From assembly GCF_003633715.1 (NCBI RefSeq), contig NZ_RBIE01000001.1, positions 853,331 to 917,330 of the forward strand: 64,000 nucleotides of DNA. Direction: 5' to 3'. This stretch comes from Thermovibrio guaymasensis. Its GTDB lineage: Bacteria; Aquificota; Aquificia; Desulfurobacteriales; Desulfurobacteriaceae. Below the pieces are notes generated by a model. The model made no database searches. It was not told where the DNA came from and saw only the letters and a program-made list of their open reading frames with translations. How positions within the stretch are numbered: the first letter of the stretch is position 1; every line of letters starts with the position of its first letter. Shown in pieces: positions 1-64,000 of this stretch. Made by a program: the position numbers and the translations under genes.

Positions 1-78
1 TGGAGCGATAACAAACTGAGGAAGTTCTACAGAGCCTGGAACAGCATTGAAGGAAACTTTGAAGAGGAGGTGTTCTAA
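1..78 (+). CDS. 3' end of an unidentified gene (partial)
   Basis: The first frame is open from base 1 and ends in TAA at 76-78, giving the last 25 residues of a protein (ending GNFEEEVF). The stop overlaps the ATG of the following ArsR-type gene by one base (TAATG), so the two are probably translationally coupled. The fragment is too short to assign; the acidic tail shows no motif. Confidence 0.5.
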   Translation, partial: WSDNKLRKFYRAWNSIEGNFEEEVF

Positions 79-365
79 TGATTACTTACGAGGAAGTATC
101 TGAAAGGGAACTTCTAGAGAAGGCCGAACTTTTAAAAGTTCTCGGTCATCCTGAGAGGCTGGCAATAGTTCTCCTAACACTCAACGGAGAAATGTGCGTC
201 AAAGACATCGTTGAAACTTTGGGAATTTCGCAGCCAAAAGCGTCCCAACACGTTGGTCTCATGAAGGAAGTAGGACTTTTAACCTTCAGAAAGGAGGGAA
301 CGAAGGTACTCTATAGAGTAAACAACGAAATCGTTAAGGAAATTATGGAGATCTTATTTAGCTAA
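78..365 (+). CDS. ArsR-family winged-helix transcriptional regulator
   Basis: A 95-residue protein of the usual ArsR/SmtB length. Residues about 15-90 form a winged helix-turn-helix: a helix around LKVLGHPERLAIVLLTL, the recognition region GISQPKASQHVGLMKEVGLL and a wing ending in KVLYRVNN. Only one Cys is present (EMCVKD), so the CxC metal site of classical ArsR is absent and the ligand is unknown. An AGGAGG-like SD lies in the end of the upstream gene. It sits directly before the hydrogenase operon, whose promoter carries a perfect palindrome, so it may control hydrogenase expression; that link is inference. Confidence 0.85.
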   Translation: MITYEEVSERELLEKAELLKVLGHPERLAIVLLTLNGEMCVKDIVETLGISQPKASQHVGLMKEVGLLTFRKEGTKVLYRVNNEIVKEIMEILFS

Positions 366-439
366 AAAGCAAAGCTTAGGTAAACGCAAAATTTGGAGTA
401 AAGCCTCAAATATAAGGAAATTTTTATATTATTTGGTTT

Positions 440-453
440 GTCAATTAATTGAC
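440..453. promoter_or_regulatory. Palindromic operator candidate upstream of hydA
   Basis: A perfect 14-bp palindrome, GTCAATT/AATTGAC, lies about 30 bp upstream of the hydA -35 element and downstream of the ArsR-type gene. Dyads of this kind are typical of dimeric winged-helix repressors or activators. Binding is inferred from symmetry and position only. Confidence 0.4.
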
Positions 454-484
454 TATCTTCTAAAAATAGAAAATTAGCATAATG

Positions 485-513
485 TTGACTTTCGATTAAA
501 GCTGGTCTAAAAT
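485..513 (+). promoter_or_regulatory. Sigma-70 type promoter of the hydrogenase operon
   Basis: TTGACT at 485-490, a 17-bp spacer, and TAAAAT at 508-513. Each hexamer matches the consensus at 5 of 6 positions and the spacing is optimal. The hydA start codon follows 44 bp later with the SD GAGGAGGG at 546-553. Confidence 0.7.
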
Positions 514-557
514 GATTTAATGAAAAAGACAAGAACCCACTTTACGAGGAGGGCACC

Positions 558-1637
558 ATGAATAGAAGTCTTTTCCTGGGGGGAATTCCCAAAACGATCT
601 CCCGTAGAGGGTTCCTGAGAGCCTGTGCAATAGCTACCGCAGCTATGGGTTTACCTATGGAAATGGTTCCTAAGGTAGCTGAAGCTGCCTCAGACCCGAA
701 AAGGCCTAGCGTTGTTTGGCTTCATTTTCAGGAGTGTACCGGCTGCTCAGAATCCCTCTTAAGAGCATCCCACCCAGACTTAGCGACTCTCATCCTTGAC
801 CTTATCTCACTTGACTACCACGAAACCCTTGCAGCTGCTGCAGGAAAGCAGATGGAGGAAAACCTAGAAAAGGCAATTGAAAGGGGTAATTATGTCCTAG
901 TGGTTGAAGGAGGAATTCCCCTTAAGGACGGAGGAATTTACTGTAAAATCGCAGGAAAAACGGCAGTAGAGATTCTCAAGAAAGCTTCTGAAAAGGCACT
1001 GGCAATCATCGCAATCGGAACCTGTGCTGCTTACGGTGGAGTTCAGGCTGCAAAGCCGAACCCAACAGGGGCCGTTGGAGTTTCCGAAATTATTAAGGAT
1101 AAACCTATAATTAACGTACCTGGATGTCCTCCAAACCCACACAACTTCCTTTCAACGGTTCTCTACTTCTTAACGTTTAAGAAACTTCCGCCAACAGATA
1201 AGTTTGGAAGGCCTCTGTTTGCCTACGGAAGGAAAGTTCACGACCACTGCGAAAGAAGGCCTCACTTTGACGAAGGAAGGTTTGCAGAAAGGTTTGGAGA
1301 CGTTGGTCACAGGCTCGGATTCTGTCTCTACAAGGTCGGCTGTAAGGGTCCAGAAACTTACTCCAACTGTCCAGTAATTAGGTTTAACGACGTTGAAGTA
1401 TGGCCTGTATCTGTTGGAAACGGATGTTACGGATGTACAGAGCCAAACTTCTGGGATACAATGACTCCGTTCCATAAGAGGCTTCCAAACGTTAAGATTC
1501 CTGGTGGAAAAGGTATCCAAACAAGTGCAACACAAATTGGTAAGGCTGCTCTCGGCGTAACTGCCGCAGCAGTAGCTATCCATGCCGGCGTAGGAATAGC
1601 AAAAAGACTAGCAACCGGATCAAAGTCTGAAGAGTAA
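558..1637 (+). CDS. hydA: [NiFe] hydrogenase small subunit, group 1 membrane-bound uptake type
   Basis: Electron-transfer subunit of a periplasmic H2-uptake hydrogenase, passing electrons from the Ni-Fe site of the large subunit to cytochrome b. A Tat signal is clear (SRRGFL at residues 15-20, likely cleavage after AEAA about residue 44). The proximal cluster motif CTGC is at 60-63, PGCPPNP is present, and distal and medial cluster ligands lie in the HDHCER and GNGCYGC regions. A C-terminal hydrophobic helix anchors it in the membrane. Gly, not Cys, sits inside CTGC and in AAYGGVQ, so the two extra cysteines of O2-tolerant enzymes are missing and a standard, oxygen-sensitive enzyme is expected. 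At 359 residues it has normal length. Confidence 0.96.
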   Translation: MNRSLFLGGIPKTISRRGFLRACAIATAAMGLPMEMVPKVAEAASDPKRPSVVWLHFQECTGCSESLLRASHPDLATLILDLISLDYHETLAAAAGKQMEENLEKAIERGNYVLVVEGGIPLKDGGIYCKIAGKTAVEILKKASEKALAIIAIGTCAAYGGVQAAKPNPTGAVGVSEIIKDKPIINVPGCPPNPHNFLSTVLYFLTFKKLPPTDKFGRPLFAYGRKVHDHCERRPHFDEGRFAERFGDVGHRLGFCLYKVGCKGPETYSNCPVIRFNDVEVWPVSVGNGCYGCTEPNFWDTMTPFHKRLPNVKIPGGKGIQTSATQIGKAALGVTAAAVAIHAGVGIAKRLATGSKSEE

Positions 1638-1666
1638 TAACTAAACCCACGGTGGGGAGGTAAAAG

Positions 1667-3412
1667 ATGGCAAACAGAGTAGTAGTTGACCCAATTACGA
1701 GAATTGAGGGTCATTTAAGGATAGAGGTCGTTCCAGAAAATGGTTTTATAAAAGACGCTTACTCTTCCGCTCAGATGTGGAGGGGTATTGAAGTTATCCT
1801 TCAAGGAAGGGACCCAGACGACGCGTGGATGTTTGCACAGAGGATCTGTGGAGTTTGTACAACAGTCCACGCCATAGCTTCCGTTAGGTCTGTGGAGAAC
1901 GCACTACAACTTGAAGTCCCCTACAACGCTCAGATGGTTAGAAACATCATCATCGCAGCCCACGCCCTCCACGACCACATCGTTCACTTCTACCACCTTT
2001 CAGCCCTTGACTGGGTTGACGTTGTTTCAGCTTTAAAGGCAGACCCACACAAGGCTGCAAAGATTGCTGAAAGCTATCAAAACTGGAAGTTAAACGGTGC
2101 AGCAGTATTTAAGGCTGTTCAGGATAAACTCAAGAAGTTCGTAAAGAGTGGTCAGCTTGGCCCGTTTGCTAACGGTTACTGGGGCCACCCAGCAATGAAA
2201 CTACCACCAGAAGTTAACCTAATTGCCGTAACCCACTACCTCCAAGCCCTTGATTACCAAAGGAAGGCAGACCAAGCCATTGCAATCCTCGGTGGAAAGA
2301 ACCCACACATCCAAAACCTTGCAGTAGGTGGCGTTTCAACTGCAATTAACCCTGACAACGAAGCAACCCTCAACATGGAAAGACTCTACTACATCAAGCA
2401 ACTCCTTGAGGAAGTTAGGGACTTCGTTCACAACTGTTACGTACCAGACGTTATCGCAATAGCCGCCTTCTACAAAGAGTGGCTCAAGTACGGTAGGGGT
2501 GTTGATAACTACCTTGCAGTTCCTGACCTCCCACAGGACACAAAGGGAGAGACCTTTGACATCTACGGTGGAACTATAATAGGAGGAGACCTTTCAACAG
2601 TTAAACCGATTAAGAGCTTTAACGACAGGTACTTCATAGATAACGTTGCTGAGAACATTACTCACTCCTGGTACAGAGGTAGCTGGACGAGACATCCATG
2701 GGATGAGGAGACAGTTCCAGAGTACACAGACATGCCAGGGGGCTACGTCGATCCTCAAGGCAAATACTCATGGGCAAAAGCTCCAAGGTTTAAACAAGGG
2801 AACGACTACATTCCAATGCAGGTTGGTCCACTAGCACAAGTCCTTGTAAACTACGCCCTCGGACACAAGCTTACAAGGAAGTACGTTGATAGTGCACTTG
2901 AGCAGCTTAAGAGCGTCCTATCACTCCTTGGTGAGAACTCTGACGGCGTTGACATCAACGCCCTTCAATCAACACCAGGAAGACACCTTGCAAGGGCCCT
3001 TAGAGCTCAGGTTCTTTCAGACCTTGCCCTCAAACAGTGGGAGCAACTTGTTGACAACATTGGCCGTGGAGACCTTGAAATCTATAACCCACCAACCTAT
3101 CCCAAAGGAGAAGTTAAGGGATGCGGCTTTCACGAAGCTCCAAGGGGAACTCTATCCCACTGGATTGTCATTGAAAACGGAAAGATTAAGAACTATCAGG
3201 CTGTTGTTCCTTCAACTTGGAACGCTTCACCTATGGACGACAAAGGACAGCACGGTCCGTATGAAGCTTCACTGATAGGAAATCCAATTGCCGATCCAGA
3301 AAAGCCACTTGAGGTTCTCAGAACTGTTCACTCATTTGACCCATGTATCGCATGTGCGGTTCACATGATCGACCCTGAAGGTGAAGAAATAGTTAAAGTA
3401 AAGGCTCTTTAA
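1667..3412 (+). CDS. hydB: [NiFe] hydrogenase large (catalytic) subunit
   Basis: Carries the Ni-Fe(CN)2CO active site and oxidises H2. The two ligand motifs are intact: RICGVC (C61, C64) near the N-terminus and DPCIACAVH (C560, C563, H566) near the end. The 15 residues after H566 form the peptide normally removed by the maturation protease, which is encoded two genes downstream. All ligands are Cys codons, so it is not a [NiFeSe] enzyme. The SD GGGGAGG lies just before the ATG. It has no signal of its own and is expected to be exported with HydA through Tat. Confidence 0.97.
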   Translation: MANRVVVDPITRIEGHLRIEVVPENGFIKDAYSSAQMWRGIEVILQGRDPDDAWMFAQRICGVCTTVHAIASVRSVENALQLEVPYNAQMVRNIIIAAHALHDHIVHFYHLSALDWVDVVSALKADPHKAAKIAESYQNWKLNGAAVFKAVQDKLKKFVKSGQLGPFANGYWGHPAMKLPPEVNLIAVTHYLQALDYQRKADQAIAILGGKNPHIQNLAVGGVSTAINPDNEATLNMERLYYIKQLLEEVRDFVHNCYVPDVIAIAAFYKEWLKYGRGVDNYLAVPDLPQDTKGETFDIYGGTIIGGDLSTVKPIKSFNDRYFIDNVAENITHSWYRGSWTRHPWDEETVPEYTDMPGGYVDPQGKYSWAKAPRFKQGNDYIPMQVGPLAQVLVNYALGHKLTRKYVDSALEQLKSVLSLLGENSDGVDINALQSTPGRHLARALRAQVLSDLALKQWEQLVDNIGRGDLEIYNPPTYPKGEVKGCGFHEAPRGTLSHWIVIENGKIKNYQAVVPSTWNASPMDDKGQHGPYEASLIGNPIADPEKPLEVLRTVHSFDPCIACAVHMIDPEGEEIVKVKAL

Positions 3413-3437
3413 GAGGGAAGGGGAGCTCCCCTCCCTC
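3413..3437 (+). promoter_or_regulatory. Intra-operon hairpin between hydB and hydC
   Basis: Starting right at the hydB stop is a GC-rich inverted repeat centred on GGGAGCTCCC, with arms GAGGGAAGGGGAG and CTCCCCTCCCTC and one bulged base. No U-tract follows, so it is more likely an mRNA-stabilising or processing element than a full terminator. It could set hydB:hydC stoichiometry. Confidence 0.5.
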
Positions 3438-3461
3438 CTAAAGCCAATGAGGAGGGAAAAA

Positions 3462-4109
3462 ATGGCAATTTACGAGAAGAAATACGTATGGAGTATCCTT
3501 CTGAGGCTCTTCCACTGGACTTTTGCCCTATCAATATTTACCCTTGTAGTTACAGGCCTCTACATACACTGGCCCTGGACGAATACTTGGCTTGAAAGTA
3601 GCCATCAGTTCACAATGGCCATTATGAGGTGGATACACTTTGTGGCTGGTATGTTCTTTACATGTGCAGTCTTAGCAAGGCTCTACCTCTGGTTCTTCGG
3701 GAACAAGTACGAGAGAGTTTGGGACTTTTTACCGATTAACGGTAGGAATATAAAGAACCTCTTTTCAACCCTCCTTTACTACGCTTACCTTACGGACCAT
3801 CACGAGGAGAGACTGGGCCACAACGCTCTAGCAGGAACCGCTTACTTCTTCACCCTAATCCTTGCAGTTATACAGTTCATCACCGGCCTCTACCTCCTCT
3901 ACCCTGAAAATAACTTCTTCGTCTCCCTTGGAAGTGCAATGTTTGGAACACAGCAGGAGGCAAGGTTCATCCACTACATCCTCAACTGGTACTTTGCTTG
4001 GTTCGCCCTAGTTCACATCTACATAGTAGTCTGGAACGACATAAAGAACCCCGAAGGACTTATCTCTTCAATTTTTGACGGTTACAAGTTCCACAAGAAA
4101 GAAAGTTAA
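3462..4109 (+). CDS. hydC: Hydrogenase cytochrome b subunit
   Basis: Di-heme membrane subunit that transfers electrons from HydAB to the quinone pool. The 215 residues contain four strongly hydrophobic segments and the conserved histidines (LLRLFHW, RWIHFVAG, GHNALAG, ALVHIYIV) that ligate the hemes in the Wolinella HydC/HyaC family. The ATG at 3462 is chosen over one 15 bases upstream because GGAGGG ends 5 bases before it and the product then starts MAIYEKKY. Part of the hydABC transcription unit. Confidence 0.93.
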   Translation: MAIYEKKYVWSILLRLFHWTFALSIFTLVVTGLYIHWPWTNTWLESSHQFTMAIMRWIHFVAGMFFTCAVLARLYLWFFGNKYERVWDFLPINGRNIKNLFSTLLYYAYLTDHHEERLGHNALAGTAYFFTLILAVIQFITGLYLLYPENNFFVSLGSAMFGTQQEARFIHYILNWYFAWFALVHIYIVVWNDIKNPEGLISSIFDGYKFHKKES

Positions 4110-4131
4110 AAACAACTCAAGAAAGAAAGCT

Positions 4132-4165
4132 AAAGGGGGAGTTTATCTCCCCCTTTATTAATTTT
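4132..4165 (+). terminator. Terminator-like hairpin after hydC
   Basis: A perfect 10-bp stem AAAGGGGGAG/CTCCCCCTTT (4132-4141 and 4147-4156) with a 5-base loop, followed by ATTAATTTT. It fits an intrinsic terminator but lies inside the hyd/hyp gene run, so it probably attenuates read-through into the protease and hyp genes. Confidence 0.65.
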
Positions 4166-4174
4166 GGAGGAAAG

Positions 4175-4708
4175 ATGGAGAAAATTGGCCTAATGGGAGT
4201 TGGAAACGTCCTTTTAAAGGACGAAGGATTCGGAGTTAAACTCCTCTACATACTAAAAGCCAAGTATGAGTTTCCTGAAAACGTTATCCTTATTGATGGA
4301 GGAACTGCAGGGATTTTCCTCTCCCCCGAAATTGACTACCTTGACAAACTCTTAATTATTGACGTAGTTAAAGCTGAAGGAAAGCCTGGAGAAATAAAGG
4401 TATACAACAAAGAGGATTTCTTCATAGATAAATTACCTCTCAAGCTCTCTCCTCACCAGTTAGGCCTTCAGGAAGTTTTACTTTTAAACGAGATAAAGGG
4501 AACTTGCCCAAAGGAAATTAAGTTAATCGGGATAATTCCAAAGTCCGTTGAAACCGGAACAGAGTTAACTCCCGAACTTGAAGAGAGACTGGCTGAAGTA
4601 GAAAAAATGGTAATTAATGTATTGAGCGATTGGGGAGTAAGGCCAAAATTAAAGGAGAAACCTGAAAACCCGGAAATTTGGTGGGAAAGGAAAGTAAAGG
4701 AGGCTTAA
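4175..4708 (+). CDS. hydD: Hydrogenase maturation endopeptidase (HyaD/HybD family)
   Basis: Cleaves the C-terminal peptide of the hydrogenase large subunit after nickel insertion. The family signature GVGNVLLKDEGFGV is at the N-terminus (its Glu is a Ni ligand). LIIDVV supplies the expected Asp and SPHQLGLQE the His. It is 177 residues, slightly long because of a Pro/Lys-rich tail (EKPENPEIWWERKV). SD GGAGG lies before the ATG. Its stop abuts the hypC start (TAA then ATG). Its substrate is presumably HydB of the same operon. Confidence 0.93.
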   Translation: MEKIGLMGVGNVLLKDEGFGVKLLYILKAKYEFPENVILIDGGTAGIFLSPEIDYLDKLLIIDVVKAEGKPGEIKVYNKEDFFIDKLPLKLSPHQLGLQEVLLLNEIKGTCPKEIKLIGIIPKSVETGTELTPELEERLAEVEKMVINVLSDWGVRPKLKEKPENPEIWWERKVKEA

Positions 4709-4945
4709 ATGTGTGTAGGCGTTCCGATGAAAATCGTTGAAATCAACTATCCAATGGCAGTTGCCGAAGCAAAGGGAGTAAGGAGGACAATTAGCCTAAT
4801 GCTCCTTCCCGAAGGAGAGGTGAAAGAGGGAGATTACGTTATGGTCCACGTGGGAAACGCAATTGAAAAGATAGACCAGGAAGAGGCTAAGGAGATATGG
4901 AAGGCGTTGGATGAGGTATTGGAAGCCCTTGAGGAGGAAGGTTAA
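4709..4945 (+). CDS. hypC: Hydrogenase assembly chaperone HypC
   Basis: A 78-residue HypC/HupF-family chaperone that with HypD carries the Fe(CN)2CO unit and keeps the large subunit open for metal insertion. The essential N-terminal Cys is present (MCVGVP; the usual form is MCLAIP), followed by the small beta-barrel with GDYVMVHVG. It begins immediately after the protease stop and abuts hypA. Confidence 0.93.
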   Translation: MCVGVPMKIVEINYPMAVAEAKGVRRTISLMLLPEGEVKEGDYVMVHVGNAIEKIDQEEAKEIWKALDEVLEALEEEG

Positions 4946-5296
4946 ATGCATGAAACCTCAATAGCCATGGGGCTTCTAAATTCCCTAGAAGAACTGGCAG
5001 AGAGGGAAAAGGCAAAGAGAGTAGTCAAAGTAAAAGTTAAAATCGGAAAGCTATCGGGAATAGTTGTTGACTCTTTTGTTTTCGCCTTTAACGCACTAAA
5101 GGAACAAAGCCAAAAGCTAAAAGAAACAGAACTTGTAGTTGAAGAAGTCCCAATAACCTATAGGTGCAAGGACTGTAACCATACATTCCAAACTGAAAGC
5201 GTCTTCTTTCCCGAATGTCCTAAGTGCGGCTCTTTAAAGCTGGAACTCATATCAGGAGAGGAACTTGAAGTAGTCAACGCCGAGTTAGAGGTATAG
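4946..5296 (+). CDS. hypA: Hydrogenase nickel incorporation protein HypA
   Basis: Nickel chaperone working with HypB. The N-terminal MHETSIAMGLL supplies the Ni-binding His2 and Glu3. Two CxxC pairs (CKDC and CPKC) form the structural zinc site around residues 74-94. The length (116 residues) is normal. It starts on the base after the hypC stop. Confidence 0.95.
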   Translation: MHETSIAMGLLNSLEELAEREKAKRVVKVKVKIGKLSGIVVDSFVFAFNALKEQSQKLKETELVVEEVPITYRCKDCNHTFQTESVFFPECPKCGSLKLELISGEELEVVNAELEV

Positions 5297-5298
5297 GC

Positions 5299-5991
5299 AT
5301 GATAGTTAAAGACATATTCAACGGAAGTTTCGCAAGCTACTACGAGAAAGTTATAAATAGGCTTTCCAGTCCCCTATACGTTAATAGGTGGAGAAGGAGC
5401 TTGGTAAGAGGAGCACTAGCCCTTAAACCTGAACCTGAGGTCGTAGTAGACTTTTGTTCAGGAGCCGGAAACGTAGGTGAGTTCCTACTCCAAGAAGTTC
5501 CCGAGTGTAAACTCATTAACTGCGACATAAGTTTAAAGCTCCTTAAAATGGCAAAGGAAAGGATGGGAAGTAGGGCCTACAACGTTTGCTCAGACAACAG
5601 GTTTTTTCCCCTAAAAGGAAACAGTATAGACATCCTATTTTCCTCCTTCTGCGTAAGGAACTCTCCACAGATTGAGCTAACGGTAAGAGAGGCAAAGAGA
5701 TGTCTAAAGAAAGGAGGTATCTGGGCAGTCCTTGACTTTTTCAGGGTAAAGGAGAGGAACTTCTGTACTTCAGCAAACGAAGCGATTTTTAAGTCTTTCA
5801 TGGAGCTAAACAAGTTCGTCTCAAAGGAGAACAGGAAAGCCATTGATTACCTGTTTGAATCAATAGAAAAGTTTATGACAGTTAATGAGTTTAAAGAGCT
5901 CCTCTTTGAAGAGGGTTTTGAAGTTGCTGAGGTGAAGAACTTCATGGGTGGAATAGCATCAACAGTAATTGGGATAAAAAGGGAGGTATAA
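5299..5991 (+). CDS. Class I SAM-dependent methyltransferase of unknown substrate
   Basis: A 230-residue Rossmann methyltransferase. Motif I is VVDFCSGAGNVGEF (about residues 49-62), the acidic ribose-binding Asp is in LINCDIS, and the post-motif RNSPQIELTVREAKRCLKKGG resembles the UbiE/COQ5 and methyltransferase-11 families. It lies between hypA and hypB with 2-base and 1-base gaps, so it is certainly co-transcribed with hydrogenase maturation genes. No methylation step is known in [NiFe] maturation. It could act on quinone, a metal carrier or an unrelated substrate; function unassigned. Confidence 0.75.
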   Translation: MIVKDIFNGSFASYYEKVINRLSSPLYVNRWRRSLVRGALALKPEPEVVVDFCSGAGNVGEFLLQEVPECKLINCDISLKLLKMAKERMGSRAYNVCSDNRFFPLKGNSIDILFSSFCVRNSPQIELTVREAKRCLKKGGIWAVLDFFRVKERNFCTSANEAIFKSFMELNKFVSKENRKAIDYLFESIEKFMTVNEFKELLFEEGFEVAEVKNFMGGIASTVIGIKREV

Positions 5992-5992
5992 A

Positions 5993-6751
5993 ATGTGTGA
6001 CGTATGCGGTTGCGGAGAACACAACCACGAAAGCGAAAACCTCTTTAAAGTCTCTGATGAAACCGGAAGGAAGAACGTAGAAATCAAGAAGAATCTACTG
6101 AGTAAAAATGACCAGGTTGCAATGCACAACAAGGAGCACTGGGATAGAGACGGGGTTTTAGTCATAAATCTAATCAGCTCACCAGGTTCAGGAAAAACAA
6201 CCCTCCTTGAAAGGACAATTGAAGCCCTAAAGGATGAGTTCAAAATAGGAGTACTTGAGGGAGACATTGAAACTGAGAGGGATGCAGAGAGGGTAAGGGC
6301 TAAAGGAGCCGCTGCTGTTCAGCTAACAACCGGTGGAGCTTGCCACCTGGAGGCCCCCCTTGTCCACAAAGGATACCACGCCCTTACAAAACAGATGGGA
6401 GGAGCTCCCGACATCCTCTTTATTGAAAACGTAGGAAACCTCGTATGTCCATCTTCCTTCTACTTGGGAGAGGACGTAAGAGTAGTCTTAATTTCCGTTC
6501 CAGAAGGAGCAGATAAGCCTGCCAAATATCCAAAGGCCTTTAAGACTTCTCAGGTATTTATAATCACAAAAACAGACCTACTTCCATACTTTGACTTTGA
6601 CGTAAAGAAAGTAAAGGAAGAAGCCCTATCCCTCAATCCGAAACTTAAAGTATTTACGGTTTCATCTAAAACCGGTGAAGGAATTGACCAGTGGATAGAT
6701 TTCCTCAGGGAAAAGGTCAAGGAGAAGAAAGGAGCTCTTCAGGAGAAGTAG
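5993..6751 (+). CDS. hypB: Hydrogenase nickel incorporation GTPase HypB
   Basis: SIMIBI-class GTPase that delivers nickel with HypA. The N-terminus MCDVCGCGEHNHE has the high-affinity Ni motif CxxCGC. The P-loop is SSPGSGKTT (about residue 62), switch regions include LEGDIETERD, and GGACHLE carries the conserved Cys-His metal site at the dimer interface. NKxD is represented by TKTD. At 252 residues it is typical. hypD, hypE and hypF are not in this window. Confidence 0.95.
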   Translation: MCDVCGCGEHNHESENLFKVSDETGRKNVEIKKNLLSKNDQVAMHNKEHWDRDGVLVINLISSPGSGKTTLLERTIEALKDEFKIGVLEGDIETERDAERVRAKGAAAVQLTTGGACHLEAPLVHKGYHALTKQMGGAPDILFIENVGNLVCPSSFYLGEDVRVVLISVPEGADKPAKYPKAFKTSQVFIITKTDLLPYFDFDVKKVKEEALSLNPKLKVFTVSSKTGEGIDQWIDFLREKVKEKKGALQEK

Positions 6752-6771
6752 GGCCTTTGGCCCTTATTTTG
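6750..6771 (+). terminator. Intrinsic terminator of the hyd-hyp operon
   Basis: AGGGCC/GGCCCT stem with a TTT loop followed by TATTTTG. It overlaps the hypB stop codon. Confidence 0.65.
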
Positions 6772-6806
6772 TATTATTAGTCAAACTCCCAAAACGGAGT
6801 AAAGAA

Positions 6807-8054
6807 GTGAAGCTTCTAACCGCCGCACTCTTTACCTTAATTCCACTTTCTGCCTACGCTGTCACTCCTGAGGAAGTTGCCAAGTATCTCTTAAATAACT
6901 CTCTAGACATAAAAACGGCCAAAAAGTCTGTAGAGAAGGAAAGGATTAGTAGAGTGGTAACGGAAAGGGAGTTCTTCCCAGAAATTAACCTTTCGGCCTC
7001 CTTCTCTGAATTCTATCCGGACTTCAAGGAAAGCTGGAACCAGAAGTACTCCCTAGGAGCAACTGTTTCTGCTGAGCCCATTAACTTCCAGAGGTTCGTA
7101 AAGCTAGAAATTGACTCAACCAGGATTAAAGCTAAAGAGGAGAAGTTAAAAGAAACCCTCCTTGAACAGCTCTTTTTAGCCCTAAAGGAGCTCTACAATT
7201 TAAAAGCTTACCAGGAGAGAATACTCTTTAAGGAGGAATCTCTAAGGTCAGCCAAAGAGATACTTAAAGTAGCACAAGAGAAATATAAAAAAGGCCTAGT
7301 TATGATAACCGACGTTTTAAAGGCAAAATCCCAGGTTGAAAACGTTAAAGGGGAGCTCTCAAAACTAAAAGCCCAGTACAGACAGAGCTTTAACAGGCTC
7401 AACGAACTCCTTAACTTCTCCCTCAGTGAAGAGGAAAAGCCCCAGTTTGAGTTTTTGAAAGAGAAGGTCAGTGTAGAAAAGAAAGAGCTTTTAAGGACTG
7501 CACTTGAGATGCGACCTGAGGTTAAAGAAGCTAAGGAGGAGGTAAAGGAAAATTCTCTAAGAGTAAAATACACCCAGAGAACCCTATCTCCGAGGTTAAA
7601 TCTAAGTTTCTCCTGGAACAGGAGCGGAACGTCATTCTGGCCTCAGGACAGGAACTACTCAGCAGGAGTAAGTTTGAACTTTCCGATATTTGACAGCGGC
7701 TTAACAACTTACAGGACGATGGCTCAAGAGAAAGAGAAAGAAATTTCCCTAATTAACCTAAAGAAAGTAAAAAACAGAGTAAAGAGGGAAGTCCTTGATG
7801 CAATTGCCGACGTTGAGTCTGGATATGAGAACTTAAAGTCAGCCAAAGCCTTCCTTGAGTTCTCAAAGAGGGCCTACGAGAGGACCTTAAACGAGTATAA
7901 GTTGGGAGTTTCCGACATCGTATCCCTCCTTCAAGCTTATACTAACCTTAAGGAGGCCCAGGATAGGTACGTCTCCTCACTCTTAAACTACAACATTTCC
8001 CTCTTATCACTGAAGAAAGCTACTGGGGAGCTCTTAACGGAGGTTAAAAAGTGA
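6807..8054 (+). CDS. TolC-family outer membrane efflux protein
   Basis: Outer-membrane channel of a tripartite export system. It has a Sec signal (MKLLTAALFTLIPLSAYA), then two repeats of long amphipathic helices (LKELYNLKAYQERILFKEES and DAIADVESGYENLKSAKAFL) and beta segments (NLSFSWNRSG, AGVSLNFPIFD) typical of OEP repeats. GTG start with CGGAG upstream. It overlaps the adaptor gene by 4 bases, so the two proteins are made together. The substrate is unknown. Confidence 0.88.
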   Translation: MKLLTAALFTLIPLSAYAVTPEEVAKYLLNNSLDIKTAKKSVEKERISRVVTEREFFPEINLSASFSEFYPDFKESWNQKYSLGATVSAEPINFQRFVKLEIDSTRIKAKEEKLKETLLEQLFLALKELYNLKAYQERILFKEESLRSAKEILKVAQEKYKKGLVMITDVLKAKSQVENVKGELSKLKAQYRQSFNRLNELLNFSLSEEEKPQFEFLKEKVSVEKKELLRTALEMRPEVKEAKEEVKENSLRVKYTQRTLSPRLNLSFSWNRSGTSFWPQDRNYSAGVSLNFPIFDSGLTTYRTMAQEKEKEISLINLKKVKNRVKREVLDAIADVESGYENLKSAKAFLEFSKRAYERTLNEYKLGVSDIVSLLQAYTNLKEAQDRYVSSLLNYNISLLSLKKATGELLTEVKK

Positions 8055-9295
8055 AAAAGGCAGTAGCACTTATACTCCTTCTCTTGGCAGTAAGCTTAGG
8101 TTTCTTCATAGTTAAGGGTAAGGAGAAAGGGAAAATTGTTCCTGTAGAAGTGACCCAAGTTAAAAGGGGTGAGGTGAAGAAAGTAATTGATGCAACAGGA
8201 ATAATAAAGCCTCAAGTGGGAGCTGAGATAAAGGTAGGAGCGAGGATTTCCGGAACCGTTGTTAAAGAGAGGGTAAAAGTTGGAGATTACGTTGAGAAAG
8301 GTCAGTTAATCGCAGTCATTGACAACAGGGAACTAAGGGAAAACCTAAAAAGGGCAAAGGCTAACCTTGAAGAGGTAAAGAGAACCTATCCAAAGAGAAT
8401 AAAAGTCCAGGAGCTGAAAGTTAGGTCTGCACAGGCAGAGGTTGAATCTGCTAAGGCAAAGCTAAAGGCTGAAGAGGAGAACTACAAACTTAGAAAGTGG
8501 CAATTTGAAAGACAAAGGGAGCTCCTAAAAATCGGCTACACAACTGAGGAGAAGTTTAAAACTGCAAAGAGGGAACTTCAGCAGGCTGAGAGCTCCCTAA
8601 AAAGTGCAAAGGAAAACTTAAAGAGAGCCCAACTAAACTTAAAAGCGGCCAAAGAGGAGCTTGAAAGGTTAAAGGTGGAGTTTAAGGAGAACCTTAAGAA
8701 AGCCGAAGCGGACTTTAAAACGGCCCGGGTTCGCTACTCATACTCCTACATCTACGCACCTAAAAGCGGAATAATCTCTTTCGTATCAACTCAAGAGGGC
8801 GAAACGGTTGTTGCAGGACTTAACGCTCCCCAGTTTGTAACGATTTTAGACCCTAAGAAGCTTGAAAACTGGATCTACGTTGACGAGACTGAAATAGGAA
8901 AAGTTAAAAGAGGAATGGACGTTATCTTTAAAGTTGACGCTTACAGGGATAGGAGCTTCAAGGCCAAAGTCGTTGAAGTCTACCCAAAGCCAAAGATCCT
9001 AAACAACGTTGTTTACTACATCGTAGTAGCTAGAGGTTTCAAAAATGCTGAACTCCTAAGGCCAGAAATGACCACCCACAACCAGATAATCGCAGGTATT
9101 AAGAGGAACGTCCTTGTAGTCCCAAACCAAGCTGTTAAATGGAAGAGCGGAAAGTTCATAGTCTATAAAGTCGTCGGGAAGGAAGTAGTAGAAGTTCCTG
9201 TTAAAGTAGGGTGGAGCGATGACAGGTATACAGAAATAGTTTCAGGCCTTAAGGAAGGAGATAAGGTAGCCCTATCTGTTAAGAAGCAAGGTTGA
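8051..9295 (+). CDS. Periplasmic adaptor (membrane fusion) protein, HlyD/MacA type
   Basis: Bridges an inner-membrane transporter to TolC. An N-terminal membrane helix (residues 4-22) is followed by a lipoyl half (VGDYVEKGQLIAVID), a very long Lys/Glu/Ala coiled-coil hairpin (about 90-230), the second lipoyl half (YIYAPKSGIISFVSTQEG) and beta-barrel and membrane-proximal domains to residue 414. The family resembles MacA, but no MacB-type ATPase or RND pump follows: the next gene is convergent and ends 17 bases away. GTG start. Confidence 0.87.
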   Translation: MKKAVALILLLLAVSLGFFIVKGKEKGKIVPVEVTQVKRGEVKKVIDATGIIKPQVGAEIKVGARISGTVVKERVKVGDYVEKGQLIAVIDNRELRENLKRAKANLEEVKRTYPKRIKVQELKVRSAQAEVESAKAKLKAEEENYKLRKWQFERQRELLKIGYTTEEKFKTAKRELQQAESSLKSAKENLKRAQLNLKAAKEELERLKVEFKENLKKAEADFKTARVRYSYSYIYAPKSGIISFVSTQEGETVVAGLNAPQFVTILDPKKLENWIYVDETEIGKVKRGMDVIFKVDAYRDRSFKAKVVEVYPKPKILNNVVYYIVVARGFKNAELLRPEMTTHNQIIAGIKRNVLVVPNQAVKWKSGKFIVYKVVGKEVVEVPVKVGWSDDRYTEIVSGLKEGDKVALSVKKQG

Positions 9296-9311
9296 CTTTA
9301 GGCTTCGCTAC

Positions 9312-9941
9312 CTACTTTAACGCTTCTTCAAGGTTATACTCAACCTGAAGCTGAAAAGTTAAAGTGTCGTTTCTTACAGATTTGGGGATAGGGGGGAAAG
9401 CTGAACGCCTTATGGCCAAGCAAGTTGCCTCCTCTAAAATCCTCTGGCCGAAGAGGGGTTTACACTCAACCACTTTACCTCTCCTATCAAGGGTAAACCT
9501 AACCATAACCGGCCCTTCTATTCCTTCCTCCAGGGCTTCTAAAGGGTAGAAGATGTTTTCTTCAATAGCCCTCCTCACTGCCTCAACGTAGTCTGCAGGA
9601 AGGTTGCCATGAAGGGGCTTTAGTCCACCCCTCTCCTTTTCTTTAACAACCTCCCTCTTAACTTCCTTTTTGGGAGCTCCCTTAAGGGGCTTTTTAGACG
9701 TAACATTTGGCTGAGGTAACTTATTAACTTTCCTCCTTTCTTCCTTTACTCTCTTTCTACCCTTCTTCCTCTCTACTTTAACCTCTACACTCCTTTTGTG
9801 GGGTTTAATTAGGGAGATCTCAATTACCCTATTAACTTCCTTTAGAGGAGGAGTTAAAATTTGAGGAAGCGCTTTTATGAGGAGAAACTCAAGGAGAGCT
9901 GAAAAGACAAGTGCAATTAAGTACCTAACGGGAGCTCCCAT
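9312..9941 (-). CDS. tonB: TonB-family energy transducer
   Basis: Couples proton motive force to outer-membrane transport. An N-terminal membrane anchor (RYLIALVFSALLEFLLI) is followed by a Lys/Arg/Pro-rich periplasmic linker (about 50-110) and a TonB C-terminal domain (FYPLEALEEGIEGPVMVRFT and following). The start at 9941 is preferred over 9989 because GGAGGAG and AGGAAGGAG lie immediately upstream, and the longer frame would begin inside exbD with an Arg-rich extension. It overlaps exbD by 17 bases. Confidence 0.87.
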   Translation of the reverse strand: MGAPVRYLIALVFSALLEFLLIKALPQILTPPLKEVNRVIEISLIKPHKRSVEVKVERKKGRKRVKEERRKVNKLPQPNVTSKKPLKGAPKKEVKREVVKEKERGGLKPLHGNLPADYVEAVRRAIEENIFYPLEALEEGIEGPVMVRFTLDRRGKVVECKPLFGQRILEEATCLAIRRSAFPPIPKSVRNDTLTFQLQVEYNLEEALK

Positions 9942-10362
9942 TCTCCTTCCTCTCCTCCTCTGCAAGGAGGCCGACCGAGTTAATTCCAACTTTGTTTACA
10001 GCATCAAGGACTCTAACAAGGGACTGAACAGAGGCATCCCTATCTGCATCAATCGCCACTGATAGGTTTGGATTCTGTCTTTTAAAGCCCTTTAAAAGCC
10101 TCACAAGTTCGTCAAAGGTTAAAGGATTATTCCCGTAGTAGATAGAACCGTCCTTCTTAACCGTAATAGTTATAACCTTACTTTTTGGATGGAAGGAACT
10201 CTTTTGAAGGGTCTTTGGCGGATTGGTCTTAACTGCAAGGCCTGGAATTATGCTACCTGCAATTAGGACGAAGAAGGCAAGGAGAAAGAGCATAACGTCA
10301 ACCATAGGAACTATAATGAGTTCAGGCTTTTCACTGCAGGAATCCTCCCTAAACTTAAACAC
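9925..10362 (-). CDS. exbD: Biopolymer transport protein ExbD/TolR
   Basis: Proton-channel subunit of the TonB complex. One transmembrane helix (VDVMLFLLAFFVLIAG, about residues 22-37) carries the conserved Asp (PMVDVM). The periplasmic domain contains ITVKKDGSIYYGNNPL and the DRDASVQSLVRVLD region typical of ExbD. GTG start with GAGGAG upstream. Normal length at 145 residues. Confidence 0.9.
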   Translation of the reverse strand: MFKFREDSCSEKPELIIVPMVDVMLFLLAFFVLIAGSIIPGLAVKTNPPKTLQKSSFHPKSKVITITVKKDGSIYYGNNPLTFDELVRLLKGFKRQNPNLSVAIDADRDASVQSLVRVLDAVNKVGINSVGLLAEEERKENGSSR

Positions 10363-10422
10363 TTCAAAACTCCTCTCAGTTTGATATAAATTAATTATAA
10401 TCTCAAAATATCCGGAGGAAGC
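10363..10422. promoter_or_regulatory. Divergent exbD / exbB control region
   Basis: Sixty AT-rich bases between two divergent genes. The symmetric ATTATAAT at about 10394-10401 could act as a -10 element in either direction. No convincing -35 hexamer accompanies it on the plus strand, so the exact promoters are not defined. Confidence 0.35.
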
Positions 10423-10920
10423 GTGTTCTTAAACATAGAAATTGCCCACAAACTGGTCTTCTACATCCTTTTTCTCTTCCTATTTGCCGCAACTACAGTG
10501 TTCATTGAGAGGCTTTTATACTTCTTCTTTACATTTCCAACGGAAAAGAAGTTAATAAAGAAAGAAGTTGAAAAACAGGACGAAATCACAGCCGAAGTTC
10601 TCTACCACTCCTACGCAGAAAAAACAGAGAGGGGAAAAGGAGTCTTAATGTTCGTTATTACAGCGTCTCCCCTTATGGGGCTACTGGGAACAGTTTTAGG
10701 GATAATGAACTCCTTCTTAACAATGGCAGAAAGGGGAGTTTCAGATATAGCTGCAGTTAGTAAGGGAATAGCGTTTGCTCTTGAAGCAACAGCCCTTGGA
10801 ATTGTAGTTTCAGTAATTTCCCTCTTTTACTACTACGCTGTAAACGGACTCTCAAAGAAAGCCAAGGAAGAGCTAAAGAAGGCAGTCCTTGAAACAATCA
10901 AGTTAAAGGGAGAGGATTAA
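10423..10920 (+). CDS. exbB: ExbB/TolQ/MotA-family proton channel protein
   Basis: Pentameric proton-channel partner of ExbD. The 165 residues contain three hydrophobic segments: LVFYILFLFLFAATTVFIE, the signature region ITASPLMGLLGTVLGIMNSF and the last helix ATALGIVVSVISLFYYYAV. It is short compared with E. coli ExbB (244), but short ExbBs are common outside Proteobacteria. GTG start with CCGGAGG upstream. It is divergent from its partners exbD-tonB, an unusual arrangement. It converges on gatB with a 4-base overlap. Confidence 0.85.
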   Translation: MFLNIEIAHKLVFYILFLFLFAATTVFIERLLYFFFTFPTEKKLIKKEVEKQDEITAEVLYHSYAEKTERGKGVLMFVITASPLMGLLGTVLGIMNSFLTMAERGVSDIAAVSKGIAFALEATALGIVVSVISLFYYYAVNGLSKKAKEELKKAVLETIKLKGED

Positions 10921-12377
10921 ACCTCTCCCTCTAGAACTTTTGGAATTAACTCGTTAAGCAACTTTGGATTGGCCTTACCCCTCGTCTCCTTCATTACTTG
11001 ACCGATGAGGAACTTTACGGCTTTCGTCTTCTTCTTCTCATCTCCTTCCCTGTACTGCTTGACAGCCTTCTCGTTGGCCTCCATAACTCTCTTTATAATC
11101 TCAACAAGGGCACTTTCATCTGAAATCTGAACAAGCCCCTTTTCCTCTACAACGGCCTTTGGCTCCTTACCCTCCTTAACAACCTCCGGTAGGACGTCCT
11201 CCTTTGCAACTCTTATTGAGATTACCCCATCGTCAACAAGCTTTAGGAGTTGAGCTATATGCTCCGGTTTAACAGGAGACTGGGAGAACTCCATCTTCTC
11301 CTCATTCAGTATCCCCAGCATATCTGAAATGATAATGTTTGCTACCCTCTTAGGCTCACCTAGGTAGGCCTTTGCAGCCTCCTCAAAGAAGGAGGCAAGT
11401 TCCCTACTCCTAACTAAAATGCTCGCATCGTAGGGAGTTAAACCGTACTCGGAAACAAAACGCTCCTTAACCTGATCGGGAAGTTCAGGCAGGCTCTCCT
11501 TAATAGCTTCAAGCCACTCCTCGTCTATTATGAGGGGAGGAAGGTCCGGCTCTGGGAAGTAGCGGTAGTCCTCAGCTTCCTCCTTTGTCCTCATCGTCTT
11601 CGTAATTCCCTTTGATGAATCAAAGAGCCTCGTCTCCTGAACAACCTCTCCTCCTCCCTTTACTACCTCTATCTGTCTCTTTATCTCATACTCAAGGGCC
11701 TTCTGGATAAATCTAAAGGAGTTTACGTTCTTTATCTCTGTCCTAGTTCCAAGCTCCTTACTCCCCTTTGGCCTTATTGACACGTTTGCATCACACCTTA
11801 AAGAACCTTCCTCAAGGTTTCCATCGTTAACGCCAATCCAAACCAGTATATCCCGGAGCTTCTGCATGTAGAGACGGGCCTCTTCAGGAGTTGATATATC
11901 AGGCTCAGAAACTATCTCAATTAGAGGAGTTCCGGCCCTGTTAAGGTCAACGTAGGAGTTCTCATCCATCCCTTCGCCGTGAATCGTCTTTCCTGCATCT
12001 TCCTCCATGTGAATACGCCTTATCCTGATTTTCTTCTTCGTTCCATCGCTCTTTTCTATCTCAACCCAGCCGTTCTCGGCAAATGGCAACTCGTACTGGG
12101 TTATCTGATAGGCTTTTGGAAGGTCAGGGTAGAAGTAGTGTTTCCTGGCAAAGACGGAGTAGCGGTTAATCTTGCAGTTTAGCGCAAGGGCTGCTTTAAC
12201 TGCGTACTCAACTGCTTTCTTGTTAAGAACGGGAAGTGAACCGGGCATTCCTAGACATACCGGACAAACGTTAGTATTTGGGGGAGCTCCAAATTCGTTC
12301 TTACACCCGCAGAAAATCTTCGTCTTGGTAAGCAGCTGAGCGTGAACCTCAAGACCGATTACAGCTTCAAATTCCAT
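10917..12377 (-). CDS. gatB: Asp-tRNA(Asn)/Glu-tRNA(Gln) amidotransferase subunit B
   Basis: Kinase/transamidase subunit that binds mischarged tRNA and converts Glu-tRNA(Gln) to Gln-tRNA(Gln) or the Asp/Asn equivalent. The N-terminal GLEVHAQL, CPVCLGMPGSLPVLN with zinc-type cysteines, and YFPEPDLPPL are family hallmarks. A YqeY-like tail (NPKLLNELIPKVLE) ends the protein. Start: ATG at 12377 has AAGGAG 5 bases upstream, while an in-frame GTG six bases earlier overlaps that SD. gatA and gatC are not nearby. Confidence 0.95.
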   Translation of the reverse strand: MEFEAVIGLEVHAQLLTKTKIFCGCKNEFGAPPNTNVCPVCLGMPGSLPVLNKKAVEYAVKAALALNCKINRYSVFARKHYFYPDLPKAYQITQYELPFAENGWVEIEKSDGTKKKIRIRRIHMEEDAGKTIHGEGMDENSYVDLNRAGTPLIEIVSEPDISTPEEARLYMQKLRDILVWIGVNDGNLEEGSLRCDANVSIRPKGSKELGTRTEIKNVNSFRFIQKALEYEIKRQIEVVKGGGEVVQETRLFDSSKGITKTMRTKEEAEDYRYFPEPDLPPLIIDEEWLEAIKESLPELPDQVKERFVSEYGLTPYDASILVRSRELASFFEEAAKAYLGEPKRVANIIISDMLGILNEEKMEFSQSPVKPEHIAQLLKLVDDGVISIRVAKEDVLPEVVKEGKEPKAVVEEKGLVQISDESALVEIIKRVMEANEKAVKQYREGDEKKKTKAVKFLIGQVMKETRGKANPKLLNELIPKVLEGEV

Positions 12378-12431
12378 CTCCACTCCTTCCTTTTAAATTT
12401 TTCTCCGGTAATTTTATCTAATTTAAAACCC

Positions 12432-12460
12432 TTTAGACCAAACCCGGCATCGGGTATAAA
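12432..12460 (+). promoter_or_regulatory. Possible promoter of the pbp1A-gyrA-serS unit
   Basis: TTTAGA (12432-12437), a 17-base spacer and TATAAA (12455-12460). The -10 matches 5 of 6 and the -35 matches 4 of 6. It lies 33 bases before the GTG start of the transglycosylase gene. Confidence 0.45.
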
Positions 12461-12493
12461 TTACCTCCTTAAAAACAGATAGGAGAGAAGAGA

Positions 12494-14440
12494 GTGAAAA
12501 GGCTCTTATGTACCCTCTTTCTTATTTTAACTTTACTGAACGTTAACGGAAGGGCTTCTGAAAGTTACAAGGACTCCCTCCTCCCACCATTTGCAACAAC
12601 AGTTTACGATAGAAACGGGAAGGTAATAGGGTTCTTTTATAGGAACGAGTTTAGACTCTACGCACCTTACAGGGAAATTCCGAGAAAACTCGTTTACGCT
12701 GTAATAACGGCAGAGGATGAAAGGTTCTTTAAACACAAGGGAATTGACCCATTAGGAATAGTAAGGGCTGCAATTAAAGACATCACAACGGGGAAAATAG
12801 TCCAAGGGGGAAGTACTATAACCCAGCAGCTTGCAAAGATGGTTTACCTCTCTCCAGAGAGAACCCTTGAGAGGAAGTTAAAGGAGTTGGCACTGGCAAG
12901 AAGGCTTGAGGAAAAATTAACGAAGCAAGAGATATTGGAGCTCTACCTAAACTACGTCTACCTCTCAAACGGAGCTTACGGCGTAAAGGCAGCAAGCTGG
13001 GTCCTCTTTGGTAAAGAGGACCTATCTGAGCTAACAACCGCCCAATGTGCTCTACTTGCCGGAATAATAAGGGGACCAGAGTACTACAACCCCTTTAAAC
13101 ACCCAGAGAGGGCCTTGGCAAGAAGGAACTTCATTCTTAAGAGAATGTATGAAAACGGTTACATAACGGCGGATGAGCTAAAGGGGGCCCTTTCTGAACC
13201 CTTAACCCCTCTTAAAAGGCCGAACAGACCCAGAACAGGCGGTTACGAACTTGACTTTGTAAAGTTTGAGCTCCTTAGGAAGGGGATTTTAACTCCAAAG
13301 GAGCTCTTTAGCGGCGGATACAAAGTACTGACAACGATTGACGAAGATATTCAGAACTACGCCCAAAAGGTACTTTCAGATTACCAGGAGAAGTACTCTA
13401 ACTTGAGGAAATTAGACGACCTTCAGTGTGCAGGAATGGCAATAAACAAAAGGGGAGAAGTCCTTTTCATAGTAGGAGGCTCAGACTACAGTAAAACGAA
13501 ATTAAACAGGGCCTTTCAGTCTTTAAGACCTATCGGTTCAACGGCAAAACCCTTTACTTACTTAACTGCCTTTCAAAAGGGATGGTCTCCTTTAGACTTT
13601 ATATCAAATCAACCTATTGAGATGCCAATGGATAAATTTGACCCTAAAACTGGAGAGAGGGTGTGGTGGAGGCCAGAGAACTATGAAAAACGCTTTTCTC
13701 CCTTTATGACTTTAAGAGAAGCCCTCATGCACTCTGTAAACGTTGCAACCCTCCATCTTGCAATGAACTTCCCACAGGACGTCAGGAGGAACCTTATAAA
13801 ATTTAGACTGATAAAGAAAGAGGATTCTTTTAACCTCTCCTACGTTTTAGGAAGCTTCTCCTCAAACCTATACAGGATTGTCAGAGCTTACTCAGGACTT
13901 CAGGACAACGGGATACTTAAAGAGCCCTTTGTAATTAAAAAGGTTGTCAACTTTAAAGGAAAGACAGTTTACAGAGGTTACCCTACGCTTAGGAAAGTGG
14001 CAGACCCCCAGAACGTCCAGATACTCCGCTCAATCCTAGAAGATGTAGTTAAGAGAGGAACTGCTGCAAGTATTTCCTACTTGACAAAATACTTTGACGT
14101 AGCTGGAAAAACCGGAACGACGAACGACTACAGGGATACCTACTTTACTGGTTTCACAACCTCCTTCGTTATGAGCGTATGGTTTGGAAGGGACAGCTAT
14201 AAAACTATTTGGAGAGGTGCCACAGGAGGAGGTGTCGCTGCTCCACCTTGGGGTAAAATTGCTATGGAAATCTGTAAGAAGTACGGGTGTGGAAAGTTCA
14301 CTCCAACGTACGAGGATATTGTGAAGAGTTATCCACCGCCAACCCATTTCCCTGAGAAGGAAATGGAGGAGATCTACTACGATCAGCTAATTAACTCCCT
14401 CGGTGAGGAAGTTACAGAAACTGAAGAGGAGGTCAACTAA
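12494..14440 (+). CDS. Class A penicillin-binding protein (PBP1A type)
   Basis: Bifunctional peptidoglycan glycosyltransferase/transpeptidase. The GT51 domain (about 50-215) has [17 protein letters not shown] with the catalytic Glu, [11 protein letters not shown] and the [18 protein letters not shown] region. The transpeptidase domain has STAK (Ser349), the SVN triad in MHSVNVA, and KTGTT. The N-terminus ([22 protein letters not shown]) looks more like a cleavable signal than the usual cytoplasmic tail plus anchor. GTG start. gyrA follows with a one-base gap, its SD lying inside this gene's end. Confidence 0.93.
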
Positions 14441-14441
14441 A

Positions 14442-19440
<4,999 letters not shown>

Positions 19441-19441
19441 A

Positions 19442-19861
19442 CTACTCTACCTCGTAAACGAAATCTACGATTGCTTTTTCAGCTGGGACATTTTTATTAG
19501 TAACTTTTACTTCAATAGCATAAACTGAGGCCCCAGTTTCGGGGTCGTCCAACTTTCTTAAAAGAACCGCAGTAGCTTGATAATCTCCAAAGTTTGAATA
19601 ACTTCCCAAGTTTATAGGAGCGTTGAAAACGTTACAATTAACGTAATAACCACAAAGCTTATCCTCATTCATAAGTTGCATCAGGTAATTTGAAACTCCT
19701 TTAGCTACTTCAAGGGATGAGGTATATCGGGTTTCTATTCCCGTTATTTTTATTCCCGCTGTAACGAGGTAAAGCATTACTCCAGTAAAAGCAAGGGCTA
19801 TAGTTGCCAAAATCAAAACTGTTAAAAGAGCTATTCCTTTTCTAGCATCCCTATAGTTCAT
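19442..19861 (-). CDS. PilX-like type IV pilus assembly / minor pilin protein
   Basis: A 139-residue protein with an N-terminal RKGIALLTVLILATIALAFTGVMLYLV hydrophobic helix, as in PilX_N proteins, followed by a polar domain with a Cys pair (KLCGYYVNC). Last gene of the minor pilin operon, downstream of pilW-, pilV-, fimT- and pilY1-like genes, which fits the canonical fimT-pilV-pilW-pilX set. The stop faces serS with a single base between. Confidence 0.7.
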   Translation of the reverse strand: MNYRDARKGIALLTVLILATIALAFTGVMLYLVTAGIKITGIETRYTSSLEVAKGVSNYLMQLMNEDKLCGYYVNCNVFNAPINLGSYSNFGDYQATAVLLRKLDDPETGASVYAIEVKVTNKNVPAEKAIVDFVYEVE

Positions 19862-19869
19862 ACAAACCT

Positions 19870-20829
19870 CTACTTTATCAAGTTCATAGGTTCAATAGAA
19901 AGCTTAATAACCTTCCATCTATAGTGGAGAGAATCGGGAGACGAAGGAAGATTAAGGTTAACTCCATCAATACTTGTATTACCAGTAAAAGTATAATTAG
20001 GATCGTATTTACCTTCTCTGATTAATAAGTAAATATGAACAACTTTCAGGTTTTCCCTCTCATCAGCAGAAGAGGCACCAACAATGGCACTGTCAGTTAC
20101 AGGATCAACGTAGGCTCTATTACCCCAGTCATACCTCACTTTAAAATCGGCAACACAGTCAAGGATAGGGTACAGGTGCCCAACGGTCCTTCCATTACGA
20201 ACTTTCCAGGAAACTTTTCTACCAAGTGATGGTAAATCGGGACATAAAGGATTCTTAGAAGAGGTGTTATACAAGTAGTATTCAATCTCAACACAAGCTT
20301 GATTTGTACAGACAAATTTTTCTCCAGAGCGTAGTCTTATCTTTGGTACAGGATAAGCCAGATAGTAGCCAGCATCAGGACAAGCAAAGTTTGTATAGCC
20401 ATTAACTACATCACCGGTAAGGTCCATGAAAACAGCTTTATTAGAAGGAAAAGGTTCAGAGGAACTATCAGGAGCTAGTTGGTCAGGAGGCATTCCAATT
20501 CCAGTGCAATTAACAAGAGCCCATCCTCTAGTCTGGTCATTTGAAGTATTGTAGGTTGAATGGATTTTAAGATGATAACTTCCTGAAGAGTCAACCTCTG
20601 TTCTTATAGGGAGGGTGGACTCGTTCAAGCCAATTCCATAGCCGGCGTGCTCTACATCTTGACGTAGAACTTCTAATCCTACACTACTCTCTATCTGCAC
20701 TGTTGAAATAGTAGTCTGTTTCAGGAAATTTTTAAATAAAGAAATATAGCCCAAGTATATTGCAGAAAGGAGCAACAGAGTTATTACTAGAACAATTAAA
20801 AGTTCAATTAAAGTAAAGGCTTTTCTCAT
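19870..20829 (-). CDS. pilW: PilW-like minor pilin
   Basis: Starts with a class III prepilin motif MRKAFTLIELLIVLVITLLLL: a very short basic leader, then Phe and the Glu5 equivalent of pilins. The large 319-residue ectodomain carries paired cysteines (FVCTNQAC, NPLCPD). It overlaps the preceding pilV-like gene by 4 bases. The homologous protein primes type IV pilus assembly at the inner membrane. Assignment rests on the prepilin signal, size and gene order. Confidence 0.78.
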   Translation of the reverse strand: MRKAFTLIELLIVLVITLLLLSAIYLGYISLFKNFLKQTTISTVQIESSVGLEVLRQDVEHAGYGIGLNESTLPIRTEVDSSGSYHLKIHSTYNTSNDQTRGWALVNCTGIGMPPDQLAPDSSSEPFPSNKAVFMDLTGDVVNGYTNFACPDAGYYLAYPVPKIRLRSGEKFVCTNQACVEIEYYLYNTSSKNPLCPDLPSLGRKVSWKVRNGRTVGHLYPILDCVADFKVRYDWGNRAYVDPVTDSAIVGASSADERENLKVVHIYLLIREGKYDPNYTFTGNTSIDGVNLNLPSSPDSLHYRWKVIKLSIEPMNLIK

Positions 20830-21248
20830 TCTTTATTCCTAATAACAGTAGTTCCAGAAACATGATGAAATTTACCTTGATACTTCCAGCAGACTTCCAG
20901 ATTAATTCTCTTTAGCTGTAAATCCGTATTTTCGTTTATATCGTAATAAAGGCCATATTTAACTTTAAGGTTTCCAATGTACCTAGTAATATAATTCTTT
21001 CTAAGGGCATCTTGACAGTTAGTAGCTCCATTATTAAGCTCGGAAGTTACTTCCGCATAATCCATTTTAGCCAGTTCCTCTAGCTTTTCGTGAAGTATTC
21101 TAACAGCTTCGTACTGACAAGCCTTAGACATATTGTATTTTTTAGCATAAAGAAGTGTCGCAAGTAGTCCCAAAAAAACTATAGTAGAAATCGCAAGAGC
21201 TATAAGGGTCTCTATAATGGTAAATCCTTCTCTCTTTTCTAACGACAC
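20826..21248 (-). CDS. pilV: PilV-like minor pilin
   Basis: Prepilin N-terminus EKREGFTIIETLIALAISTIVFLGLL: Gly-Phe processing site with Glu five residues on. The 140-residue protein has a short ectodomain with Cys in KACQYE and TNCQDA. Overlaps fimT-like by 10 bases and pilW-like by 4. Probable minor pilin of a type IV pilus. Confidence 0.75.
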   Translation of the reverse strand: MSLEKREGFTIIETLIALAISTIVFLGLLATLLYAKKYNMSKACQYEAVRILHEKLEELAKMDYAEVTSELNNGATNCQDALRKNYITRYIGNLKVKYGLYYDINENTDLQLKRINLEVCWKYQGKFHHVSGTTVIRNKE

Positions 21249-21679
21249 TTCCTTCTACCTCTAGAATCTACGTAGGTTTTCCCCATTCTTACTCTAACAC
21301 CATTGGTTACTACACAGCTTACAGAGGGATGAAGGTTCAAATCTCCTTCATAAACTATAGAAGATGAACTGAGAAGGCCTTTCTCGTCAATTTTAACAGT
21401 TCCAGAAAAAGGAACCCCCAACTTTATTACTTTTTTATCACTTGGATCATCCAAGTTAATAACTATTAGTTCTTTATCGGAAGCAACAACCTTAAGTCTT
21501 AACTTTTGGCTGAAAGCTCTCATTCTCTGATACTCAATCTCAGAGTATACTCTTTTAGTAGCACTCTCAACCTTAATCTTTTTTTGCCACTTCGTATAAC
21601 TGGAATACCCTAAAGTAAGCAAAACAGTCATTATAACTATGACAATAATTAACTCAAACAGAGTAAAAGCTTTTCTCAA
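21239..21679 (-). CDS. FimT/GspH-like pseudopilin
   Basis: Prepilin-like start LRKAFTLFELIIVIVIMTVLLTLG, followed by a GspH/FimT-type domain (YSEIEYQRMRAFSQKLRLKV, VRVRMGKTYV). The TTG at 21679 is taken as start because GGAGAGG lies 4 bases before it and it sits just after the pilY1 stop at 21681; the longer frame would add residues overlapping pilY1. About 146 residues. Confidence 0.75.
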   Translation of the reverse strand: MRKAFTLFELIIVIVIMTVLLTLGYSSYTKWQKKIKVESATKRVYSEIEYQRMRAFSQKLRLKVVASDKELIVINLDDPSDKKVIKLGVPFSGTVKIDEKGLLSSSSIVYEGDLNLHPSVSCVVTNGVRVRMGKTYVDSRGRRKCR

Positions 21680-21680
21680 G

Positions 21681-24600
21681 TTACCTCTCCAACCAAAGAA
21701 GTAATTTACCTGAAAGACCTTTCCCCGGTTTGATAAAAGGAGGGGCAGTTTCTGGAGCAATTCCAGTAAACCAGGCAGTTGCTCTAGCCCCCTCCTCCGA
21801 CAAGATAGATGAAACATTGCTACTCGAAGGATTACCCGTCCATTTAATTGAAATCTCTTGAATATTGGCACCTGAAAGCTGAAGGAGAACGGTCCCTATA
21901 AAAGAATCTACTTTAAAGTTTTTACACTCCTGAGTTACACTGCCTCCAGTTGCACAGTTGAGAAGCCACATTCTTGAACGCCCACCGAAACCACAAACGT
22001 CAGAAGTAGGCTCAATAGTGGTAAACATAACGACGTTTAAGTTTGTCTCAGTTGGATCCGTAATTACCCTCTCTGCTAGGTATCCTACATCACCAGTATT
22101 TAGGTTAACGTACCAACCTACTCTATTTCCTGAATTAAGCTTAGTACAAACGTTATCAGAGTTAGATGAATTTGTAGCATTTACAACATCAGTTACAACT
22201 GTACAGCCAGTAGCATTACAGTTAAGAGGTAAACCAAAGAACCTCTCAATTCCTGAACTTTCCTCTGTCTTATAAAACCACTTTCCCGTTCCAAAATAAA
22301 GATATGGTTTCTCAAAGCACTCATTTACAACTACTTTAGCAGTAATCGGCCCTAAAGTAAAATAGGCATTTTTAGAAACATCCTTAACTGAATCTATTAT
22401 AGTGACAGTCCAGTTAGAGGGAACACTATCCCTAGTGTCAAGAATGGCTAAACCACCAACCCACGAGCCTGAGAAATTCCTTGAAAAACCTATAAAGAGA
22501 TAATCGGTATCTCCGTCACCGTTAAAATCGTAGCCCTCTTTGAAAAGTCGCCCTCCAAAAGAACCGTACTCGCCAGAAGGAATTTCTGCTTCAAGTTTAC
22601 CTGTGAGGAGGTTAACAACAAAAAACCTAAGTTCCTTACACGAATCGCCCTTATAGGTTGTAGGGCCACTTGCAAAAACTAGGTAATAATTAGACCCTTT
22701 CTTAACGATACTGGGACCACTATAGGTAAAACCGAGGTTAGAATCGGTAAATTCCCAAAGTAACTTAGGATTCTCAGGGTCAGTAACGTCAAGGGCAAAA
22801 TAAGAAGAGTAGCCGATTCCTGAAGAGTCATTAGGAGGACTTACACAGTTATCCATAGAGCAACCAGAAGTTGAACAATCAACTCCTCCTCCTAACCTCA
22901 TTCCACCTATGAGAATTACCCTGTCCGAAACCCCATCTCCATTTTCATCAAGTTTATAGCTGAAAGGTCTTAAATCAACGTAGTAAATATGACAGTAATC
23001 CGGATTTGCAAGATACCTAAGATAGGAAAGAACGCTTTTGGGAATAAAAGCCCAAAGTTCATGCCCTAATGTATCATAGGTTGTTTCCGTTGAAGAGTCC
23101 TGAAGCCTCAAAGGTGTAGCGCTATTTGCAAGTTTCTTAACGTAACCGACCTTAAAGGCGTGAAGCATACCGTCGTTAGCCCCAACGAAGACTACGTCGT
23201 AATTTTCATAATGAACAACTGTTGGAGAGGAATAAACAATATCTCCTAGCTTCCAGACATTTCCAGAATCATCAAATCTCCTATCTCTACAGCCGTCAAT
23301 ATGTTTACCCCTAACGTACTCAATTAAGCTGTCTACACTTTCCCTAAGACAAGAAGGAAAATTGTAAGTTGAACCAAGATAAGAACTAAACTCATACTCA
23401 TGAGCCCTATTAAAAGGAATAAGCCTCTCCCCATCAGTAGTAAAGATAACTCTACTGTCTGCAGATGTAAAAGCAAGAATTTCTCCTCCTTCCCACAGAG
23501 GGGTTGTATCATCAAAAGAGCTATAGGAGGCTACAAGAGTATCGGGTTCACCACTTGGTTTACTAGAATAGGCTTTAATGATCAAAGTTCCAGTATCTTC
23601 ATCAAGATACCAATCAAGAATTCTATCTTCAAGAATCTCAAGGACTTTATCTGCTTTTGTATCCTCTCTTACATTCTGGCTTTTCTTCGTATTGAGAAAC
23701 CACCACGTGTAGAGATACCCTATCCACTTAAGGTTATGAACACCAAAACTCTTCTTGTGGTAAAAGACAGATTGATAAAGAACAGTACCCCTTTTAGCTT
23801 TCTCAGGAAGAATGGAAGCTGAGGTTCCTGAAGCCCTTTTTATAATTTCTTCTATAACTTCCTCTATTGCCTGTTCTATTTTATAACCATCTTGGGCCTC
23901 ATAATAGTTATCAGGAATACCGTCACCGTTTTTATCCCACTCTGCCCGCTCATCCGGAATACTGTTACCGTTAAAATCATCAAATCCGCCGTACTTTGCG
24001 GCTTTTTGAAGGAGCTCTCTTCCTACGGGTGATTCGTCAAAAACAAAAACGTCATACAGAGTAAGATTTTGCATTCCTTTAAAGTCTTCTCTTAAATCAG
24101 AAACGTGGGAATAGTAAGCTACTCCCTCAAGATAGTAAGTACCATCTCCCCAATTTGCTCTTCTACAGTACTGAGAGGAATAACCTTCATTTGAGGCAAT
24201 TTTATCCATCCACTCTTTAATATTAAACTTGGAATCTCTTACTGTTCCTCTACCAAAACAAGTTCCTGGTAAATTCATATCTTTGGTAGATTCCCCATCA
24301 GTAATCAGAATAACAAAGTTTTTCTGACACCGATACTGAATTGGATCATTATCAGAGTAGTCTTCACGGTTGTAGGCAGAAACTTCAGCCTCAAAGTAAC
24401 GAATAGCCTCATAGTAAGTCTCTGCAAGGGGAGTCCAAGTCCTTGGTCTTACACTTTGAATTACCTTAATTAATTTATTGTCTTCTCCAAGGCCATTAAT
24501 ATAATAAATTATACGTCCCCCATCCCTACCCCAATAGCCATCTTCATAACGATTACCATACTTATTGAAAACCATAACTCCATACCTAACTTTCGTCCAA

Positions 24601-25196
24601 GTTTTTTGAATTACACCTTCTGGCTTTTTATTAACAAAAACCCTTAGGCGATAATACCTACTAGTATGACTAACCGTATCATAAACTCTCATAGAATAAA
24701 TCCTTCCCCCCCACCACCAATGAGAAGGATAAAAATAGTACCTATACCTACCCCAACTTCTCCTCAAGTCTCTATCAGGATCATCAATCAAATTCAACAT
24801 GTACCCTGAACCATAAGAAGTATAATCGCCTCCAACCAAAACTTTCTTTGCTACATCAATTCTCCTCATAGTAAGCCAATTGAGAAAATTGCCGCTCCAG
24901 CTACCGCTGGAGGATTCATAAAAATACCCATCACGCCAATTCCTTTTATAGGCATAAGCATACTTCTTATCAGGATCAAAATAACCGTAATATCTGCGGT
25001 TAGGATCATAACTATCCTTATAAGCAAACTCGTACATACTCCCTGAGTTATCAAGAATTATTAATACGTTAGGAGGAACTGACACATATGCAAAAGGAGG
25101 AATTGAACAGTAACTTTTCATATCTGCCTTTGTAGCATTAGGGAAAATTAGAAACATCACAATTAGTTGTAAAACTATAAAAAGTACCTTCCTCAT
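21681..25196 (-). CDS. pilY1: PilY1-like pilus tip adhesin / assembly factor
   Basis: A 1171-residue secreted protein. Signal peptide residues 1-24. The von Willebrand A-like region begins PPNVLIILDNSGSM with the MIDAS pattern D49-x-S51-x-S53, and LITDGEST is the later strand. After a Ca-loop-rich linker (DENGDGVSD and DKNGDGIPD type loops) comes the C-terminal PilC/PilY1 beta-propeller (VFVGANDGMLHAF). DFNGDGDTDYLF is another EF-hand-like calcium loop. PilY1 promotes pilus extension and adhesion. It is the second gene of an operon with a small secreted protein upstream (4-base overlap) and minor pilins downstream, as in Pseudomonas. Confidence 0.88.
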   Translation of the reverse strand: MRKVLFIVLQLIVMFLIFPNATKADMKSYCSIPPFAYVSVPPNVLIILDNSGSMYEFAYKDSYDPNRRYYGYFDPDKKYAYAYKRNWRDGYFYESSSGSWSGNFLNWLTMRRIDVAKKVLVGGDYTSYGSGYMLNLIDDPDRDLRRSWGRYRYYFYPSHWWWGGRIYSMRVYDTVSHTSRYYRLRVFVNKKPEGVIQKTWTKVRYGVMVFNKYGNRYEDGYWGRDGGRIIYYINGLGEDNKLIKVIQSVRPRTWTPLAETYYEAIRYFEAEVSAYNREDYSDNDPIQYRCQKNFVILITDGESTKDMNLPGTCFGRGTVRDSKFNIKEWMDKIASNEGYSSQYCRRANWGDGTYYLEGVAYYSHVSDLREDFKGMQNLTLYDVFVFDESPVGRELLQKAAKYGGFDDFNGNSIPDERAEWDKNGDGIPDNYYEAQDGYKIEQAIEEVIEEIIKRASGTSASILPEKAKRGTVLYQSVFYHKKSFGVHNLKWIGYLYTWWFLNTKKSQNVREDTKADKVLEILEDRILDWYLDEDTGTLIIKAYSSKPSGEPDTLVASYSSFDDTTPLWEGGEILAFTSADSRVIFTTDGERLIPFNRAHEYEFSSYLGSTYNFPSCLRESVDSLIEYVRGKHIDGCRDRRFDDSGNVWKLGDIVYSSPTVVHYENYDVVFVGANDGMLHAFKVGYVKKLANSATPLRLQDSSTETTYDTLGHELWAFIPKSVLSYLRYLANPDYCHIYYVDLRPFSYKLDENGDGVSDRVILIGGMRLGGGVDCSTSGCSMDNCVSPPNDSSGIGYSSYFALDVTDPENPKLLWEFTDSNLGFTYSGPSIVKKGSNYYLVFASGPTTYKGDSCKELRFFVVNLLTGKLEAEIPSGEYGSFGGRLFKEGYDFNGDGDTDYLFIGFSRNFSGSWVGGLAILDTRDSVPSNWTVTIIDSVKDVSKNAYFTLGPITAKVVVNECFEKPYLYFGTGKWFYKTEESSGIERFFGLPLNCNATGCTVVTDVVNATNSSNSDNVCTKLNSGNRVGWYVNLNTGDVGYLAERVITDPTETNLNVVMFTTIEPTSDVCGFGGRSRMWLLNCATGGSVTQECKNFKVDSFIGTVLLQLSGANIQEISIKWTGNPSSSNVSSILSEEGARATAWFTGIAPETAPPFIKPGKGLSGKLLLWLER

Positions 25197-25465
25197 TGCG
25201 GAACCCTTTTAAGCTTTATTTCTTTTAAAAACTTACCTTTAACCTTAAAAAGAATGATGCATCCAGGTCTTAGAAAAGTTTTCTTTTTGTTGCCTTTCAT
25301 AGAGGGTGAAAGATAAAAAACTTCTTTCTTTCCATCCTTTGTAGCAATGACAACTTCCTTTCCTGTAATAGATAAAACCATTCCCTCAAGAACTTTAGCA
25401 TCAGCATAAGTTAAGAATGAAAAGAGCACTAGTAGGAAACTGATAACAAATAACTTTTTCTTCAC
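25193..25465 (-). CDS. Small secreted protein of unknown function, first gene of the minor pilin operon
   Basis: A 90-residue protein with a clear Sec signal (MKKKLFVISFLLVLFSFLTYADA) and a basic beta-rich remainder (VLEGMVLSITGKEVVIAT, CIILFKVKG) that looks like one small barrel domain. GTG start with GGAGGG upstream. It overlaps the pilY1 start by 4 bases, so a role in pilus biogenesis or tip stability is suggested by context only. No family recognised. The 175 bases upstream to lptB must hold the operon promoter, but I see no strong hexamers there. Confidence 0.7.
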   Translation of the reverse strand: MKKKLFVISFLLVLFSFLTYADAKVLEGMVLSITGKEVVIATKDGKKEVFYLSPSMKGNKKKTFLRPGCIILFKVKGKFLKEIKLKRVPQ

Positions 25466-25640
25466 GTTCCCTCCATCATCGATATCTACAAAATAATCTC
25501 ATTTTTAGTTTTACCATAAGTTCCTCTTTCTGGGAAAACTTCCATCCTCCAGGTTAATCTATCAGTCAGAACTATATAGCTTAAGCGTTAGGCTTGAAAG
25601 GAACACAGGATATAACACGGCAAATAACGGATATCTAAAC

Positions 25641-26381
25641 TTAAAGAGAAAAGTCTTCGCCTAAGTATATCCTTTTAACTATTTCTTGATTTGCTACCTT
25701 TTCAGGACTACCAGAAGCTACCACTCTTCCGTGAGCTATTATGTAAACTTTATCTACTATTCTCAGAGTCTCTCTAACGTTGTGATCGGTTATGAGAATC
25801 CCTATGTCCATCTCTTTAAGTTCTTTGATGAGTCCTTGAATATCTGCAACAGCTATAGGATCTATACCTGCAAAGGGCTCATCAAGAAGGAGAAACTTAG
25901 GGTTTATGGTCAGAGCTCTAGCTATCTCCAACCTCCTCCTCTCACCACCAGAGAGGGAAGCAGCCTTTTGTTTCCTCAAGGCGTAGATGTTAAACCTATT
26001 AAGAAGCCAGTTCGTCCTCTCTTCAATTTCCTTCTCTGAATAATCGTACATCTCAAGGATAGCCCTTATGTTCTCTTCAACCGTTAGTTTCCTGAAAATT
26101 GAAGGTTCTTGAGGGAGGTAAGAAATCCCTTTTCTGGCCCTTACGTAGGTAGGGTCGTTTGTAATCTCTTCCTCACCAATAAAAACCTTACCTCCATCAG
26201 CCTTTACGAGCCCAACTATACAGTAAAATGTAGTTGTTTTACCTGCACCGTTTGGGCCAAGAAGACCCACAACCTCTCCCTCAAAAACCTCAACACTAAC
26301 GTTGTCAACTACTTTTCTCCTTCCGTAAACCTTTGTAATACCTTCAGCCTTTAAAAGGTTAAGGTCTCTTACTTTCTCCAC
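25641..26381 (-). CDS. lptB: LPS export ABC transporter ATP-binding protein LptB
   Basis: Powers LPS extraction from the inner membrane with LptFG. All ABC motifs are present: Walker A GPNGAGKTT, Q-loop YLPQEPSIFRKL, signature LSGGERRR, Walker B LLLDEPFAGIDP and the H-loop LITDHNVRET. 246 residues, standard. GTG start with AGGAG upstream, overlapping the end of lptA by 23 bases. It ends a kdsC-lptC-lptA-lptB run, the E. coli order. Confidence 0.94.
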   Translation of the reverse strand: MEKVRDLNLLKAEGITKVYGRRKVVDNVSVEVFEGEVVGLLGPNGAGKTTTFYCIVGLVKADGGKVFIGEEEITNDPTYVRARKGISYLPQEPSIFRKLTVEENIRAILEMYDYSEKEIEERTNWLLNRFNIYALRKQKAASLSGGERRRLEIARALTINPKFLLLDEPFAGIDPIAVADIQGLIKELKEMDIGILITDHNVRETLRIVDKVYIIAHGRVVASGSPEKVANQEIVKRIYLGEDFSL

Positions 26382-26844
26382 CTTTCTCCTCAGGGAAGAT
26401 TACGGTTTTAACTCTCCTCTTCTGACCAACTACCTCTACCCTTCCGCTCTTATAGGCAACAATTCTGTCTCCAACGAGAATGTTTTTCCCCTGCTTAAGC
26501 TTGGCGTTACCAATAAGAACTGCTTTCTCCTGAGCTGGGTAGTAAACCAACTGGTCACACCACCCCTCTCCCTTTTCACTCTTTATATGAATGTTTCCCA
26601 TGACTACTATCTTCTTAATCTCCTTCCCGTCCTTTGTAAAGTAAATTATTAACTTATCTCCGTTAAGAATCGTCTTACCGTGTTGGGCTACAACGTTCCC
26701 TACATAAACTGCCCTCTTTTGGACATCGTTATAAGTTAGTTTCTGGGCCTCTATAACTACCGGAAGTTTTGGCTTTCCTCTTTGAGCAAAAGAGGGATTA
26801 AAGCAGGTAAATACAAGAAGAAGTACGATTATCAATCTCTTCAT
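26359..26844 (-). CDS. lptA: Periplasmic LPS bridge protein LptA (OstA family)
   Basis: Forms the periplasmic bridge that carries LPS from LptC to the outer-membrane LptD. Signal peptide MKRLIIVLLLVFTCFNPSFA, then beta-jellyroll repeats (IEAQKLTYNDVQKRAVYVGNV, GDKLIIYF, NAKLKQGKNILVGDRI). The ATG at 26844 is preferred to one 12 bases upstream because GGGGAG lies just before it and it follows directly on the lptC stop. About 161 residues. Confidence 0.88.
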   Translation of the reverse strand: MKRLIIVLLLVFTCFNPSFAQRGKPKLPVVIEAQKLTYNDVQKRAVYVGNVVAQHGKTILNGDKLIIYFTKDGKEIKKIVVMGNIHIKSEKGEGWCDQLVYYPAQEKAVLIGNAKLKQGKNILVGDRIVAYKSGRVEVVGQKRRVKTVIFPEEKGGESKRP

Positions 26845-26845
26845 C

Positions 26846-27370
26846 TTACTCCCCATCTATCAAAGTTCTTACGTCCTGCGAGATTATAACCTCTCTCTCT
26901 TTAAACTTTAGAGTACAGTTCTTCCCAGTGGTTGTAGAACTTCTAATCTTTATAAAACAGCCCGAATTGGTAGTAAAGAACTCCCTACCTACAAAGTAAG
27001 TACCTTCCTGAGAAGCTCCAAAGAGCTGACCGCTTTTTAGCTTGACTTTCACTACCCTTAACTCTCCTTTTTCCCTATCAAAGAGGGCCCTTTCAGCCTC
27101 AATCACTATAGGCGGATCCCTGAAAACCTTCAAAACCGGAGATTGAAGCTCAATCAAGTTCCTCTCCTTAAAAACCGCCAAAGGGGACTTTAAAACCCAC
27201 TTCTCCTCACCTGTAGAGTTTAATACAAAGTTCTCTACAGTCTGCCTTTGGTGAACTTTTACTGAAATCTTCTTTGGAGGACCCTCTCTCCTTGAGAGGA
27301 AAATAACCAGAGGAACGAGAGAAAGAGCAACCAAGACCAAAGCAACTTTATAAAAGAAGCTTCTATTCAT
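26846..27370 (-). CDS. lptC: LPS export protein LptC
   Basis: Bitopic inner-membrane protein that passes LPS from LptBFG to LptA. One N-terminal helix (YKVALVLVALSLVPLVIFL) and a periplasmic OstA-like beta domain (WVLKSPLAVFKERNLIELQ, ALFDREKGELRV). 174 residues, close to E. coli LptC (191). It overlaps kdsC by 4 bases. Sequence similarity in this family is weak, so the call leans on topology and context. Confidence 0.85.
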   Translation of the reverse strand: MNRSFFYKVALVLVALSLVPLVIFLSRREGPPKKISVKVHQRQTVENFVLNSTGEEKWVLKSPLAVFKERNLIELQSPVLKVFRDPPIVIEAERALFDREKGELRVVKVKLKSGQLFGASQEGTYFVGREFFTTNSGCFIKIRSSTTTGKNCTLKFKEREVIISQDVRTLIDGE

Positions 27371-27834
27371 TCCTCTTCTCTGTTCAACAGGTAGTCAATA
27401 AACTCCCTTACGGCTCCCTTTCCTCCCTCCTTACGGGAGACAAAGTCAACAATCACCTTAACCTGAGGAACTGCATCTGCTGGAGCTCCAGAAATTCCAA
27501 CCTTCTTTAAAATGGGGATATCGGGAAGATCATCCCCCATGGCAGCAACCTCTGAATCACTTAAAGAGTACTTCTTCTTTAAATGTAGGTAAATTTCCTC
27601 TTTATCTGAGACTCCTTGATAGAGCTCCGTTACTCCAAGTTCCCTGCACCTCTTTTCAACCTGCCATGAGTACCTTCCGCTAACTACTGAGACAATTAAA
27701 CCTTCTTTTATTGCTCTAACAATTCCGTACCCGTCCTTCGTATTAAAGAACTTAACTTCCCTTCCAAAGGGATCGTAGGTAATAGTTCCATCAGTTAAAA
27801 CTCCATCTACGTCAAGGATTAAGAGCTTTACCAT
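27367..27834 (-). CDS. kdsC: KDO-8-phosphate phosphatase KdsC (HAD family)
   Basis: Dephosphorylates 3-deoxy-D-manno-octulosonate 8-phosphate for LPS inner core. HAD motif I is LDVDGVLTDG, followed by FNTKDGYGI. Motif II falls in VVSGRYSW and motif III/IV in AMGDDLPDIPILKKVG. 155 residues without a cap domain, the C0-type tetrameric KdsC size. Upstream of lptCAB, as in E. coli. It overlaps the phosphoesterase gene by 7 bases. Confidence 0.92.
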   Translation of the reverse strand: MVKLLILDVDGVLTDGTITYDPFGREVKFFNTKDGYGIVRAIKEGLIVSVVSGRYSWQVEKRCRELGVTELYQGVSDKEEIYLHLKKKYSLSDSEVAAMGDDLPDIPILKKVGISGAPADAVPQVKVIVDFVSRKEGGKGAVREFIDYLLNREEE

Positions 27835-28385
27835 AGGGGGAGCTCCTCCTCTGAAACTGGTCTAAAGCCCGTAAACTCAACGTTTACGTTAATGCATTTT
27901 ACACAATTGAGGTGACATCCACAGAATACCCCGTAAGGGTTCCAGTGGACGTGGCCGTGGACTAAAAGGGAACAGTTATTCTCCTTAAGCTCTCTGGTAA
28001 CTCTTTCCTGAAGTTCAGTGTATCTGTAAGTCCTTAAGTCTTTTGAGGGAAAGTGGCAAAGGAGAACCCTTTTTCCTCTAACTTCCAAAAGATAGGAAAA
28101 ATCGTAGACCTCTTCAAAGAAAAGGTAAAGTTCCTCCTCTCTAAACCACCAGTCGTGGTTGCCCTTTATTAAAAATTTCCTTCCCGGAATGAAGCTCCAC
28201 TTTTCAAGGAAACCTTCTGGCAACTTCCAGGCAAAATCACCAATTACGTATAAAGCATCATCTTCAGTTAAAACAGCCCGTAAGTTTTCTAATATTACGT
28301 CCTCAAACCCTTTCCTTCTCTTTAATGGATTTAGCTTAAGGATATTTGAATGAAAGAAGTGGCAGTCAGCTATAAAGTAGTTCAT
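27828..28385 (-). CDS. Calcineurin-like metallophosphoesterase
   Basis: Compact 185-residue phosphoesterase with every metal motif: ADCHFFHSN, GDFAWKLP, KGNHDWW and LVHGHVHWNP. It resembles the small COG4186-type phosphoesterases. Unusual is a cysteine cluster right after the last metal motif (FCGCHLNCVKC, four Cys), not expected in this family as I know it. It leads the kdsC-lpt operon, but its substrate is unknown; LpxH-like activity cannot be claimed. Confidence 0.8.
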   Translation of the reverse strand: MNYFIADCHFFHSNILKLNPLKRRKGFEDVILENLRAVLTEDDALYVIGDFAWKLPEGFLEKWSFIPGRKFLIKGNHDWWFREEELYLFFEEVYDFSYLLEVRGKRVLLCHFPSKDLRTYRYTELQERVTRELKENNCSLLVHGHVHWNPYGVFCGCHLNCVKCINVNVEFTGFRPVSEEELPLW

Positions 28386-28387
28386 AA

Positions 28388-28414
28388 GAGAAATTATAAG
28401 GGGGCAGAGCCCCC
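28388..28414 (-). terminator. Intrinsic terminator of the cytochrome c peroxidase gene
   Basis: On the minus strand GGGGGC-TCT-GCCCCC is followed by TTATAATTTC. The stem is 6 bp of pure GC with a 3-base loop, 10 bases after the stop codon. Confidence 0.75.
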
Positions 28415-28423
28415 AAAGGAAGA

Positions 28424-29641
28424 TTACTCTGGATTATTACCTGGAAGTTGAGGAAGAACCCTTGCCTGGAGGGGAACTTCCCCTGTCATTGAACGGAGGA
28501 AGTCCGCAATCTTCTTAGCTTCAGAGTCTATTAACTTCTTACCTAGTTCTTTCTCGGCCATAATCTTAACGGCCTCTTCCAGACTGTTGACAGAACCGTC
28601 GTGGAAGTAAGGAGCAGTCACACCGACGTTTAAAAGCTGAGCAGTTCTGAACATGTACTTATCTGAGGCTTTCTTAGTTACTTTATACCTTCCAAGGTCC
28701 TTATTCCACTTAAATTTATGGAACTGGCCGTCTGAGAGAACCGGACCGTTGTGACAAGCAGTACATCCGTACTTAACAAACAGCTTCATGCCCTCCTTCT
28801 GTTCTTTTGTAAGGGCACTTTCATCTCCCAGTAGATACCTCTGGAAAGGAGAGTTTGGAGTTGTAAGTGTCCTTTCAAAGGCTGCAATGGCCTTGACTAC
28901 GTTTGTGAAGTTAACGGGATCTGGATCGTTTGGAAAGGCTTTCTTAAACAGCTCAACGTACTCTGGAATAGCCTTTAACCTCCTAACAACTATTTCAGGA
29001 GTTGAGTTCATTTCAACGTGAGCCTGAAGTGGACCCTTTGCCTGTTCCTCCAGAGTAGGAGCTCTACCATCCCAGAACTGAACTCTCAAGAAGCCGGCAT
29101 TTAGAGTTGTAGGAGCGTTCCTTCCTCCAGTTTTCCACTCATGGCCTATGGAGGACTTAACGTTATCATCTCCACCGAGGGCCAAGTTGTGACAGGTATT
29201 ACAGGAGATGACTTTACTCCTTGAAAGCCTCGGGTCGTAGTAGAGCATCTTACCGAGTTTAACCTTTTCGGGAGTTAAAGGGTTATCGGCCGGAATTGGC
29301 GGAAGTGCTGGAAGGGGGGTAAAGAACTTCTTGTACTTAGCGTAAGGATCCTTTGAAGAGTCAGCAGTTTCTCTAAGTGCCTTCTTACCAATAGAGGACT
29401 TTCCGTAGAGCTCCGAAGCGGCCCTTCTAATACCAAGACCCCGAGGCATTTTACCTTCCTTTACGGCCTTCCTAGCGGCTGAGATAAACTCAGAAGAAGT
29501 TTCATATTTCTTTAGAAGTTTTTCTTTTTCTGGAGCAAGAACGCCGTTGTGACATCCGGCACAGTTTGTTTCCCAAACACCTGCACTTGCAGAGGAACCG
29601 ATTAACATGACACCCGTCAGAATAGTTAAAAGTTTTTTCAT
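28424..29641 (-). CDS. Triheme cytochrome c peroxidase
   Basis: Periplasmic reductase of hydrogen peroxide. Signal peptide to about residue 20. Three CxxCH heme motifs: CAGCH (27-31), CNTCH (147-151) and CTACH (293-297). Classical CcpA/MauG proteins have the last two; here an extra N-terminal heme domain of about 100 residues precedes the CCP core (LTPEKVKLGKMLYYDPRLS, WDGRAPTLEEQ). This resembles the triheme YhjA-type quinol peroxidases rather than soluble diheme enzymes. It is monocistronic, with its own promoter and terminator. Confidence 0.9.
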   Translation of the reverse strand: MKKLLTILTGVMLIGSSASAGVWETNCAGCHNGVLAPEKEKLLKKYETSSEFISAARKAVKEGKMPRGLGIRRAASELYGKSSIGKKALRETADSSKDPYAKYKKFFTPLPALPPIPADNPLTPEKVKLGKMLYYDPRLSRSKVISCNTCHNLALGGDDNVKSSIGHEWKTGGRNAPTTLNAGFLRVQFWDGRAPTLEEQAKGPLQAHVEMNSTPEIVVRRLKAIPEYVELFKKAFPNDPDPVNFTNVVKAIAAFERTLTTPNSPFQRYLLGDESALTKEQKEGMKLFVKYGCTACHNGPVLSDGQFHKFKWNKDLGRYKVTKKASDKYMFRTAQLLNVGVTAPYFHDGSVNSLEEAVKIMAEKELGKKLIDSEAKKIADFLRSMTGEVPLQARVLPQLPGNNPE

Positions 29642-29680
29642 TTCTCCCTCCTTTTAAAGAGCCAAGAGTTTCTAATAAAA

Positions 29681-29709
29681 AGTATAGTTCTTTTGCAAGA
29701 AATTTTCAA
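29681..29709 (-). promoter_or_regulatory. Sigma-70 promoter of the cytochrome c peroxidase gene
   Basis: Minus-strand TTGAAA (29709-29704), a 17-base spacer, TATACT (29686-29681). The -35 overlaps the bioD stop. The spacing is ideal and both hexamers are close to consensus. Confidence 0.65.
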
Positions 29710-30341
29710 CTAAGGAGGGAGAGGGCAATAGAAGTGGCATCTTCAGGACGCGAGAAGGGATAGACCGGAAGGTCAAGGAGCTTTTTTAAACTTTCATAGT
29801 TACTTCTAAAACTATCATCTTCCTTTCCGCAGGAATTTAAGATAACGCCCTCAACCCTAACGCCTTCATCTAGACAAACTTTAACAGTTAAAAGAGTATG
29901 GTTTATAACTCCAAGTCTGTTAAGAGCAACAATTAGAACGGGAAGGGAGAGCTCCTTAACCAAGTCAAGGTAGAGGTAGTTCCAGTTTATCGGTACCATA
30001 AGCCCCCCAGCCCCCTCAACTAAAAGGAAGGGATAGCGTTTTGAGAGCTTAAGGATTAGCTCCTTTATTTTATCAACGTTAATCTTTACTCCCTCAACAT
30101 CGGCAGCAACAGAGGGAGCAGCAGGAGTTTTAAGGGAATAAACAGGCTTTAGGTAAACTCCAGAGGCTTTGGAAAGGAGCTCTGCATCCTGACACGAAGG
30201 CTGGCAACCTGTTTCAACAGGCTTAAAGCCAACAGCATCAACGCCAAGTTTTTTTAGAGCTTTTATCAGGGAAAAACTAAAGTAAGTCTTCCCTACGCCT
30301 GTATCAGTCCCTGTAATGAAGCATATAGACTTTGTGCGCAT
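29706..30341 (-). CDS. bioD: Dethiobiotin synthetase
   Basis: ATP-dependent carboxylation of 7,8-diaminopelargonate to dethiobiotin in biotin synthesis. P-loop GTDTGVGKT at the N-terminus, KPVETGCQ, and VEGAGGLMVPI are family hallmarks. 211 residues, normal. Its start lies inside the end of the FliT-like gene (38-base overlap), so it appears to ride on the flagellar transcription unit. No other biotin gene is in the window. Confidence 0.93.
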   Translation of the reverse strand: MRTKSICFITGTDTGVGKTYFSFSLIKALKKLGVDAVGFKPVETGCQPSCQDAELLSKASGVYLKPVYSLKTPAAPSVAADVEGVKINVDKIKELILKLSKRYPFLLVEGAGGLMVPINWNYLYLDLVKELSLPVLIVALNRLGVINHTLLTVKVCLDEGVRVEGVILNSCGKEDDSFRSNYESLKKLLDLPVYPFSRPEDATSIALSLLS

Positions 30342-30609
30342 TTAAGCCTTTTTCCTTCTTTGATATTTCAGATTCCAAACGGGATAGCTCCTTTTCAACA
30401 AGATTAATAATACTTGAAATCAAAGACTTTATAGAGACAATTTCGTTTTCTCTCAATTCTAATAAGTCAAGATCTTTCGAAATCAACTCAAGTTCTTCTA
30501 AAAGCAAATCCAAATCTTTTTCGGAAAGTTCTCCTTGAGAAATCTTTTCAAGATGCTCTTTTAAAATCTCTTCAACCTTTCTTCTGGACAACTTCCTTAA
30601 ATCCTTCAT
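30304..30609 (-). CDS. Coiled-coil protein following FliS, possibly a FliT-like chaperone
   Basis: A 101-residue, strongly charged helical protein (LSEKDLDLLLEELELISKDLD, LVEKELSRLESEISKKEKGL) with no signal peptide. It overlaps fliS by 38 bases. In many flagellar operons the gene after fliS is fliT, a small helical export chaperone for FliD; size and fold class fit, but no sequence signature confirms it. Confidence 0.55.
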   Translation of the reverse strand: MKDLRKLSRRKVEEILKEHLEKISQGELSEKDLDLLLEELELISKDLDLLELRENEIVSIKSLISSIINLVEKELSRLESEISKKEKGLNAHKVYMLHYRD

Positions 30610-30943
30610 AAACGGGAGTTAAAACTTCTATAATCTCTTCTAAAGGCTTGGAATCGTTATGAGCATTTGCTCTTAAAAGTCTATCTAAGCAAAATGCATA
30701 AACTGCATCTAAGCTCTTTGCTATTTCTCCCCCATTTTCCATGTCCAAAGAAGCCTTTAAAATAACAATAACATCAGTCACTTTTGATAGAATCTCAGCC
30801 TTCTGTTTAACGTTACCTTCTTTTATGGCTAAAATAGCCAATCTTAACTTTTCCAAAAGCCTTTCGTAAACTTCAACTAATAACTCCTCTTTTGAAGAAG
30901 GTTCCGAGTCTAAAGAAGTGTACGCCTTCAAGTACGGATTCAA
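30572..30943 (-). CDS. fliS: Flagellin export chaperone FliS
   Basis: Binds the flagellin C-terminus to prevent premature polymerisation. The 123-residue helical protein has the FliS pattern: N-terminal NPYLKAYTSLD, the LVEVYERLLEKLRLA helix and LDAVYAFCLDRLLRANAHND. Follows fliD, as usual. Confidence 0.9.
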   Translation of the reverse strand: MNPYLKAYTSLDSEPSSKEELLVEVYERLLEKLRLAILAIKEGNVKQKAEILSKVTDVIVILKASLDMENGGEIAKSLDAVYAFCLDRLLRANAHNDSKPLEEIIEVLTPVYEGFKEVVQKKG

Positions 30944-30957
30944 AGTTGCCTCCTTAA

Positions 30958-32289
30958 CTAACCCTTTTTGTTAGTTTGTTGAGATAAAGAAGATGCAAAA
31001 GCCTCTATCCTAGTCTGTAAGGACTTCATATTAGAAAGGTAAGTTTCAAGGCGTGCAAACCTTAACCTTTCCATTTCAAGTTCTTTATTTATCATATCTT
31101 TCATAAAGGATATCCGGCTTTCTATTGAATCAATTCGCTCAGAAATAACATTTTCCTGTCTGGTAAAAGAAACATCATAAGCGTTTAAGTAGTTCTCTAC
31201 CGTATCAGCCAAGGATTTAATCTTGTCAAAAATTTCCGGATTCTTAACGAAAGAATCAAAGGCCTCACTATTTAAAGCTAAGTTACCTTTTGTATCCTCA
31301 ACTGTTCCTACAGCCTCTATTAAACCTAAAGAACCAAGCTGTGTAGATATCTCCCGGAAAAGAAAAGAGGTAATTGAGTAAAGAGAATACTCTCCCTCTA
31401 AAGGAGCTCCCTTAGCCGTTAGAGAATCTAAACCATTCTTTAAATCGTTGTATGCTTTAAGAAAATCCTCTAAGGCTGACTTAAGGGAAGAAAAGTCCTC
31501 TGTAACTGTTAAATCAGCAGTTCCTTTCCCCTTAAGGGAGATAGACAAGCCATCTACAACCTCTATTCCATCATTAACGGAGGAAGTAAACTCTACTCCA
31601 TTGAGAAAAAATTTAGCATCCTGAGCGCTTATAGTTTCGTAAGTATCATCTGAACTCTCACTGAAAATCCCGTTATTGTCTAAAGTATCGTCTATACCAG
31701 TAATTCTATTGTTTAACCCCGTCTTTTCTGAAGTTATTAAAAGCTGGTAGTCGGGAGAATCGGAAGTTCCTAGATTTATAACAGTAGCTTTAATGCGGCC
31801 AGAAGCGTTAATTTCATCAGCAATTTCCCTTAACGACTTTCCATTATAATCAACTTTTAATGTTTTCTCTTCACCGTCATCCAGATATTTTATTATTAAT
31901 GAACCATCTTTAGTTATAGGAGAGTCTAAATCCTTAATAGGTTCCAAAGTTCCAACTTTGTAAGTATTTGCTTGAGCTAGTTGGTTGACTTCTACTTTGT
32001 AAGTACCTTTTACAGGATTGCCATCAACAGTAGCAGTTACCACAGAAGTATCACTGGAAGAGACTGAAATTGTATTGTAAATGTCTGGATTTTCTAAAGA
32101 AGTTGCTTTATCTAAAAGGTCTTTCAGTAAAGAATGAACCTGAGAAATTGCCTGCTTTTTCGCTAATAAAAGTTGCTCGTTGTGCTGGAGCTGCCGAACT
32201 GGTAACATTTTAAGCTCGCGCATTTTATCCAAATAAGCCTGATAATCAAAATCTGAAGCTAAACCACTAATATAAAATTCTCCAGCCAT
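30958..32289 (-). CDS. fliD: Flagellar hook-associated protein 2 (filament cap) FliD
   Basis: Caps the growing filament and guides flagellin insertion. The 443-residue protein has the FliD N-terminal domain (FYISGLASDFDYQAYLDKMRELK, then coiled coil) and the C-terminal coiled coil (NVISERIDSIESRISFMKDMINKELEMERLRFA type heptads). The middle is beta-rich. Lies between flaG and fliS. Confidence 0.92.
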   Translation of the reverse strand: MAGEFYISGLASDFDYQAYLDKMRELKMLPVRQLQHNEQLLLAKKQAISQVHSLLKDLLDKATSLENPDIYNTISVSSSDTSVVTATVDGNPVKGTYKVEVNQLAQANTYKVGTLEPIKDLDSPITKDGSLIIKYLDDGEEKTLKVDYNGKSLREIADEINASGRIKATVINLGTSDSPDYQLLITSEKTGLNNRITGIDDTLDNNGIFSESSDDTYETISAQDAKFFLNGVEFTSSVNDGIEVVDGLSISLKGKGTADLTVTEDFSSLKSALEDFLKAYNDLKNGLDSLTAKGAPLEGEYSLYSITSFLFREISTQLGSLGLIEAVGTVEDTKGNLALNSEAFDSFVKNPEIFDKIKSLADTVENYLNAYDVSFTRQENVISERIDSIESRISFMKDMINKELEMERLRFARLETYLSNMKSLQTRIEAFASSLSQQTNKKG

Positions 32290-32298
32290 TATTTCCCC

Positions 32299-32664
32299 TT
32301 AAGCTTTTTCTTGAAGTAAAAGGCCCGCTATTTCATCTAAATATTTGGCTATTTTTAAAACATACTCAGGTGGAATTTGCCTAATCACTTTATTAGTCTG
32401 TTTATCTATTACCTTTACAACAGTAATGTCCGTATCTTTATCTATAGTTATTTGAAGTTGGGTATTGAGCATAGAGAGCTTTTTTTTAAGCTCCTCTACT
32501 AACTTCTCTAAAACTTCCGGACTCTTCTCCAGCTCTTTAGCTAAATCTACTTGGGAATTTTGCTGCTGTGAACTATTTCTTACGTTTTGAATTTGATTAA
32601 CATCAGTACTCTGAAGGTTCATCTGAATGGAAGCCTGAAGATTAGCAACCTGTTTTACTTCCAT
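32299..32664 (-). CDS. flaG: FlaG family flagellar protein
   Basis: A 121-residue protein with a disordered Gln/Asn-rich N-terminal half and the FlaG domain at the C-terminus (TDITVVKVIDKQTNKVIRQIPPEYVLKIAKYLDE). FlaG influences filament length in Campylobacter and Vibrio. SD GAGG upstream of the ATG. Between flagellin and fliD. Confidence 0.9.
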   Translation of the reverse strand: MEVKQVANLQASIQMNLQSTDVNQIQNVRNSSQQQNSQVDLAKELEKSPEVLEKLVEELKKKLSMLNTQLQITIDKDTDITVVKVIDKQTNKVIRQIPPEYVLKIAKYLDEIAGLLLQEKA

Positions 32665-32675
32665 TTCTACCTCTT

Positions 32676-32710
32676 AAAATTAATTAAAGGGGGGATTAAA
32701 TCCCCCCTTT
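32676..32710 (-). terminator. Flagellin terminator
   Basis: Minus-strand stem AAAGGGGGGA/TCCCCCCTTT (10 bp, loop of 5) followed by AATTAATTTT. It begins 6 bases after the flagellin stop and separates highly expressed fliC from flaG-fliD-fliS. Confidence 0.8.
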
Positions 32711-32716
32711 AAGTTA

Positions 32717-34228
32717 TTACCTGAGAAGCTGAAGGACAAGCTGAGGAAGCTGGTTGGCCTGAGCCAGCATAGCCATACCAGACTGCATAAGAGTCTGATA
32801 CCTTGTGAACTCAGCCATCTCCTTAGCAAAGTCTACGTTTCTAATTCTTGATTCAGCTTCTCTAGTTTGAGTAGCTGCAAAGTTGTTGTTATCAATAATA
32901 GCCTGAAGGTTCTGTTGAATTGAACCTAACTTTGCTCTCATATTATCTACTTTCTTAATAGCTATATCTACCACCTTTATTGAAATTTCTGCATCTTCAT
33001 TAGAAGTAACTTTCAGATCCGTAAGTTTCTGCAATTCCGAAGTACTAACAGCACTTACTCCTAGACCAGCCTCAATTCCTGTAACATCCCAACCGAAAGA
33101 ATTTGAAGACAAGACTTTAAGATCTCCCACTTTCATAGCAGAACCAGTACCACCAGAAACGCTTCCTGTTGCTCCTTCCAATAAAGTCGATAAATCAACA
33201 GTAGTACCTGAACCCGCTACAACCTCTAATCCAATAGTACTTCCATCAGTAGAAAGGACTAACCTTTCTCCGCTTTTTGAAGCTGTTAGCTCAACACCTG
33301 CGTTTTGAGCTGCTGAGTTAATATCAGCGATTAGTTTATCCAAAGTAAGAGTAGTTCCTGAAGCGTAACTTAAAGTAATATCCGCACTGCTTCCGTTTTT
33401 GTTACCTATGTAAAACTTGATAGTTAAACCACTTGTACCAACAGAAATATCTGAGAAGTTGGTATCGGCAACGCTCTTATTGAAAGCCATAGCTTCTATT
33501 CCCTTTTCTTTTAGCTCTTCAGAACTGTTAATGTAATCTGCTAAGGCCTTTGCATCTACTGCTCCACCATCATTAAAGGCTCCTGATAAGTCTACACCTT
33601 CTATTTTTACTGTATCGTTGCTGCTATTATACGCATAACCAGTATTAGCAGTTAACAAATTAGCATAGCTCTTTGAAGCATCTGAAACTTTCCCTCCCTG
33701 ACCGTTAAGCATAAAAGCACCTAAATCGTCAGCCTTTGCACTATCTATTGATATTGTAAGAGTTTGTTGGGCTCTAGCTCCGTAATGGATAGCCATATCC
33801 TGGAAACTTCCATCTAACAGCTTTATTCCGTTAAACTCAGAACTTGACGCTATCCTGTCAATAGCATCAACAAGCTTGTTAATATCCTCCTGAAGAGCGT
33901 TCCTTTCATTAGCATCATTTGTATCACTAGCAGCCTGTGAAGCTTTTGTATAGATCGTTACAAGCTTGTCATAAATCTGCGATAAAGAAGATTCAGCTAT
34001 TTGAGAGGCAGAGATACCATCTTGAGCGTTTCTTACACCCTGATCAAGGGCGTTTGCAACAAGCTTAAGTTGATCAGCAATAAACAACCCAGCAGCGTCA
34101 TCTTTAGCTGAGTTAATCCTATAACCTGTAGACAGCCTTTCTAATGCAGTATTAAGGTTCCTCTCTGTTTTTAATAAGTTTACATGGGTAAAATCTGCTT
34201 GATAATTGTAGTTAATCCTCAGAGCCAT
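32717..34228 (-). CDS. fliC: Flagellin
   Basis: Filament subunit of 503 residues. Conserved D0/D1 regions at both ends: MALRINYNYQADFTHVNLLK, ERLSTGYRINSAKDDAAGL and, at the C-terminus, REAESRIRNVDFAKEMAEF and MAMLAQANQLPQ. The central 170-420 segment is Ser/Thr/Gly-rich and variable, offering many O-glycosylation sites; the upstream maf and pse genes suggest it is glycosylated. Own sigma-28 promoter and strong terminator. Confidence 0.97.
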   Translation of the reverse strand: MALRINYNYQADFTHVNLLKTERNLNTALERLSTGYRINSAKDDAAGLFIADQLKLVANALDQGVRNAQDGISASQIAESSLSQIYDKLVTIYTKASQAASDTNDANERNALQEDINKLVDAIDRIASSSEFNGIKLLDGSFQDMAIHYGARAQQTLTISIDSAKADDLGAFMLNGQGGKVSDASKSYANLLTANTGYAYNSSNDTVKIEGVDLSGAFNDGGAVDAKALADYINSSEELKEKGIEAMAFNKSVADTNFSDISVGTSGLTIKFYIGNKNGSSADITLSYASGTTLTLDKLIADINSAAQNAGVELTASKSGERLVLSTDGSTIGLEVVAGSGTTVDLSTLLEGATGSVSGGTGSAMKVGDLKVLSSNSFGWDVTGIEAGLGVSAVSTSELQKLTDLKVTSNEDAEISIKVVDIAIKKVDNMRAKLGSIQQNLQAIIDNNNFAATQTREAESRIRNVDFAKEMAEFTRYQTLMQSGMAMLAQANQLPQLVLQLLR

Positions 34229-34260
34229 TTCATACCTCCTTTACTGTGGTTTTATTAGCA

Positions 34261-34287
34261 TTATCGGAACCAGCCTCAATTTTTTTA
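34261..34287 (-). promoter_or_regulatory. Sigma-28 (FliA) promoter of flagellin
   Basis: On the minus strand TAAA (34287-34284), exactly 15 bases, then TCCGATAA (34268-34261); the consensus is TAAA-N15-GCCGATAA. The -35 element overlaps the stop codon of the maf gene. It implies a FliA sigma factor elsewhere in the genome. Confidence 0.88.
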
Positions 34288-36168
34288 GACTTTTGCCAAC
34301 TTTCCTAAAGCTTGAAACATAGAAAAAAGAGAATGGTAGATATAGCTCGCTAGCCTCTCTCTTTCTTTATATTCCAAATTAGAGAAAAAGTTTTTTGCTT
34401 CCATATCAAATAGTAGAACATACCTAACAAGAATCAAATAAACATGGTAAGCCATATTATCAAGGAGAATAAATTTAAAAAAATCAGAAGAGGCAAGGGT
34501 CATTAATAATTCAAACGATTTAACTAAAGCTTCCAAATCCCCTTTTTTTGAAAACTTATTCAACATTTTTTGCCAAGAGTTTAAGCTTAAAAGAATCTCA
34601 TTTAACTCTTCTTTAAAACTCCGTTTAACTTGAATCTCCATTTTGCTAATGGATTTAAAATAATTTCTAAAGGAACTTAAAACTATTTCCTTAGGCTTTT
34701 CTGAATTTTCTAAAGATGAAGTAACCTCGTCTAAGGTTATAGAAACTGTTCCATCAATAAAAACTCCATCTGATGTATTAATAACGTAAAAATTTGGGTA
34801 TTTCTCTTTATAAAACGAAATCTGTTCCTCAAATACCTTCTTTGACATATAAAAGTCAGCAGGAGCCCAAACTTCCCCGCCAAAGTTTCCTTTAAGCCAC
34901 TTACCCTGTCTTTCCGAAAGGATGTACTTATCAAAATCCGTATAAAACCTAGAGTGCAATCTATCCTCTATCTTAGTTCCCAAATCTACACCAACCAGAA
35001 CGAATTTTCTAAAACCAAGCCTTACAAAGAAATCAAAAGCAAAATTAAGCACAGTAGGTGATGGGAAAAGCGGAGCAGAAATGCTTTCAGATAGACTGAA
35101 CATATTTGCAAATCTTCCCAATCCGAAGAAAAATCCCCTTCCTCCTTCAAATTTATTTATGTAATTCCTATCTACTTCCGGAGAACCGAAGAATAGAACT
35201 TCCCTCAAAGCTCCTTTATTAGTTACTTCCCTTAGAAAAACCTTATCCATATTTTTCATAGGATCTATAGCTACATTAATATCTGGAAGAACTCCCTCCA
35301 TAAGTAAAGGTTTTATAGCAGATCCTAAAGCAACAACTAAATGTTTCTTCTGAATCTCCTTCAATAACGGCAAAGCTTTATCAACAGAAGGTCCTGAACC
35401 AATAAAAAAAACCTTTGTCTCTTTAGCAGGAAGTTCTACATCTAACAAAAATTCATTTCTAGAATTTACAATGTTTTTTCTCAGGGACAAAGCCGCATTA
35501 ACAATGTTCTCCGGTAAAGAAGACAAGAGTAACTTTTCATAAATATCTTTCAAGCTATTCTCAATTTCTTTAAGCTCTTTGCTCTCATAAGATTTAAAGT
35601 AGGCACTAAAAGGACGTAAATTTATTATCTCCGTAATCTTAGGCTCTGCAACCGAAAAATCAATATAAAGAGAAAAATTCGGAATTTGGAGCAGTATCTT
35701 TTCTAAATCTATCAAACCTAAAAATAAATAAATAAACTCAGGACGCGGTTCAATAACAATTACATGTTCTAACTTAGGAAATTTTTTTTTAAGATTGGAT
35801 ATATGAAAAAAAGGGAAAGTCCCGAGAACAATTAAAGAATCAAGCTTTCTAACAAATTTTTTCCTTGACATAGAAAGAGTGGTGAACTTATTTTTTAAGT
35901 CCCTCAGTATCTTCGAAACGGGCCCTTCAACTACAAACGGCTTATGAATTAAGCCCAAAGAATCTTCTTTATCCAAAAGACCTAGAGCTGTTTGCTTTAA
36001 ATTTACAAATCTCTGTCCTTTATATATCAGAGTGTAGTCATTCTTCTCATCTCTTAGAAAAAGCCCTTCTAGAGAACCATTCTCAATATACATTGACAGT
36101 TTTTTTACAAATGCAGGATTAAAACTTGCCAATAAGCTCAAATTTTTACGCAGAACAACTGGATTCAT
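34285..36168 (-). CDS. maf: Motility accessory factor (Maf), flagellin nonulosonic acid transferase
   Basis: DUF115/6-hydroxymethylpterin pyrophosphokinase-like protein of 627 residues. The core FFIGSGPSVDKALPLLKE ... DINVAIDPMKNMDKVF ... FVLVGVDLGTKIEDRLHSR is the Maf nucleotide-sugar binding signature. The flanking N-terminal (to about 240) and C-terminal helical domains are as in other Maf proteins. Mafs transfer CMP-pseudaminic or legionaminic acid to flagellin Ser/Thr. It lies directly between the pse genes and flagellin, which supports that role. AT-rich like the pse block. Confidence 0.88.
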   Translation of the reverse strand: MNPVVLRKNLSLLASFNPAFVKKLSMYIENGSLEGLFLRDEKNDYTLIYKGQRFVNLKQTALGLLDKEDSLGLIHKPFVVEGPVSKILRDLKNKFTTLSMSRKKFVRKLDSLIVLGTFPFFHISNLKKKFPKLEHVIVIEPRPEFIYLFLGLIDLEKILLQIPNFSLYIDFSVAEPKITEIINLRPFSAYFKSYESKELKEIENSLKDIYEKLLLSSLPENIVNAALSLRKNIVNSRNEFLLDVELPAKETKVFFIGSGPSVDKALPLLKEIQKKHLVVALGSAIKPLLMEGVLPDINVAIDPMKNMDKVFLREVTNKGALREVLFFGSPEVDRNYINKFEGGRGFFFGLGRFANMFSLSESISAPLFPSPTVLNFAFDFFVRLGFRKFVLVGVDLGTKIEDRLHSRFYTDFDKYILSERQGKWLKGNFGGEVWAPADFYMSKKVFEEQISFYKEKYPNFYVINTSDGVFIDGTVSITLDEVTSSLENSEKPKEIVLSSFRNYFKSISKMEIQVKRSFKEELNEILLSLNSWQKMLNKFSKKGDLEALVKSFELLMTLASSDFFKFILLDNMAYHVYLILVRYVLLFDMEAKNFFSNLEYKERERLASYIYHSLFSMFQALGKLAKV

Positions 36169-36184
36169 TATTACACTCCTAAAA

Positions 36185-37237
36185 TTAATCTATCATATTC
36201 CAATTTAAAGGAGTTCCTTTTTTTATATTAACCTTCGCTTTCTTACCTATCACCTCCTTTAAGAACCGAGGATGTAATCCACCTGCAGGCCTTACAGATC
36301 TAACGTTTTCCTCTGTAAAAACTTCTCCAGCTTTAACATCCTTAACAACAAATAACGACCTAGCATACTTCCTAGCTTCCTTCATACTATCACTAAGCTC
36401 GTAAGAAACTTTTCCTAAAGCTATTTCCACCTCCCTTATAGCTTTCACCATTTCCTTGAACTCATCAGGCGTAAGAGAAAATGCTTTATCCGGAGTATCT
36501 AAATCCTTGGATAAAATAAAATGCTTTTCTATTACTTTCGCTCCTAAAGCTACTGCAGCAATTGGCACAGAAATTCCTAAAGTATGATCCGAAAGTCCTA
36601 CTATACAACCAAAAGTTTCTATCATGTTAGGAATTGTCTTCAAGTTTACATCTTCCAAAGAAGTAGGATAAGCTGAAACACACTTTAAAAGAATCATCTG
36701 GTCATTACCAACTCTTTTACAAGCTTCAACTGCTTCTTGAATATCACAGAGAGTGGCCACTCCCGTAGAAATCAAAATAGGCTTACCTTTTGAAGCAACA
36801 TACTCTATGAGAGGAATATCCGTTATTTCATAAGAAGCAATTTTATACGCAGGAACATCTAACCCCTCTAAGAAATCTACGGCAGTTTTATCAAAAGGAG
36901 TAGAGAAAAAAACTAATCCTAGTTTTTCAGCTAATTCCTTTAATTCGTAATGCCATTCCCACGGAGTGTAAGCTTCTTGATAAAGCTCATAAAGAGTCCT
37001 TCCATCCCACAAAGTGCCACCAGTAATTTGAAAAAATTGGTTCTTACAGTCTATAGTTATAGTATCTGGAGTATATGTTTGAAGTTTAACCGCATCTGCT
37101 CCGGATTCTTTTATAGCATAAATAGTATCTTTAGCCAATTCTATGTCCTGTTTATGGTTCGCTGAAAGTTCTGCTACAATAAAAGTAGGACCGTTAAAAG
37201 AAACTATTTTCTTTCCAATTCTTATTTCCTTCTGCAC
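36185..37237 (-). CDS. pseI: Pseudaminic acid synthase (NeuB/PseI family)
   Basis: Condenses phosphoenolpyruvate with the hexose released by PseG to give a nonulosonic acid. TIM-barrel NeuB domain (IVAELSANHKQDIELAKD, ADAVKLQTYTPDTI, STGVATLCDIQEAV, IGLSDHT-like VGLSDHTLG, VIEKHFILSKDLDTPD) plus a C-terminal SAF antifreeze-like domain from about 285. 350 residues, normal. PseI rather than NeuB/LegI is chosen because pseB, pseC, pseG and a cytidylyltransferase gene lie in the same cluster. Confidence 0.9.
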   Translation of the reverse strand: MQKEIRIGKKIVSFNGPTFIVAELSANHKQDIELAKDTIYAIKESGADAVKLQTYTPDTITIDCKNQFFQITGGTLWDGRTLYELYQEAYTPWEWHYELKELAEKLGLVFFSTPFDKTAVDFLEGLDVPAYKIASYEITDIPLIEYVASKGKPILISTGVATLCDIQEAVEACKRVGNDQMILLKCVSAYPTSLEDVNLKTIPNMIETFGCIVGLSDHTLGISVPIAAVALGAKVIEKHFILSKDLDTPDKAFSLTPDEFKEMVKAIREVEIALGKVSYELSDSMKEARKYARSLFVVKDVKAGEVFTEENVRSVRPAGGLHPRFLKEVIGKKAKVNIKKGTPLNWNMID

Positions 37238-37261
37238 TTTATCCTCCTTTGTCTAGTTTAC

Positions 37262-38431
37262 TTAAACTACAACTGGGAAAACTAATTCATTTATCCTCTG
37301 AACGACTTCAATCATTTCTTTCTCTGACTCAAAATCAAAAAAATATATCCCAACTTGATTTCTAAGATAATCTTTTATTTCTGTCCCTATATTCATTAAT
37401 TGAATTTTATAGATAATTTTCCTTTTCAGGGAACTATCAACAAATATTTCTTTCAATACGCCGTTTCTTGATGCCATTAAACAATGTCTAACTACAAATC
37501 TCTTTCTGCTTGCTACAAGCAACGAATACTCTATCCTATCACCAATAAAAGCCTTAACAGTCGCCTCCGAATATTTTATCCCAGTCGAAAATTCAATTAG
37601 ATAAGGGAAAAGATCCCCTGGTATCCTTCTAGAAACATCAATAATGTAAGGAATATTGTTCTTTAGGATAACCTGCAAATGGAAAGGACCATCTTTCAAA
37701 CCTAAAAGCTGAATAATCTTCTTTACGTTTTCTCTTAGTATTCCCAATGAACTATTATTTATTTTTATTGGATAAGCCGTTGTTATTAAAAACTTATTTA
37801 AGTAAACATCATCTTTTGCTACAAAATCAAAGGCAATATCGTGATCTTTTACAAAAACCGAATAAGCTATGAGCTTGCCATCTATGAATTCTTCTACTAG
37901 GACTTCCTTTTCTTGAGAAGTTTCTTGAGCAAGTTTTATGGCTTTTTTTAAAGCGTTCCTGTCTTTAGCTACAGAAACACCCCTACCTCCAGAAAGACAA
38001 AGAGGCTTGACTATACAGGGAAAAGAAATATTAATAGCATCTATTTCTTCAATAGAAGAAACTTTCACTCCTTTTGGCACTAAAATATTGTTTGTTAAGC
38101 AAAACTTCTTAAAATTCCATTTATTATGAATTATATTAATCACATTCAAACTATCAAAATTTCCTATTTTGTGTTTTTTCCCTAAAATTATCGTATTTAT
38201 TAAAGCCTTTTCTCCGCATCCGGGAATTAAAACATCAACTTTTTCATCCATAACTATCGCTGAAACCTTATCTAAATCATTAAAGTCTATTTTATAGCTT
38301 TTATCAGAGAACATATGTCCCACATAATAATCTCTATTTCCTAGAGTTATGACAAAATATCCCAATTTTTTAGCTGCCATAATAAGAGGAATATCTCTGT
38401 GACTACCTCCTAGTATCAATGCTTTTTTCAC
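37262..38431 (-). CDS. ATP-grasp ligase in the pseudaminic acid cluster
   Basis: A 389-residue protein. The N-terminal pre-ATP-grasp Rossmann half (KALILGGSHRDIPLIMAAKKLG) is like carbamoyl-phosphate synthase/PurK-type ligases. The ATP-grasp core contains FPCIVKPLCLSGGRGVSVAKD (phosphate loop), VLVEEFIDGKLIAYSVFV and FHLQVILKNNIPYIIDVSRR with the metal-binding acidic and Asn-equivalent positions. Such enzymes join a carboxylate to an amine or thiol. It sits between pseG and pseI, overlapping pseG by 29 bases, while PseH, the acetyltransferase of the pathway, is missing. It may acylate the sugar 4-amine or the finished nonulosonate; this is inference. GTG start. Confidence 0.8.
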   Translation of the reverse strand: MKKALILGGSHRDIPLIMAAKKLGYFVITLGNRDYYVGHMFSDKSYKIDFNDLDKVSAIVMDEKVDVLIPGCGEKALINTIILGKKHKIGNFDSLNVINIIHNKWNFKKFCLTNNILVPKGVKVSSIEEIDAINISFPCIVKPLCLSGGRGVSVAKDRNALKKAIKLAQETSQEKEVLVEEFIDGKLIAYSVFVKDHDIAFDFVAKDDVYLNKFLITTAYPIKINNSSLGILRENVKKIIQLLGLKDGPFHLQVILKNNIPYIIDVSRRIPGDLFPYLIEFSTGIKYSEATVKAFIGDRIEYSLLVASRKRFVVRHCLMASRNGVLKEIFVDSSLKRKIIYKIQLMNIGTEIKDYLRNQVGIYFFDFESEKEMIEVVQRINELVFPVVV

Positions 38432-39419
38432 GATAGAACCTCACTAGTTTATTAACTAATCTTTTACTTCCACGACCATCAACAATATTTCTACCTATTA
38501 AGGATCTTCTCCTTACTTTAGTATAATTACTCATCATAAAATGAAGGCTAGACCTTATTTTACTTAGTAACAATGGATCTTCGTAACTTAAATACTCTTT
38601 TAAATAGCCTTTATTCACGAATTCATACAAACCTCTTCTCTGATTGTCAGCTACGCAAATAGCAATAGTAGGAATCTGCAAATATGCAAGTTCGTAAAGG
38701 GTCATGCCGGCAGCCGATATCGCTAAATCACTCATGGCCATTTTTCTAGCAAGCACTCCCGGATCTGGATTTAATAGAACTTCCACATCAGGAAAGTTCT
38801 GACGAATATCAATAGCTATCTTCCTGCTACCAGTTACTACTACCTTTCTGAACGAAGAGAAAGTATTTTCCTTTAGTAGCTTTAGAACTTTAGCAGATAA
38901 ATTAATCACATCTGTTCCACCAAACATAAGAAATATCTGATTTATCCTATCTTTTTTATCTTTTCGAATTTTAGAAATTTCAAGAAAGGCTTTTCTTATA
39001 GGTATATATTGAGGACCCAACAGGTAGTAATTTGACTCATTTTTTCTATTCTCAAAGATTTTTTCAGCACATAAAGAAAAATTAACAATTATTCCTCTAG
39101 GATAATCTATTCTAGCATTATCATCTAAGAATACAGGAATTTTAACTTTGCTTGAAATTTCTTCATATAGGTCATAATCTGCAATATAACTATCAACAAT
39201 TACAATATCAAAGTTTTCCAAAGTTTTTAAAACTTCTTTATTTTCCAACCAATTCACTTCTTTGAATTCAAGAGTTTTATAATATATTTTATCACTTAAA
39301 TCAATATATACAACAGGTTTTATTCCAATCTCTATAAAAGCTTCGTAAATAGCTGAACATCTAATGACATGCCCCAATCCCCTTTTTTCTCCTCCTTCAG
39401 TTAGAATTGCTACTTGCAA
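38403..39419 (-). CDS. pseG: UDP-2,4-diacylamino-trideoxy-altropyranose hydrolase PseG
   Basis: Removes UDP in the fourth step of pseudaminic acid synthesis. Starts MQVAILTEGGEKRGLGHVIRC: the G-x-GHV/I-x-R loop is the PseG active-site signature. A GT-B fold second half has LMFGGTDVINLSAKVLKLL and DLAISAAGMTLYELAYLQIP. The 338 residues are fully used by these two domains, leaving no room for a fused PseH acetyltransferase. Overlaps pseF by 10 bases. Confidence 0.88.
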   Translation of the reverse strand: MQVAILTEGGEKRGLGHVIRCSAIYEAFIEIGIKPVVYIDLSDKIYYKTLEFKEVNWLENKEVLKTLENFDIVIVDSYIADYDLYEEISSKVKIPVFLDDNARIDYPRGIIVNFSLCAEKIFENRKNESNYYLLGPQYIPIRKAFLEISKIRKDKKDRINQIFLMFGGTDVINLSAKVLKLLKENTFSSFRKVVVTGSRKIAIDIRQNFPDVEVLLNPDPGVLARKMAMSDLAISAAGMTLYELAYLQIPTIAICVADNQRRGLYEFVNKGYLKEYLSYEDPLLLSKIRSSLHFMMSNYTKVRRRSLIGRNIVDGRGSKRLVNKLVRFYREKSIDTRR

Positions 39420-40246
39420 TTTTCCTCCAAGAACCTTTTCACTCTATTTAGTTCTTGTAATTCAAGTATTTTCACTGCTTCTTCCAGTTCTTCTTCAAAA
39501 GAGTCATAAATCTTCTTCTGAATAACCCTGTGATTAATTAGTTTTAACCATGGTTTCTTTAGGAATAACTCTATAATATCTTTCGTAGTGAAAAATTTCT
39601 TTTGTGGATAAAGATACTCAAAAACGGCACATAACAAAGCATAATCCTCAGGAGTATCTAAAGTAACACGTATGTCAGGTGCATAAAGAGAAGTTTCTGC
39701 TTTCATTAGCGCTATTCTGAATTTTTGTGGCGCTGTTTTATAAATATAAGGACACACATGCTCTCTCTCAAAATCTCTATTAGCTTCTCTATGAGCTAAT
39801 TCCAAAGTAGAGAAAGTGAAAACTTCTACATCTCCACATCCATGAGGATAACTCCTTTCTACTCCAACATAATCTAAGTTATCCTTTAATAGTTTACTAA
39901 TAGCTTTATCTACAATATTCCAATCAATGCAAGGACAATCACTTGTAATTCTTGCTATTATATCTATATTGTTTTTCCTAGCACATTGATAATACCTCTC
40001 AAGCACGTCTTTTTCACTACCTCTAAAGCATTTTACATCTTCCTTTCTTGAAATTTCAACTATAGGATCATCTTCAGGATTGACTGTAGTTGCAACTATT
40101 ATTTCATCAAGCATATTCGATTTCTTTAATCTTCTTATAACTTGTTCCAGTACAGTGACCCCACTACCATATGGAAGATCTTTTAAAACTTTTTTAGGAA
40201 ATCTTGTTGATGTAGTTCTTGCCTGAACAATTGCCGCTAATCTCAT
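39410..40246 (-). CDS. pseF: Cytidylyltransferase (SpsF/PseF-like), CMP-nonulosonate formation
   Basis: Nucleotidyltransferase with the opening AAIVQARTTSTRFPKKVLKDL and ITSDCPCIDWNIVDKAI, the SpsF (COG1861) pattern. In Pse clusters this enzyme activates the nonulosonate with CTP. 278 residues; the C-terminal 60 are helical and charged. It begins a sub-block pseF-pseG-ATP-grasp-pseI-maf with overlapping or nearly abutting genes. Upstream is a 164-base AT-rich gap in which I see no convincing promoter. Confidence 0.82.
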   Translation of the reverse strand: MRLAAIVQARTTSTRFPKKVLKDLPYGSGVTVLEQVIRRLKKSNMLDEIIVATTVNPEDDPIVEISRKEDVKCFRGSEKDVLERYYQCARKNNIDIIARITSDCPCIDWNIVDKAISKLLKDNLDYVGVERSYPHGCGDVEVFTFSTLELAHREANRDFEREHVCPYIYKTAPQKFRIALMKAETSLYAPDIRVTLDTPEDYALLCAVFEYLYPQKKFFTTKDIIELFLKKPWLKLINHRVIQKKIYDSFEEELEEAVKILELQELNRVKRFLEENCK

Positions 40247-40410
40247 ACTATATCTAACCTCTCAAATTTTACGCAGTGTTACTTCCCATCGCCGTAAATC
40301 AAAATGAATTTATCCATTCTTTATCAAGACAGTACAGGATTATCCTAATCAAAATTTATCTTTTCTCCCTGGAAAAGTCCAAGTAATAGACGATATCTCC
40401 CTATTTTTTC

Positions 40411-41520
40411 TCAATATTTTATCTCCACTTTATTATTAATTATTGAAGATTTAACAATTGCATCAAGCACTTTAAAACTCTCCTTTTCATCCTTAAATGT
40501 CCATATGACGGGATTCACAGAATAAGGTTTACCCTTTAAATAATTCTCTAAAGCATCTGCTATCTCATAATAAAGATTAGCAAACGCTTCTATAAATCCT
40601 GCCGGATGTCCAGGTGTCATTCTATTGTATAGTCTTACCTTCGAAATCTCAAGGTTAGCTCCTCTATCCAAAATACATTTTTTCCCGTTCCTATAGTTTA
40701 CATATAGTTTCTCCGGTTCCTCCTGAATCCAAACAGCTGATGCCTTCGTACCGTAAATAGAAACTTTTAGGCCATTCCTATTTCCAAATGCAACTTTACT
40801 AACCCATAGAAAACCTGTTGCTTCATCTTCATAGTCCAATATCACCTTTACTTCATCAACAACGTTGTAAGAAGAAAAAGATTTAAGCACAGAATAAACA
40901 GATTTTATCCTTTTTCCAGTAAGATATTTAGAGAGACTTAAAAGATGAGACGCAAGATCAAGCAGTATAACAGGTATGTTACCATCTTTTTTTCTCCATA
41001 CAGGAGGATAATCAACAGATTTTGGGGGTCTTAGAAAGCTTTCTTGAGGCATCTCAAGATGGATATTGATGACTTTTCCGAAGATACCCTCTGAAATCAT
41101 CCTTTTTAATTCACAAAGAATAGGATACGCTATATAATTGTAAGTAATTACAAGGAATTTATCATTTAAGTCTACCTCATTTTCTAACTTTATTAATTCT
41201 TCTAAAGAAGAAAATAAAGGCTTTTCACATATAACAGGAATATCATTCTCCAATAGTTTTTTAACTACCCTAAAATGATCAGGCGTTGGAAGTAAAACAG
41301 ACACTGCATCCAATCTTTTTTTTTCTTTCTCTATAAATTCTTCAAAGGAGTTATAGAAACGTTCTACATCCCAGAATTCTGCAGTCTTCTTATTTATTTC
41401 TAAATTTCTACTGAAAACTCCTGAGACTACTTTAAATCTCTTATCCATTTGACTAGCAACAAAGTGGGTATAGCCTACAACTGAGTTTAATCCACCTCCC
41501 AAAATACCTAATCTAAACAA
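40411..41520 (-). CDS. Gfo/Idh/MocA family NAD(P)-dependent sugar oxidoreductase
   Basis: A 369-residue dehydrogenase with the N-terminal Rossmann LGILGGGLNSVVGYTHF, the EKP motif (VICEKPLFSS, Lys important for catalysis) and the alpha/beta C-terminal domain. Its position between pseF and the FkbM methyltransferase implies a sugar substrate, perhaps a second nucleotide sugar or a modified nonulosonate. It is not part of the standard Pse pathway. Exact reaction unknown. Confidence 0.82.
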   Translation of the reverse strand: MFRLGILGGGLNSVVGYTHFVASQMDKRFKVVSGVFSRNLEINKKTAEFWDVERFYNSFEEFIEKEKKRLDAVSVLLPTPDHFRVVKKLLENDIPVICEKPLFSSLEELIKLENEVDLNDKFLVITYNYIAYPILCELKRMISEGIFGKVINIHLEMPQESFLRPPKSVDYPPVWRKKDGNIPVILLDLASHLLSLSKYLTGKRIKSVYSVLKSFSSYNVVDEVKVILDYEDEATGFLWVSKVAFGNRNGLKVSIYGTKASAVWIQEEPEKLYVNYRNGKKCILDRGANLEISKVRLYNRMTPGHPAGFIEAFANLYYEIADALENYLKGKPYSVNPVIWTFKDEKESFKVLDAIVKSSIINNKVEIKY

Positions 41521-41543
41521 TGGATAATTCCTCCATAAAAACT

Positions 41544-42629
41544 TTAATTTTTAGGAACACAATAGAGTACAGTCTCTAACCCAAAATGCCCGTGAACTCT
41601 TATATAAAGTTTATAAAAGGAAAACTCCTTACTTATTAAAAGCGGTATTTCCCACAAATCTTCAGGACGATGATAAATAGATACAGCTAAATAAGGTTTC
41701 TCTTTTTTAATTACTTCCTTTGCACCTTTAAGAGCTTCCATTTCTGCTCCCTCTACATCCATTTTTATGTATGTAGGAGCTGAACCTTTTAGTATTTCAT
41801 CAAGGGTTACAAGAGGAACAATATTTTCTGACGAAACATTAGATATCCTTGATGAGGAGCCTGCCGAATCAAAGCCTGCATATCCAGGAGAACTCCACAC
41901 TGCAGCAGGAATGACAGTAAAATCCGTTCTTGGATATAAGTTCTTTAAACATTTTATCGTTTTATTCAAAATATGTATATTTTCCCTTCCAGGTTCAAAA
42001 CATACTATAGATTCCACTTTCTCGCCATAAATATAAAATAGCCAAGGAAGTGTATCTCCTATAAAACTTCCAACATCCACAAATTTTATTTTTTTCCAAC
42101 TTCTCGGAATTATACCCATTGGGAAATACAAAATCTCCTTTGAAGGAAACAAATAAGACTCATAGGAAAAATTTTCTCTAAAATTTATTATTCTTTCTAA
42201 GAATTTTTTACTTTGCTCATCTGCTAAAATATCTTCTACTTTACGAAGTTTTTCATAGTTTAACATCCTTTTTCTTTCTTTTCTCCACCAAAGATGTTCA
42301 TCTTCTAAGAATAGTTTAAAAAATTCAGGAAATTCTTTTAACCATTCAGTAAAATTAATTACTTTAGTAAATCCATAATCTTTCAATATTTGTGAAGAAA
42401 ACAGATATCTATCTCCAACTATTTCCTTTATTACTTTAGGAACTTTATAGGGAACCTCCAAAACAGAAACATAAACAACTACATTCTTTGGAGCATCCTC
42501 TAACTTGTAAATTGGTACATCCCCTAGAGAATTTCTTCCTGAATACTGATCTATATTTATACCTCTCTTCTTTAAAACCGAATATAGCTTCTTTCCAAGC
42601 TTCCCTGCGCCGTATATAGCTACTTCCAT
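41544..42629 (-). CDS. FkbM-family methyltransferase with N-terminal Rossmann-like domain
   Basis: The C-terminal half (about 165-361) is FkbM-type: IKFVDVGSFIGDTLPWLF (SAM-binding), IVCFEPGRENIHIL, IVPLVTLDEIL and YIKMDVEGAEMEALKG. The first 90 residues (MEVAIYGAGKLGKKLYSVLKK) resemble a nucleotide-binding or PglD-like domain. FkbM enzymes O-methylate sugars in antibiotics and surface polysaccharides. The ATG at 42629 with GAGGA six bases upstream is preferred over a TTG 12 bases earlier. It probably methylates a surface sugar made here. Confidence 0.82.
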   Translation of the reverse strand: MEVAIYGAGKLGKKLYSVLKKRGINIDQYSGRNSLGDVPIYKLEDAPKNVVVYVSVLEVPYKVPKVIKEIVGDRYLFSSQILKDYGFTKVINFTEWLKEFPEFFKLFLEDEHLWWRKERKRMLNYEKLRKVEDILADEQSKKFLERIINFRENFSYESYLFPSKEILYFPMGIIPRSWKKIKFVDVGSFIGDTLPWLFYIYGEKVESIVCFEPGRENIHILNKTIKCLKNLYPRTDFTVIPAAVWSSPGYAGFDSAGSSSRISNVSSENIVPLVTLDEILKGSAPTYIKMDVEGAEMEALKGAKEVIKKEKPYLAVSIYHRPEDLWEIPLLISKEFSFYKLYIRVHGHFGLETVLYCVPKN

Positions 42630-42716
42630 TATTGTCCTCAAAAAGCTGTTTTTAGTTTTTCACTAAAACTTTCGTTATTCAATTGTTATACCTACTAGCT
42701 TACAGTACGCAAAAAT

Positions 42717-43724
42717 TTAAAACTTTATATTTCTTTTCAAAAGTTCCAATTTTTCTTTAAGCTCTTCAATAGAAAGCCATTTTTCATTTCTATCAGAAGA
42801 ATATTTAAATCCTTCAGGAACCTTTTTAGCTCCTTTAGTAAATGCTCCACTTTTCTTTTTCCAATTGATAGAAGGATAAATAACATAATAATCGCCAAAA
42901 TCATATGTTGTTCTTGCGTCTTCTTCAGTTATCATAATCTCATGAAGCTTTTCTCCTGGTCGTATTCCAACTTTAACTAACTTACAATCAGGACATATAG
43001 CTTTAGCTAAATCAACAATCCTAAAAGAAGGAATTTTTGCAACAAAAATTTCTCCACCTAAGGAATCCTTTAAAGCTCTTAAAACGAGAGCTACTCCTTC
43101 TTCCAAAGTTATCCAAAATCTAGTCATTCTAAAATCAGTAATTGGAAGTTCTTTTTTTCCTTTATTCACAAGGCTCATAAAAAATGGAATAACAGAACCT
43201 CTACTGCCTGCAACATTCCCATATCTAACAATAGAAAAAGAAGTTTTTTTTCCACCAGCATAAGCATTTGCAGCTATAAAAAGTTTATCCGCAACTAACT
43301 TTGTTGCTCCATAAAGATTAATAGGATTAACTGCTTTATCCGTAGAAAGCGCAACAACCTTTTCCACACCCCTATCAATAGCAGCATTTATCACATTCTC
43401 AGCTCCATAAATATTTGTTTTAACAGCTTCTATAGGATTATACTCCATTAAAGGAACATGTTTTAAAGCAGCAGCATGAATGACTATATCAACTCCATCA
43501 AAAGCCCTATAAAGACGCTCCTTATCTCTAACATCCCCTATAAAAAACCGCAATTTTTCTATATGTTTCTTAAATTCCTGTTGCATCCAGTACTGTTTAT
43601 ACTCATCCCTGGAGTAAATAATTACCTTTTTAGGATTAAAATCTTCCAAAATCTTTTTCGCAAACGCTTTACCAAAAGAACCTGTACCTCCGGTTATTAG
43701 AATCACTTTATTATCGATACTCAC
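42717..43724 (-). CDS. pseB: UDP-GlcNAc 4,6-dehydratase (inverting) PseB
   Basis: First enzyme of pseudaminic acid synthesis, inverting C5 during dehydration. Extended SDR: ITGGTGSFGKAF (NADP loop), AALKHVPLMEYNP, YGATKLVADK (YxxxK) and RYGNVAGSRGSVIPFF, all characteristic of PseB/FlaA1. 335 residues, normal. ATG or GTG start near GAGGAGG. Separated from pseC by an IS element. Two small inverted repeats lie in its 110-base leader (about 43738-43756 and 43766-43779). Confidence 0.93.
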   Translation of the reverse strand: MSIDNKVILITGGTGSFGKAFAKKILEDFNPKKVIIYSRDEYKQYWMQQEFKKHIEKLRFFIGDVRDKERLYRAFDGVDIVIHAAALKHVPLMEYNPIEAVKTNIYGAENVINAAIDRGVEKVVALSTDKAVNPINLYGATKLVADKLFIAANAYAGGKKTSFSIVRYGNVAGSRGSVIPFFMSLVNKGKKELPITDFRMTRFWITLEEGVALVLRALKDSLGGEIFVAKIPSFRIVDLAKAICPDCKLVKVGIRPGEKLHEIMITEEDARTTYDFGDYYVIYPSINWKKKSGAFTKGAKKVPEGFKYSSDRNEKWLSIEELKEKLELLKRNIKF

Positions 43725-43834
43725 AATCTACCTCCTCGATTAGATTTAAACTAATCTACCAATATCAAATTTTAATTTGAAAATATTTATCTTTTTCTCT
43801 TACTAACATCTTCTCAATTATACTCTTTATGAAA

Positions 43835-44010
43835 GTGAACTACTCCTCATTTCAATGAGGAGTTTCCCGCTTCAACGAGGGCGTTAGCTCTCTCCACGGG
43901 CGTAAGCTCGGGCCGTTCCAGCCCTACCACTCGTATGGTGAGCAACCCCTTTAACTGTTTTAGTCCTTCCTTTAGCAGGTTCAGGGGTGCATTGTAATCC
44001 CTATCGTGTT
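43835..44010 (-). ncRNA. Putative omega RNA (reRNA) of TnpB
   Basis: In IS605 elements the guide RNA overlaps the 3' end of tnpB and runs through the right end. Here the tnpB tail contains several short complementary stretches (GGGCTGG/GGCCC, ACGCCCGTGGAGAG, GCGGGAAACTCC) and ends in the terminal hairpin and TAGTTCAC. The guide would be the bases following on the minus strand (43834 downward). The 5' limit is a guess. Confidence 0.45.
43842..43863. repeat. Right-end hairpin of the IS element
   Basis: A perfect 10-bp inverted repeat ACTCCTCATT/AATGAGGAGT with a 2-base loop, overlapping the tnpB stop codon. Subterminal palindromes are what TnpA recognises on single-stranded DNA. Confidence 0.8.
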
Positions 44011-45028
44011 CTGCTCCACACTTGGGACACTTCCACTTCCTATCAGACAACTTGAGGTTCTCGTTCTTGTATCCACACACAGAGTAGAGTTTTGATGAGG
44101 GATAAAACAGGTTTATCTTGATGAGCTTCCTACCGTAGAGCTTCGCTTTATACTCCAGATAAGAGATAAACCTTCTCCAGCTTGCGTCTGCTATGTGTTT
44201 GGAAAAGTTGCTGTTTTTGAGTAGTCCCTTGACGTTTAAATCCTCTACTATCACGGCTTGGTTATCGCCGATTATTTTCTTGCTTAGCTTATGGAGAAAA
44301 TCGTTCCTCTGATTTACTATCTTTTCGTGTAACTTTGCTATCCTCCTTTGGAGCTTGAGATATTTCTTGCTCCCTTTTACCTTCCTTGATAGCTTCCTTT
44401 GGAGCTTTTGGAGTTTCTCTTCTGTTTTTAGTAAGTGTCTTGGGTTTTCTATTTTCTCTCCCGTTGATAAGGTACAGAAGTGGGTAAGTCCTACATCTAT
44501 CGCTACTACATTCTCCGTTTTCGAAAGTGGTTCTATTTCCCTGTCAACGAGAACATTAAGATAGAACTTACCCGATGGAAGTTTTGTTATGGAAACGCTC
44601 CTTACTTTTCCTTCTATCTTCCTGTGCTTTTTGAACTTTATTGGTGTTTTGAGTTTTGGTATTTTGATTTTGTTTCCCTCTATGCGAAAGTGTTGTGGTA
44701 TTGATATGCTGTTTACACTCTTTTTGCTCTTGAATTTGGGAAATTTTGCAAGTCCTTTAAAGAAGTTCTTAAAAGCTCTATCAAGCCACTTTACCGCTTC
44801 TTGAAGTGATTGAGTGTTTGCTTCTTTGAGAAAAGGGGATTCTCCTTTAAGTTTTGGAAGTAGTTTTTTGTATTCGTAGTAGTTCCACTTCTTACCTTCT
44901 TTCTCGTAGTTTTCTTTTGCTATCTCAAGGAGCTTATTGTATACAAACCTGCAGTGTCCTATCTGGCGGTTTAGAAACTCTACCTGCTCTTTCGTAGGAT
45001 AAAGCCTGAATCTGTAAACGTAGAGCAT
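43847..45028 (-). CDS. tnpB: RNA-guided nuclease TnpB (IS605 OrfB), altered zinc finger
   Basis: A 393-residue TnpB. N-terminal wedge/REC (YRFRLYPTKEQVEFLNRQIGHCRFVYNKLLE), RuvC motifs with catalytic Asp178 (AIDVGLTHF), Glu262 (VEDLNV) and Asp344 (HDRDYNAPLN). The zinc ribbon reads KLYSVCGY ... CPKC: the first of four cysteines is Tyr315 (TAC at 44086-44084; one base from TGC), leaving C318, C334 and C337. The usual NAA after HDRD is NAP. It starts one base after the tnpA stop. Nuclease function is therefore uncertain. Confidence 0.92.
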   Translation of the reverse strand: MLYVYRFRLYPTKEQVEFLNRQIGHCRFVYNKLLEIAKENYEKEGKKWNYYEYKKLLPKLKGESPFLKEANTQSLQEAVKWLDRAFKNFFKGLAKFPKFKSKKSVNSISIPQHFRIEGNKIKIPKLKTPIKFKKHRKIEGKVRSVSITKLPSGKFYLNVLVDREIEPLSKTENVVAIDVGLTHFCTLSTGEKIENPRHLLKTEEKLQKLQRKLSRKVKGSKKYLKLQRRIAKLHEKIVNQRNDFLHKLSKKIIGDNQAVIVEDLNVKGLLKNSNFSKHIADASWRRFISYLEYKAKLYGRKLIKINLFYPSSKLYSVCGYKNENLKLSDRKWKCPKCGAEHDRDYNAPLNLLKEGLKQLKGLLTIRVVGLERPELTPVERANALVEAGNSSLK

Positions 45029-45451
45029 CTATTTCCTCTTCTGGTTCTCTAAATATTTGCGTATCACATCCTCAGAATTTGAACCTATTGTTTCTATATA
45101 GTAAGACGGATTCCACAAATGTCCTTTCCACAGTTTCTTTTTAAGCTCTGGAAATTTTAAAAACAGTTTTCTTGTGCTTATTCCCTTTACCATCTTTACT
45201 ATGTATGAAGGAGCTATTTTCGGATGTGCTGATACAAGGATGTAAACGTGGTCTTGCTCTCCTACTTCTACCATCGCTACTTCAAAACCTTTCTCTATTC
45301 CGCTTTCTACCATCACTCTCTTGAGGAAATCTTCCACTTCAGGAGTTAAAACTTTTTGCCTGTATTTAGTTGAAAATACTATGTGGTAATTGCAGTTATA
45401 TACGCAGGTTCTCCCTCTTCTTATGTTGGATTTCAAGTTTGATTTTCCCAT
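45029..45451 (-). CDS. tnpA: IS200/IS605 Y1 (HUH) transposase TnpA, altered HUH motif
   Basis: A 140-residue single-strand transposase. NYHIVFSTKYRQKVL opens the fold; the catalytic Tyr is in WNPSYYIETIG (Tyr117 or 118). The metal-binding HUH motif, normally DHVHLL, reads DHVYIL: the second His is Tyr70 (TAC at 45244-45242, one base from CAC). Loss of a metal ligand would be expected to impair cleavage. The frame is otherwise complete. Confidence 0.9.
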   Translation of the reverse strand: MGKSNLKSNIRRGRTCVYNCNYHIVFSTKYRQKVLTPEVEDFLKRVMVESGIEKGFEVAMVEVGEQDHVYILVSAHPKIAPSYIVKMVKGISTRKLFLKFPELKKKLWKGHLWNPSYYIETIGSNSEDVIRKYLENQKRK

Positions 45452-45502
45452 ACAGATTGTATATCACGCTCACATGAAAAAGCAAAGAGATAGCGCTTAT
45501 TC

Positions 45503-45567
45503 GTAACTGACACATAGTTACATAACGGCTTACGCCGTGCGCTGTATCTCTCCTTTGAAAAGGAGAG
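45503..45567. repeat. Left-end hairpins of the IS element
   Basis: Three perfect inverted repeats upstream of tnpA: GTAACT/AGTTAC (45503-45521, 7-base loop), ACGGC/GCCGT (45525-45538, 4-base loop) and CTCTCCTTT/AAAGGAGAG (45548-45567, 2-base loop). The outermost is the best candidate for the TnpA recognition hairpin. Confidence 0.65.
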
Positions 45568-45608
45568 GATTAACGCAAAATTTATCCTAAATAAGATTTA
45601 GCTTATTT

Positions 45609-46757
45609 CTAGTTTTCATAAATTTCCCTGAAAACTCCCTCAACTATTTCCAAGATATAATATACATCTTTATCAGTCATACGAGGATATATAGGCAAAC
45701 TTATTTCTCTCTCATAAAATTCCTCTGCCACCGGACATTCACCTCTGAAATACCCTAATTTTTGATAAAAAGGATGAAAATAAACTGGTATATAATGAAC
45801 CTGAACACCTAATCCTTTTCTCCTTAGGAGATCAAAAACCTCCTTTCTTTTTTCCCTATCTTTTACCTTTATGGGATATAAGTGGTAAGCATGATACACA
45901 TAGTCCTTTTCCGGAGGAATTTCAAAATAAAAATTACTCCTGAAAGCTTCATTATAAGTTTTTGCAATTTTTCTTCTTTTCTTAACAAATTTATCAAGTT
46001 TTTTGAGTTGAGAAATTCCAAGAGTTGCCTGAATATCACTCATACGATAGTTAAATCCCAAAAAATGCATTTCGTAATACCATTCTCCTTCCCAATGATT
46101 AATAAATTTTCTTTTATCTTTAGTTATTCCATGATTTCTAAACATCAAAAGTTTTTCATAAATATCCTGTCTATTAGTTAATACAGCCCCTCCTTCCCCC
46201 GTTGTTATGTGTTTAACTGGATGAAAACTAAAAACAGTAGCATCTGAATATTTACAACTTCCTATCTTAAAATTTCTATATTTTGCCCCTAAAGCATGAC
46301 AAGCATCCTCAACTATATGAAGTCCATACTTATCAGCAACCTCTTTTACTTTTTCCATATCACACGGATGACCTGCATAATGAACAGGTACTATCAATTT
46401 AGTTCGAGAAGTTATCTTTTCTTCCAAAAGCTCAACATTTAGATTACCAGTATCCATCTCAACATCACAAAAAACAGGTCTTGCTCCTAAAAAAAGTCCT
46501 GCATTTGAAGTTGCAACAAAGGTTAAAGGAGATGTTATAAATTCGTCTCCCTGCTCTAATCCTACAGCAAAGTAAGCTGCATGAAGAGCAGATGTACCAG
46601 AGTTAAAAACAACAGCATACTTAGCTCCTAAGTATTCTGCTAATAAACTTTCAAATTCCCTAATTCTAGATCCTTGGGTAATAAAATCTGTCTTTAAAAC
46701 ATCAATAACAGCATTTATATCTTCATCGTCAATCCATTGTCTCCCATAAGGAATCAT
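45609..46757 (-). CDS. pseC: UDP-4-amino-4,6-dideoxy-N-acetyl-altrosamine transaminase PseC
   Basis: PLP-dependent DegT/DnrJ/EryC1-family aminotransferase, second step of pseudaminic acid synthesis. FNSGTSALHAAYFAVGL binds PLP phosphate, VEDACHALGAKY supplies the PLP ring Asp, and FSFHPVKHITTGEGG has the Schiff-base Lys. 382 residues, normal. SD CGGAGG before the ATG. It lies 39 bases after ribD and is cut off from pseB by the IS. First gene of the AT-rich block. Confidence 0.92.
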   Translation of the reverse strand: MIPYGRQWIDDEDINAVIDVLKTDFITQGSRIREFESLLAEYLGAKYAVVFNSGTSALHAAYFAVGLEQGDEFITSPLTFVATSNAGLFLGARPVFCDVEMDTGNLNVELLEEKITSRTKLIVPVHYAGHPCDMEKVKEVADKYGLHIVEDACHALGAKYRNFKIGSCKYSDATVFSFHPVKHITTGEGGAVLTNRQDIYEKLLMFRNHGITKDKRKFINHWEGEWYYEMHFLGFNYRMSDIQATLGISQLKKLDKFVKKRRKIAKTYNEAFRSNFYFEIPPEKDYVYHAYHLYPIKVKDREKRKEVFDLLRRKGLGVQVHYIPVYFHPFYQKLGYFRGECPVAEEFYEREISLPIYPRMTDKDVYYILEIVEGVFREIYEN

Positions 46758-46796
46758 CTCTTTTACAAATCCTCCGACGTAAGCAGCAACTCTTTA

Positions 46797-47921
46797 TCAA
46801 ATGATATTTTTAACAATTTCCTTTCTATAAAGCTTAAAAACAATATCCTGACCATAAGTTTCAATTGAGAAAAGGCTAAAGTTGAAAATTTCACAAAGCT
46901 TACGTGAGCTACCTCTAAATATAGGAATAAAGTCTCTACCCATTAAAACTTTAGGAGCATAAAAAACATAGAACTTATCAACATTGGAATTTTCAAGGAG
47001 ATATCCTGCCAAGCTGCTGCCTCCTTCACATAGAACCGAGTATACTCCCAGCTCCTCTTTTAAGGAGGTTAAAGCCTCCGTCAAATCTATAACTCCCTCA
47101 ACCCCGAAAACCGGAAGTAGCTTGACCCCCAAATCTTTCAAAATTCCAGCTTTGTAGGTTAGAAGAGAGCTCTGATCAGTTATGACAACCAGCTCCGATG
47201 CCCTCTCTTTAACTAATCGACAGTTAGTAGGAATTTTTAAGGTAGGATCAACAACAACTGCAAAGGGTTGTTTTTCAACAGGATATTCTCTAACAGTAAG
47301 AAGAGGATCGTCTTTCAGAACCGTTCCTATTCCTACCATTACAGCGTTGTAGTAAGAGCGAAGTTTATGAACGTAAGCTCTTGCCTCTTTGCCTGTTATC
47401 CACTTTGAGTTTCCTTCCTTATCGGCAATTGCTCCGTCGAGGGTTGAAGCTAGTTTCAGTGAAACGAACGGACGAGGACTTTTTAAGTTAAAGACAAAGT
47501 CCTCTATGAGCTCAAAACACTCCCTTTCAAGAACTCCTACTTCAACCTCTATACCTGCCCTCTTTAACCTTTCAATTCCACCGGAAGCTACAGGGTTTGG
47601 ATCCCTAACGCCTATAACAACCTTTTTTATCCCCGCCGAGATTATGGCTTCTGTACAGGGAGGAGTCCTTCCGTAATGGTTGCAGGGTTCTAAAGTAACA
47701 TAAAGGGTAGCTCCCTTTGCTTCCTTCCCTGCTCTTTCAAGAGCAATCCTCTCAGCGTGGGGCAAACCTGCCCTCTCGTGGTATCCGGTTGAAATTACCT
47801 TACCATCTTTAACAACAACTGCACCAACGGCAGGGTTTGGAAGTGTTTTTCCCTTTCCCTTATAACCTTCAGAGAGAGCTAACTTCATAAACCATTCATC
47901 TTTTGTCAGTTCAACCCACAA
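46797..47921 (-). CDS. ribD: Bifunctional riboflavin biosynthesis deaminase/reductase RibD
   Basis: Deaminates and reduces the second intermediate of riboflavin synthesis. The N-terminal zinc deaminase has LPHAERIAL and EPCNHYGRTPPCTEAI (His and two Cys zinc ligands). The C-terminal reductase domain (PFVSLKLASTLDGAIADKEG, VLCEGGSSLAGYLL) completes the 374 residues. TTG start with GGAG upstream. No FMN riboswitch is visible in the short leader. Confidence 0.94.
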   Translation of the reverse strand: MWVELTKDEWFMKLALSEGYKGKGKTLPNPAVGAVVVKDGKVISTGYHERAGLPHAERIALERAGKEAKGATLYVTLEPCNHYGRTPPCTEAIISAGIKKVVIGVRDPNPVASGGIERLKRAGIEVEVGVLERECFELIEDFVFNLKSPRPFVSLKLASTLDGAIADKEGNSKWITGKEARAYVHKLRSYYNAVMVGIGTVLKDDPLLTVREYPVEKQPFAVVVDPTLKIPTNCRLVKERASELVVITDQSSLLTYKAGILKDLGVKLLPVFGVEGVIDLTEALTSLKEELGVYSVLCEGGSSLAGYLLENSNVDKFYVFYAPKVLMGRDFIPIFRGSSRKLCEIFNFSLFSIETYGQDIVFKLYRKEIVKNII

Positions 47922-47936
47922 AGGGAGCTCCTTTTA

Positions 47937-48041
47937 TTAAAAACCTTTTAAGTGGTAATAAACGTAAAAAATCAGAAGGCCAACGAGGAAGATAAAAATC
48001 CCTATCTGTTTACCTACCGGCTTCTTAAGTCCTTTACACAA
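47937..48041 (-). CDS. Possible 34-residue single-span membrane protein
   Basis: A short open frame between trpS and ribD, beginning with TTG inside the last codons of trpS (8-base overlap) and ending TAA at 47939-47937. It reads (M)CKGLKKPVGKQ, then a 16-20 residue hydrophobic stretch (GIFIFLVGLLIFYVYY), then HLKGF, a plausible bitopic peptide with positive flanks. SD support is weak (GGCGG about 10 bases upstream). It may be real or chance. Confidence 0.4.
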   Translation of the reverse strand: MCKGLKKPVGKQIGIFIFLVGLLIFYVYYHLKGF

Positions 48042-49095
48042 GGAAGTTCACCGCCTTCTTAATCTCTTTCATCTTTTTCCTGGCAATCTCAGAAGCCCTC
48101 TTTGAGCCCTCTCTAAAGATATCAATTAGAGAATCCCTATCTGATAGGAGCTCCTCCCTTTTACTCCTTATCGGTTCAAGGAAGGAGTTGATATTCTGAG
48201 CAAGGAGTTTCTTACACTGAACGCATCCTATTTCTCCCTTCCTGCAGGCCTCCTCAATCTCTTTAACCTTCTCTTCGGGAGTAAACATTTTATGGTAGGC
48301 GTAAACTGTGCAAACTTCAGGATGGCCAGGATCTGTCTTCCTCACCCTTGCAGGATCAGTAACCATTGAACGAACTTTCTTCTCAACTTCTTCCTTAGAG
48401 TCTGAAAGGTAAATACAGTTCCCATAGGACTTACTCATCTTCCTACCGTCAAGGCCGGGAAGCTTAGGAGCTTCAGAAAGGTAAGGCCTAGGCTCAACCA
48501 AGAGCTCCCCGAAGAACCTGTTAAACCTCCTTACAATTTCCCTGGAGAGCTCCAGGTGAGGAAGCTGGTCTATTCCAACCGGAACAGTATCGGCATCGTA
48601 GAGAACTATATCGGCAGTCTGCAGAACAGGATAGCCTAGAAAACCGTAAGTTGCAATTTCCCTGTCCTTGAGGTTCTCCATCATCTCTTTGTAGGTCGGG
48701 TTCCTCTCAAGCCACCTGACGGGAGTAATCATTGAAAGGAGCAGGTGGAGCTCTGCGTGTTCTTTAATCCAGCTCTGAACGAAGAGTGTACTCTTTTCGG
48801 GAGTAAGACCGCAGGCAAGCCAGTCGGCCATCATCTGAACCGTATTTTCGGCCAAATCTCTCGTATCTTGGTAAGAGGTAGTTATTGCGTGCCAGTCGGC
48901 TATGAAGAAGAAGCTCTCTGCCCTATCCTGGAGCTCCAGCCACGGTTTTAGAGCTCCAAAGTAATTTCCAAGGTGTAACTTCCCAGTCGGCCTCATTCCA
49001 GAGAGAACTCTCTTTATATCCTTAGGCTCTTCGTACTTCTCAAGGGCTATTTTCATTTCTTTGTCAACGTTTGAGAGGATAAGCTTCTTCTCCAT
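48034..49095 (-). CDS. trpS: Tryptophanyl-tRNA synthetase
   Basis: Class I synthetase. GMRPTGKLHLGNYFGAL contains the HIGH-type signature and GRKMSKSYGN the KMSKS loop; FIADWHA is the Trp-binding region. 353 residues, slightly long because about 28 residues precede the first strand. SD GAGGAG fits the annotated ATG. A Cys pair (GCVQCKK) near the C-terminus is notable but common in some TrpRS. Follows purC by 2 bases. Confidence 0.95.
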   Translation of the reverse strand: MEKKLILSNVDKEMKIALEKYEEPKDIKRVLSGMRPTGKLHLGNYFGALKPWLELQDRAESFFFIADWHAITTSYQDTRDLAENTVQMMADWLACGLTPEKSTLFVQSWIKEHAELHLLLSMITPVRWLERNPTYKEMMENLKDREIATYGFLGYPVLQTADIVLYDADTVPVGIDQLPHLELSREIVRRFNRFFGELLVEPRPYLSEAPKLPGLDGRKMSKSYGNCIYLSDSKEEVEKKVRSMVTDPARVRKTDPGHPEVCTVYAYHKMFTPEEKVKEIEEACRKGEIGCVQCKKLLAQNINSFLEPIRSKREELLSDRDSLIDIFREGSKRASEIARKKMKEIKKAVNFLV

Positions 49096-49097
49096 AC

Positions 49098-49823
49098 TTA
49101 CTCCTCAACCTCCTCGTACCTGTCCATTATTCTCCTATAAACCTCTTTATAACTTTCAACTACCTTACCCATTTCCTTCCTGAACCTATCCTTATCAAGT
49201 ACTTCACCTGAAGACTTATCCCAGAGACGGCATGAGTCTGGAGTGATCTCGTCTGCTAAAAGGATTTCACCGTTGCACCTTCCAAACTCCAGCTTAAAGT
49301 CAACAAGCTGAATGTCTATCTCGTCAAAGAACTTCTTAAGGAGCCCGTTTACTTCAAGGGCGGTCTTTGTCATCTGACCGAGCTCCTCCCTCGTAGCCCA
49401 ACCAAAGAGGTAAACGTGATTTGGACAGACCATCGGGTCGTGAAGCTGATCGTTCTTGTAGAAGTATTCAACTAAAGGCTCCTTTAAAGGAGTTCCCTCC
49501 TCTACTCCATACCTCCTTGAGAAACTGCCGGCAGCAACGTTTCTAACTACTACTTCAACTGGAATAATCTCACACTTCTTTACAAGCATCTCCCTTGGAG
49601 ATAGCCTTTCAACAAAGTGGGTCTTTATTCCGTGCTTTTCAAGGTACTTAAATATAACTGTTGAGATGGCACAGTTTATCACGCCCTTATCCTCAAGGAC
49701 TTCCTTCTTAGCTCCATCAAAGGCCGTAGTGTCATCTTTAAAGTAGGCAACAAGGAGGTTATCACTATCGGTTTTATAGAGAACCTTTGCTTTCCCTTCG
49801 TAGAGCTTTTCTCTCTTTTCCAT
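49098..49823 (-). CDS. purC: Phosphoribosylaminoimidazole-succinocarboxamide synthase
   Basis: SAICAR synthetase of purine synthesis. KLYEGKAKVLYKTD at the N-terminus binds ATP; VVVRNVAAGSFSRRYG and LVDFKLEFGR, LADEITPDSCRLWD are family signatures. 241 residues, normal. Divergent from purF, sharing the 109-base control region. Confidence 0.96.
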   Translation of the reverse strand: MEKREKLYEGKAKVLYKTDSDNLLVAYFKDDTTAFDGAKKEVLEDKGVINCAISTVIFKYLEKHGIKTHFVERLSPREMLVKKCEIIPVEVVVRNVAAGSFSRRYGVEEGTPLKEPLVEYFYKNDQLHDPMVCPNHVYLFGWATREELGQMTKTALEVNGLLKKFFDEIDIQLVDFKLEFGRCNGEILLADEITPDSCRLWDKSSGEVLDKDRFRKEMGKVVESYKEVYRRIMDRYEEVEE

Positions 49824-49932
49824 AATCCTTTCTCCTTTACTTAGTTAGTTTAATCACTGAAAATTATAAAGGAAAAAGCATAACCGGTGTATAATTTACA
49901 GCTCTACAAGGATTCCTCGTGAGGGCTTAAAG
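49824..49932. promoter_or_regulatory. Divergent purC / purF promoter region
   Basis: TATAAT occurs on the plus strand at 49890-49895 and a second TATAAT on the minus strand at about 49869-49864. Neither has a good -35 hexamer at 17 bases. No purine riboswitch-like paired core or PurR box is apparent. Shared regulation of the two purine genes is plausible. Confidence 0.45.
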
Positions 49933-51321
49933 ATGAAAGAGTACTGCGGAGTTTTTGGAATATACAACAACCCAAACGCAGCTTACTATACTTACCTTGG
50001 TCTCTACGCTCTTCAGCACAGGGGACAGGAGAGCGCCGGAATTGCAGTAACCGATGGAAATAGAATCGCCTACCACAGGGACTTTGGTCTAGTCTCATCC
50101 GTATTTAAGGATGAAAACTTAAAGAGACTTACCGGACACGTAGCCGTGGGCCACAACAGATATTCAACTTCAGGAGCTTCAGACTCGCCAGATAACATTC
50201 AGCCGATAGTTGTCTCCTTTAAAAACGGACAGATGGCTATAGCCCACAACGGAAACCTGGTAAACGCTCTTAAACTGAGGGAAGAACTGGAAGAGGAAGG
50301 TTCAATATTTAGGGGAACTTCCGATTCAGAAGTTATAGTTCACCTAATAGTCAAGTCTAAGAAAAAGAAGTTCCTTGACAAACTAATGGATGCCTTAGGT
50401 AAGCTCAAAGGAGCCTACTCCCTCCTTGTTATGACCAACAAGAAATTAATAGCGATTAGGGATCCTTGGGGATTCAGGCCACTGTGTATGGGTGAACTTG
50501 ATGGAAGTCCAGTCTTTGCCTCAGAGACCTGTGCATTTGACCTGATTGGAGCTAAGTACATAAGGGACGTTGAGCCGGGAGAAATAGTCTTGATTGAAAA
50601 CGGTCAGATGAGGAGCTACAGGATTCCCGGCTCAGAAGGAGCAAGGAAATCCCAGTGTATCTTTGAGTTTGTCTACTTTGCAAGGCCGGACAGCAAAATA
50701 TTTGGGAGAAGCGTTTACGAAGTAAGAAAGGAGTTTGGAAGGAGACTTGCCAGGGAGAACCCAGTTGAGGCTGATATAGTCGTTCCAGTCCCAGACTCTG
50801 GAGTAGTTCCGGCACTAGGTTACTCCCAGGAGTCGGGAATCCCCTTTGAGCTTGCCCTAATTAGGAACCACTATGTCGGAAGGACTTTTATAAAGCCCCA
50901 ACAGAAGATGAGGGATATAGGAGTAAAAGTAAAGTTAAATCCGGTACCAGAGTTACTTAAAGGTAAGAGGGTAATAGTTATAGACGACTCAATAGTAAGG
51001 GGAACTACGAGCAGGAAGATAGTAAGGATGCTCAGGGAAGCTGGAGCAAAGGAAGTCCACATGAGGATCAGCTCTCCTCCAACAAAGTGGCCCTGCTACT
51101 TCGGAATTGACACTCCCACTAAAGAGCAACTAATTGCCTCTTCCCACTCTGTTGAGGAGATCTGCCACTACATTGAGGCTGACTCTTTAGGGTACTTGTC
51201 CCTTGAGGGAATGATTGAAGCAGCAGGAGGAGGTAAGGAAAACTTCTGTACAGCCTGCTTTGACGGAGACTACCCGATAGAAGTTCCCGAAACGATAATC
51301 AAACAGGCTAAGAAAGATTAG
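49933..51321 (+). CDS. purF: Amidophosphoribosyltransferase
   Basis: Committed step of purine synthesis. [10 protein letters not shown]: Cys5 would become the N-terminal nucleophile after removal of a four-residue propeptide. The class II glutaminase has HNRYST and HNGNLVNA. The phosphoribosyltransferase signature is [15 protein letters not shown]. Cysteines at QCIFEF, WPCYFG and FCTAC match the [4Fe-4S] ligands of the Bacillus-type enzyme. 462 residues. The stop codon abuts the tRNA-Arg gene on the other strand. Confidence 0.96.
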
Positions 51322-51398
51322 TGGCGCGCCCGGGGGGATTTGAACCCCCAACCCCAGGCTCCGGAGGCCTGTGCTCTATCCGGTTGAGCTACGGGCGC
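51322..51398 (-). tRNA. tRNA-Arg (CCG anticodon)
   Basis: Complete cloverleaf on the minus strand: 7-bp acceptor GCGCCCG/CGGGCGC, D-arm AGCTCAACCGGATAGAGC, anticodon stem CAGGC/GCCTG with loop CTCCGGA (anticodon CCG at 51364-51362), T-arm GGGGG-TTCAAAT-CCCCC, discriminator G and encoded CCA at 51324-51322. It reads CGG codons. Convergent with purF, with no spacer. Confidence 0.96.
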
Positions 51399-51432
51399 AG
51401 AGGTTAAAGGATAATATAGGACTTGAAGGGAT

Positions 51433-51705
51433 ATGGGTAAACTCCTTCAGCTCAGTTGTATCCTACTCTACTTAGTATCAACAGTAGCCGCCATTTTGGT
51501 AGTTAGCAAAGTAATTGAAGTAAGGTCAAAGTGTACGGAAGAGAAGAAGAAGATAAGCTCTCTCGTTTCAGAAATTAGGGATTTAAAAGATGAAAACACG
51601 AGGTTAATGGTAGAGTATTACTCAAAGGTAAGACCAGAGTTGGTAGATAAGAATAGCAGTAACCTTAAAGACTTTAACGAGGACGAGGTAGAGTACATTA
51701 GATGA
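51433..51705 (+). CDS. FtsL-like cell division protein
   Basis: A 90-residue bitopic protein: a short cytoplasmic N-terminus, one helix (LLQLSCILLYLVSTVAAILVV) and a periplasmic coiled coil (EVRSKCTEEKKKISSLVSEIRDLKDENTRL). The topology, size and 4-base overlap with ftsI downstream match FtsL, whose sequence is poorly conserved. It would recruit FtsQ/FtsI at the division site. Confidence 0.68.
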   Translation: MGKLLQLSCILLYLVSTVAAILVVSKVIEVRSKCTEEKKKISSLVSEIRDLKDENTRLMVEYYSKVRPELVDKNSSNLKDFNEDEVEYIR

Positions 51706-53729
51706 GGCTTTTTATCCTCTTTAAGGAGCTCCTTTCAAAGTTATACGGCTTCCTCAAACCCTTTAAAGAAGATAGGCTCAACTACTTCTTCTTTATGAGC
51801 CTCCTTTTAGTAATTATCTTTACGTGGAGGATATTTGACCTTTCATACTTTAGCAAGGAAAAGTGGTTAAAACTGGCCTCATCCCAGTTTACAGGGATAT
51901 TTAAACTCTCAAGTGAAAGGGGAGAGATTTTAGACAGGAACGGAAGTTTACTTGCAGCGAGCTTAAAAGTAATCTCCTTTTACCTAAGGCCAACAGAGAT
52001 TAAAGACTGGGAGCTCTTTAAGGAAATAATTAAGGGAAAACCTTCCGTAATTGAGCAGTACGCCCAGAAGTCGGGGATAGGTGAAAAGAGGATTTCCAAA
52101 ATCTTAGAGACCCTTAAACCGCTATCCGTTATCTCAGATGAGGAGCTCCGAAAGGCCTATGAAAAGAAGTACACGGTAGTTGTAACTAAAAGCGGCAAAA
52201 AGATCAAAGTTCCCTTTGTTTGGCTGAAGAAGGACGTTCCTGAAGACCCCAAAGAAGTTAAAAGGGCAGTAAGAACTGCACTAAGAATTTACTACACCCT
52301 ATCTGGAGAGAACAGGTTTAGAAAAAAACACCCGGACCTTATTGGATTTTTAACAGAGTACGTAAGAGTTTACCCCTACCAAGTTGGCTCAACTGTAGTT
52401 GGGATAACCAATAAGTTTGGAGAAGGTCTCTACAATCTTGAATACCTCCTTGAAAAGGAAAACGTTATAACTGGGGACGTCTTAAAACTCTCAGGAGAAA
52501 AGGACGTTCAGGGAAAGGTTTACTTAGGAAAGGAAGCAACTGTTTTCCTAAGGAAAAAAAAGGGGAACAACGTTGAGTTAACAATAGACGGGAACTTACA
52601 GTACATATTTGAAAAGACAGTTGAAAAGTATGGAAATAAGTGGCATCCAAACTTTATAAACGCCGTCCTTATGGACCCTAACAGCGGTGAAGTTTTAGCC
52701 GCAACCTCCTGGCCTTACTACAAGTACGGCCAAAAGAGGACAAAGGAGAATCTCAAGCACCTAATCCCAAGGTTCATTACTTCCCCTTACGAACCTGGCT
52801 CAGTTATGAAGCCTCTCGTTCTAGCGGCAGCCCTTAACGAAGGCTTAATAACGAAGGATACAGTTTTTCACTGCCCTCCCACAATGAAAGTGGGAAACAA
52901 AGTCTTTAAAAATGAGTTCCACGGAAGGGACGTAAAACTAAGGGCTTGGGAGATTATCGAGTACTCAGACAACGTTGGAATAATTCAGGTTGCCCAGCTC
53001 CTCGGAAAAAGGAAACTATACCAGTACTACAGGAATTTCGGCTTTGGTAAGAGGACGGGGATAGAGCTCCCCGGAGAAAGCCCCGGAATTTTACGCAACT
53101 GGAAAAAGTGGAGGGACGTTGACTTTGCCACTCTCTCCTTCGGACACAACATATCGGTAACTACACTCCAGCTCGCTGCAGCCTACTCTACTTTAGTAAA
53201 CGGAGGGATTTACTACAAACCTAGGATACTCAAAGCAGTTATTGATGAGAAAGGGAAGGTCGTTAAAGAGTTTCAACCTGTTAAATTAAGGAGGGTTATA
53301 TCTGATAGGACCTCAAAGGTGATGAGAAGGATCTTAACAATGGTTGTAGAGGGAGGAACAGGAGTAGGAACAAAACTCGTTAACTTCTACATCGGAGGAA
53401 AGACTGGAACCGCCGTAAAGTACGACCCTAAAATAGGAGGCTACAACAGGAGCAAGATAACAGCCACCTTTGCCGGTGCCTTCCCTATAACAAACCCCCG
53501 TTACGTTCTCGTTGTAACTGTAGATGAACCGAAAGTCCCCAAAAATATGCTCTGGGCAAGTAAAATTGCGGTTCCCCTCTTTAAAGAACTTGCCCAGAGG
53601 GTTTTGCTGTACGAAAGGACACCGCCGGATAAGAGGGAGTATAGGGTAAAACCTGGAGGGGAAATCACTTATACCGAAATTAACAGAGACTTTATACTTA
53701 CTAACGGCCTTGAGCAGAAGAAAAAGTAG
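51702..53729 (+). CDS. ftsI: Class B penicillin-binding protein (FtsI/PBP3 type)
   Basis: Septal peptidoglycan transpeptidase. N-terminal anchor (LNYFFFMSLLLVIIFTWRIF), the dimerisation domain starting SSERGEILDRNGSLLA, and a transpeptidase with SVMK (GSVMKPL), SDN (YSDNVGI) and KTGT (GGKTGTAV). 675 residues. It follows an ftsL-like gene, as in the dcw cluster, although no mur genes follow. A Lys-rich tail ends the protein. Confidence 0.9.
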   Translation: MRLFILFKELLSKLYGFLKPFKEDRLNYFFFMSLLLVIIFTWRIFDLSYFSKEKWLKLASSQFTGIFKLSSERGEILDRNGSLLAASLKVISFYLRPTEIKDWELFKEIIKGKPSVIEQYAQKSGIGEKRISKILETLKPLSVISDEELRKAYEKKYTVVVTKSGKKIKVPFVWLKKDVPEDPKEVKRAVRTALRIYYTLSGENRFRKKHPDLIGFLTEYVRVYPYQVGSTVVGITNKFGEGLYNLEYLLEKENVITGDVLKLSGEKDVQGKVYLGKEATVFLRKKKGNNVELTIDGNLQYIFEKTVEKYGNKWHPNFINAVLMDPNSGEVLAATSWPYYKYGQKRTKENLKHLIPRFITSPYEPGSVMKPLVLAAALNEGLITKDTVFHCPPTMKVGNKVFKNEFHGRDVKLRAWEIIEYSDNVGIIQVAQLLGKRKLYQYYRNFGFGKRTGIELPGESPGILRNWKKWRDVDFATLSFGHNISVTTLQLAAAYSTLVNGGIYYKPRILKAVIDEKGKVVKEFQPVKLRRVISDRTSKVMRRILTMVVEGGTGVGTKLVNFYIGGKTGTAVKYDPKIGGYNRSKITATFAGAFPITNPRYVLVVTVDEPKVPKNMLWASKIAVPLFKELAQRVLLYERTPPDKREYRVKPGGEITYTEINRDFILTNGLEQKKK

Positions 53730-53770
53730 TAGAATTCACAAGATCAAAACAGGTGAAGGAGCAAAGGGAA

Positions 53771-55747
53771 ATGATTGAGATAAAGTTACCTGATGGAAGT
53801 ACTCTAGAGTTTGACAGGCCTGTAACTGTAAAGGAAATCGCTTCAAAGATATCAAAAAGCCTTGAAAAGAACGCAGTAGGAGCGGTCTTTAACGGCCAGA
53901 TCGTTGACCTCCACACTCCTATTAAGGAAAGTGGAGAGATAAGGATACTAACTCCTAAAGACCCTGAAAGCCTTGAAATACTAAGGCACAGTACAGCTCA
54001 CATTCTAGCAAAGGCCGTCAAGAACCTCTACGGAAAGGAGAAAGTTAAACTGGGTATAGGCCCGGCAACTGAGGAGGGCTTCTACTACGACTTTGACCTT
54101 CCCGAGACCATCTCCCAAGAAGACCTAGAGAAGATAGAGAGGGAGATGGAGAGGATAGTAAAGGAAAAAGAGCCCTTTAGGAGAGAAGCGATAAGCAGGG
54201 AAAGGGCTAGGGAGCTCTTTAAAGGTGACCAGTATAAACTGGAGCTCTTAGAATCAATTCCTGAAGGAGAGGAAATCTCAATCTACTGGCTCGGAGAGGA
54301 CTTCTTTGACCTTTGTAGGGGGCCTCACGTTGAGAACGCCGGACAAGTAAAGGCCTTTAAGCTCCTATCAACTGCCGGCGCCTACTGGAGGGGCGACTCA
54401 AGGAACAAGATGCTCCAGAGGATCTACGGAACCGCATTCTGGAAGAAGAGTCAGCTTAAAGAGTACCTAAAACGCTTAGAGGAAGCAAAGAAGAGGGACC
54501 ACAGGGTTATAGGTAAACAGCTTGACCTTTTTGGAATTTACGAGGAGGCCGGCCCCGGACTCGTCTTCTGGCATCCAAACGGCGCCGTAATCAGGCAGGA
54601 AATAGAGAAGTGGGTTGAGGAGGAGCACAGGAAGAGGGGATACCAGAGGATCTACACTCCCCACATAATGAAGGCAGACCTCTGGAAAATCTCCGGCCAC
54701 TACAACTTCTACAGGGAAAACATGTTCTTCGTTCCAGTGGTTGAGCACAATGAAGAGGAGAGACTTGGAAACGAGGAAGTTCCTCTAACCTGTGAGGAAA
54801 TTGAAAAGGCCCACTGGTACGCAGTAAAGCCAATGAACTGCCCTGGCCACATCCTCATATACAAATCCCAACCCAGGAGCCACAGGGAGCTCCCAATCCG
54901 CTTCTTTGAGCTCGGAACAGTTTACAGGTACGAAAAGAGCGGTTCCCTCCACGGTTTACTGAGGGTCAGGGGCTTCACACAGGACGACGGCCATATCTTC
55001 TGTCGCCCCGACCAGCTCAAAGAGGAAATTCAAGGCGTAATGGACTACATACTGGAGCTCCTTAGAATATTCAACCTTGACTACATAATCAACATAGGAA
55101 CAAAGCCAGAAAAGTACATAGGAAGTGATGAGGCCTGGGAGCATGCAACAAAGGCCCTAATAGACGCCCTCGAAGAGAGGGGATTTGAGTACAACATAGT
55201 TGAGGGAGATGGGGCCTTCTACGGGCCAAAGATTGACATAGCCGTCTTAGACGCAATTGGAAGGAAGTGGGACGGCCCAACGATTCAGGTTGACTTTAAC
55301 CTTCCAGAGAGGTTTGACCTAACCTACGTAGACAGGGACGGACAGAAGAAGCGTCCGGTTATGGTCCACAGGGCAATAATGGGAAGTATAGAAAGATTTA
55401 TCGGCCTCCTCATAGAACACTACGCAGGCCTCTTCCCAACCTGGCTTGCACCTGTTCAGGTTGTAGTTATCCCTGTTAGCGACAAGTTCCTTGATTACGC
55501 AGAGCAGGTCTACAGAAAGTTAAAGGACGCCGGAGTAAGGGTAAAACTTGACGACGAAAGCGCAAAGGTCGGCTATAAAATCAGGAAAGCTGAAACCCAG
55601 AAAATCCCCTACATGCTTATCGTGGGAGCTAAAGAGATGGAAAATGGAACGGTTTCAGTCAGATCAAAGAGAGAAGGGGAACTTGGAACCATGACAATAG
55701 AAGAGTTTTTGGATAAAATCCAAACTGAAATAAAAGAAAAACGCTAA
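53771..55747 (+). CDS. thrS: Threonyl-tRNA synthetase
   Basis: Begins with a TGS domain (MIEIKLPDGSTLEFDRPV), then the editing domain (HSTAHILAKAV, with the HxxxH zinc site), the class II core with zinc ligands (MNCPGH) and FRYE-type motif 2 (ELGTVYRYEKSG), and the anticodon-binding domain (VVVIPVSDKFLDYA). The ATG at 53771 gives the family N-terminus with AAGGAG 9 bases upstream; an in-frame GTG 18 bases earlier has no SD. 658 residues. Leads the thrS-infC-rpmI-rplT order known from E. coli. Confidence 0.96.
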   Translation: MIEIKLPDGSTLEFDRPVTVKEIASKISKSLEKNAVGAVFNGQIVDLHTPIKESGEIRILTPKDPESLEILRHSTAHILAKAVKNLYGKEKVKLGIGPATEEGFYYDFDLPETISQEDLEKIEREMERIVKEKEPFRREAISRERARELFKGDQYKLELLESIPEGEEISIYWLGEDFFDLCRGPHVENAGQVKAFKLLSTAGAYWRGDSRNKMLQRIYGTAFWKKSQLKEYLKRLEEAKKRDHRVIGKQLDLFGIYEEAGPGLVFWHPNGAVIRQEIEKWVEEEHRKRGYQRIYTPHIMKADLWKISGHYNFYRENMFFVPVVEHNEEERLGNEEVPLTCEEIEKAHWYAVKPMNCPGHILIYKSQPRSHRELPIRFFELGTVYRYEKSGSLHGLLRVRGFTQDDGHIFCRPDQLKEEIQGVMDYILELLRIFNLDYIINIGTKPEKYIGSDEAWEHATKALIDALEERGFEYNIVEGDGAFYGPKIDIAVLDAIGRKWDGPTIQVDFNLPERFDLTYVDRDGQKKRPVMVHRAIMGSIERFIGLLIEHYAGLFPTWLAPVQVVVIPVSDKFLDYAEQVYRKLKDAGVRVKLDDESAKVGYKIRKAETQKIPYMLIVGAKEMENGTVSVRSKREGELGTMTIEEFLDKIQTEIKEKR

Positions 55748-55763
55748 TTGGAGGAGGTAAGCC

Positions 55764-56285
55764 ATTAGTAAGAAGCTTGAACAAACGAGGGTAAACGAGA
55801 GAATCAGAGCAAGGGAAGTTCTCGTTATTGATGAAGACGGAACAAAACTCGGAGTAATGCCTACCTATAAAGCCCTTGAAATTGCCAGGGAAAAGGGGCT
55901 TGACCTGGTGGAGGTCTCTCCTAACGCAAAACCTCCGGTTTGCCGTATTATGGACTTTGGAAAGTACAAGTACCAGATGCAAAAGAAGATGCACGAAGCA
56001 AAGAAGAAGCAGAAAACGGTTGAAGTCAAAACTGTAAAGGTCCGCCCGAAAACCGACGAACACGACCTCCAGGTAAGGATAAAACAGACGAGAAAGTTCC
56101 TTGAGAAGGGGAACAAGGTAAAGGCTGTCGTTATGTTTAGAGGAAGGGAGCAGGCACATGTTGAGATTGGAGAAGCCCAGCTCATGAAGATATACGAAGC
56201 TGTTCAGGATATTGCAGAGATGGAGAAAAAGCCCAAGAAAGAAGGCAGAGACATGATAATGATACTTGCACCTAAGAAAAAATAG
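55764..56285 (+). CDS. infC: Translation initiation factor IF-3 with AUU start codon
   Basis: Prevents premature subunit joining and proofreads start codons. The frame runs from ATT at 55764 ([26 protein letters not shown]...), with GAGGAGGT ending 5 bases before. The first ATG lies 93 bases inside and would remove the N-terminal domain. [10 protein letters not shown] and [13 protein letters not shown] are IF-3 signatures; about 173 residues. An AUU start is the classical autoregulatory device of infC, since IF-3 represses non-standard starts. Confidence 0.93.
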
Positions 56286-56326
56286 CTTATAATTCCAACC
56301 CGTTTAAAACCCAAAGGAGGCTTAAG

Positions 56327-56524
56327 ATGCCCAAGATAAAGACCCGTAGGTCTGCCGCCAAGAGGGTAAAAGTTACGGCAAAGGGGAAAATAAAGCACTG
56401 GTCCCCTAACAAGAGCCACCTCTTGACAAAGAAGAACAGGAGAAGGAAGAGAAGGCTTAAGAAGGCCAAGTATCTAGAAGGAGCTCAGGCAGCAAACTAC
56501 AAACAGCTGGTCATCTACATGTAG
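56327..56524 (+). CDS. rpmI: 50S ribosomal protein L35
   Basis: 65 residues, very basic, beginning [21 protein letters not shown], with the [16 protein letters not shown] core. Standard place between infC and rplT. SD AAGGAGG before the ATG. Confidence 0.97.
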
Positions 56525-56583
56525 CTTGAGCAGGCTTAAAGACCCTTTAAAGGGCGCCTGCAAAGCTAAAAAGGAGGTAGAAG

Positions 56584-56937
56584 ATGAGGGTCAAGTACAG
56601 CCCAAGAAGGAAGAGAAGGAAGAAGCTTAAGAAGCTGACAAAGGGTTACTTTGGAGGTCGTTCAAGGCTCTACAGGACGATGAAAATTGCAGTAATGAAG
56701 TCCCTCTTTTACGCCTACGAGCACAGGAGAACGAAGAAGAGGGACTTTAGGAGACTTTGGATTACGAGGATTAACGCTGCAGTAAGGCCCCTTGGACTCA
56801 ACTACAGCAGGTTTATTCACGGTCTTAAGAAGGCTGGAATTGAGCTTGACAGGAAAATACTTGCAGACCTCGCTGTAAGGGACCCTGAAGCCTTTAAAGC
56901 AGTTGTAGAAAAGGCAAAGGCAGCCCTTTCTGCTTAA
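56584..56937 (+). CDS. rplT: 50S ribosomal protein L20
   Basis: 117 residues; [31 protein letters not shown] is the long N-terminal rRNA-binding extension, then [21 protein letters not shown]20 is needed for 50S assembly and represses its own operon in E. coli and Bacillus. The 59-base gap before it (56525-56583) contains a run with AAAGACCCTTTAAAGGGCG complementarity that might be the L20 site; not proven. Confidence 0.97.
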
Positions 56938-56944
56938 GTCAATT

Positions 56945-56973
56945 GGGGGCTTTTGCCCCCTTTAAACTTTTAG
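56945..56973 (+). terminator. Terminator of the infC-rpmI-rplT operon
   Basis: GGGGGC-TTTT-GCCCCC stem-loop followed by TTTAAACTTTT, eight bases after the rplT stop. It overlaps the last codons of the convergent aminopeptidase gene. Confidence 0.8.
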
Positions 56974-58074
56974 CTCTCCGTCCTCCATTAAAACGAAATC
57001 CCTTCCGTTCTTCAGCTCAAGGATAACTGTCGGCCTTTCAATTAAAAGGTCTATGTGGAGGTTCGCCTTTACCTTCCCCCCAAAGGAGCTGTTATCTCCA
57101 AGGGCTATGTGACAGGTTCCTAAGATCTTCTCAGCCTCTAAGATGTTAGTCTTAACCTTAGCCCTTTCGTTGGTTCCAACTCCAAACTCTGCAACGTTAT
57201 CTGCGTTTCTCTCCTTATGGATCAAGGAATTGATGAAGGTTGAGAAATCGTCCTCCCCAAGAGCTTCCCTTACCCTTCCAGACTCAACTATAAACTTAAC
57301 TGGAGATTTAAGCTCCCTATCTGGAGCGTAACGGGTTACGAAAACGCCCTCTGCAGTTCCTTCAACAGGAGCTACAAAGGCTTCCCCTGCAGGAAGGTTT
57401 CCAAAATCCCCCGGAGAACAGATTTTCCCCGTATCAGCAAGCCCTTCCCTTCCGTCTAAGGAAAACTTTAAATCTGTTCCAAGGGGACAGGTAATACGGG
57501 CAGAGACTGAATCTGTTAGGAGAGAGGCAATTTCTATAGAACGCCTTGAAACTAAGTTCCAGTTTGCCTGTAAAGAGGTATAGAACATAAAGGGTTCAAA
57601 GAGGGGCATACTTGCAAATCGAATTGAGAGGAACTCTGAACAGAGTTCCCTAAATAGGGTATGGGAGATTGAGTGTTGGTTAACGGCTATTACGGCAGTT
57701 GGAAGTTGATTTGGAGAAGTTGTTTCAAGGAGTATCTCCTTTACCTCAAGTTCGTCTGATGACGAGAGCTCCTTCTTTAAAATCCTCTCAAAGAGCCCCT
57801 TCTCTTTAACCTCTTCAACGAACTCCTGACCGAAAACTGCCCTCCAGACGCTCTCAGGGGGCTCAAGGCCGTGCCTTCCAGTTGGCTGGTAGGTATGGTG
57901 AAAAACCGGAATATTTAGGTTAGTAGCCTCCCAGAAGAGGAGCTCCCCAACCCTCTCCTTATAGGTATCTGTCAAAATGGCAAGTTTATCATCCCTTCCA
58001 CAGCAAAGGTTCTGCTTAAGGACCTTCCTCACCCCCCTCTTTACCTCTTCATCCTTCCAGTCCCACATACCCAC
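56962..58074 (-). CDS. M29-like aminopeptidase (leucyl aminopeptidase / aminopeptidase T family)
   Basis: About 370 residues. The C-terminal region AEFGVGTNERAKVKTNILEAEKILGTCHIALGDNSSFGG followed by NLHIDLL matches the metal-binding core of M29/COG2309 aminopeptidases (Glu, His and Asp ligands), and ITCPLGTDLKFSL is the beta strand before it. The start is set at GTG 58074, six bases after GGAGG and just beyond the uvrC stop; ATG 58068 is an alternative. The longer frame would run into uvrC. Confidence 0.8.
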   Translation of the reverse strand: MGMWDWKDEEVKRGVRKVLKQNLCCGRDDKLAILTDTYKERVGELLFWEATNLNIPVFHHTYQPTGRHGLEPPESVWRAVFGQEFVEEVKEKGLFERILKKELSSSDELEVKEILLETTSPNQLPTAVIAVNQHSISHTLFRELCSEFLSIRFASMPLFEPFMFYTSLQANWNLVSRRSIEIASLLTDSVSARITCPLGTDLKFSLDGREGLADTGKICSPGDFGNLPAGEAFVAPVEGTAEGVFVTRYAPDRELKSPVKFIVESGRVREALGEDDFSTFINSLIHKERNADNVAEFGVGTNERAKVKTNILEAEKILGTCHIALGDNSSFGGKVKANLHIDLLIERPTVILELKNGRDFVLMEDGELKV

Positions 58075-58087
58075 ATCCCACCTCCGT

Positions 58088-59842
58088 TCAATTAAAGATT
58101 TCCTTGGCCCTCTCAATAACTTCTTTAGCAACCTTCATTGGTATTCCAATCTTTACAAGCTCCTCAGGAGTGATGAGGGCAAGCTCCCTTGGGTCGGGAT
58201 AAAACCTGTTTAGGAGCTCCCTCCTCTTTACCCCCAGCCCCTTAATACCGTCAAAGGGACTCTTTAGCATCTCCTTAGTTCTAACCTTCCTATTGTAGGA
58301 AATTGCAAACCTGTGAGCTTCGTCTCTTATTGAAGTAAAGAGCCTAAAGAGGTGTGGGTAGTTCTTAAGTGGAACAACCTCCCCGTCGTCTGTAAATATA
58401 GTCTCCTCCCTCTTTGCAAGGGAGAAAACTCTAAAGTTAAGTCCAAGTTCGTCTCTAACTTTCAAAGCAACGTTAAGCTGGCCTACTCCACCATCAATAA
58501 GCGCAAGGTCTGGAGGCTTTACCTCACCAGATTTAATTCTCTTAAACCTTCTCCTTAAAACTTCCTCCATTGAGGCGTAGTCGTTAACCCCTTTAACGGT
58601 CTTAACCCTGTAGCGCCTATAGTTACTCTTAACGAACCTTCCACTTTCCCAAACTACGCAGGAACCTACAGTCCCGCGTCCCTGAAGGGTAGAAATGTCA
58701 AAACACTCAATTCTGCTGGGAAAAGAGTCAAGGAAAACCCTTTCAAACTCCTCAGATACCGCCTTTAAGGATAGGTTGTAACTAACAGGTTCCCTGTTCC
58801 TTTTAACGAGGGAAAGGAGCTCATTTGGAAAGAGCTCGGTCCTTATTGAAGGCTCAAGGGAGGTGAAATTGGCAACAACCTTTTCCGGCGGAGGGTTTTC
58901 TGAATAGGTGTTCTTTAGCCAAATTGTTCCGATAACGTCAACGTTAAGCCTTTCTTCACCGTAGTTAAAGAGAGCCTCAAGGAGACTCTCCTCCCAGGGG
59001 TCTACTGGATCAAAAGTAAAAATCTCCTTACCGTAAAGGATTCCGTTTCTAACAGTTAGCTTTATCCCAGAGAAGAGACCTCCCTTTTCTTCCAAGTAGA
59101 AGAAGTCGGCATTTGGAAACTCCTCAAATAGGAGAGCTCCCCTCTCATAAACGTTCTTTATAGCTATAAGCTGATCCCTCAGTAGGGCAGCCCTTTCAAA
59201 CTGGAGGTTCTCAGCTGCCCTCTCAATTTCACAGTGGAGCTCCCTAATAAGCTCTTTTACGTTGCCCTTTAAAAAGGAGAGAGCTCCCCTAACCTGCTTC
59301 CTATAGTCCTCCTTCGTTACCTTTCCCGCACAGGGAGCAGTGCACCTTTCAATGTAGTACTCTAAGCAGGGCTTATCTCTCCTCTTAAGCTCTTTACACT
59401 TCCTAAGCTTAAAAACTTTGTGGATTAACTCCTTTAAACGGCGGGCATTTTTAGGGGGTATGAAAGGGCCAAACTTTTCTCTCCCAATTCCTCCCTCCCT
59501 CTTCCTAACGAGCTTAACCGTAGGATACTCTTCTTCGGTTATCACTAAATAAGGGTAGCTCTTATCGTCCTTTAAGAGAACGTTAAAGGGAGGCAAGTAC
59601 TTCTTTATAAGCTCAGCCTCAAGGGCTAGTGCTTCCCTTTCGTTCTTTACAACTATGAAGTCAAAATCGGAGGAAGCCCTTACTATCCTATAGCTCTTAT
59701 CGTTAGGGTTAGTTGCACTTAGATGTGTTGAAAGCCTGCTCTTTAAGTTCTTTGCCTTTCCAACGTAGAGAACCTTCCCACTCCTATCCTTAAAGAGGTA
59801 AACACCGGGGAGCTCGGGAACCTTATCTAACTTCTCCTTCAT
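58088..59842 (-). CDS. uvrC: UvrABC excinuclease subunit C
   Basis: Makes both incisions in nucleotide excision repair. N-terminal GIY-YIG nuclease (PGVYLFKDRSGKVLYVGKAKNLKSRL), a Cys cluster (FKLRKCKELKRRDKPCLEYYIERC), UvrB-interacting UVR region (AAENLQFERAALLRDQL), RNase H-like C-terminal nuclease (IECFDISTLQGRGTVGS, LALIDGGVGQLN) and terminal helix-hairpin-helix (IKGLGVKRRELLNRF). 584 residues. Confidence 0.96.
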   Translation of the reverse strand: MKEKLDKVPELPGVYLFKDRSGKVLYVGKAKNLKSRLSTHLSATNPNDKSYRIVRASSDFDFIVVKNEREALALEAELIKKYLPPFNVLLKDDKSYPYLVITEEEYPTVKLVRKREGGIGREKFGPFIPPKNARRLKELIHKVFKLRKCKELKRRDKPCLEYYIERCTAPCAGKVTKEDYRKQVRGALSFLKGNVKELIRELHCEIERAAENLQFERAALLRDQLIAIKNVYERGALLFEEFPNADFFYLEEKGGLFSGIKLTVRNGILYGKEIFTFDPVDPWEESLLEALFNYGEERLNVDVIGTIWLKNTYSENPPPEKVVANFTSLEPSIRTELFPNELLSLVKRNREPVSYNLSLKAVSEEFERVFLDSFPSRIECFDISTLQGRGTVGSCVVWESGRFVKSNYRRYRVKTVKGVNDYASMEEVLRRRFKRIKSGEVKPPDLALIDGGVGQLNVALKVRDELGLNFRVFSLAKREETIFTDDGEVVPLKNYPHLFRLFTSIRDEAHRFAISYNRKVRTKEMLKSPFDGIKGLGVKRRELLNRFYPDPRELALITPEELVKIGIPMKVAKEVIERAKEIFN

Positions 59843-60477
59843 CTTTCACTGTAAGAAGCACATGAGTTTGGAGTTTCGTTTATTGATACCTTGTAACAGT
59901 CAACTCCCAAAGGCTTAACGTTTTCCTTTACAAAGTAGTAAAAGAACCTTGCCAAGTTCTCTGAAGTCGGAGAACCTTTAAAGAGGACAATTCCGTCAAC
60001 TAGCCTCTGGTAGAAGTCAAGGATTGGGTCACTCTGGAGAGGAGAACTTCCGAAGGTAACGAAATTGCAGGTGGAAATTTTCCTTAAAGTTAGAGACCGT
60101 CCAAAAAAGCTCTTTAACCTAAAGTTCTCGTCAACAATGGTAATTCTCGTCTCAAAAGGAAATTTAATCTCCTTCCCGTCAAGGAGCTCCAGCTTGCTAA
60201 AGAAGAGTTCAAAGGCTGGGTCATCCACTCCGATAATCAGCTTGTGGTCAAAGCAGTCGTCAATAAATTCCTTTAACCACTTTAGGTGACCAAAGTCGGT
60301 TACCATTTGACTTTGAGAGAGCTCCCCCGTTAAGTAAACCGTAAGCTTATAGTTGTGGCCGTGGCCGGGAAGACGGCGACACTTAGGATAATCGCTACCC
60401 GCCCACTCCCTATTCAACCTCTGAGAGTGAACCGAGTGGGCTGCGGCAAACTCAAAACTCTTAGAAATTACGAACAT
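59839..60477 (-). CDS. QueD/6-pyruvoyl-tetrahydropterin synthase family protein with a long insertion
   Basis: Zinc ligands in FAAAHSVHS and GHGHNYKL; the catalytic Cys is in PKCRRLPGHGH; DCFDHKLI supplies the Asp-His and ETPNSCASY the pterin-anchoring Glu. These are the QueD/PTPS motifs. The protein has 212 residues against about 120-150 usual. The extra 60-70 residues lie between DHK and PTSENLARFFY and carry no known motif. It may make 6-carboxytetrahydropterin for queuosine or a related pterin. Overlaps uvrC by 4 bases and rsmD by 1. Confidence 0.82.
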   Translation of the reverse strand: MFVISKSFEFAAAHSVHSQRLNREWAGSDYPKCRRLPGHGHNYKLTVYLTGELSQSQMVTDFGHLKWLKEFIDDCFDHKLIIGVDDPAFELFFSKLELLDGKEIKFPFETRITIVDENFRLKSFFGRSLTLRKISTCNFVTFGSSPLQSDPILDFYQRLVDGIVLFKGSPTSENLARFFYYFVKENVKPLGVDCYKVSINETPNSCASYSER

Positions 60478-61055
60478 TACTCCTCTCCTTCAGGATTGAA
60501 GTTTAAGAAGCTAACGATAGTCGTTCCGTAGTGGCGCTTTTCAACGAGCCACTCCTCATCTTCAGGTATAAAGGGGTTCTTCTTAGGCTCCTCCAGGATT
60601 AAAAGGCCATCTTCATCAAGTAACCCAAGGTTCTTAACCATATTGACAACCCTCGTGTAGTAACCCCTTTCGTAGGGAGGGTCTGCGTAGATAAAGTCAA
60701 ACTTCATTCCCCTTTTTCCCAGCTTCTTAAGGGCTTTTGTAAAGTCATCACAGATGATTTCATACTTTTCAGGAGGAATACCTAAGGACTTCAGGTTCTC
60801 CCTTATGAGTTTACAGAAACGCCTATCACTCTCAACGAAAACGACCTTTTCTGCACCCCTGCTTAAGGCCTCAATTCCAACGGCTCCCGTCCCTGCAAAG
60901 AGATCAAGGAACCTGGTATCTTCAAGGTAGTTGTTGAGAATTGAGAAAACAGACTCCTTAACCCTCTCGGTTGTAGGCCTTAAAAGTTTAGTGTCCTCCC
61001 TTTTCGGCATTGATTTAATCTTCCTTCCTCTATACTTTCCACCTACAACCCGCAT
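60477..61055 (-). CDS. rsmD: 16S rRNA (guanine-966-N2)-methyltransferase RsmD
   Basis: Modifies G966 of 16S rRNA. MRVVGGKYRGRKIKS opening, LRPTTERVKESVFSIL, SAM motif LDLFAGTGAVGIEALSRGA and catalytic motif IYADPPY. 192 residues, normal. First gene of a minus-strand run rsmD-queD-uvrC-aminopeptidase; divergent from lolA. Confidence 0.93.
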   Translation of the reverse strand: MRVVGGKYRGRKIKSMPKREDTKLLRPTTERVKESVFSILNNYLEDTRFLDLFAGTGAVGIEALSRGAEKVVFVESDRRFCKLIRENLKSLGIPPEKYEIICDDFTKALKKLGKRGMKFDFIYADPPYERGYYTRVVNMVKNLGLLDEDGLLILEEPKKNPFIPEDEEWLVEKRHYGTTIVSFLNFNPEGEE

Positions 61056-61107
61056 ACCTTTACCTCTTTAGGAGTTTAAGTCTTAATTTAATCTAACGGA
61101 GGTTGGT

Positions 61108-61692
61108 GTGAAGTTCTTAGTTGTCCTTTTCCTTTCAATATTAACCTCTACAACGGCCCTCGGAGAGGAAGGGGAGCTCTACACCCTATTTAAAGGTGTT
61201 AACTCCCTAAAAATTCTCTTCTCACAGAGGACAAAACTTCCAGTTGCCGGAGATGAAGTTTCCCTATACGAAGGAGTAATCTACTACAAAAGGCCATTAA
61301 AGTTCAGGTGGGAGTACACTAAAGGAGCAAAAGTTCTGATAGTTTCAAACGGAGAGCTGGTAAAGAGCTCCATTGAAGGGGAGTGCCAGATAGCAGAGAT
61401 AGCAGACCAACCGGTGTTTGCTCTAATTGAACTTATAGATAACCCAGAAAAGTTTAAAGAGGACTTTAGAGTAAAAGAGCTAAAGAAGAACAAAAGTTGG
61501 GAAGTTGTAAGAATAACCCCCAACCATAAGGACGCATTTTTCAAAGAGATAATCTTCATCATTAAAGATAAGAAGTTAAAAAAGGTTATTACCGTTGAGG
61601 AGGACGGAACTAAAGGAGAGTACCAGATAGAGGAAATTAAAAAGAACGTCCCCCTAGATGATGACCTATTCCAAGTCACTCCGTGTAATTGA
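61108..61692 (+). CDS. lolA: Outer-membrane lipoprotein carrier LolA-like protein
   Basis: Periplasmic chaperone ferrying lipoproteins to the outer membrane. Signal peptide MKFLVVLFLSILTSTTALG, then LolA half-barrel features: LFSQRTKLPVAGDEVSLYEGVIYYKRPLKFRWEY and KVLIVSNGELV. 194 residues. GTG start with GGAGG upstream. One Cys in GECQIA and one near the end (TPCN) could form a disulfide. Confidence 0.85.
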   Translation: MKFLVVLFLSILTSTTALGEEGELYTLFKGVNSLKILFSQRTKLPVAGDEVSLYEGVIYYKRPLKFRWEYTKGAKVLIVSNGELVKSSIEGECQIAEIADQPVFALIELIDNPEKFKEDFRVKELKKNKSWEVVRITPNHKDAFFKEIIFIIKDKKLKKVITVEEDGTKGEYQIEEIKKNVPLDDDLFQVTPCN

Positions 61693-61694
61693 AA

Positions 61695-61715
61695 GGTTGG
61701 CCTCGGCGGCCAACC
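61695..61715 (+). terminator. Hairpin after lolA
   Basis: Perfect 8-bp stem GGTTGGCC/GGCCAACC with a 5-base loop, three bases after the lolA stop. It is followed by AAAGGAGGG rather than T residues, so it may be a 3' stabiliser or rho-assisted terminator instead of a classic one. Confidence 0.5.
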
Positions 61716-61728
61716 AAAGGAGGGTACC

Positions 61729-61746
61729 ATGGGAACTGGAGGGTGA
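61729..61746 (+). other. Five-codon mini-ORF with strong SD
   Basis: AAGGAGG at 61717-61723 is followed 5 bases on by ATG GGA ACT GGA GGG TGA (peptide MGTGG). It could be a leader peptide for fdhA 120 bases downstream or the remnant of a deleted gene. The 61747-61866 stretch behind it is AT-rich; I see no other feature there apart from possible weak promoter elements. Confidence 0.25.
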
Positions 61747-61866
61747 AGTTAATTTATTACCTATATTAAAAATTTTCAAGCATTCTATCATTAGCATCAT
61801 GATAAATTAGACCGAACTGAATCAAACTTGTAAAATTACCGAACAGTTTCAGACCCGGAGGTTAAC

Positions 61867-63903
61867 TTGATAAAAAGTGTCTGCACCTACTGTGGAGTCG
61901 GGTGCGAGATAGGTTTCAACGGTAAAGGAATTGTCCCCTTACAAGATGGAGTCGTCAGTAAAGGAAAGCTGTGCATAAAAGGTAAGTTTGGCTACCAGTT
62001 TGTCAACCACCCTGATAGGATAAAGGGAGCTCTCGTCAAGGAAGATCTCCTGAAGGAGTTCAACTACAAACCGCAAGATTTTAAAAGGTGGAAAGGTAAC
62101 TTCAGGAAAGTCCCCTACGAAGTTGCCTATAAAATTACCGCTCATAAGCTTAAGGAAATTAAGGAAAGGTACGGAAGGAGGTCACTTGCAGCAATCGGCG
62201 GCGCAAGGACTAGCTGTGAAAGTGGTTATCTCTTCCAAAAGTTTGCAAGGGAAGTATTTGGAACACCACACGTTGATAACTGCGCAAGGATTTGCCACGC
62301 CCCCAGCCTAAAAGGTTTAAGAGAGACGGTAGGGGAAGGGGCAGCATCTGCTCCCTTTGATGAAATCTACAGAGCCGAGTTCATCTTCGTAATTGGCTCA
62401 AACACTACTGAAGCCCATCCTATAGTTAGCCACAGAATCATTGAAAAGGCAAGAGAAGGAACTCCACTGGCAGTAGTTGACGTAAGGGAAATCGGACTCT
62501 TTAAGTTTGCAAAGTACCCTGTAACCCTACCTCTTGAATCTAACCTCCTGTTCTTAAATGCTCTGGCACGGGTAATCGTTGAAAGAGGCCTTTACGATAG
62601 GGAGTTCGTTAGTAAGAGGATCTCAAACTTTGAAGAGTTTAAAGAAAAAATCCTAAAGGACCCCACTACTAAACCGGAACTTTTCAGAAAACTACCTGGA
62701 TACGAGGGAGTAACAGAACAGATTTACTCATTAGCAGAGGAGATTTCAAAGAGGAAAACTGTATTTTTATGGGGACTTGGAGTAACTGAGCACATTGACG
62801 GAAGTCAATCTGTAATGGCAATTGCCAACCTCGCCCTATTAACCGGAAATGTCGGAAAAGAGGGAACGGGACTAATTCCCCTTAGAGGACAGAACAACGT
62901 TCAAGGAGCCTGCGACGTTGGGGTACTTCCTTACTACCTACCAGACTACAAAAAGCCTGAGGAAATAGGTTATATGACTCCCGACATTATAGAAGGAGCT
63001 CTTAGGGGAGAGATAAAGGCCCTCTGGGTAATGGGAGAGGATATAGCCCACGTTCACCCGAACTTAAATAAGATAGAGAGAGCTCTAAGGAAAATTGACT
63101 TTCTAGTGGTAAACGAACTCTTTCCCTGTAGGATAACAGAGTTTGCCGACGTAATTTTTGGGGTTAAGAGTGCTTACGAAAAGGTTGGTGTGTACATAAA
63201 CGCCGAAAGGAGAATGCACCTTTCCAAACCTCTCTTTGAGAGCTCCCTCCCCGATGATTGGGAAGTGATAGCAGGAGTTTCAAAGGAGTTTGGCCACGAC
63301 TTCGGCTTTAAAAAGAGCGAGGATGTCTGGAACAGTCTAAGGAAAGAGGCGCCAGTTAGGTTTGGAGATGCAACGTATAAACTCCTTGAAGAGAACTTCT
63401 TAAACGCCCCTCAGTGGCCTGTGAAAGGTAACGGAGGAACTGAAATTCTCCACAAGGATTCCTTTCCAACAAAAAGCGGTAAGGCCAGTTTAAAGTTTAA
63501 CCCCTACAGAATTAGGGGGATGGTAGAGGAGCTCTTTAAAAAGGGGAAGTTGGAAAGTTTTTACCTTACAACCGGAAGGAACTTGGTCCACTACAACAAT
63601 GCAAATCAGACAAACAGGTGCTCTACCTTAAGGAAGTTCAAAACCTTTCAGGAAGACGTTCTCTACATGAATCCAGAAGACGCAGAAAAGCTTGGTCATC
63701 CAGAGAGAGTAATTCTAGAGAGCAAATACGGAAGGAGCTCCCCTCTCCCCGTTGAAGAAAACCCCCACATAAAGAGGGGAACCCTCTTTACAACGTTCCA
63801 CCACAGTAAGAGCGAAATAAATAGGCTCTTTGGGGATGAGGCAGATGAACTCGTAAAAACTGCCAGATTTAAATCGGTAAAAGTAAAGATCGTCAAAACC
63901 TAA
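61867..63903 (+). CDS. fdhA: Formate dehydrogenase catalytic subunit (molybdopterin oxidoreductase)
   Basis: Interconverts formate and CO2. Begins with a [4Fe-4S] domain (CTYCGVGCEIGF ... KGKLCIKGKFG) and continues with bis-MGD domains; VDNCARICHAPSLKGL holds the Mo/W ligand, Cys (in ICHAP) rather than selenocysteine. WGLGVTEH and LRGQNNVQGACDVG bind the cofactor. 678 residues, close to E. coli FdhH, with no Tat signal, so cytoplasmic. TTG start with GGAGG upstream. No beta or gamma subunit gene follows; the next gene is convergent and overlaps by 4 bases. Confidence 0.9.
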   Translation: MIKSVCTYCGVGCEIGFNGKGIVPLQDGVVSKGKLCIKGKFGYQFVNHPDRIKGALVKEDLLKEFNYKPQDFKRWKGNFRKVPYEVAYKITAHKLKEIKERYGRRSLAAIGGARTSCESGYLFQKFAREVFGTPHVDNCARICHAPSLKGLRETVGEGAASAPFDEIYRAEFIFVIGSNTTEAHPIVSHRIIEKAREGTPLAVVDVREIGLFKFAKYPVTLPLESNLLFLNALARVIVERGLYDREFVSKRISNFEEFKEKILKDPTTKPELFRKLPGYEGVTEQIYSLAEEISKRKTVFLWGLGVTEHIDGSQSVMAIANLALLTGNVGKEGTGLIPLRGQNNVQGACDVGVLPYYLPDYKKPEEIGYMTPDIIEGALRGEIKALWVMGEDIAHVHPNLNKIERALRKIDFLVVNELFPCRITEFADVIFGVKSAYEKVGVYINAERRMHLSKPLFESSLPDDWEVIAGVSKEFGHDFGFKKSEDVWNSLRKEAPVRFGDATYKLLEENFLNAPQWPVKGNGGTEILHKDSFPTKSGKASLKFNPYRIRGMVEELFKKGKLESFYLTTGRNLVHYNNANQTNRCSTLRKFKTFQEDVLYMNPEDAEKLGHPERVILESKYGRSSPLPVEENPHIKRGTLFTTFHHSKSEINRLFGDEADELVKTARFKSVKVKIVKT

Positions 63904-64000
63904 AAATGGCTTAAGTAAAGAACATCAGCCTTTCCTCCCTCAAAGGCCTCTATAGCCTCTTCAACTGTTTCTACTTTTGAAGGTAATTTATAAACCACAA
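63900..64000 (-). CDS. 3' end of an unidentified gene (partial)
   Basis: An open minus-strand frame enters from the right edge and stops at TAG 63902-63900. The last 32 residues end ...VEEAIEAFEGGKADVLYLSHF. Codon usage resembles its neighbours. Convergent with fdhA. Too short to assign. Confidence 0.5.
   Translation of the reverse strand, partial: VVYKLPSKVETVEEAIEAFEGGKADVLYLSHF

Follow-up and report, generated by a model that had tools for sequence, protein, structure and literature searches.

A divergent UbiE/COQ5-type methyltransferase encoded between hypA and hypB in Desulfurobacteriaceae is a probable quinone methyltransferase

The gene located between hypA and hypB in Thermovibrio guaymasensis, designated MT-H, was found to encode a divergent protein of the UbiE/COQ5 superfamily which is probably a quinone C-methyltransferase, most likely acting on demethylmenaquinone and co-expressed with a quinone-reducing hydrogenase. 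The window (the whole stretch of 64,000 nucleotides that was analysed) contains the complete operon, the neighbours of MT-H being assigned by their best NCBIfam models, with hypA and hydB missing the respective cut-offs. The features are as follows.

78-365: gene for an ArsR-type regulator, shortly before the hydrogenase operon
558-1637, + strand: hydA, small subunit of the [NiFe]-hydrogenase, carrying a Tat signal (TIGR00391, 484.8 bits; cut-off 179.5)
1667-3412, + strand: hydB, large subunit of the [NiFe]-hydrogenase (775.5 bits with NF007778, the best model, below the cut-off of 969)
3447-4109, + strand: hydC, b-type cytochrome subunit, the quinone side of the hydrogenase (TIGR02125, 158.0 bits; cut-off 121.5)
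4131-4157, + strand: GGGGGAG/CTCCCCC hairpin of 11 pairs between hydC and hupD (folding)
4175-4708, + strand: hupD, hydrogenase maturation protease (TIGR00072, 134.8 bits, above cut-off)
4709-4945, + strand: hypC chaperone (TIGR00074, 92.5 bits; cut-off 48)
4946-5296, + strand: hypA, nickel metallochaperone (TIGR00100, 87.7 bits, just below the cut-off of 88.1)
5299-5991, + strand: MT-H, UbiE/COQ5-type SAM-dependent methyltransferase of 230 aa (ORF from ATG to TAA; PF01209)
5993-6751, + strand: hypB, nickel-insertion GTPase (TIGR00073, 282.3 bits; cut-off 121.2)
6750-6764, + strand: hairpin resembling a terminator, at the hypB end (folding scan)

The Tat signal of hydA scored 27.5 bits with TIGR01409 (cut-off 16.7), and hupD additionally matched TIGR00140 with 141.3 bits, below the cut-off of that model. 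The gene order is hydABC-hupD-hypC-hypA-MT-H-hypB, with 2 bases between the hypA stop (5296) and the MT-H start (5299) and a single base between the end of MT-H (5991) and hypB (5993); the ORF and neighbour calls reproduced exactly the coordinates and 1-2-base gaps that had been given by an earlier, sequence-only reading of this DNA. As start and stop codons nearly touch, MT-H is probably co-transcribed and translationally coupled with hypA and hypB. The hairpin between hydC and hupD was seen in all 14 operons folded, including that of the window and those of genus g7 described below, and it may set the ratio of structural to maturation genes. Together with the terminator-like site after hypB, it places MT-H inside the maturation segment hupD-hypB, although the folding energy of the hypB-end hairpin was ordinary compared with shuffled sequences (z -0.8) and the terminator-like sites of the region (11, against 8.1 expected by chance) were not rarer in shuffles. 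The ArsR-type gene at 78-365 may be the regulator of the hydrogenase operon. Elsewhere in the window, gyrA (14403-18161) was seen to contain an intein that includes a homing-endonuclease domain of the LAGLIDADG type, and an IS605-type OrfB/TnpB gene is located at 43847-45028 on the - strand.

Assignment of MT-H to the superfamily was provided by PF01209 (Ubie_methyltran), which was matched with 96.1 bits (E 2.6e-27; gathering score 20.1) over the full length of the protein, residues 3-227 aligning to positions 9-233 of the 233-position profile. The best NCBIfam model was TIGR01934 (MenG_MenH_UbiE), but the score of 114.9 bits lies under the curated cut-off of 158.35, and membership of that subfamily was not obtained. 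Full-length UbiE-like proteins from genomes G043 and G026 likewise fell below this cut-off (125.8 and 112.3 bits), which is therefore strict for this phylum. When an AlphaFold model of MT-H (pLDDT 88.4) was used in a Foldseek search, the top three chains were all of yeast Coq5 (E 6e-17), with the next protein at 8e-13. VIA also returned Coq5 (PDB 4obw) as the best match, with a Z score of 23.5 and 26% identity; nine other class I methyltransferase entries followed less than 1 Z unit behind, at 14-16% identity, and it is therefore only the Foldseek result and the sequence identity that set Coq5 apart. The predicted structure of MT-H has the UbiE/COQ5 family fold, with Coq5 as the closest solved structure.

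The catalytic Arg-Asn pair of the family was retained. R120-N121 is invariant in 15 of 15 aligned MT-H proteins, as the equivalent pair is in all eight reference UbiE sequences, and corresponds by alignment to R144-N145 of Escherichia coli UbiE and R201-N202 of yeast Coq5. (The alignment comprised 15 of the 16 orthologues, L013 being omitted as a near copy of L012; Coq5 numbering is the phmmer alignment position plus 50, which fits both the 61-307 construct of PMC5289526 and the chain numbers of the structure.) In the available text of PMC5289526, Coq5 Arg201 is the proposed general base, acting through a water. By analogy, Arg120 of MT-H, the counterpart of this residue, would activate the quinol together with Asn121, and MT-H would catalyse the donation of a methyl group from SAM to a ring carbon of demethylmenaquinol, the form with the reduced ring. 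Seven further residues (F7, Y15, N20, W31, D51, D76, and Y184) are invariant in the 15 MT-H sequences and agree with the eight references. MT-H thus shares with UbiE, MenG, and COQ5 the full-length PF01209 match, the class I SAM fold, the invariant Arg-Asn pair, and several reference residues, but differs from them in its TIGR01934 score, in its location within a hydrogenase maturation operon, and in a number of positions (E16, A56, N58, L81, M168, and I182 among them), with M168 and I182 standing in place of P192 and Y205 of E. coli UbiE. Motif I reads GAGN rather than GTGD, and three cysteines, C53, C75, and C118, are invariant in the 15 MT-H proteins and lineage-specific, as these columns hold one cysteine in total in the other 49 alignment rows (at C53, in one of the eight references). 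In the AlphaFold model they are placed at or beside strand ends, which we take to border the SAM pocket in this fold. Comparison of the window copy with that of G001 gave signs of purifying selection (pN 0.13, pS 0.76, the latter saturated). MT-H resembles a diverged version of an established type of enzyme more than it does a novel kind of machinery.

Desulfurobacteriaceae are heat-loving bacteria of the deep sea, and it was in this family alone that MT-H orthologues were detected, where 16 of the 136 Aquificota genomes searched carried one; the 16 matches had E values <1e-110, and a score gap running from 1e-112 to 1e-26 set them apart from the next one. Conservation of the hypA-methyltransferase-hypB order across Aquificota had been suggested as a check by the sequence-only reading, and within Desulfurobacteriaceae it was borne out, hypB following MT-H directly in 16/16 cases and hypA preceding it in the 15/15 loci reaching that far (L019 starts at a contig end and offers no hypA test). 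Gaps ranged from -4 to +3 bases between hypA and MT-H (n=15) and from -8 to +18 bases between MT-H and hypB (n=16), and both the placement and the near-zero gaps span six genera, a regularity beyond what chance would give. The hydABC genes were found upstream in the window and in all ten sufficiently long MT-H loci (11 loci were looked at, of which L105, on the same contig as L019, is cut). MT-H was absent from 6 of the 22 family genomes, namely the four of genus g7 and two incomplete ones, G015 (89% complete, hypB not found) and G021 (83% complete). A pattern scan of a contig collection gave nine relatives among 52 matches, all bearing the name Desulfurobacteriaceae, Thermovibrio, or Desulfurobacterium, with patterns strict enough that remoter relatives are possible; a plasmid collection, searched for closer relatives, yielded seven records at 24.9-28.3% identity, of which those with gene names were called ubiE. 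In T. ammonificans, HydABC is followed by the five genes HupD, HypC, HypA, MT-H, and HypB. The genes Theam_1124-1128 after hynABC are listed as Hyp factors in the accessible portion of the published genome analysis of this species (PMC5441870), so that MT-H was apparently counted among them. No description of a menaquinone methyltransferase within a hyp operon was found in the open-access literature.

This conserved placement bears on whether MT-H is tied to the hydrogenase at all. It could be a housekeeping quinone methyltransferase with the same chemistry but no hydrogenase coupling, its place in the hyp operon being incidental and inherited. The confinement of all 16 orthologues to one family agrees with this, since the position may then reflect a single insertion, as does the retention of the operon without MT-H in genus g7. 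However, the placement and near-zero gaps were kept in 15/15 loci from six genera, and the hydrogenase of the operon possesses a quinone-side cytochrome b subunit, leaving an incidental location unlikely, if still quite conceivable. That the gene is a mere passenger, as suggested earlier, is unlikely in view of its conserved placement, although the linkage could still be incidental. Under the preferred interpretation, that of a quinone methyltransferase co-expressed with the hydrogenase, methylated menaquinone would be supplied together with HydABC, the cytochrome b subunit of which would reduce it.

An alternative was that MT-H is a new hydrogenase accessory, which would act while nickel is inserted and methylate the large subunit, a maturation protein, or a ligand of the metal. 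Its operon partners on both sides belong to the HypA-HypF system, and being tightly embedded between two nickel genes, together with the invariant cysteines near the predicted SAM pocket, where a metal site is conceivable, would be in keeping with such a role. To our knowledge, none of the established Hyp steps relies on a class I SAM methyltransferase. A comparison was offered by genus g7, in which hydA, hydB, and hydC were present at 74-76, 76-78, and 72-74% identity. A Hyp factor would be expected wherever the same hydrogenase operon is present; in 3/3 g7 genomes examined (G009, G014, and G017), hupD-hypC-hypA-hypB is contiguous and lacks MT-H. Neither an MT-H match nor, in the TIGR01934 search, a full-length UbiE-like gene was found in any of the four g7 genomes. 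As hydABC-hupD-hypC-hypA-hypB stands without MT-H in this genus, and as UbiE/COQ5 is indicated by the sequence, the fold, and the catalytic residues alike, the accessory role was set aside as the main reading and is considered very unlikely. The sequence-only reading had offered three options, of which the quinone methyltransferase gained from the superfamily, the Arg-Asn pair, and the distribution with prenyltransferase type, whereas the Hyp accessory was weakened by the g7 operon. Also observed in G014 (L148, about 9905-10634) were short repeated coding-like stretches, to all appearance a CRISPR array translated as if it were protein-coding.

Genus g7 was also distinguished by its prenyltransferase. 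One PF01040 prenyltransferase gene was present per genome, and in 15 of the 16 MT-H genomes it matched at E 7e-57 to 6e-62 and was of the TIGR01475 type, with MqnP as the nearest relative; none was found in the remaining MT-H genome, G011, which is 83% complete. The g7 gene differs, its nearest models being MenA (E 2e-27 to 6e-31, 4/4 genomes). The model scans covered G000 (T. guaymasensis), G005, G014, and G022, and in them the 'MenA-like' genes were below all MenA cut-offs, the cut-offs of the MqnP models being missed as well. Orthologues of the G000 prenyltransferase were found in 6/6 MT-H genomes and 0/3 g7 genomes searched. In a related family (f2; G022 and G023), a MenA-like gene is present and MT-H absent; against the pattern, the incomplete genomes G015 and G021 carry a TIGR01475-type gene without a found MT-H. 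Since g7 has kept the operon without MT-H and has a different prenyltransferase, MT-H tracks the quinone pathway and not the hydrogenase, although this co-variation comes from one genus and may go back to a single transition within the family.

Adjoining the MenA-like gene in all four g7 genomes is a HemN-like radical-SAM gene, the product of which scored 394.7 bits with NF006385 in G014 (cut-off 355). The motifs GxxFxxxYxGGGT and QxTxYPLx, which mark the MenK/MqnK group of menaquinone methyltransferases in the available text of PMC10320005, were present in 4/4 g7 proteins, which on these two motifs classify as MenK-like class C; YFxxxRxE occurs with Lys for Arg and the 4Fe-4S motif with Tyr for Phe. 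The MenK-like clade, according to the same text, also includes a heme chaperone. Orthologues of this gene were found in 0/18 of the other family genomes, where the best matches were HemN/HemW-like genes of 25-34% identity. Class C radical-SAM methyltransferases of the MenK/MqnK/MenK2 type, although unrelated to MT-H in fold and chemistry, would be the apparent functional counterpart in the genus that lacks it. The members described so far act on position 7 or 8 of the ring and are not known to methylate C2. The G014 locus (C1, about 1.374-1.378 Mb; L172/L186) comprises the MenA-like gene, the MenK-like gene, and a 'methanogenesis marker 16'-like gene that scored below cut-off.

A second UbiE-like gene, MT-C, was identified in 14 of the 16 MT-H genomes, T. 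guaymasensis included. MT-C is of similar length to MT-H, with 27-32% identity, and belongs to the same superfamily, but the G000 copy passes the TIGR01934 cut-off with 170.3 bits (as does that of G002), and, unlike MT-H, it showed no adjacent hyp genes in G000, G002, or G010, the three genomes inspected for this. Furthermore, Arg-His replaces the Arg-Asn of MT-H in 14/14 MT-C proteins and in 19/19 other Aquificota rows grouping with them. A weak MT-C-like match in G015 was taken for BioC, as it lies beside ispG and folB (read by eye); the same neighbours flank a BioC-like gene in G014, which scored 144.7 bits with the BioC model (cut-off 184.95). Three of the six partial TIGR01934 matches in G014 were scanned and rejected as BioC-like, trans-aconitate-type, and arsenite/general methyltransferase-like, each covering between under half and two thirds of the UbiE profile.

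Phylogenetic analysis was carried out on 64 rows, the tree being unrooted. MT-H formed a single group (100/100) on a long branch of 2.1 substitutions per site. Eight reference UbiE and eight canonical Aquificota copies grouped together (98/93) apart from it, and MT-C joined the Arg-His copies (94/84), with MT-H in neither group; a clade of MT-H with MT-C was not rejected (p-AU 0.186). Left out of the tree were L130 (very long branch), BioC_L003, Roseomonas_MT, Rsullae_MT, L027, L030, L131 (too short), and L004, L070, and L096 (wrong frames), while the Nonomuraea and Paracoccus rows were kept, read in frame. Lying outside the canonical UbiE clade, MT-H was classed as a PF01209 protein that works like UbiE but stands outside the MenG/UbiE subfamily. 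The sequence-only reading had reserved the verdict of a normal quinone enzyme for a protein placed firmly within MenG/UbiE with no other copy in the genome; the placement obtained and the presence of MT-C in T. guaymasensis spoke otherwise. With the TIGR01934 cut-off missed and MT-C in 14/16 genomes, the name 'MenG' is not proven for MT-H, and MT-C alone could carry out the demethylmenaquinone step.

The long branch, the altered motif I, and the second UbiE-like gene would also suit an MT-H that acts on another small molecule, for instance to give a quinone variant with an S-methyl or a second ring methyl group, or on a metabolite of some unrelated kind. This was judged highly improbable, as MT-H retains the canonical Arg-Asn pair, unlike the MT-C group, and is the sole full-length candidate in Desulfurobacterium thermolithotrophum (G005), which has no MT-C and in which MT-H was the only full-length TIGR01934 match. 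PMC12724263, a 2025 paper on another D. thermolithotrophum strain, states with reference to L'Haridon 2006 that MK-7H6 is the predominant quinone in every other species of Desulfurobacterium. If menaquinone is made by the D. thermolithotrophum type strain, methylation of demethylmenaquinone would by elimination fall to MT-H.

Futalosine-pathway genes were present, PF02621 being matched in 58/61 genomes and MqnE-type genes exceeding the cut-off in 10/11. One PF02621 gene was found in each of the 19 Desulfurobacteriaceae genomes with a match, against two (three in one genome) in genomes of families f3 and f4, suggesting that MqnA or MqnD may be replaced in Desulfurobacteriaceae. Two tandem MqnE-type radical-SAM genes were observed in T. 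guaymasensis (L158, 7185-9396; G000:C1, about 732-734 kb) and at L150 and L151, preceded by a small gene that is regulator-like by eye; both copies exceed the MqnE cut-off in G000 and G005. Among 27 UbiE-like rows from other Aquificota families (loci L020-L033 and L083-L095), Arg-His replaces Arg-Asn in 19. Aquificae make methionaquinone, the biosynthetic enzymes of which are described as unknown in the available text of PMC13386864, and these Arg-His proteins are possible candidates for its methylation step.

A more elaborate proposal is that MT-H performs hydrogenase-dedicated tailoring, whereby, beside a housekeeping MT-C, it would be made with HydABC and, once H2 oxidation is turned on, move the pool towards a methylated menaquinone of lower potential or of otherwise distinct character. 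C53, C75, and C118 would then form a metal or redox switch tying methylation to nickel or redox state, and g7 would use its unrelated radical-SAM enzyme instead. Such an arrangement is regarded as distinctly unlikely.

If the preferred assignment of MT-H as a demethylmenaquinone-type methyltransferase is right, a respiratory-quinone enzyme would be made as part of a hydrogenase maturation operon, an unusual connection between H2 oxidation and quinone chemistry. D. thermolithotrophum and T. ammonificans would then have in MT-H a specific candidate for their methylation step, and Desulfurobacteriaceae would be a family in which UbiE-type methylation appears to have been exchanged for a radical-SAM one. 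Both points bear on genome-based quinone prediction, which takes a missing menG/ubiE to mean demethylmenaquinone and which, according to PMC13386864, differs from measurement in 39 species.

Follow-up and report, generated by a model that had tools for sequence, protein, structure and literature searches.

An ATP-grasp gene probably takes the place of pseH in a flagellin-linked pseudaminic acid cluster

Here we describe a flagellin-linked sugar cluster on the minus strand of the window, the whole 64,000-nucleotide stretch of DNA analyzed. The cluster runs from 46757 to 34285 with a flagellin gene adjoining, and all of its named genes read as open and intact ORFs:

45609-46757, minus strand: pseC, UDP-4-amino-4,6-dideoxy-N-acetyl-beta-L-altrosamine transaminase, which makes the 4-amine (TIGR03588, 522 bits against a cut-off of 423.5)
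43847-45451, minus strand: presumed IS200/IS605-type pair (TnpA 45029-45451, TnpB 43847-45028; ORFs read), between pseC and pseB and outside the pathway
42717-43724, minus strand: pseB, UDP-GlcNAc 4,6-dehydratase (inverting) (TIGR03589, 539.6 bits against 407.75)
41544-42641, minus strand: FkbM-family methyltransferase with an N-terminal extension (TIGR01444, 67.3 bits, above cut-off; PF05050)
40411-41520, minus strand: Gfo/Idh/MocA oxidoreductase (PF01408, PF22725, PF02894)
39410-40246, minus strand: SpsF-type cytidylyltransferase, probable CMP-nonulosonate synthetase (PF02348, 101.7 bits; under the PseF and KdsB cut-offs)
38403-39419, minus strand: pseG-like UDP-sugar hydrolase, 338 aa (TIGR03590, 119.9 bits against 153.55)
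37262-38431, minus strand: ATP-grasp protein of the GGSHRDIP / RRIPGDL signature family, proposed 4-N-acyl ligase (PF13535, 46.8 bits)
36185-37237, minus strand: pseI, pseudaminic acid synthase (TIGR03586, 518.6 bits against 340.25)
34285-36168, minus strand: Maf-type flagellin glycosyltransferase, PseD/PseE-like (PF01973, 95.1 bits; NF050051, 50.2 bits)
32717-34228, minus strand: flagellin, the likely acceptor (PF00669 and PF00700)

An earlier note on this DNA had read PseB, PseC, a PseF-like protein, PseG and PseI, without PseH, between 36185 and 43724. PseB, PseC and PseI stand, being called by scores above the NCBIfam equivalog cut-offs, but PseG falls under its own, and PseC lies outside that interval, cut off from PseB by two genes that, from their sequences, we take to be TnpA and TnpB of the IS200/IS605 type. 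As the note had observed, the ATP-grasp gene overlaps pseG; the overlap is 29 bp at the pseG end (38403), and the gene stops 24 bp short of pseI. PseB, PseC and PseI equivalogs, a PseG-like protein, Maf and flagellin are shared with the canonical CMP-pseudaminic acid pathway of Helicobacter and Campylobacter (PseB-C-H-G-I-F). The window differs from it in having an ATP-grasp protein and no PseH, an SpsF-type enzyme for PseF, and a PseG under the cut-off.

The absence of PseH extends to the whole genome (99.98% complete; G000 below), in which the sole match to TIGR03585 scored 25.9 bits (cut-off 93.1) and is a RimI-like protein encoded beside a TsaB-like protein. Of the remaining GNATs, one resembles N-acetylglutamate synthase, one has 168 aa and is encoded next to a MATE-type transporter, and one has 93 aa; none of the GNATs found is another candidate N-acetyltransferase. 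Searches with the PseH model and two GNAT models, each match being read, ruled out a PseH concealed in a fusion with PseG or encoded at another place in the genome. The whole-genome search for pseH, set in the earlier note as the first refuting test of its interpretation, thus came out negative. PseG had also been judged too short for an acetyltransferase, and no GNAT domain was found in its 338 residues. The label "PseF-like" for the cytidylyltransferase was fair, but this SpsF-type CTP_transf_3 protein is no PseF (19.6 bits against 205.7). The genome has no PseF equivalog, the best match outside the cluster scoring 33.1 bits.

The ATP-grasp superfamily comprises carboxylate-amine/thiol ligases. 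The window protein belongs to it, with PreATP-grasp, ATP-grasp and C-terminal domains across its full length and matches above cut-off to PF13535 and other models. Its structure model (pLDDT 86.9) gives full-length matches to ATP-grasp structures, and the fold as modeled is complete. The top named PDB matches are the L-amino acid ligases RizA and BL00235, which share the overall fold (Foldseek E 1e-23, TM about 0.7-0.8) but only 18% identity over the structural alignments; BL00235 also has distant sequence similarity (70 bits). The ATP-binding Lys, Gly-rich loop and acidic hinge (K142-P143, G148-G149-x-G151, E180-E181) are invariant in six orthologues and paralogues. In the Mg2+ ligand region, Q253 is invariant; it and the Asp/Glu of the IIDV/LELT/VEIT stretch line up with the carbamoyl-phosphate synthetase Gln and Glu. 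By the same alignment and in the orthologues, the last metal-binding Asn usual in ATP-grasp enzymes is Ser/Thr here. Among the matches listed, none reached the NCBIfam cut-offs for PurK, PurT, PurD, CarB, Ddl, PylC, RimK or DdaF, the best scoring 58.6 bits against 625.

Across 136 genomes of the phylum, 31 contain PseI. PseH above cut-off was found in 15 of the 31 and the ATP-grasp protein in four, never together; by itself this non-co-occurrence has P ~0.058 (by hand, C(16,4)/C(31,4)), for genomes that are not independent. Chance does not explain where the gene lies: the orthologue is rare (5/136, four of them with PseI) and yet adjoins pseI or is one gene away in all four PseI genomes that carry it. 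What fills the slot between pseG and pseI, at times as a fusion to pseG, differs from cluster to cluster: PseH in G050 and G098, a GNAT fused to PseG in G019 and G103, a formyltransferase in G010 and G106, a hexapeptide transferase with WbqC in G102 and G112, and the ATP-grasp protein in G000, G054, G056 and G097. The neighborhood comparison with other pseH-less genomes that the earlier note had called for came out in its favor, placing the ATP-grasp gene where PseH would lie, in the same slot. The gene position around pseG thus looks like an interchangeable slot for acyl-adding enzymes.

Ordinary decay, meaning loss of pseH, a flagellin with mono-acetyl Pse or no Pse at all, and an ATP-grasp gene that is an unrelated passenger, is very improbable. 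The cluster is A+T-rich (GC 30-35% against 42-47% across most of the flank), a transposon separates pseC from pseB, and the other three genomes of the genus are without PseI, all of which would suit such a history. Every gene is nevertheless open, the ATP-grasp gene overlaps pseG and adjoins pseI, and its orthologues retain the same neighbors in other genera as well as in an Arcobacteraceae MAG.

PseG would take the N-acylated sugar as its direct substrate, next after the slot enzyme. Between the window and same-family clusters, identity is 80-83% for PseI, 74% for PseC, 64-65% for SpsF and 36-37% for PseG; the window PseG keeps the GxGHxxR motif (GLGHVIR). For two genomes of one genus, G050 with PseH and G054 with the ATP-grasp protein, PseB and PseC are 92% identical, PseI 86% and PseG 29%. 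Of the three informative clusters, two (G000 and G054) show PseG diverging together with the slot enzyme. This is not universal, since the PseG of G056, which has the ATP-grasp protein, stays 59% identical to the PseG of a PseH cluster.

Related loci lie both within the phylum and beyond it, where breadth rests on the Arcobacteraceae MAG and plasmid records. In G110, a 31%-identical ATP-grasp gene follows an aldehyde dehydrogenase gene and precedes genes for a WecF-like transferase and WecE (630.3 bits against 375), a few genes from flagellin. This paralogue lies where a different 4-amino-4,6-dideoxysugar pathway has its acyltransferase. The MAG locus (L009) was the one locus found in a scan of a named genome collection with a single protein, rather than an alignment, as query; its ATP-grasp protein is 50% identical and has the same neighbors as in the window. 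A PseH-like GNAT lies at the far end of that cluster (39.8 bits against 93.1). A more distant cluster on an Aureibacter plasmid reads pseB-pseC-pseF-ATPgrasp-PseG-hexapeptide-pseI and thus also encodes a hexapeptide transferase. Because both have an extra possible acetyltransferase, the ATP-grasp protein may act in addition to it there. L009 also has a true PseF as well as an SpsF-type enzyme, so the latter may activate another sugar.

We consider it likely that the ATP-grasp protein ligates an acid onto the 4-amine of UDP-4-amino-4,6-dideoxy-L-AltNAc, which becomes N7 of pseudaminic acid. PseB and PseC would convert UDP-GlcNAc to UDP-4-amino-4,6-dideoxy-beta-L-AltNAc. The ATP-grasp protein would then use ATP to turn a carboxylic acid into an acyl phosphate and form an amide bond with the 4-amine, taking the step that PseH performs with acetyl-CoA elsewhere. 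PseG would strip UDP, PseI would condense the hexose with PEP, leaving the acyl group on N7, SpsF would make the CMP sugar, and Maf would transfer it onto flagellin. The flagellum thus probably carries an unusual, larger acid group. At the level of sequence, the lack of pseH, the slot replacement, the PseG divergence in two of three clusters and the WecE-paired paralogue support the ATP-dependent acylation of the 4-amine that the earlier note had suggested.

It is rather unlikely that the ATP-grasp protein acts later, on free Pse or CMP-Pse (at N5, O8 or a free N7 amine), with the 4-amine left free through PseG and PseI or acetylated by an unrecognized enzyme. The ordinary PseG of G056 and the possible acetyltransferases of L009 and Aureibacter would fit this order, as would two published systems. 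Shewanella oneidensis encodes an ATP-grasp_4 protein, SfmE, in the flagellin-glycan operon sfmABCDE with a PseI-like protein and a methyltransferase; PseB and PseC are present, and the authors found no clear PseH (PMC3765264). Its glycan has a 274-Da mono-acetyl Pse-like core and a separate nitrogen-free, O-methylated unit of 236-264 Da, and the mass shift in the sfmE mutant was only slightly smaller than in other mutants (PMC3765264). SfmE is likened to the window protein by description and is not tied to the PseH step; SfmA resembles PseI in its N-terminal domain only, and the operon differs from the window's (PMC3765264). In C. jejuni NCTC 11168, flagellin Pse carries an amide-linked di-O-methylglyceroyl group on N5, which is linked to the Cj1295 locus and which the authors propose is added after acetyl removal (PMC3068675). 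Against a later step, the window genome has no other candidate N-acetyltransferase, the gene lies between those for PseG and PseI and overlaps pseG, PseG divergence accompanies the ATP-grasp protein in G000 and G054, and the paralogue goes with WecE, in a setting that has no Pse.

For ligation onto the 4-amine, the neighboring genes suggest an O-methylated hydroxy acid as donor. Gfo/Idh is a candidate maker of the acid or its precursor, and the FkbM methyltransferase is a candidate for O-methylating the acyl donor or the glycan; together they would probably make or O-methylate the donor acid. The Gfo/Idh orthologue occurs in 7 of the 136 genomes, all with PseI, and its gene adjoins an FkbM gene also in G054, G134 and G028. 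As a partner of the ATP-grasp protein only, Gfo/Idh was ruled out: it accompanies that protein in G000, G054 and L009, and an AMP-binding acid-activating enzyme, in PseH or formyltransferase clusters, in G028, G106, G134 and G124. G028, G106 and G134 encode DUF4910/DUF2172 proteins, which we take to be Cj1295-like, plus an AMP-binding ligase. An aldehyde dehydrogenase gene directly precedes the ATP-grasp gene in G056 and G097, but as a partner this enzyme was narrowed to these two and G110, with none in the window cluster. The amino acid donor named in the earlier note is only one option; with Gfo/Idh and FkbM as neighbors, and aldehyde dehydrogenase or Fe-ADH among those in relatives, a hydroxy or O-methylated acid is better indicated.

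That the ATP-grasp protein instead makes the donor (such as a dipeptide or an activated acid) or works on a different sugar of the glycan, leaving the Pse precursor untouched, is improbable. In its favor, the closest named structural matches are dipeptide-forming ligases, a second sugar could account for Gfo/Idh, FkbM and SpsF, and in L009 a true PseF accompanies the SpsF-type enzyme. Either role would, however, leave the PseH step without any enzyme, and the partners kept across genomes are PseG and PseI, or WecE in G110, rather than a second sugar pathway.

Chemistry of this kind is already published for C. jejuni, as are related genes from Shewanella (SfmE) and C. difficile (CDR20291_0245). 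The C. jejuni group, an O-methylated hydroxy acid in amide linkage, is the type of product suggested for the window, but it sits on N5 and involves the aminopeptidase-like Cj1295 and a pathway with PseH (PMC3068675). In the C. difficile type B flagellin locus, the ATP-grasp_4 (PF13535) gene CDR20291_0245 lies two genes from that for an FdtB-like sugar aminotransferase (PMC5207246, PMC5207245), and its mutant is without the terminal amide-substituted (peptidylamido) sugar of the flagellin glycan (PMC5207246). That sugar is Fuc3N with a Gly-Ala-taurine cap rather than Pse, and the likeness to CDR20291_0245 is by description (PMC5207246, PMC5207245). The Treponema denticola glycan has a mass of 450.2 Da (PMC9481697).

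More tentatively, the pseG region of flagellin nonulosonate clusters may be a general N-acylation exchange slot (GNAT, formyltransferase, hexapeptide/WbqC or ATP-grasp, with routes by AMP-ligase plus AAC(3)-like enzymes at other places in the cluster), and the ATP-grasp family may be nucleotide-sugar 4-N-acyl ligases acting on both L-AltNAc4N (with PseC) and Fuc4N (with WecE), so that flagellins would bear N7-(O-methyl-hydroxyacyl) pseudaminic acids. Pse clusters without PseH are easily taken as incomplete or as plain Pse5Ac7Ac producers. If the slot reading is true, a single gene would allow prediction of the N7 substituent on a flagellin sugar, and an ATP-grasp family labeled by domain only would gain a substrate class. 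It would also provide a candidate enzyme for the amide-linked acyl groups of some flagellin nonulosonates, for which the literature cited here names no ligase. Ligation by ATP-grasp enzymes would allow N-acyl nonulosonic acids to be prepared in vitro from free acids, with no need for CoA thioesters.

Plasmid-borne ATP-grasp matches from Rhizobium, Brachyspira and Bacteroides were distant (25-28% identity) and had no pse genes within the stretches viewed. On the Rhizobium plasmid, a Gfo/Idh gene comes directly after the ATP-grasp gene, its product being 39% identical to that of the window, and a DegT-family aminotransferase gene lies nearby.

Here we re-read the minus strand of the window and scanned it against NCBIfam and Pfam, which confirmed the earlier note's observation of a pseudaminic acid (pse) cluster that lacks PseH and carries an ATP-grasp gene:

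46757-45609, minus: pseC, over its equivalog cut-off
45451-43847, minus: IS200/IS605-type transposon (TnpA and TnpB), separating pseC from pseB
43724-42717, minus: pseB, over its equivalog cut-off
42641-41544, minus: FkbM methyltransferase
41520-40411, minus: Gfo/Idh oxidoreductase
40246-39410, minus: SpsF-type cytidylyltransferase, not PseF
39419-38403, minus: pseG, 119.9 bits (cut-off 153.55)
38431-37262, minus: ATP-grasp
37237-36185, minus: pseI, over its equivalog cut-off
36168-34285, minus: Maf
34228-32717, minus: flagellin

The reading frames after flagellin we take to be flaG, fliD and fliS. The ATP-grasp start lies 29 bp within pseG and coincides with its homologues' start in the alignment. 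Most of the flank has 42-47% GC, whereas 32717-46757 has 30-40% per kb (mostly 30-36%), the composition that a mobile or exchanged island would show. In G056, another Aquificota genome, the corresponding cluster contains a TnpB/Cas12f-like gene (PF07282; L007:7564-9051); together with TnpA/TnpB in the window, this indicates that such elements have entered these islands repeatedly.

The absence of PseH was borne out by a genome-wide family search. In the window's genome (1.62 Mb, 99.98% complete), the sole TIGR03585 match, at 25.9 bits against a cut-off of 93.1, is a RimI-like gene adjoining a TsaB-like gene. Pfam GNAT models found three further proteins, all rejected as PseH: one resembling N-acetylglutamate synthase (NF005840 at 221.8 bits, over cut-off), one of 168 aa encoded next to a MATE-type transporter, and one of 93 aa. 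This leaves zero PseH candidates among the GNATs.

The AlphaFold2 model of the ATP-grasp (6 sequences; mean pLDDT 86.9, pTM 0.86) indicates a complete ATP-grasp protein. Among PDB structures it matches 4dim best (named phosphoribosylglycinamide synthetase by the depositors), and next the L-amino acid ligases RizA and BL00235. The protein keeps the ATP-binding Lys, the Gly-rich loop and, by alignment to carbamoyl-phosphate synthetase, two metal-ligand positions (Gln253 and a later Asp/Glu); the usual metal-ligand Asn is Ser/Thr. In the comparison with named ligase families proposed in the earlier note, none reached its cut-off among the NCBIfam matches listed, and the fold resembles L-amino acid ligases.

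The same note proposed that the 4-amine may be acylated by ATP-dependent ligation, with the ATP-grasp at the PseH step. This proposal gains support that is comparative rather than biochemical, and the protein is probably an ATP-dependent 4-N-acyl ligase substituting for PseH, with UDP-4-amino-4,6-dideoxy-L-AltNAc as the proposed acceptor. Among 136 Aquificota genomes, PseI is over cut-off in 31, PseH in 16 (15 also with PseI) and the ATP-grasp (by profile, E <= 1e-25) in five (four also with PseI). PseH and the ATP-grasp co-occur in 0/136, which taken alone is weak evidence (P about 0.058, hand-calculated, the genomes not being independent). Gene order is stronger evidence for exchange: in each flagellin-type cluster of the phylum listed here, PseH's place holds an enzyme capable of amine acylation, and the ATP-grasp takes this place in other PseH-less genomes, with the plain pseG-ATP-grasp-pseI order in G054.

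Gene order around PseH's place (G, Aquificota genome; L009, viewed stretch of an Arcobacteraceae MAG)
G050, G098: SpsF-PseG-(formyltransferase C-terminal-domain protein)-LmbE-like-PseH-PseI
G010: SpsF-PseG-formyltransferase-PseI
G106: PseG, then formyltransferase
G019, G103: PseG fused to a GNAT domain, then PseI
G102, G112: distant PseG, hexapeptide transferase, 305-307-aa protein of no family, WbqC, then PseI
G054: PseG-ATP-grasp-PseI
G056: PseG-radical SAM-ALDH-ATP-grasp-PseI
G097: radical SAM-ALDH-ATP-grasp-FkbM-PseI
L009: PseB-PseC-PseF-x-PseI-PseG-ATP-grasp (ATP-grasp 50% identity)

The formyltransferase-like genes (PF00551) 3' of pseG in the PseH-less clusters of G010, of the window's own family, and G106 (L051:2359-2982 and L057:382-987) would predict N-formyl pseudaminic acid. 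The G102/G112 gene set (L055:6668-9012, L058:10184-12556), with its very distant PseG and a conserved protein matching no Pfam family, is possibly another N-acylation route.

PseB and PseC act before N-acylation; PseG acts directly on the N-acylated UDP-sugar. Between G050 (PseH) and G054 (ATP-grasp), of the same genus, identity is 92% for PseB and PseC and 86% for PseI vs 29% for PseG. Against same-family formyltransferase/GNAT clusters, the window has PseI at 80-83%, PseC 74%, PseB 72% and SpsF 64-65%, with PseG at only 36-37%. All pairs of PseG among GNAT and formyltransferase clusters are mostly 39-64% identical; those of the window and G054 never exceed 39% with any of these for equal PseI identity, a pattern shared by hexapeptide clusters G102 and G112. 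The exception is G056, an ATP-grasp cluster whose PseG shares 59% identity with the G050 PseG. In the main alternative, the ATP-grasp acts later, on Pse or CMP-Pse; we consider this unlikely and prefer ligation at the PseH step. The window ATP-grasp is 50% identical to the Arcobacteraceae protein vs 36-42% within its phylum, while its PseI is 74-78% within the phylum vs 46% to Arcobacteraceae, as expected if the ATP-grasp gene moves separately.

A related amine is suggested by G110 (L052:1-5149), where ALDH is followed by a 31%-identical ATP-grasp paralogue and then by a WecF-like transferase, WecE (PRK11706 at 630.3 bits, over its cut-off of 375) and a methyltransferase, shortly before flagellin. 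The WecE product, a 4-amino-4,6-dideoxygalactose nucleotide, is normally acetylated by the GNAT WecD; zero GNATs were seen on this contig, whose upstream end is cut off. This may be a Fuc4N-type flagellin glycan with ATP-grasp N-acylation. A 4-amino-4,6-dideoxyhexose nucleotide is the feature common to the PseC and WecE settings. Distant plasmid relatives (Rhizobium, Bacteroides) also lie near DegT-family aminotransferases, and an Aureibacter plasmid has an ATP-grasp (24% identity) flanked by pseF and a PseG-like gene, within a pse cluster whose pseI is preceded by a hexapeptide transferase.

Gfo/Idh orthologues occur in 7/136 genomes, all with PseI, and wherever the surroundings are readable (a contig end truncates the G022 copy) a carboxylate-activating enzyme is present: the ATP-grasp in the window's genome, G054 and also L009, an AMP-binding enzyme in G028, G106, G134 and G124. 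G134, G028 and G106 (L080, L081, L082) combine Gfo/Idh, an AMP-binding ligase, an aminoglycoside-N-acetyltransferase-like protein and DUF2172/DUF4910 domains, the last presumably of Cj1295-like proteins. This set resembles the C. jejuni di-O-methylglyceroyl locus; in C. jejuni flagellin, Pse bears 2,3-di-O-methylglyceroyl in amide linkage, and the aminopeptidase-like Cj1295 is needed to form this group (PMC3068675). FkbM accompanies Gfo/Idh in the window's genome, G054, G134 and G028, and on a Rhizobium plasmid the gene right after a distant ATP-grasp is a Gfo/Idh gene (39% identity). G056 and G097, without Gfo/Idh, have an aldehyde dehydrogenase 5' of the ATP-grasp. The most economical guess from gene content is that the donor would be an oxidised, perhaps O-methylated, hydroxy acid. 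Treponema denticola flagellin reportedly carries a nonulosonic acid substituted at N7 with 2-methoxy-4,5,6-trihydroxyhexanoyl. The mass of this structure would be 274.1 + 176.1 = 450.2 Da, in line with the glycan mass of 450.2 Da cited in PMC9481697.

ATP-grasp proteins in flagellin-glycan loci are already known from two precedents. Shewanella oneidensis, without clear PseH, needs the ATP-grasp_4 protein SfmE of its sfm operon for full flagellin modification, and its glycan is a mono-acetyl 274-Da Pse-like sugar to which an O-methylated unit of 236-264 Da without nitrogen is attached (PMC3765264). In C. difficile, the ATP-grasp CDR20291_0245 (PF13535) is encoded two genes away from an aminotransferase resembling FdtB; without this protein the type B flagellin glycan lacks its terminal amino sugar, which is amide-substituted, and the authors assign the protein no role (PMC5207246, PMC5207245). 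For Clostridium, published assignments rest on homology to B. subtilis sps genes in the case of cytidylyltransferases and PseG, and on an N-acetyltransferase domain in that of PseH (PMC13317340). Among the papers examined from our full-text searches on pseudaminic and nonulosonic acid, the latter leading only to the Shewanella study, none ties an ATP-grasp to the PseH step, and we did not find PseH replacement by an ATP-grasp, backed by slot exchange, described in the literature searched.

Two other proteins recur in pse clusters. Many such clusters of the phylum encode a conserved protein of 354-362 aa, weakly similar to GH32 N-terminal domains, for example at:

L006:10461-11531
L048:5032-6102
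L007:12321-13385
L086:5758-6846

A 678-688-aa protein (L081:12033-14069, L086:7454-9520, L087:8613-10652) is by Pfam a cytidylyltransferase and class-III aminotransferase fusion in L081, and the L086 and L087 copies match it in length and resemble it by BLAST. G056 encodes the cytidylyltransferase and the aminotransferase as separate, overlapping genes (L007:9336-11398).
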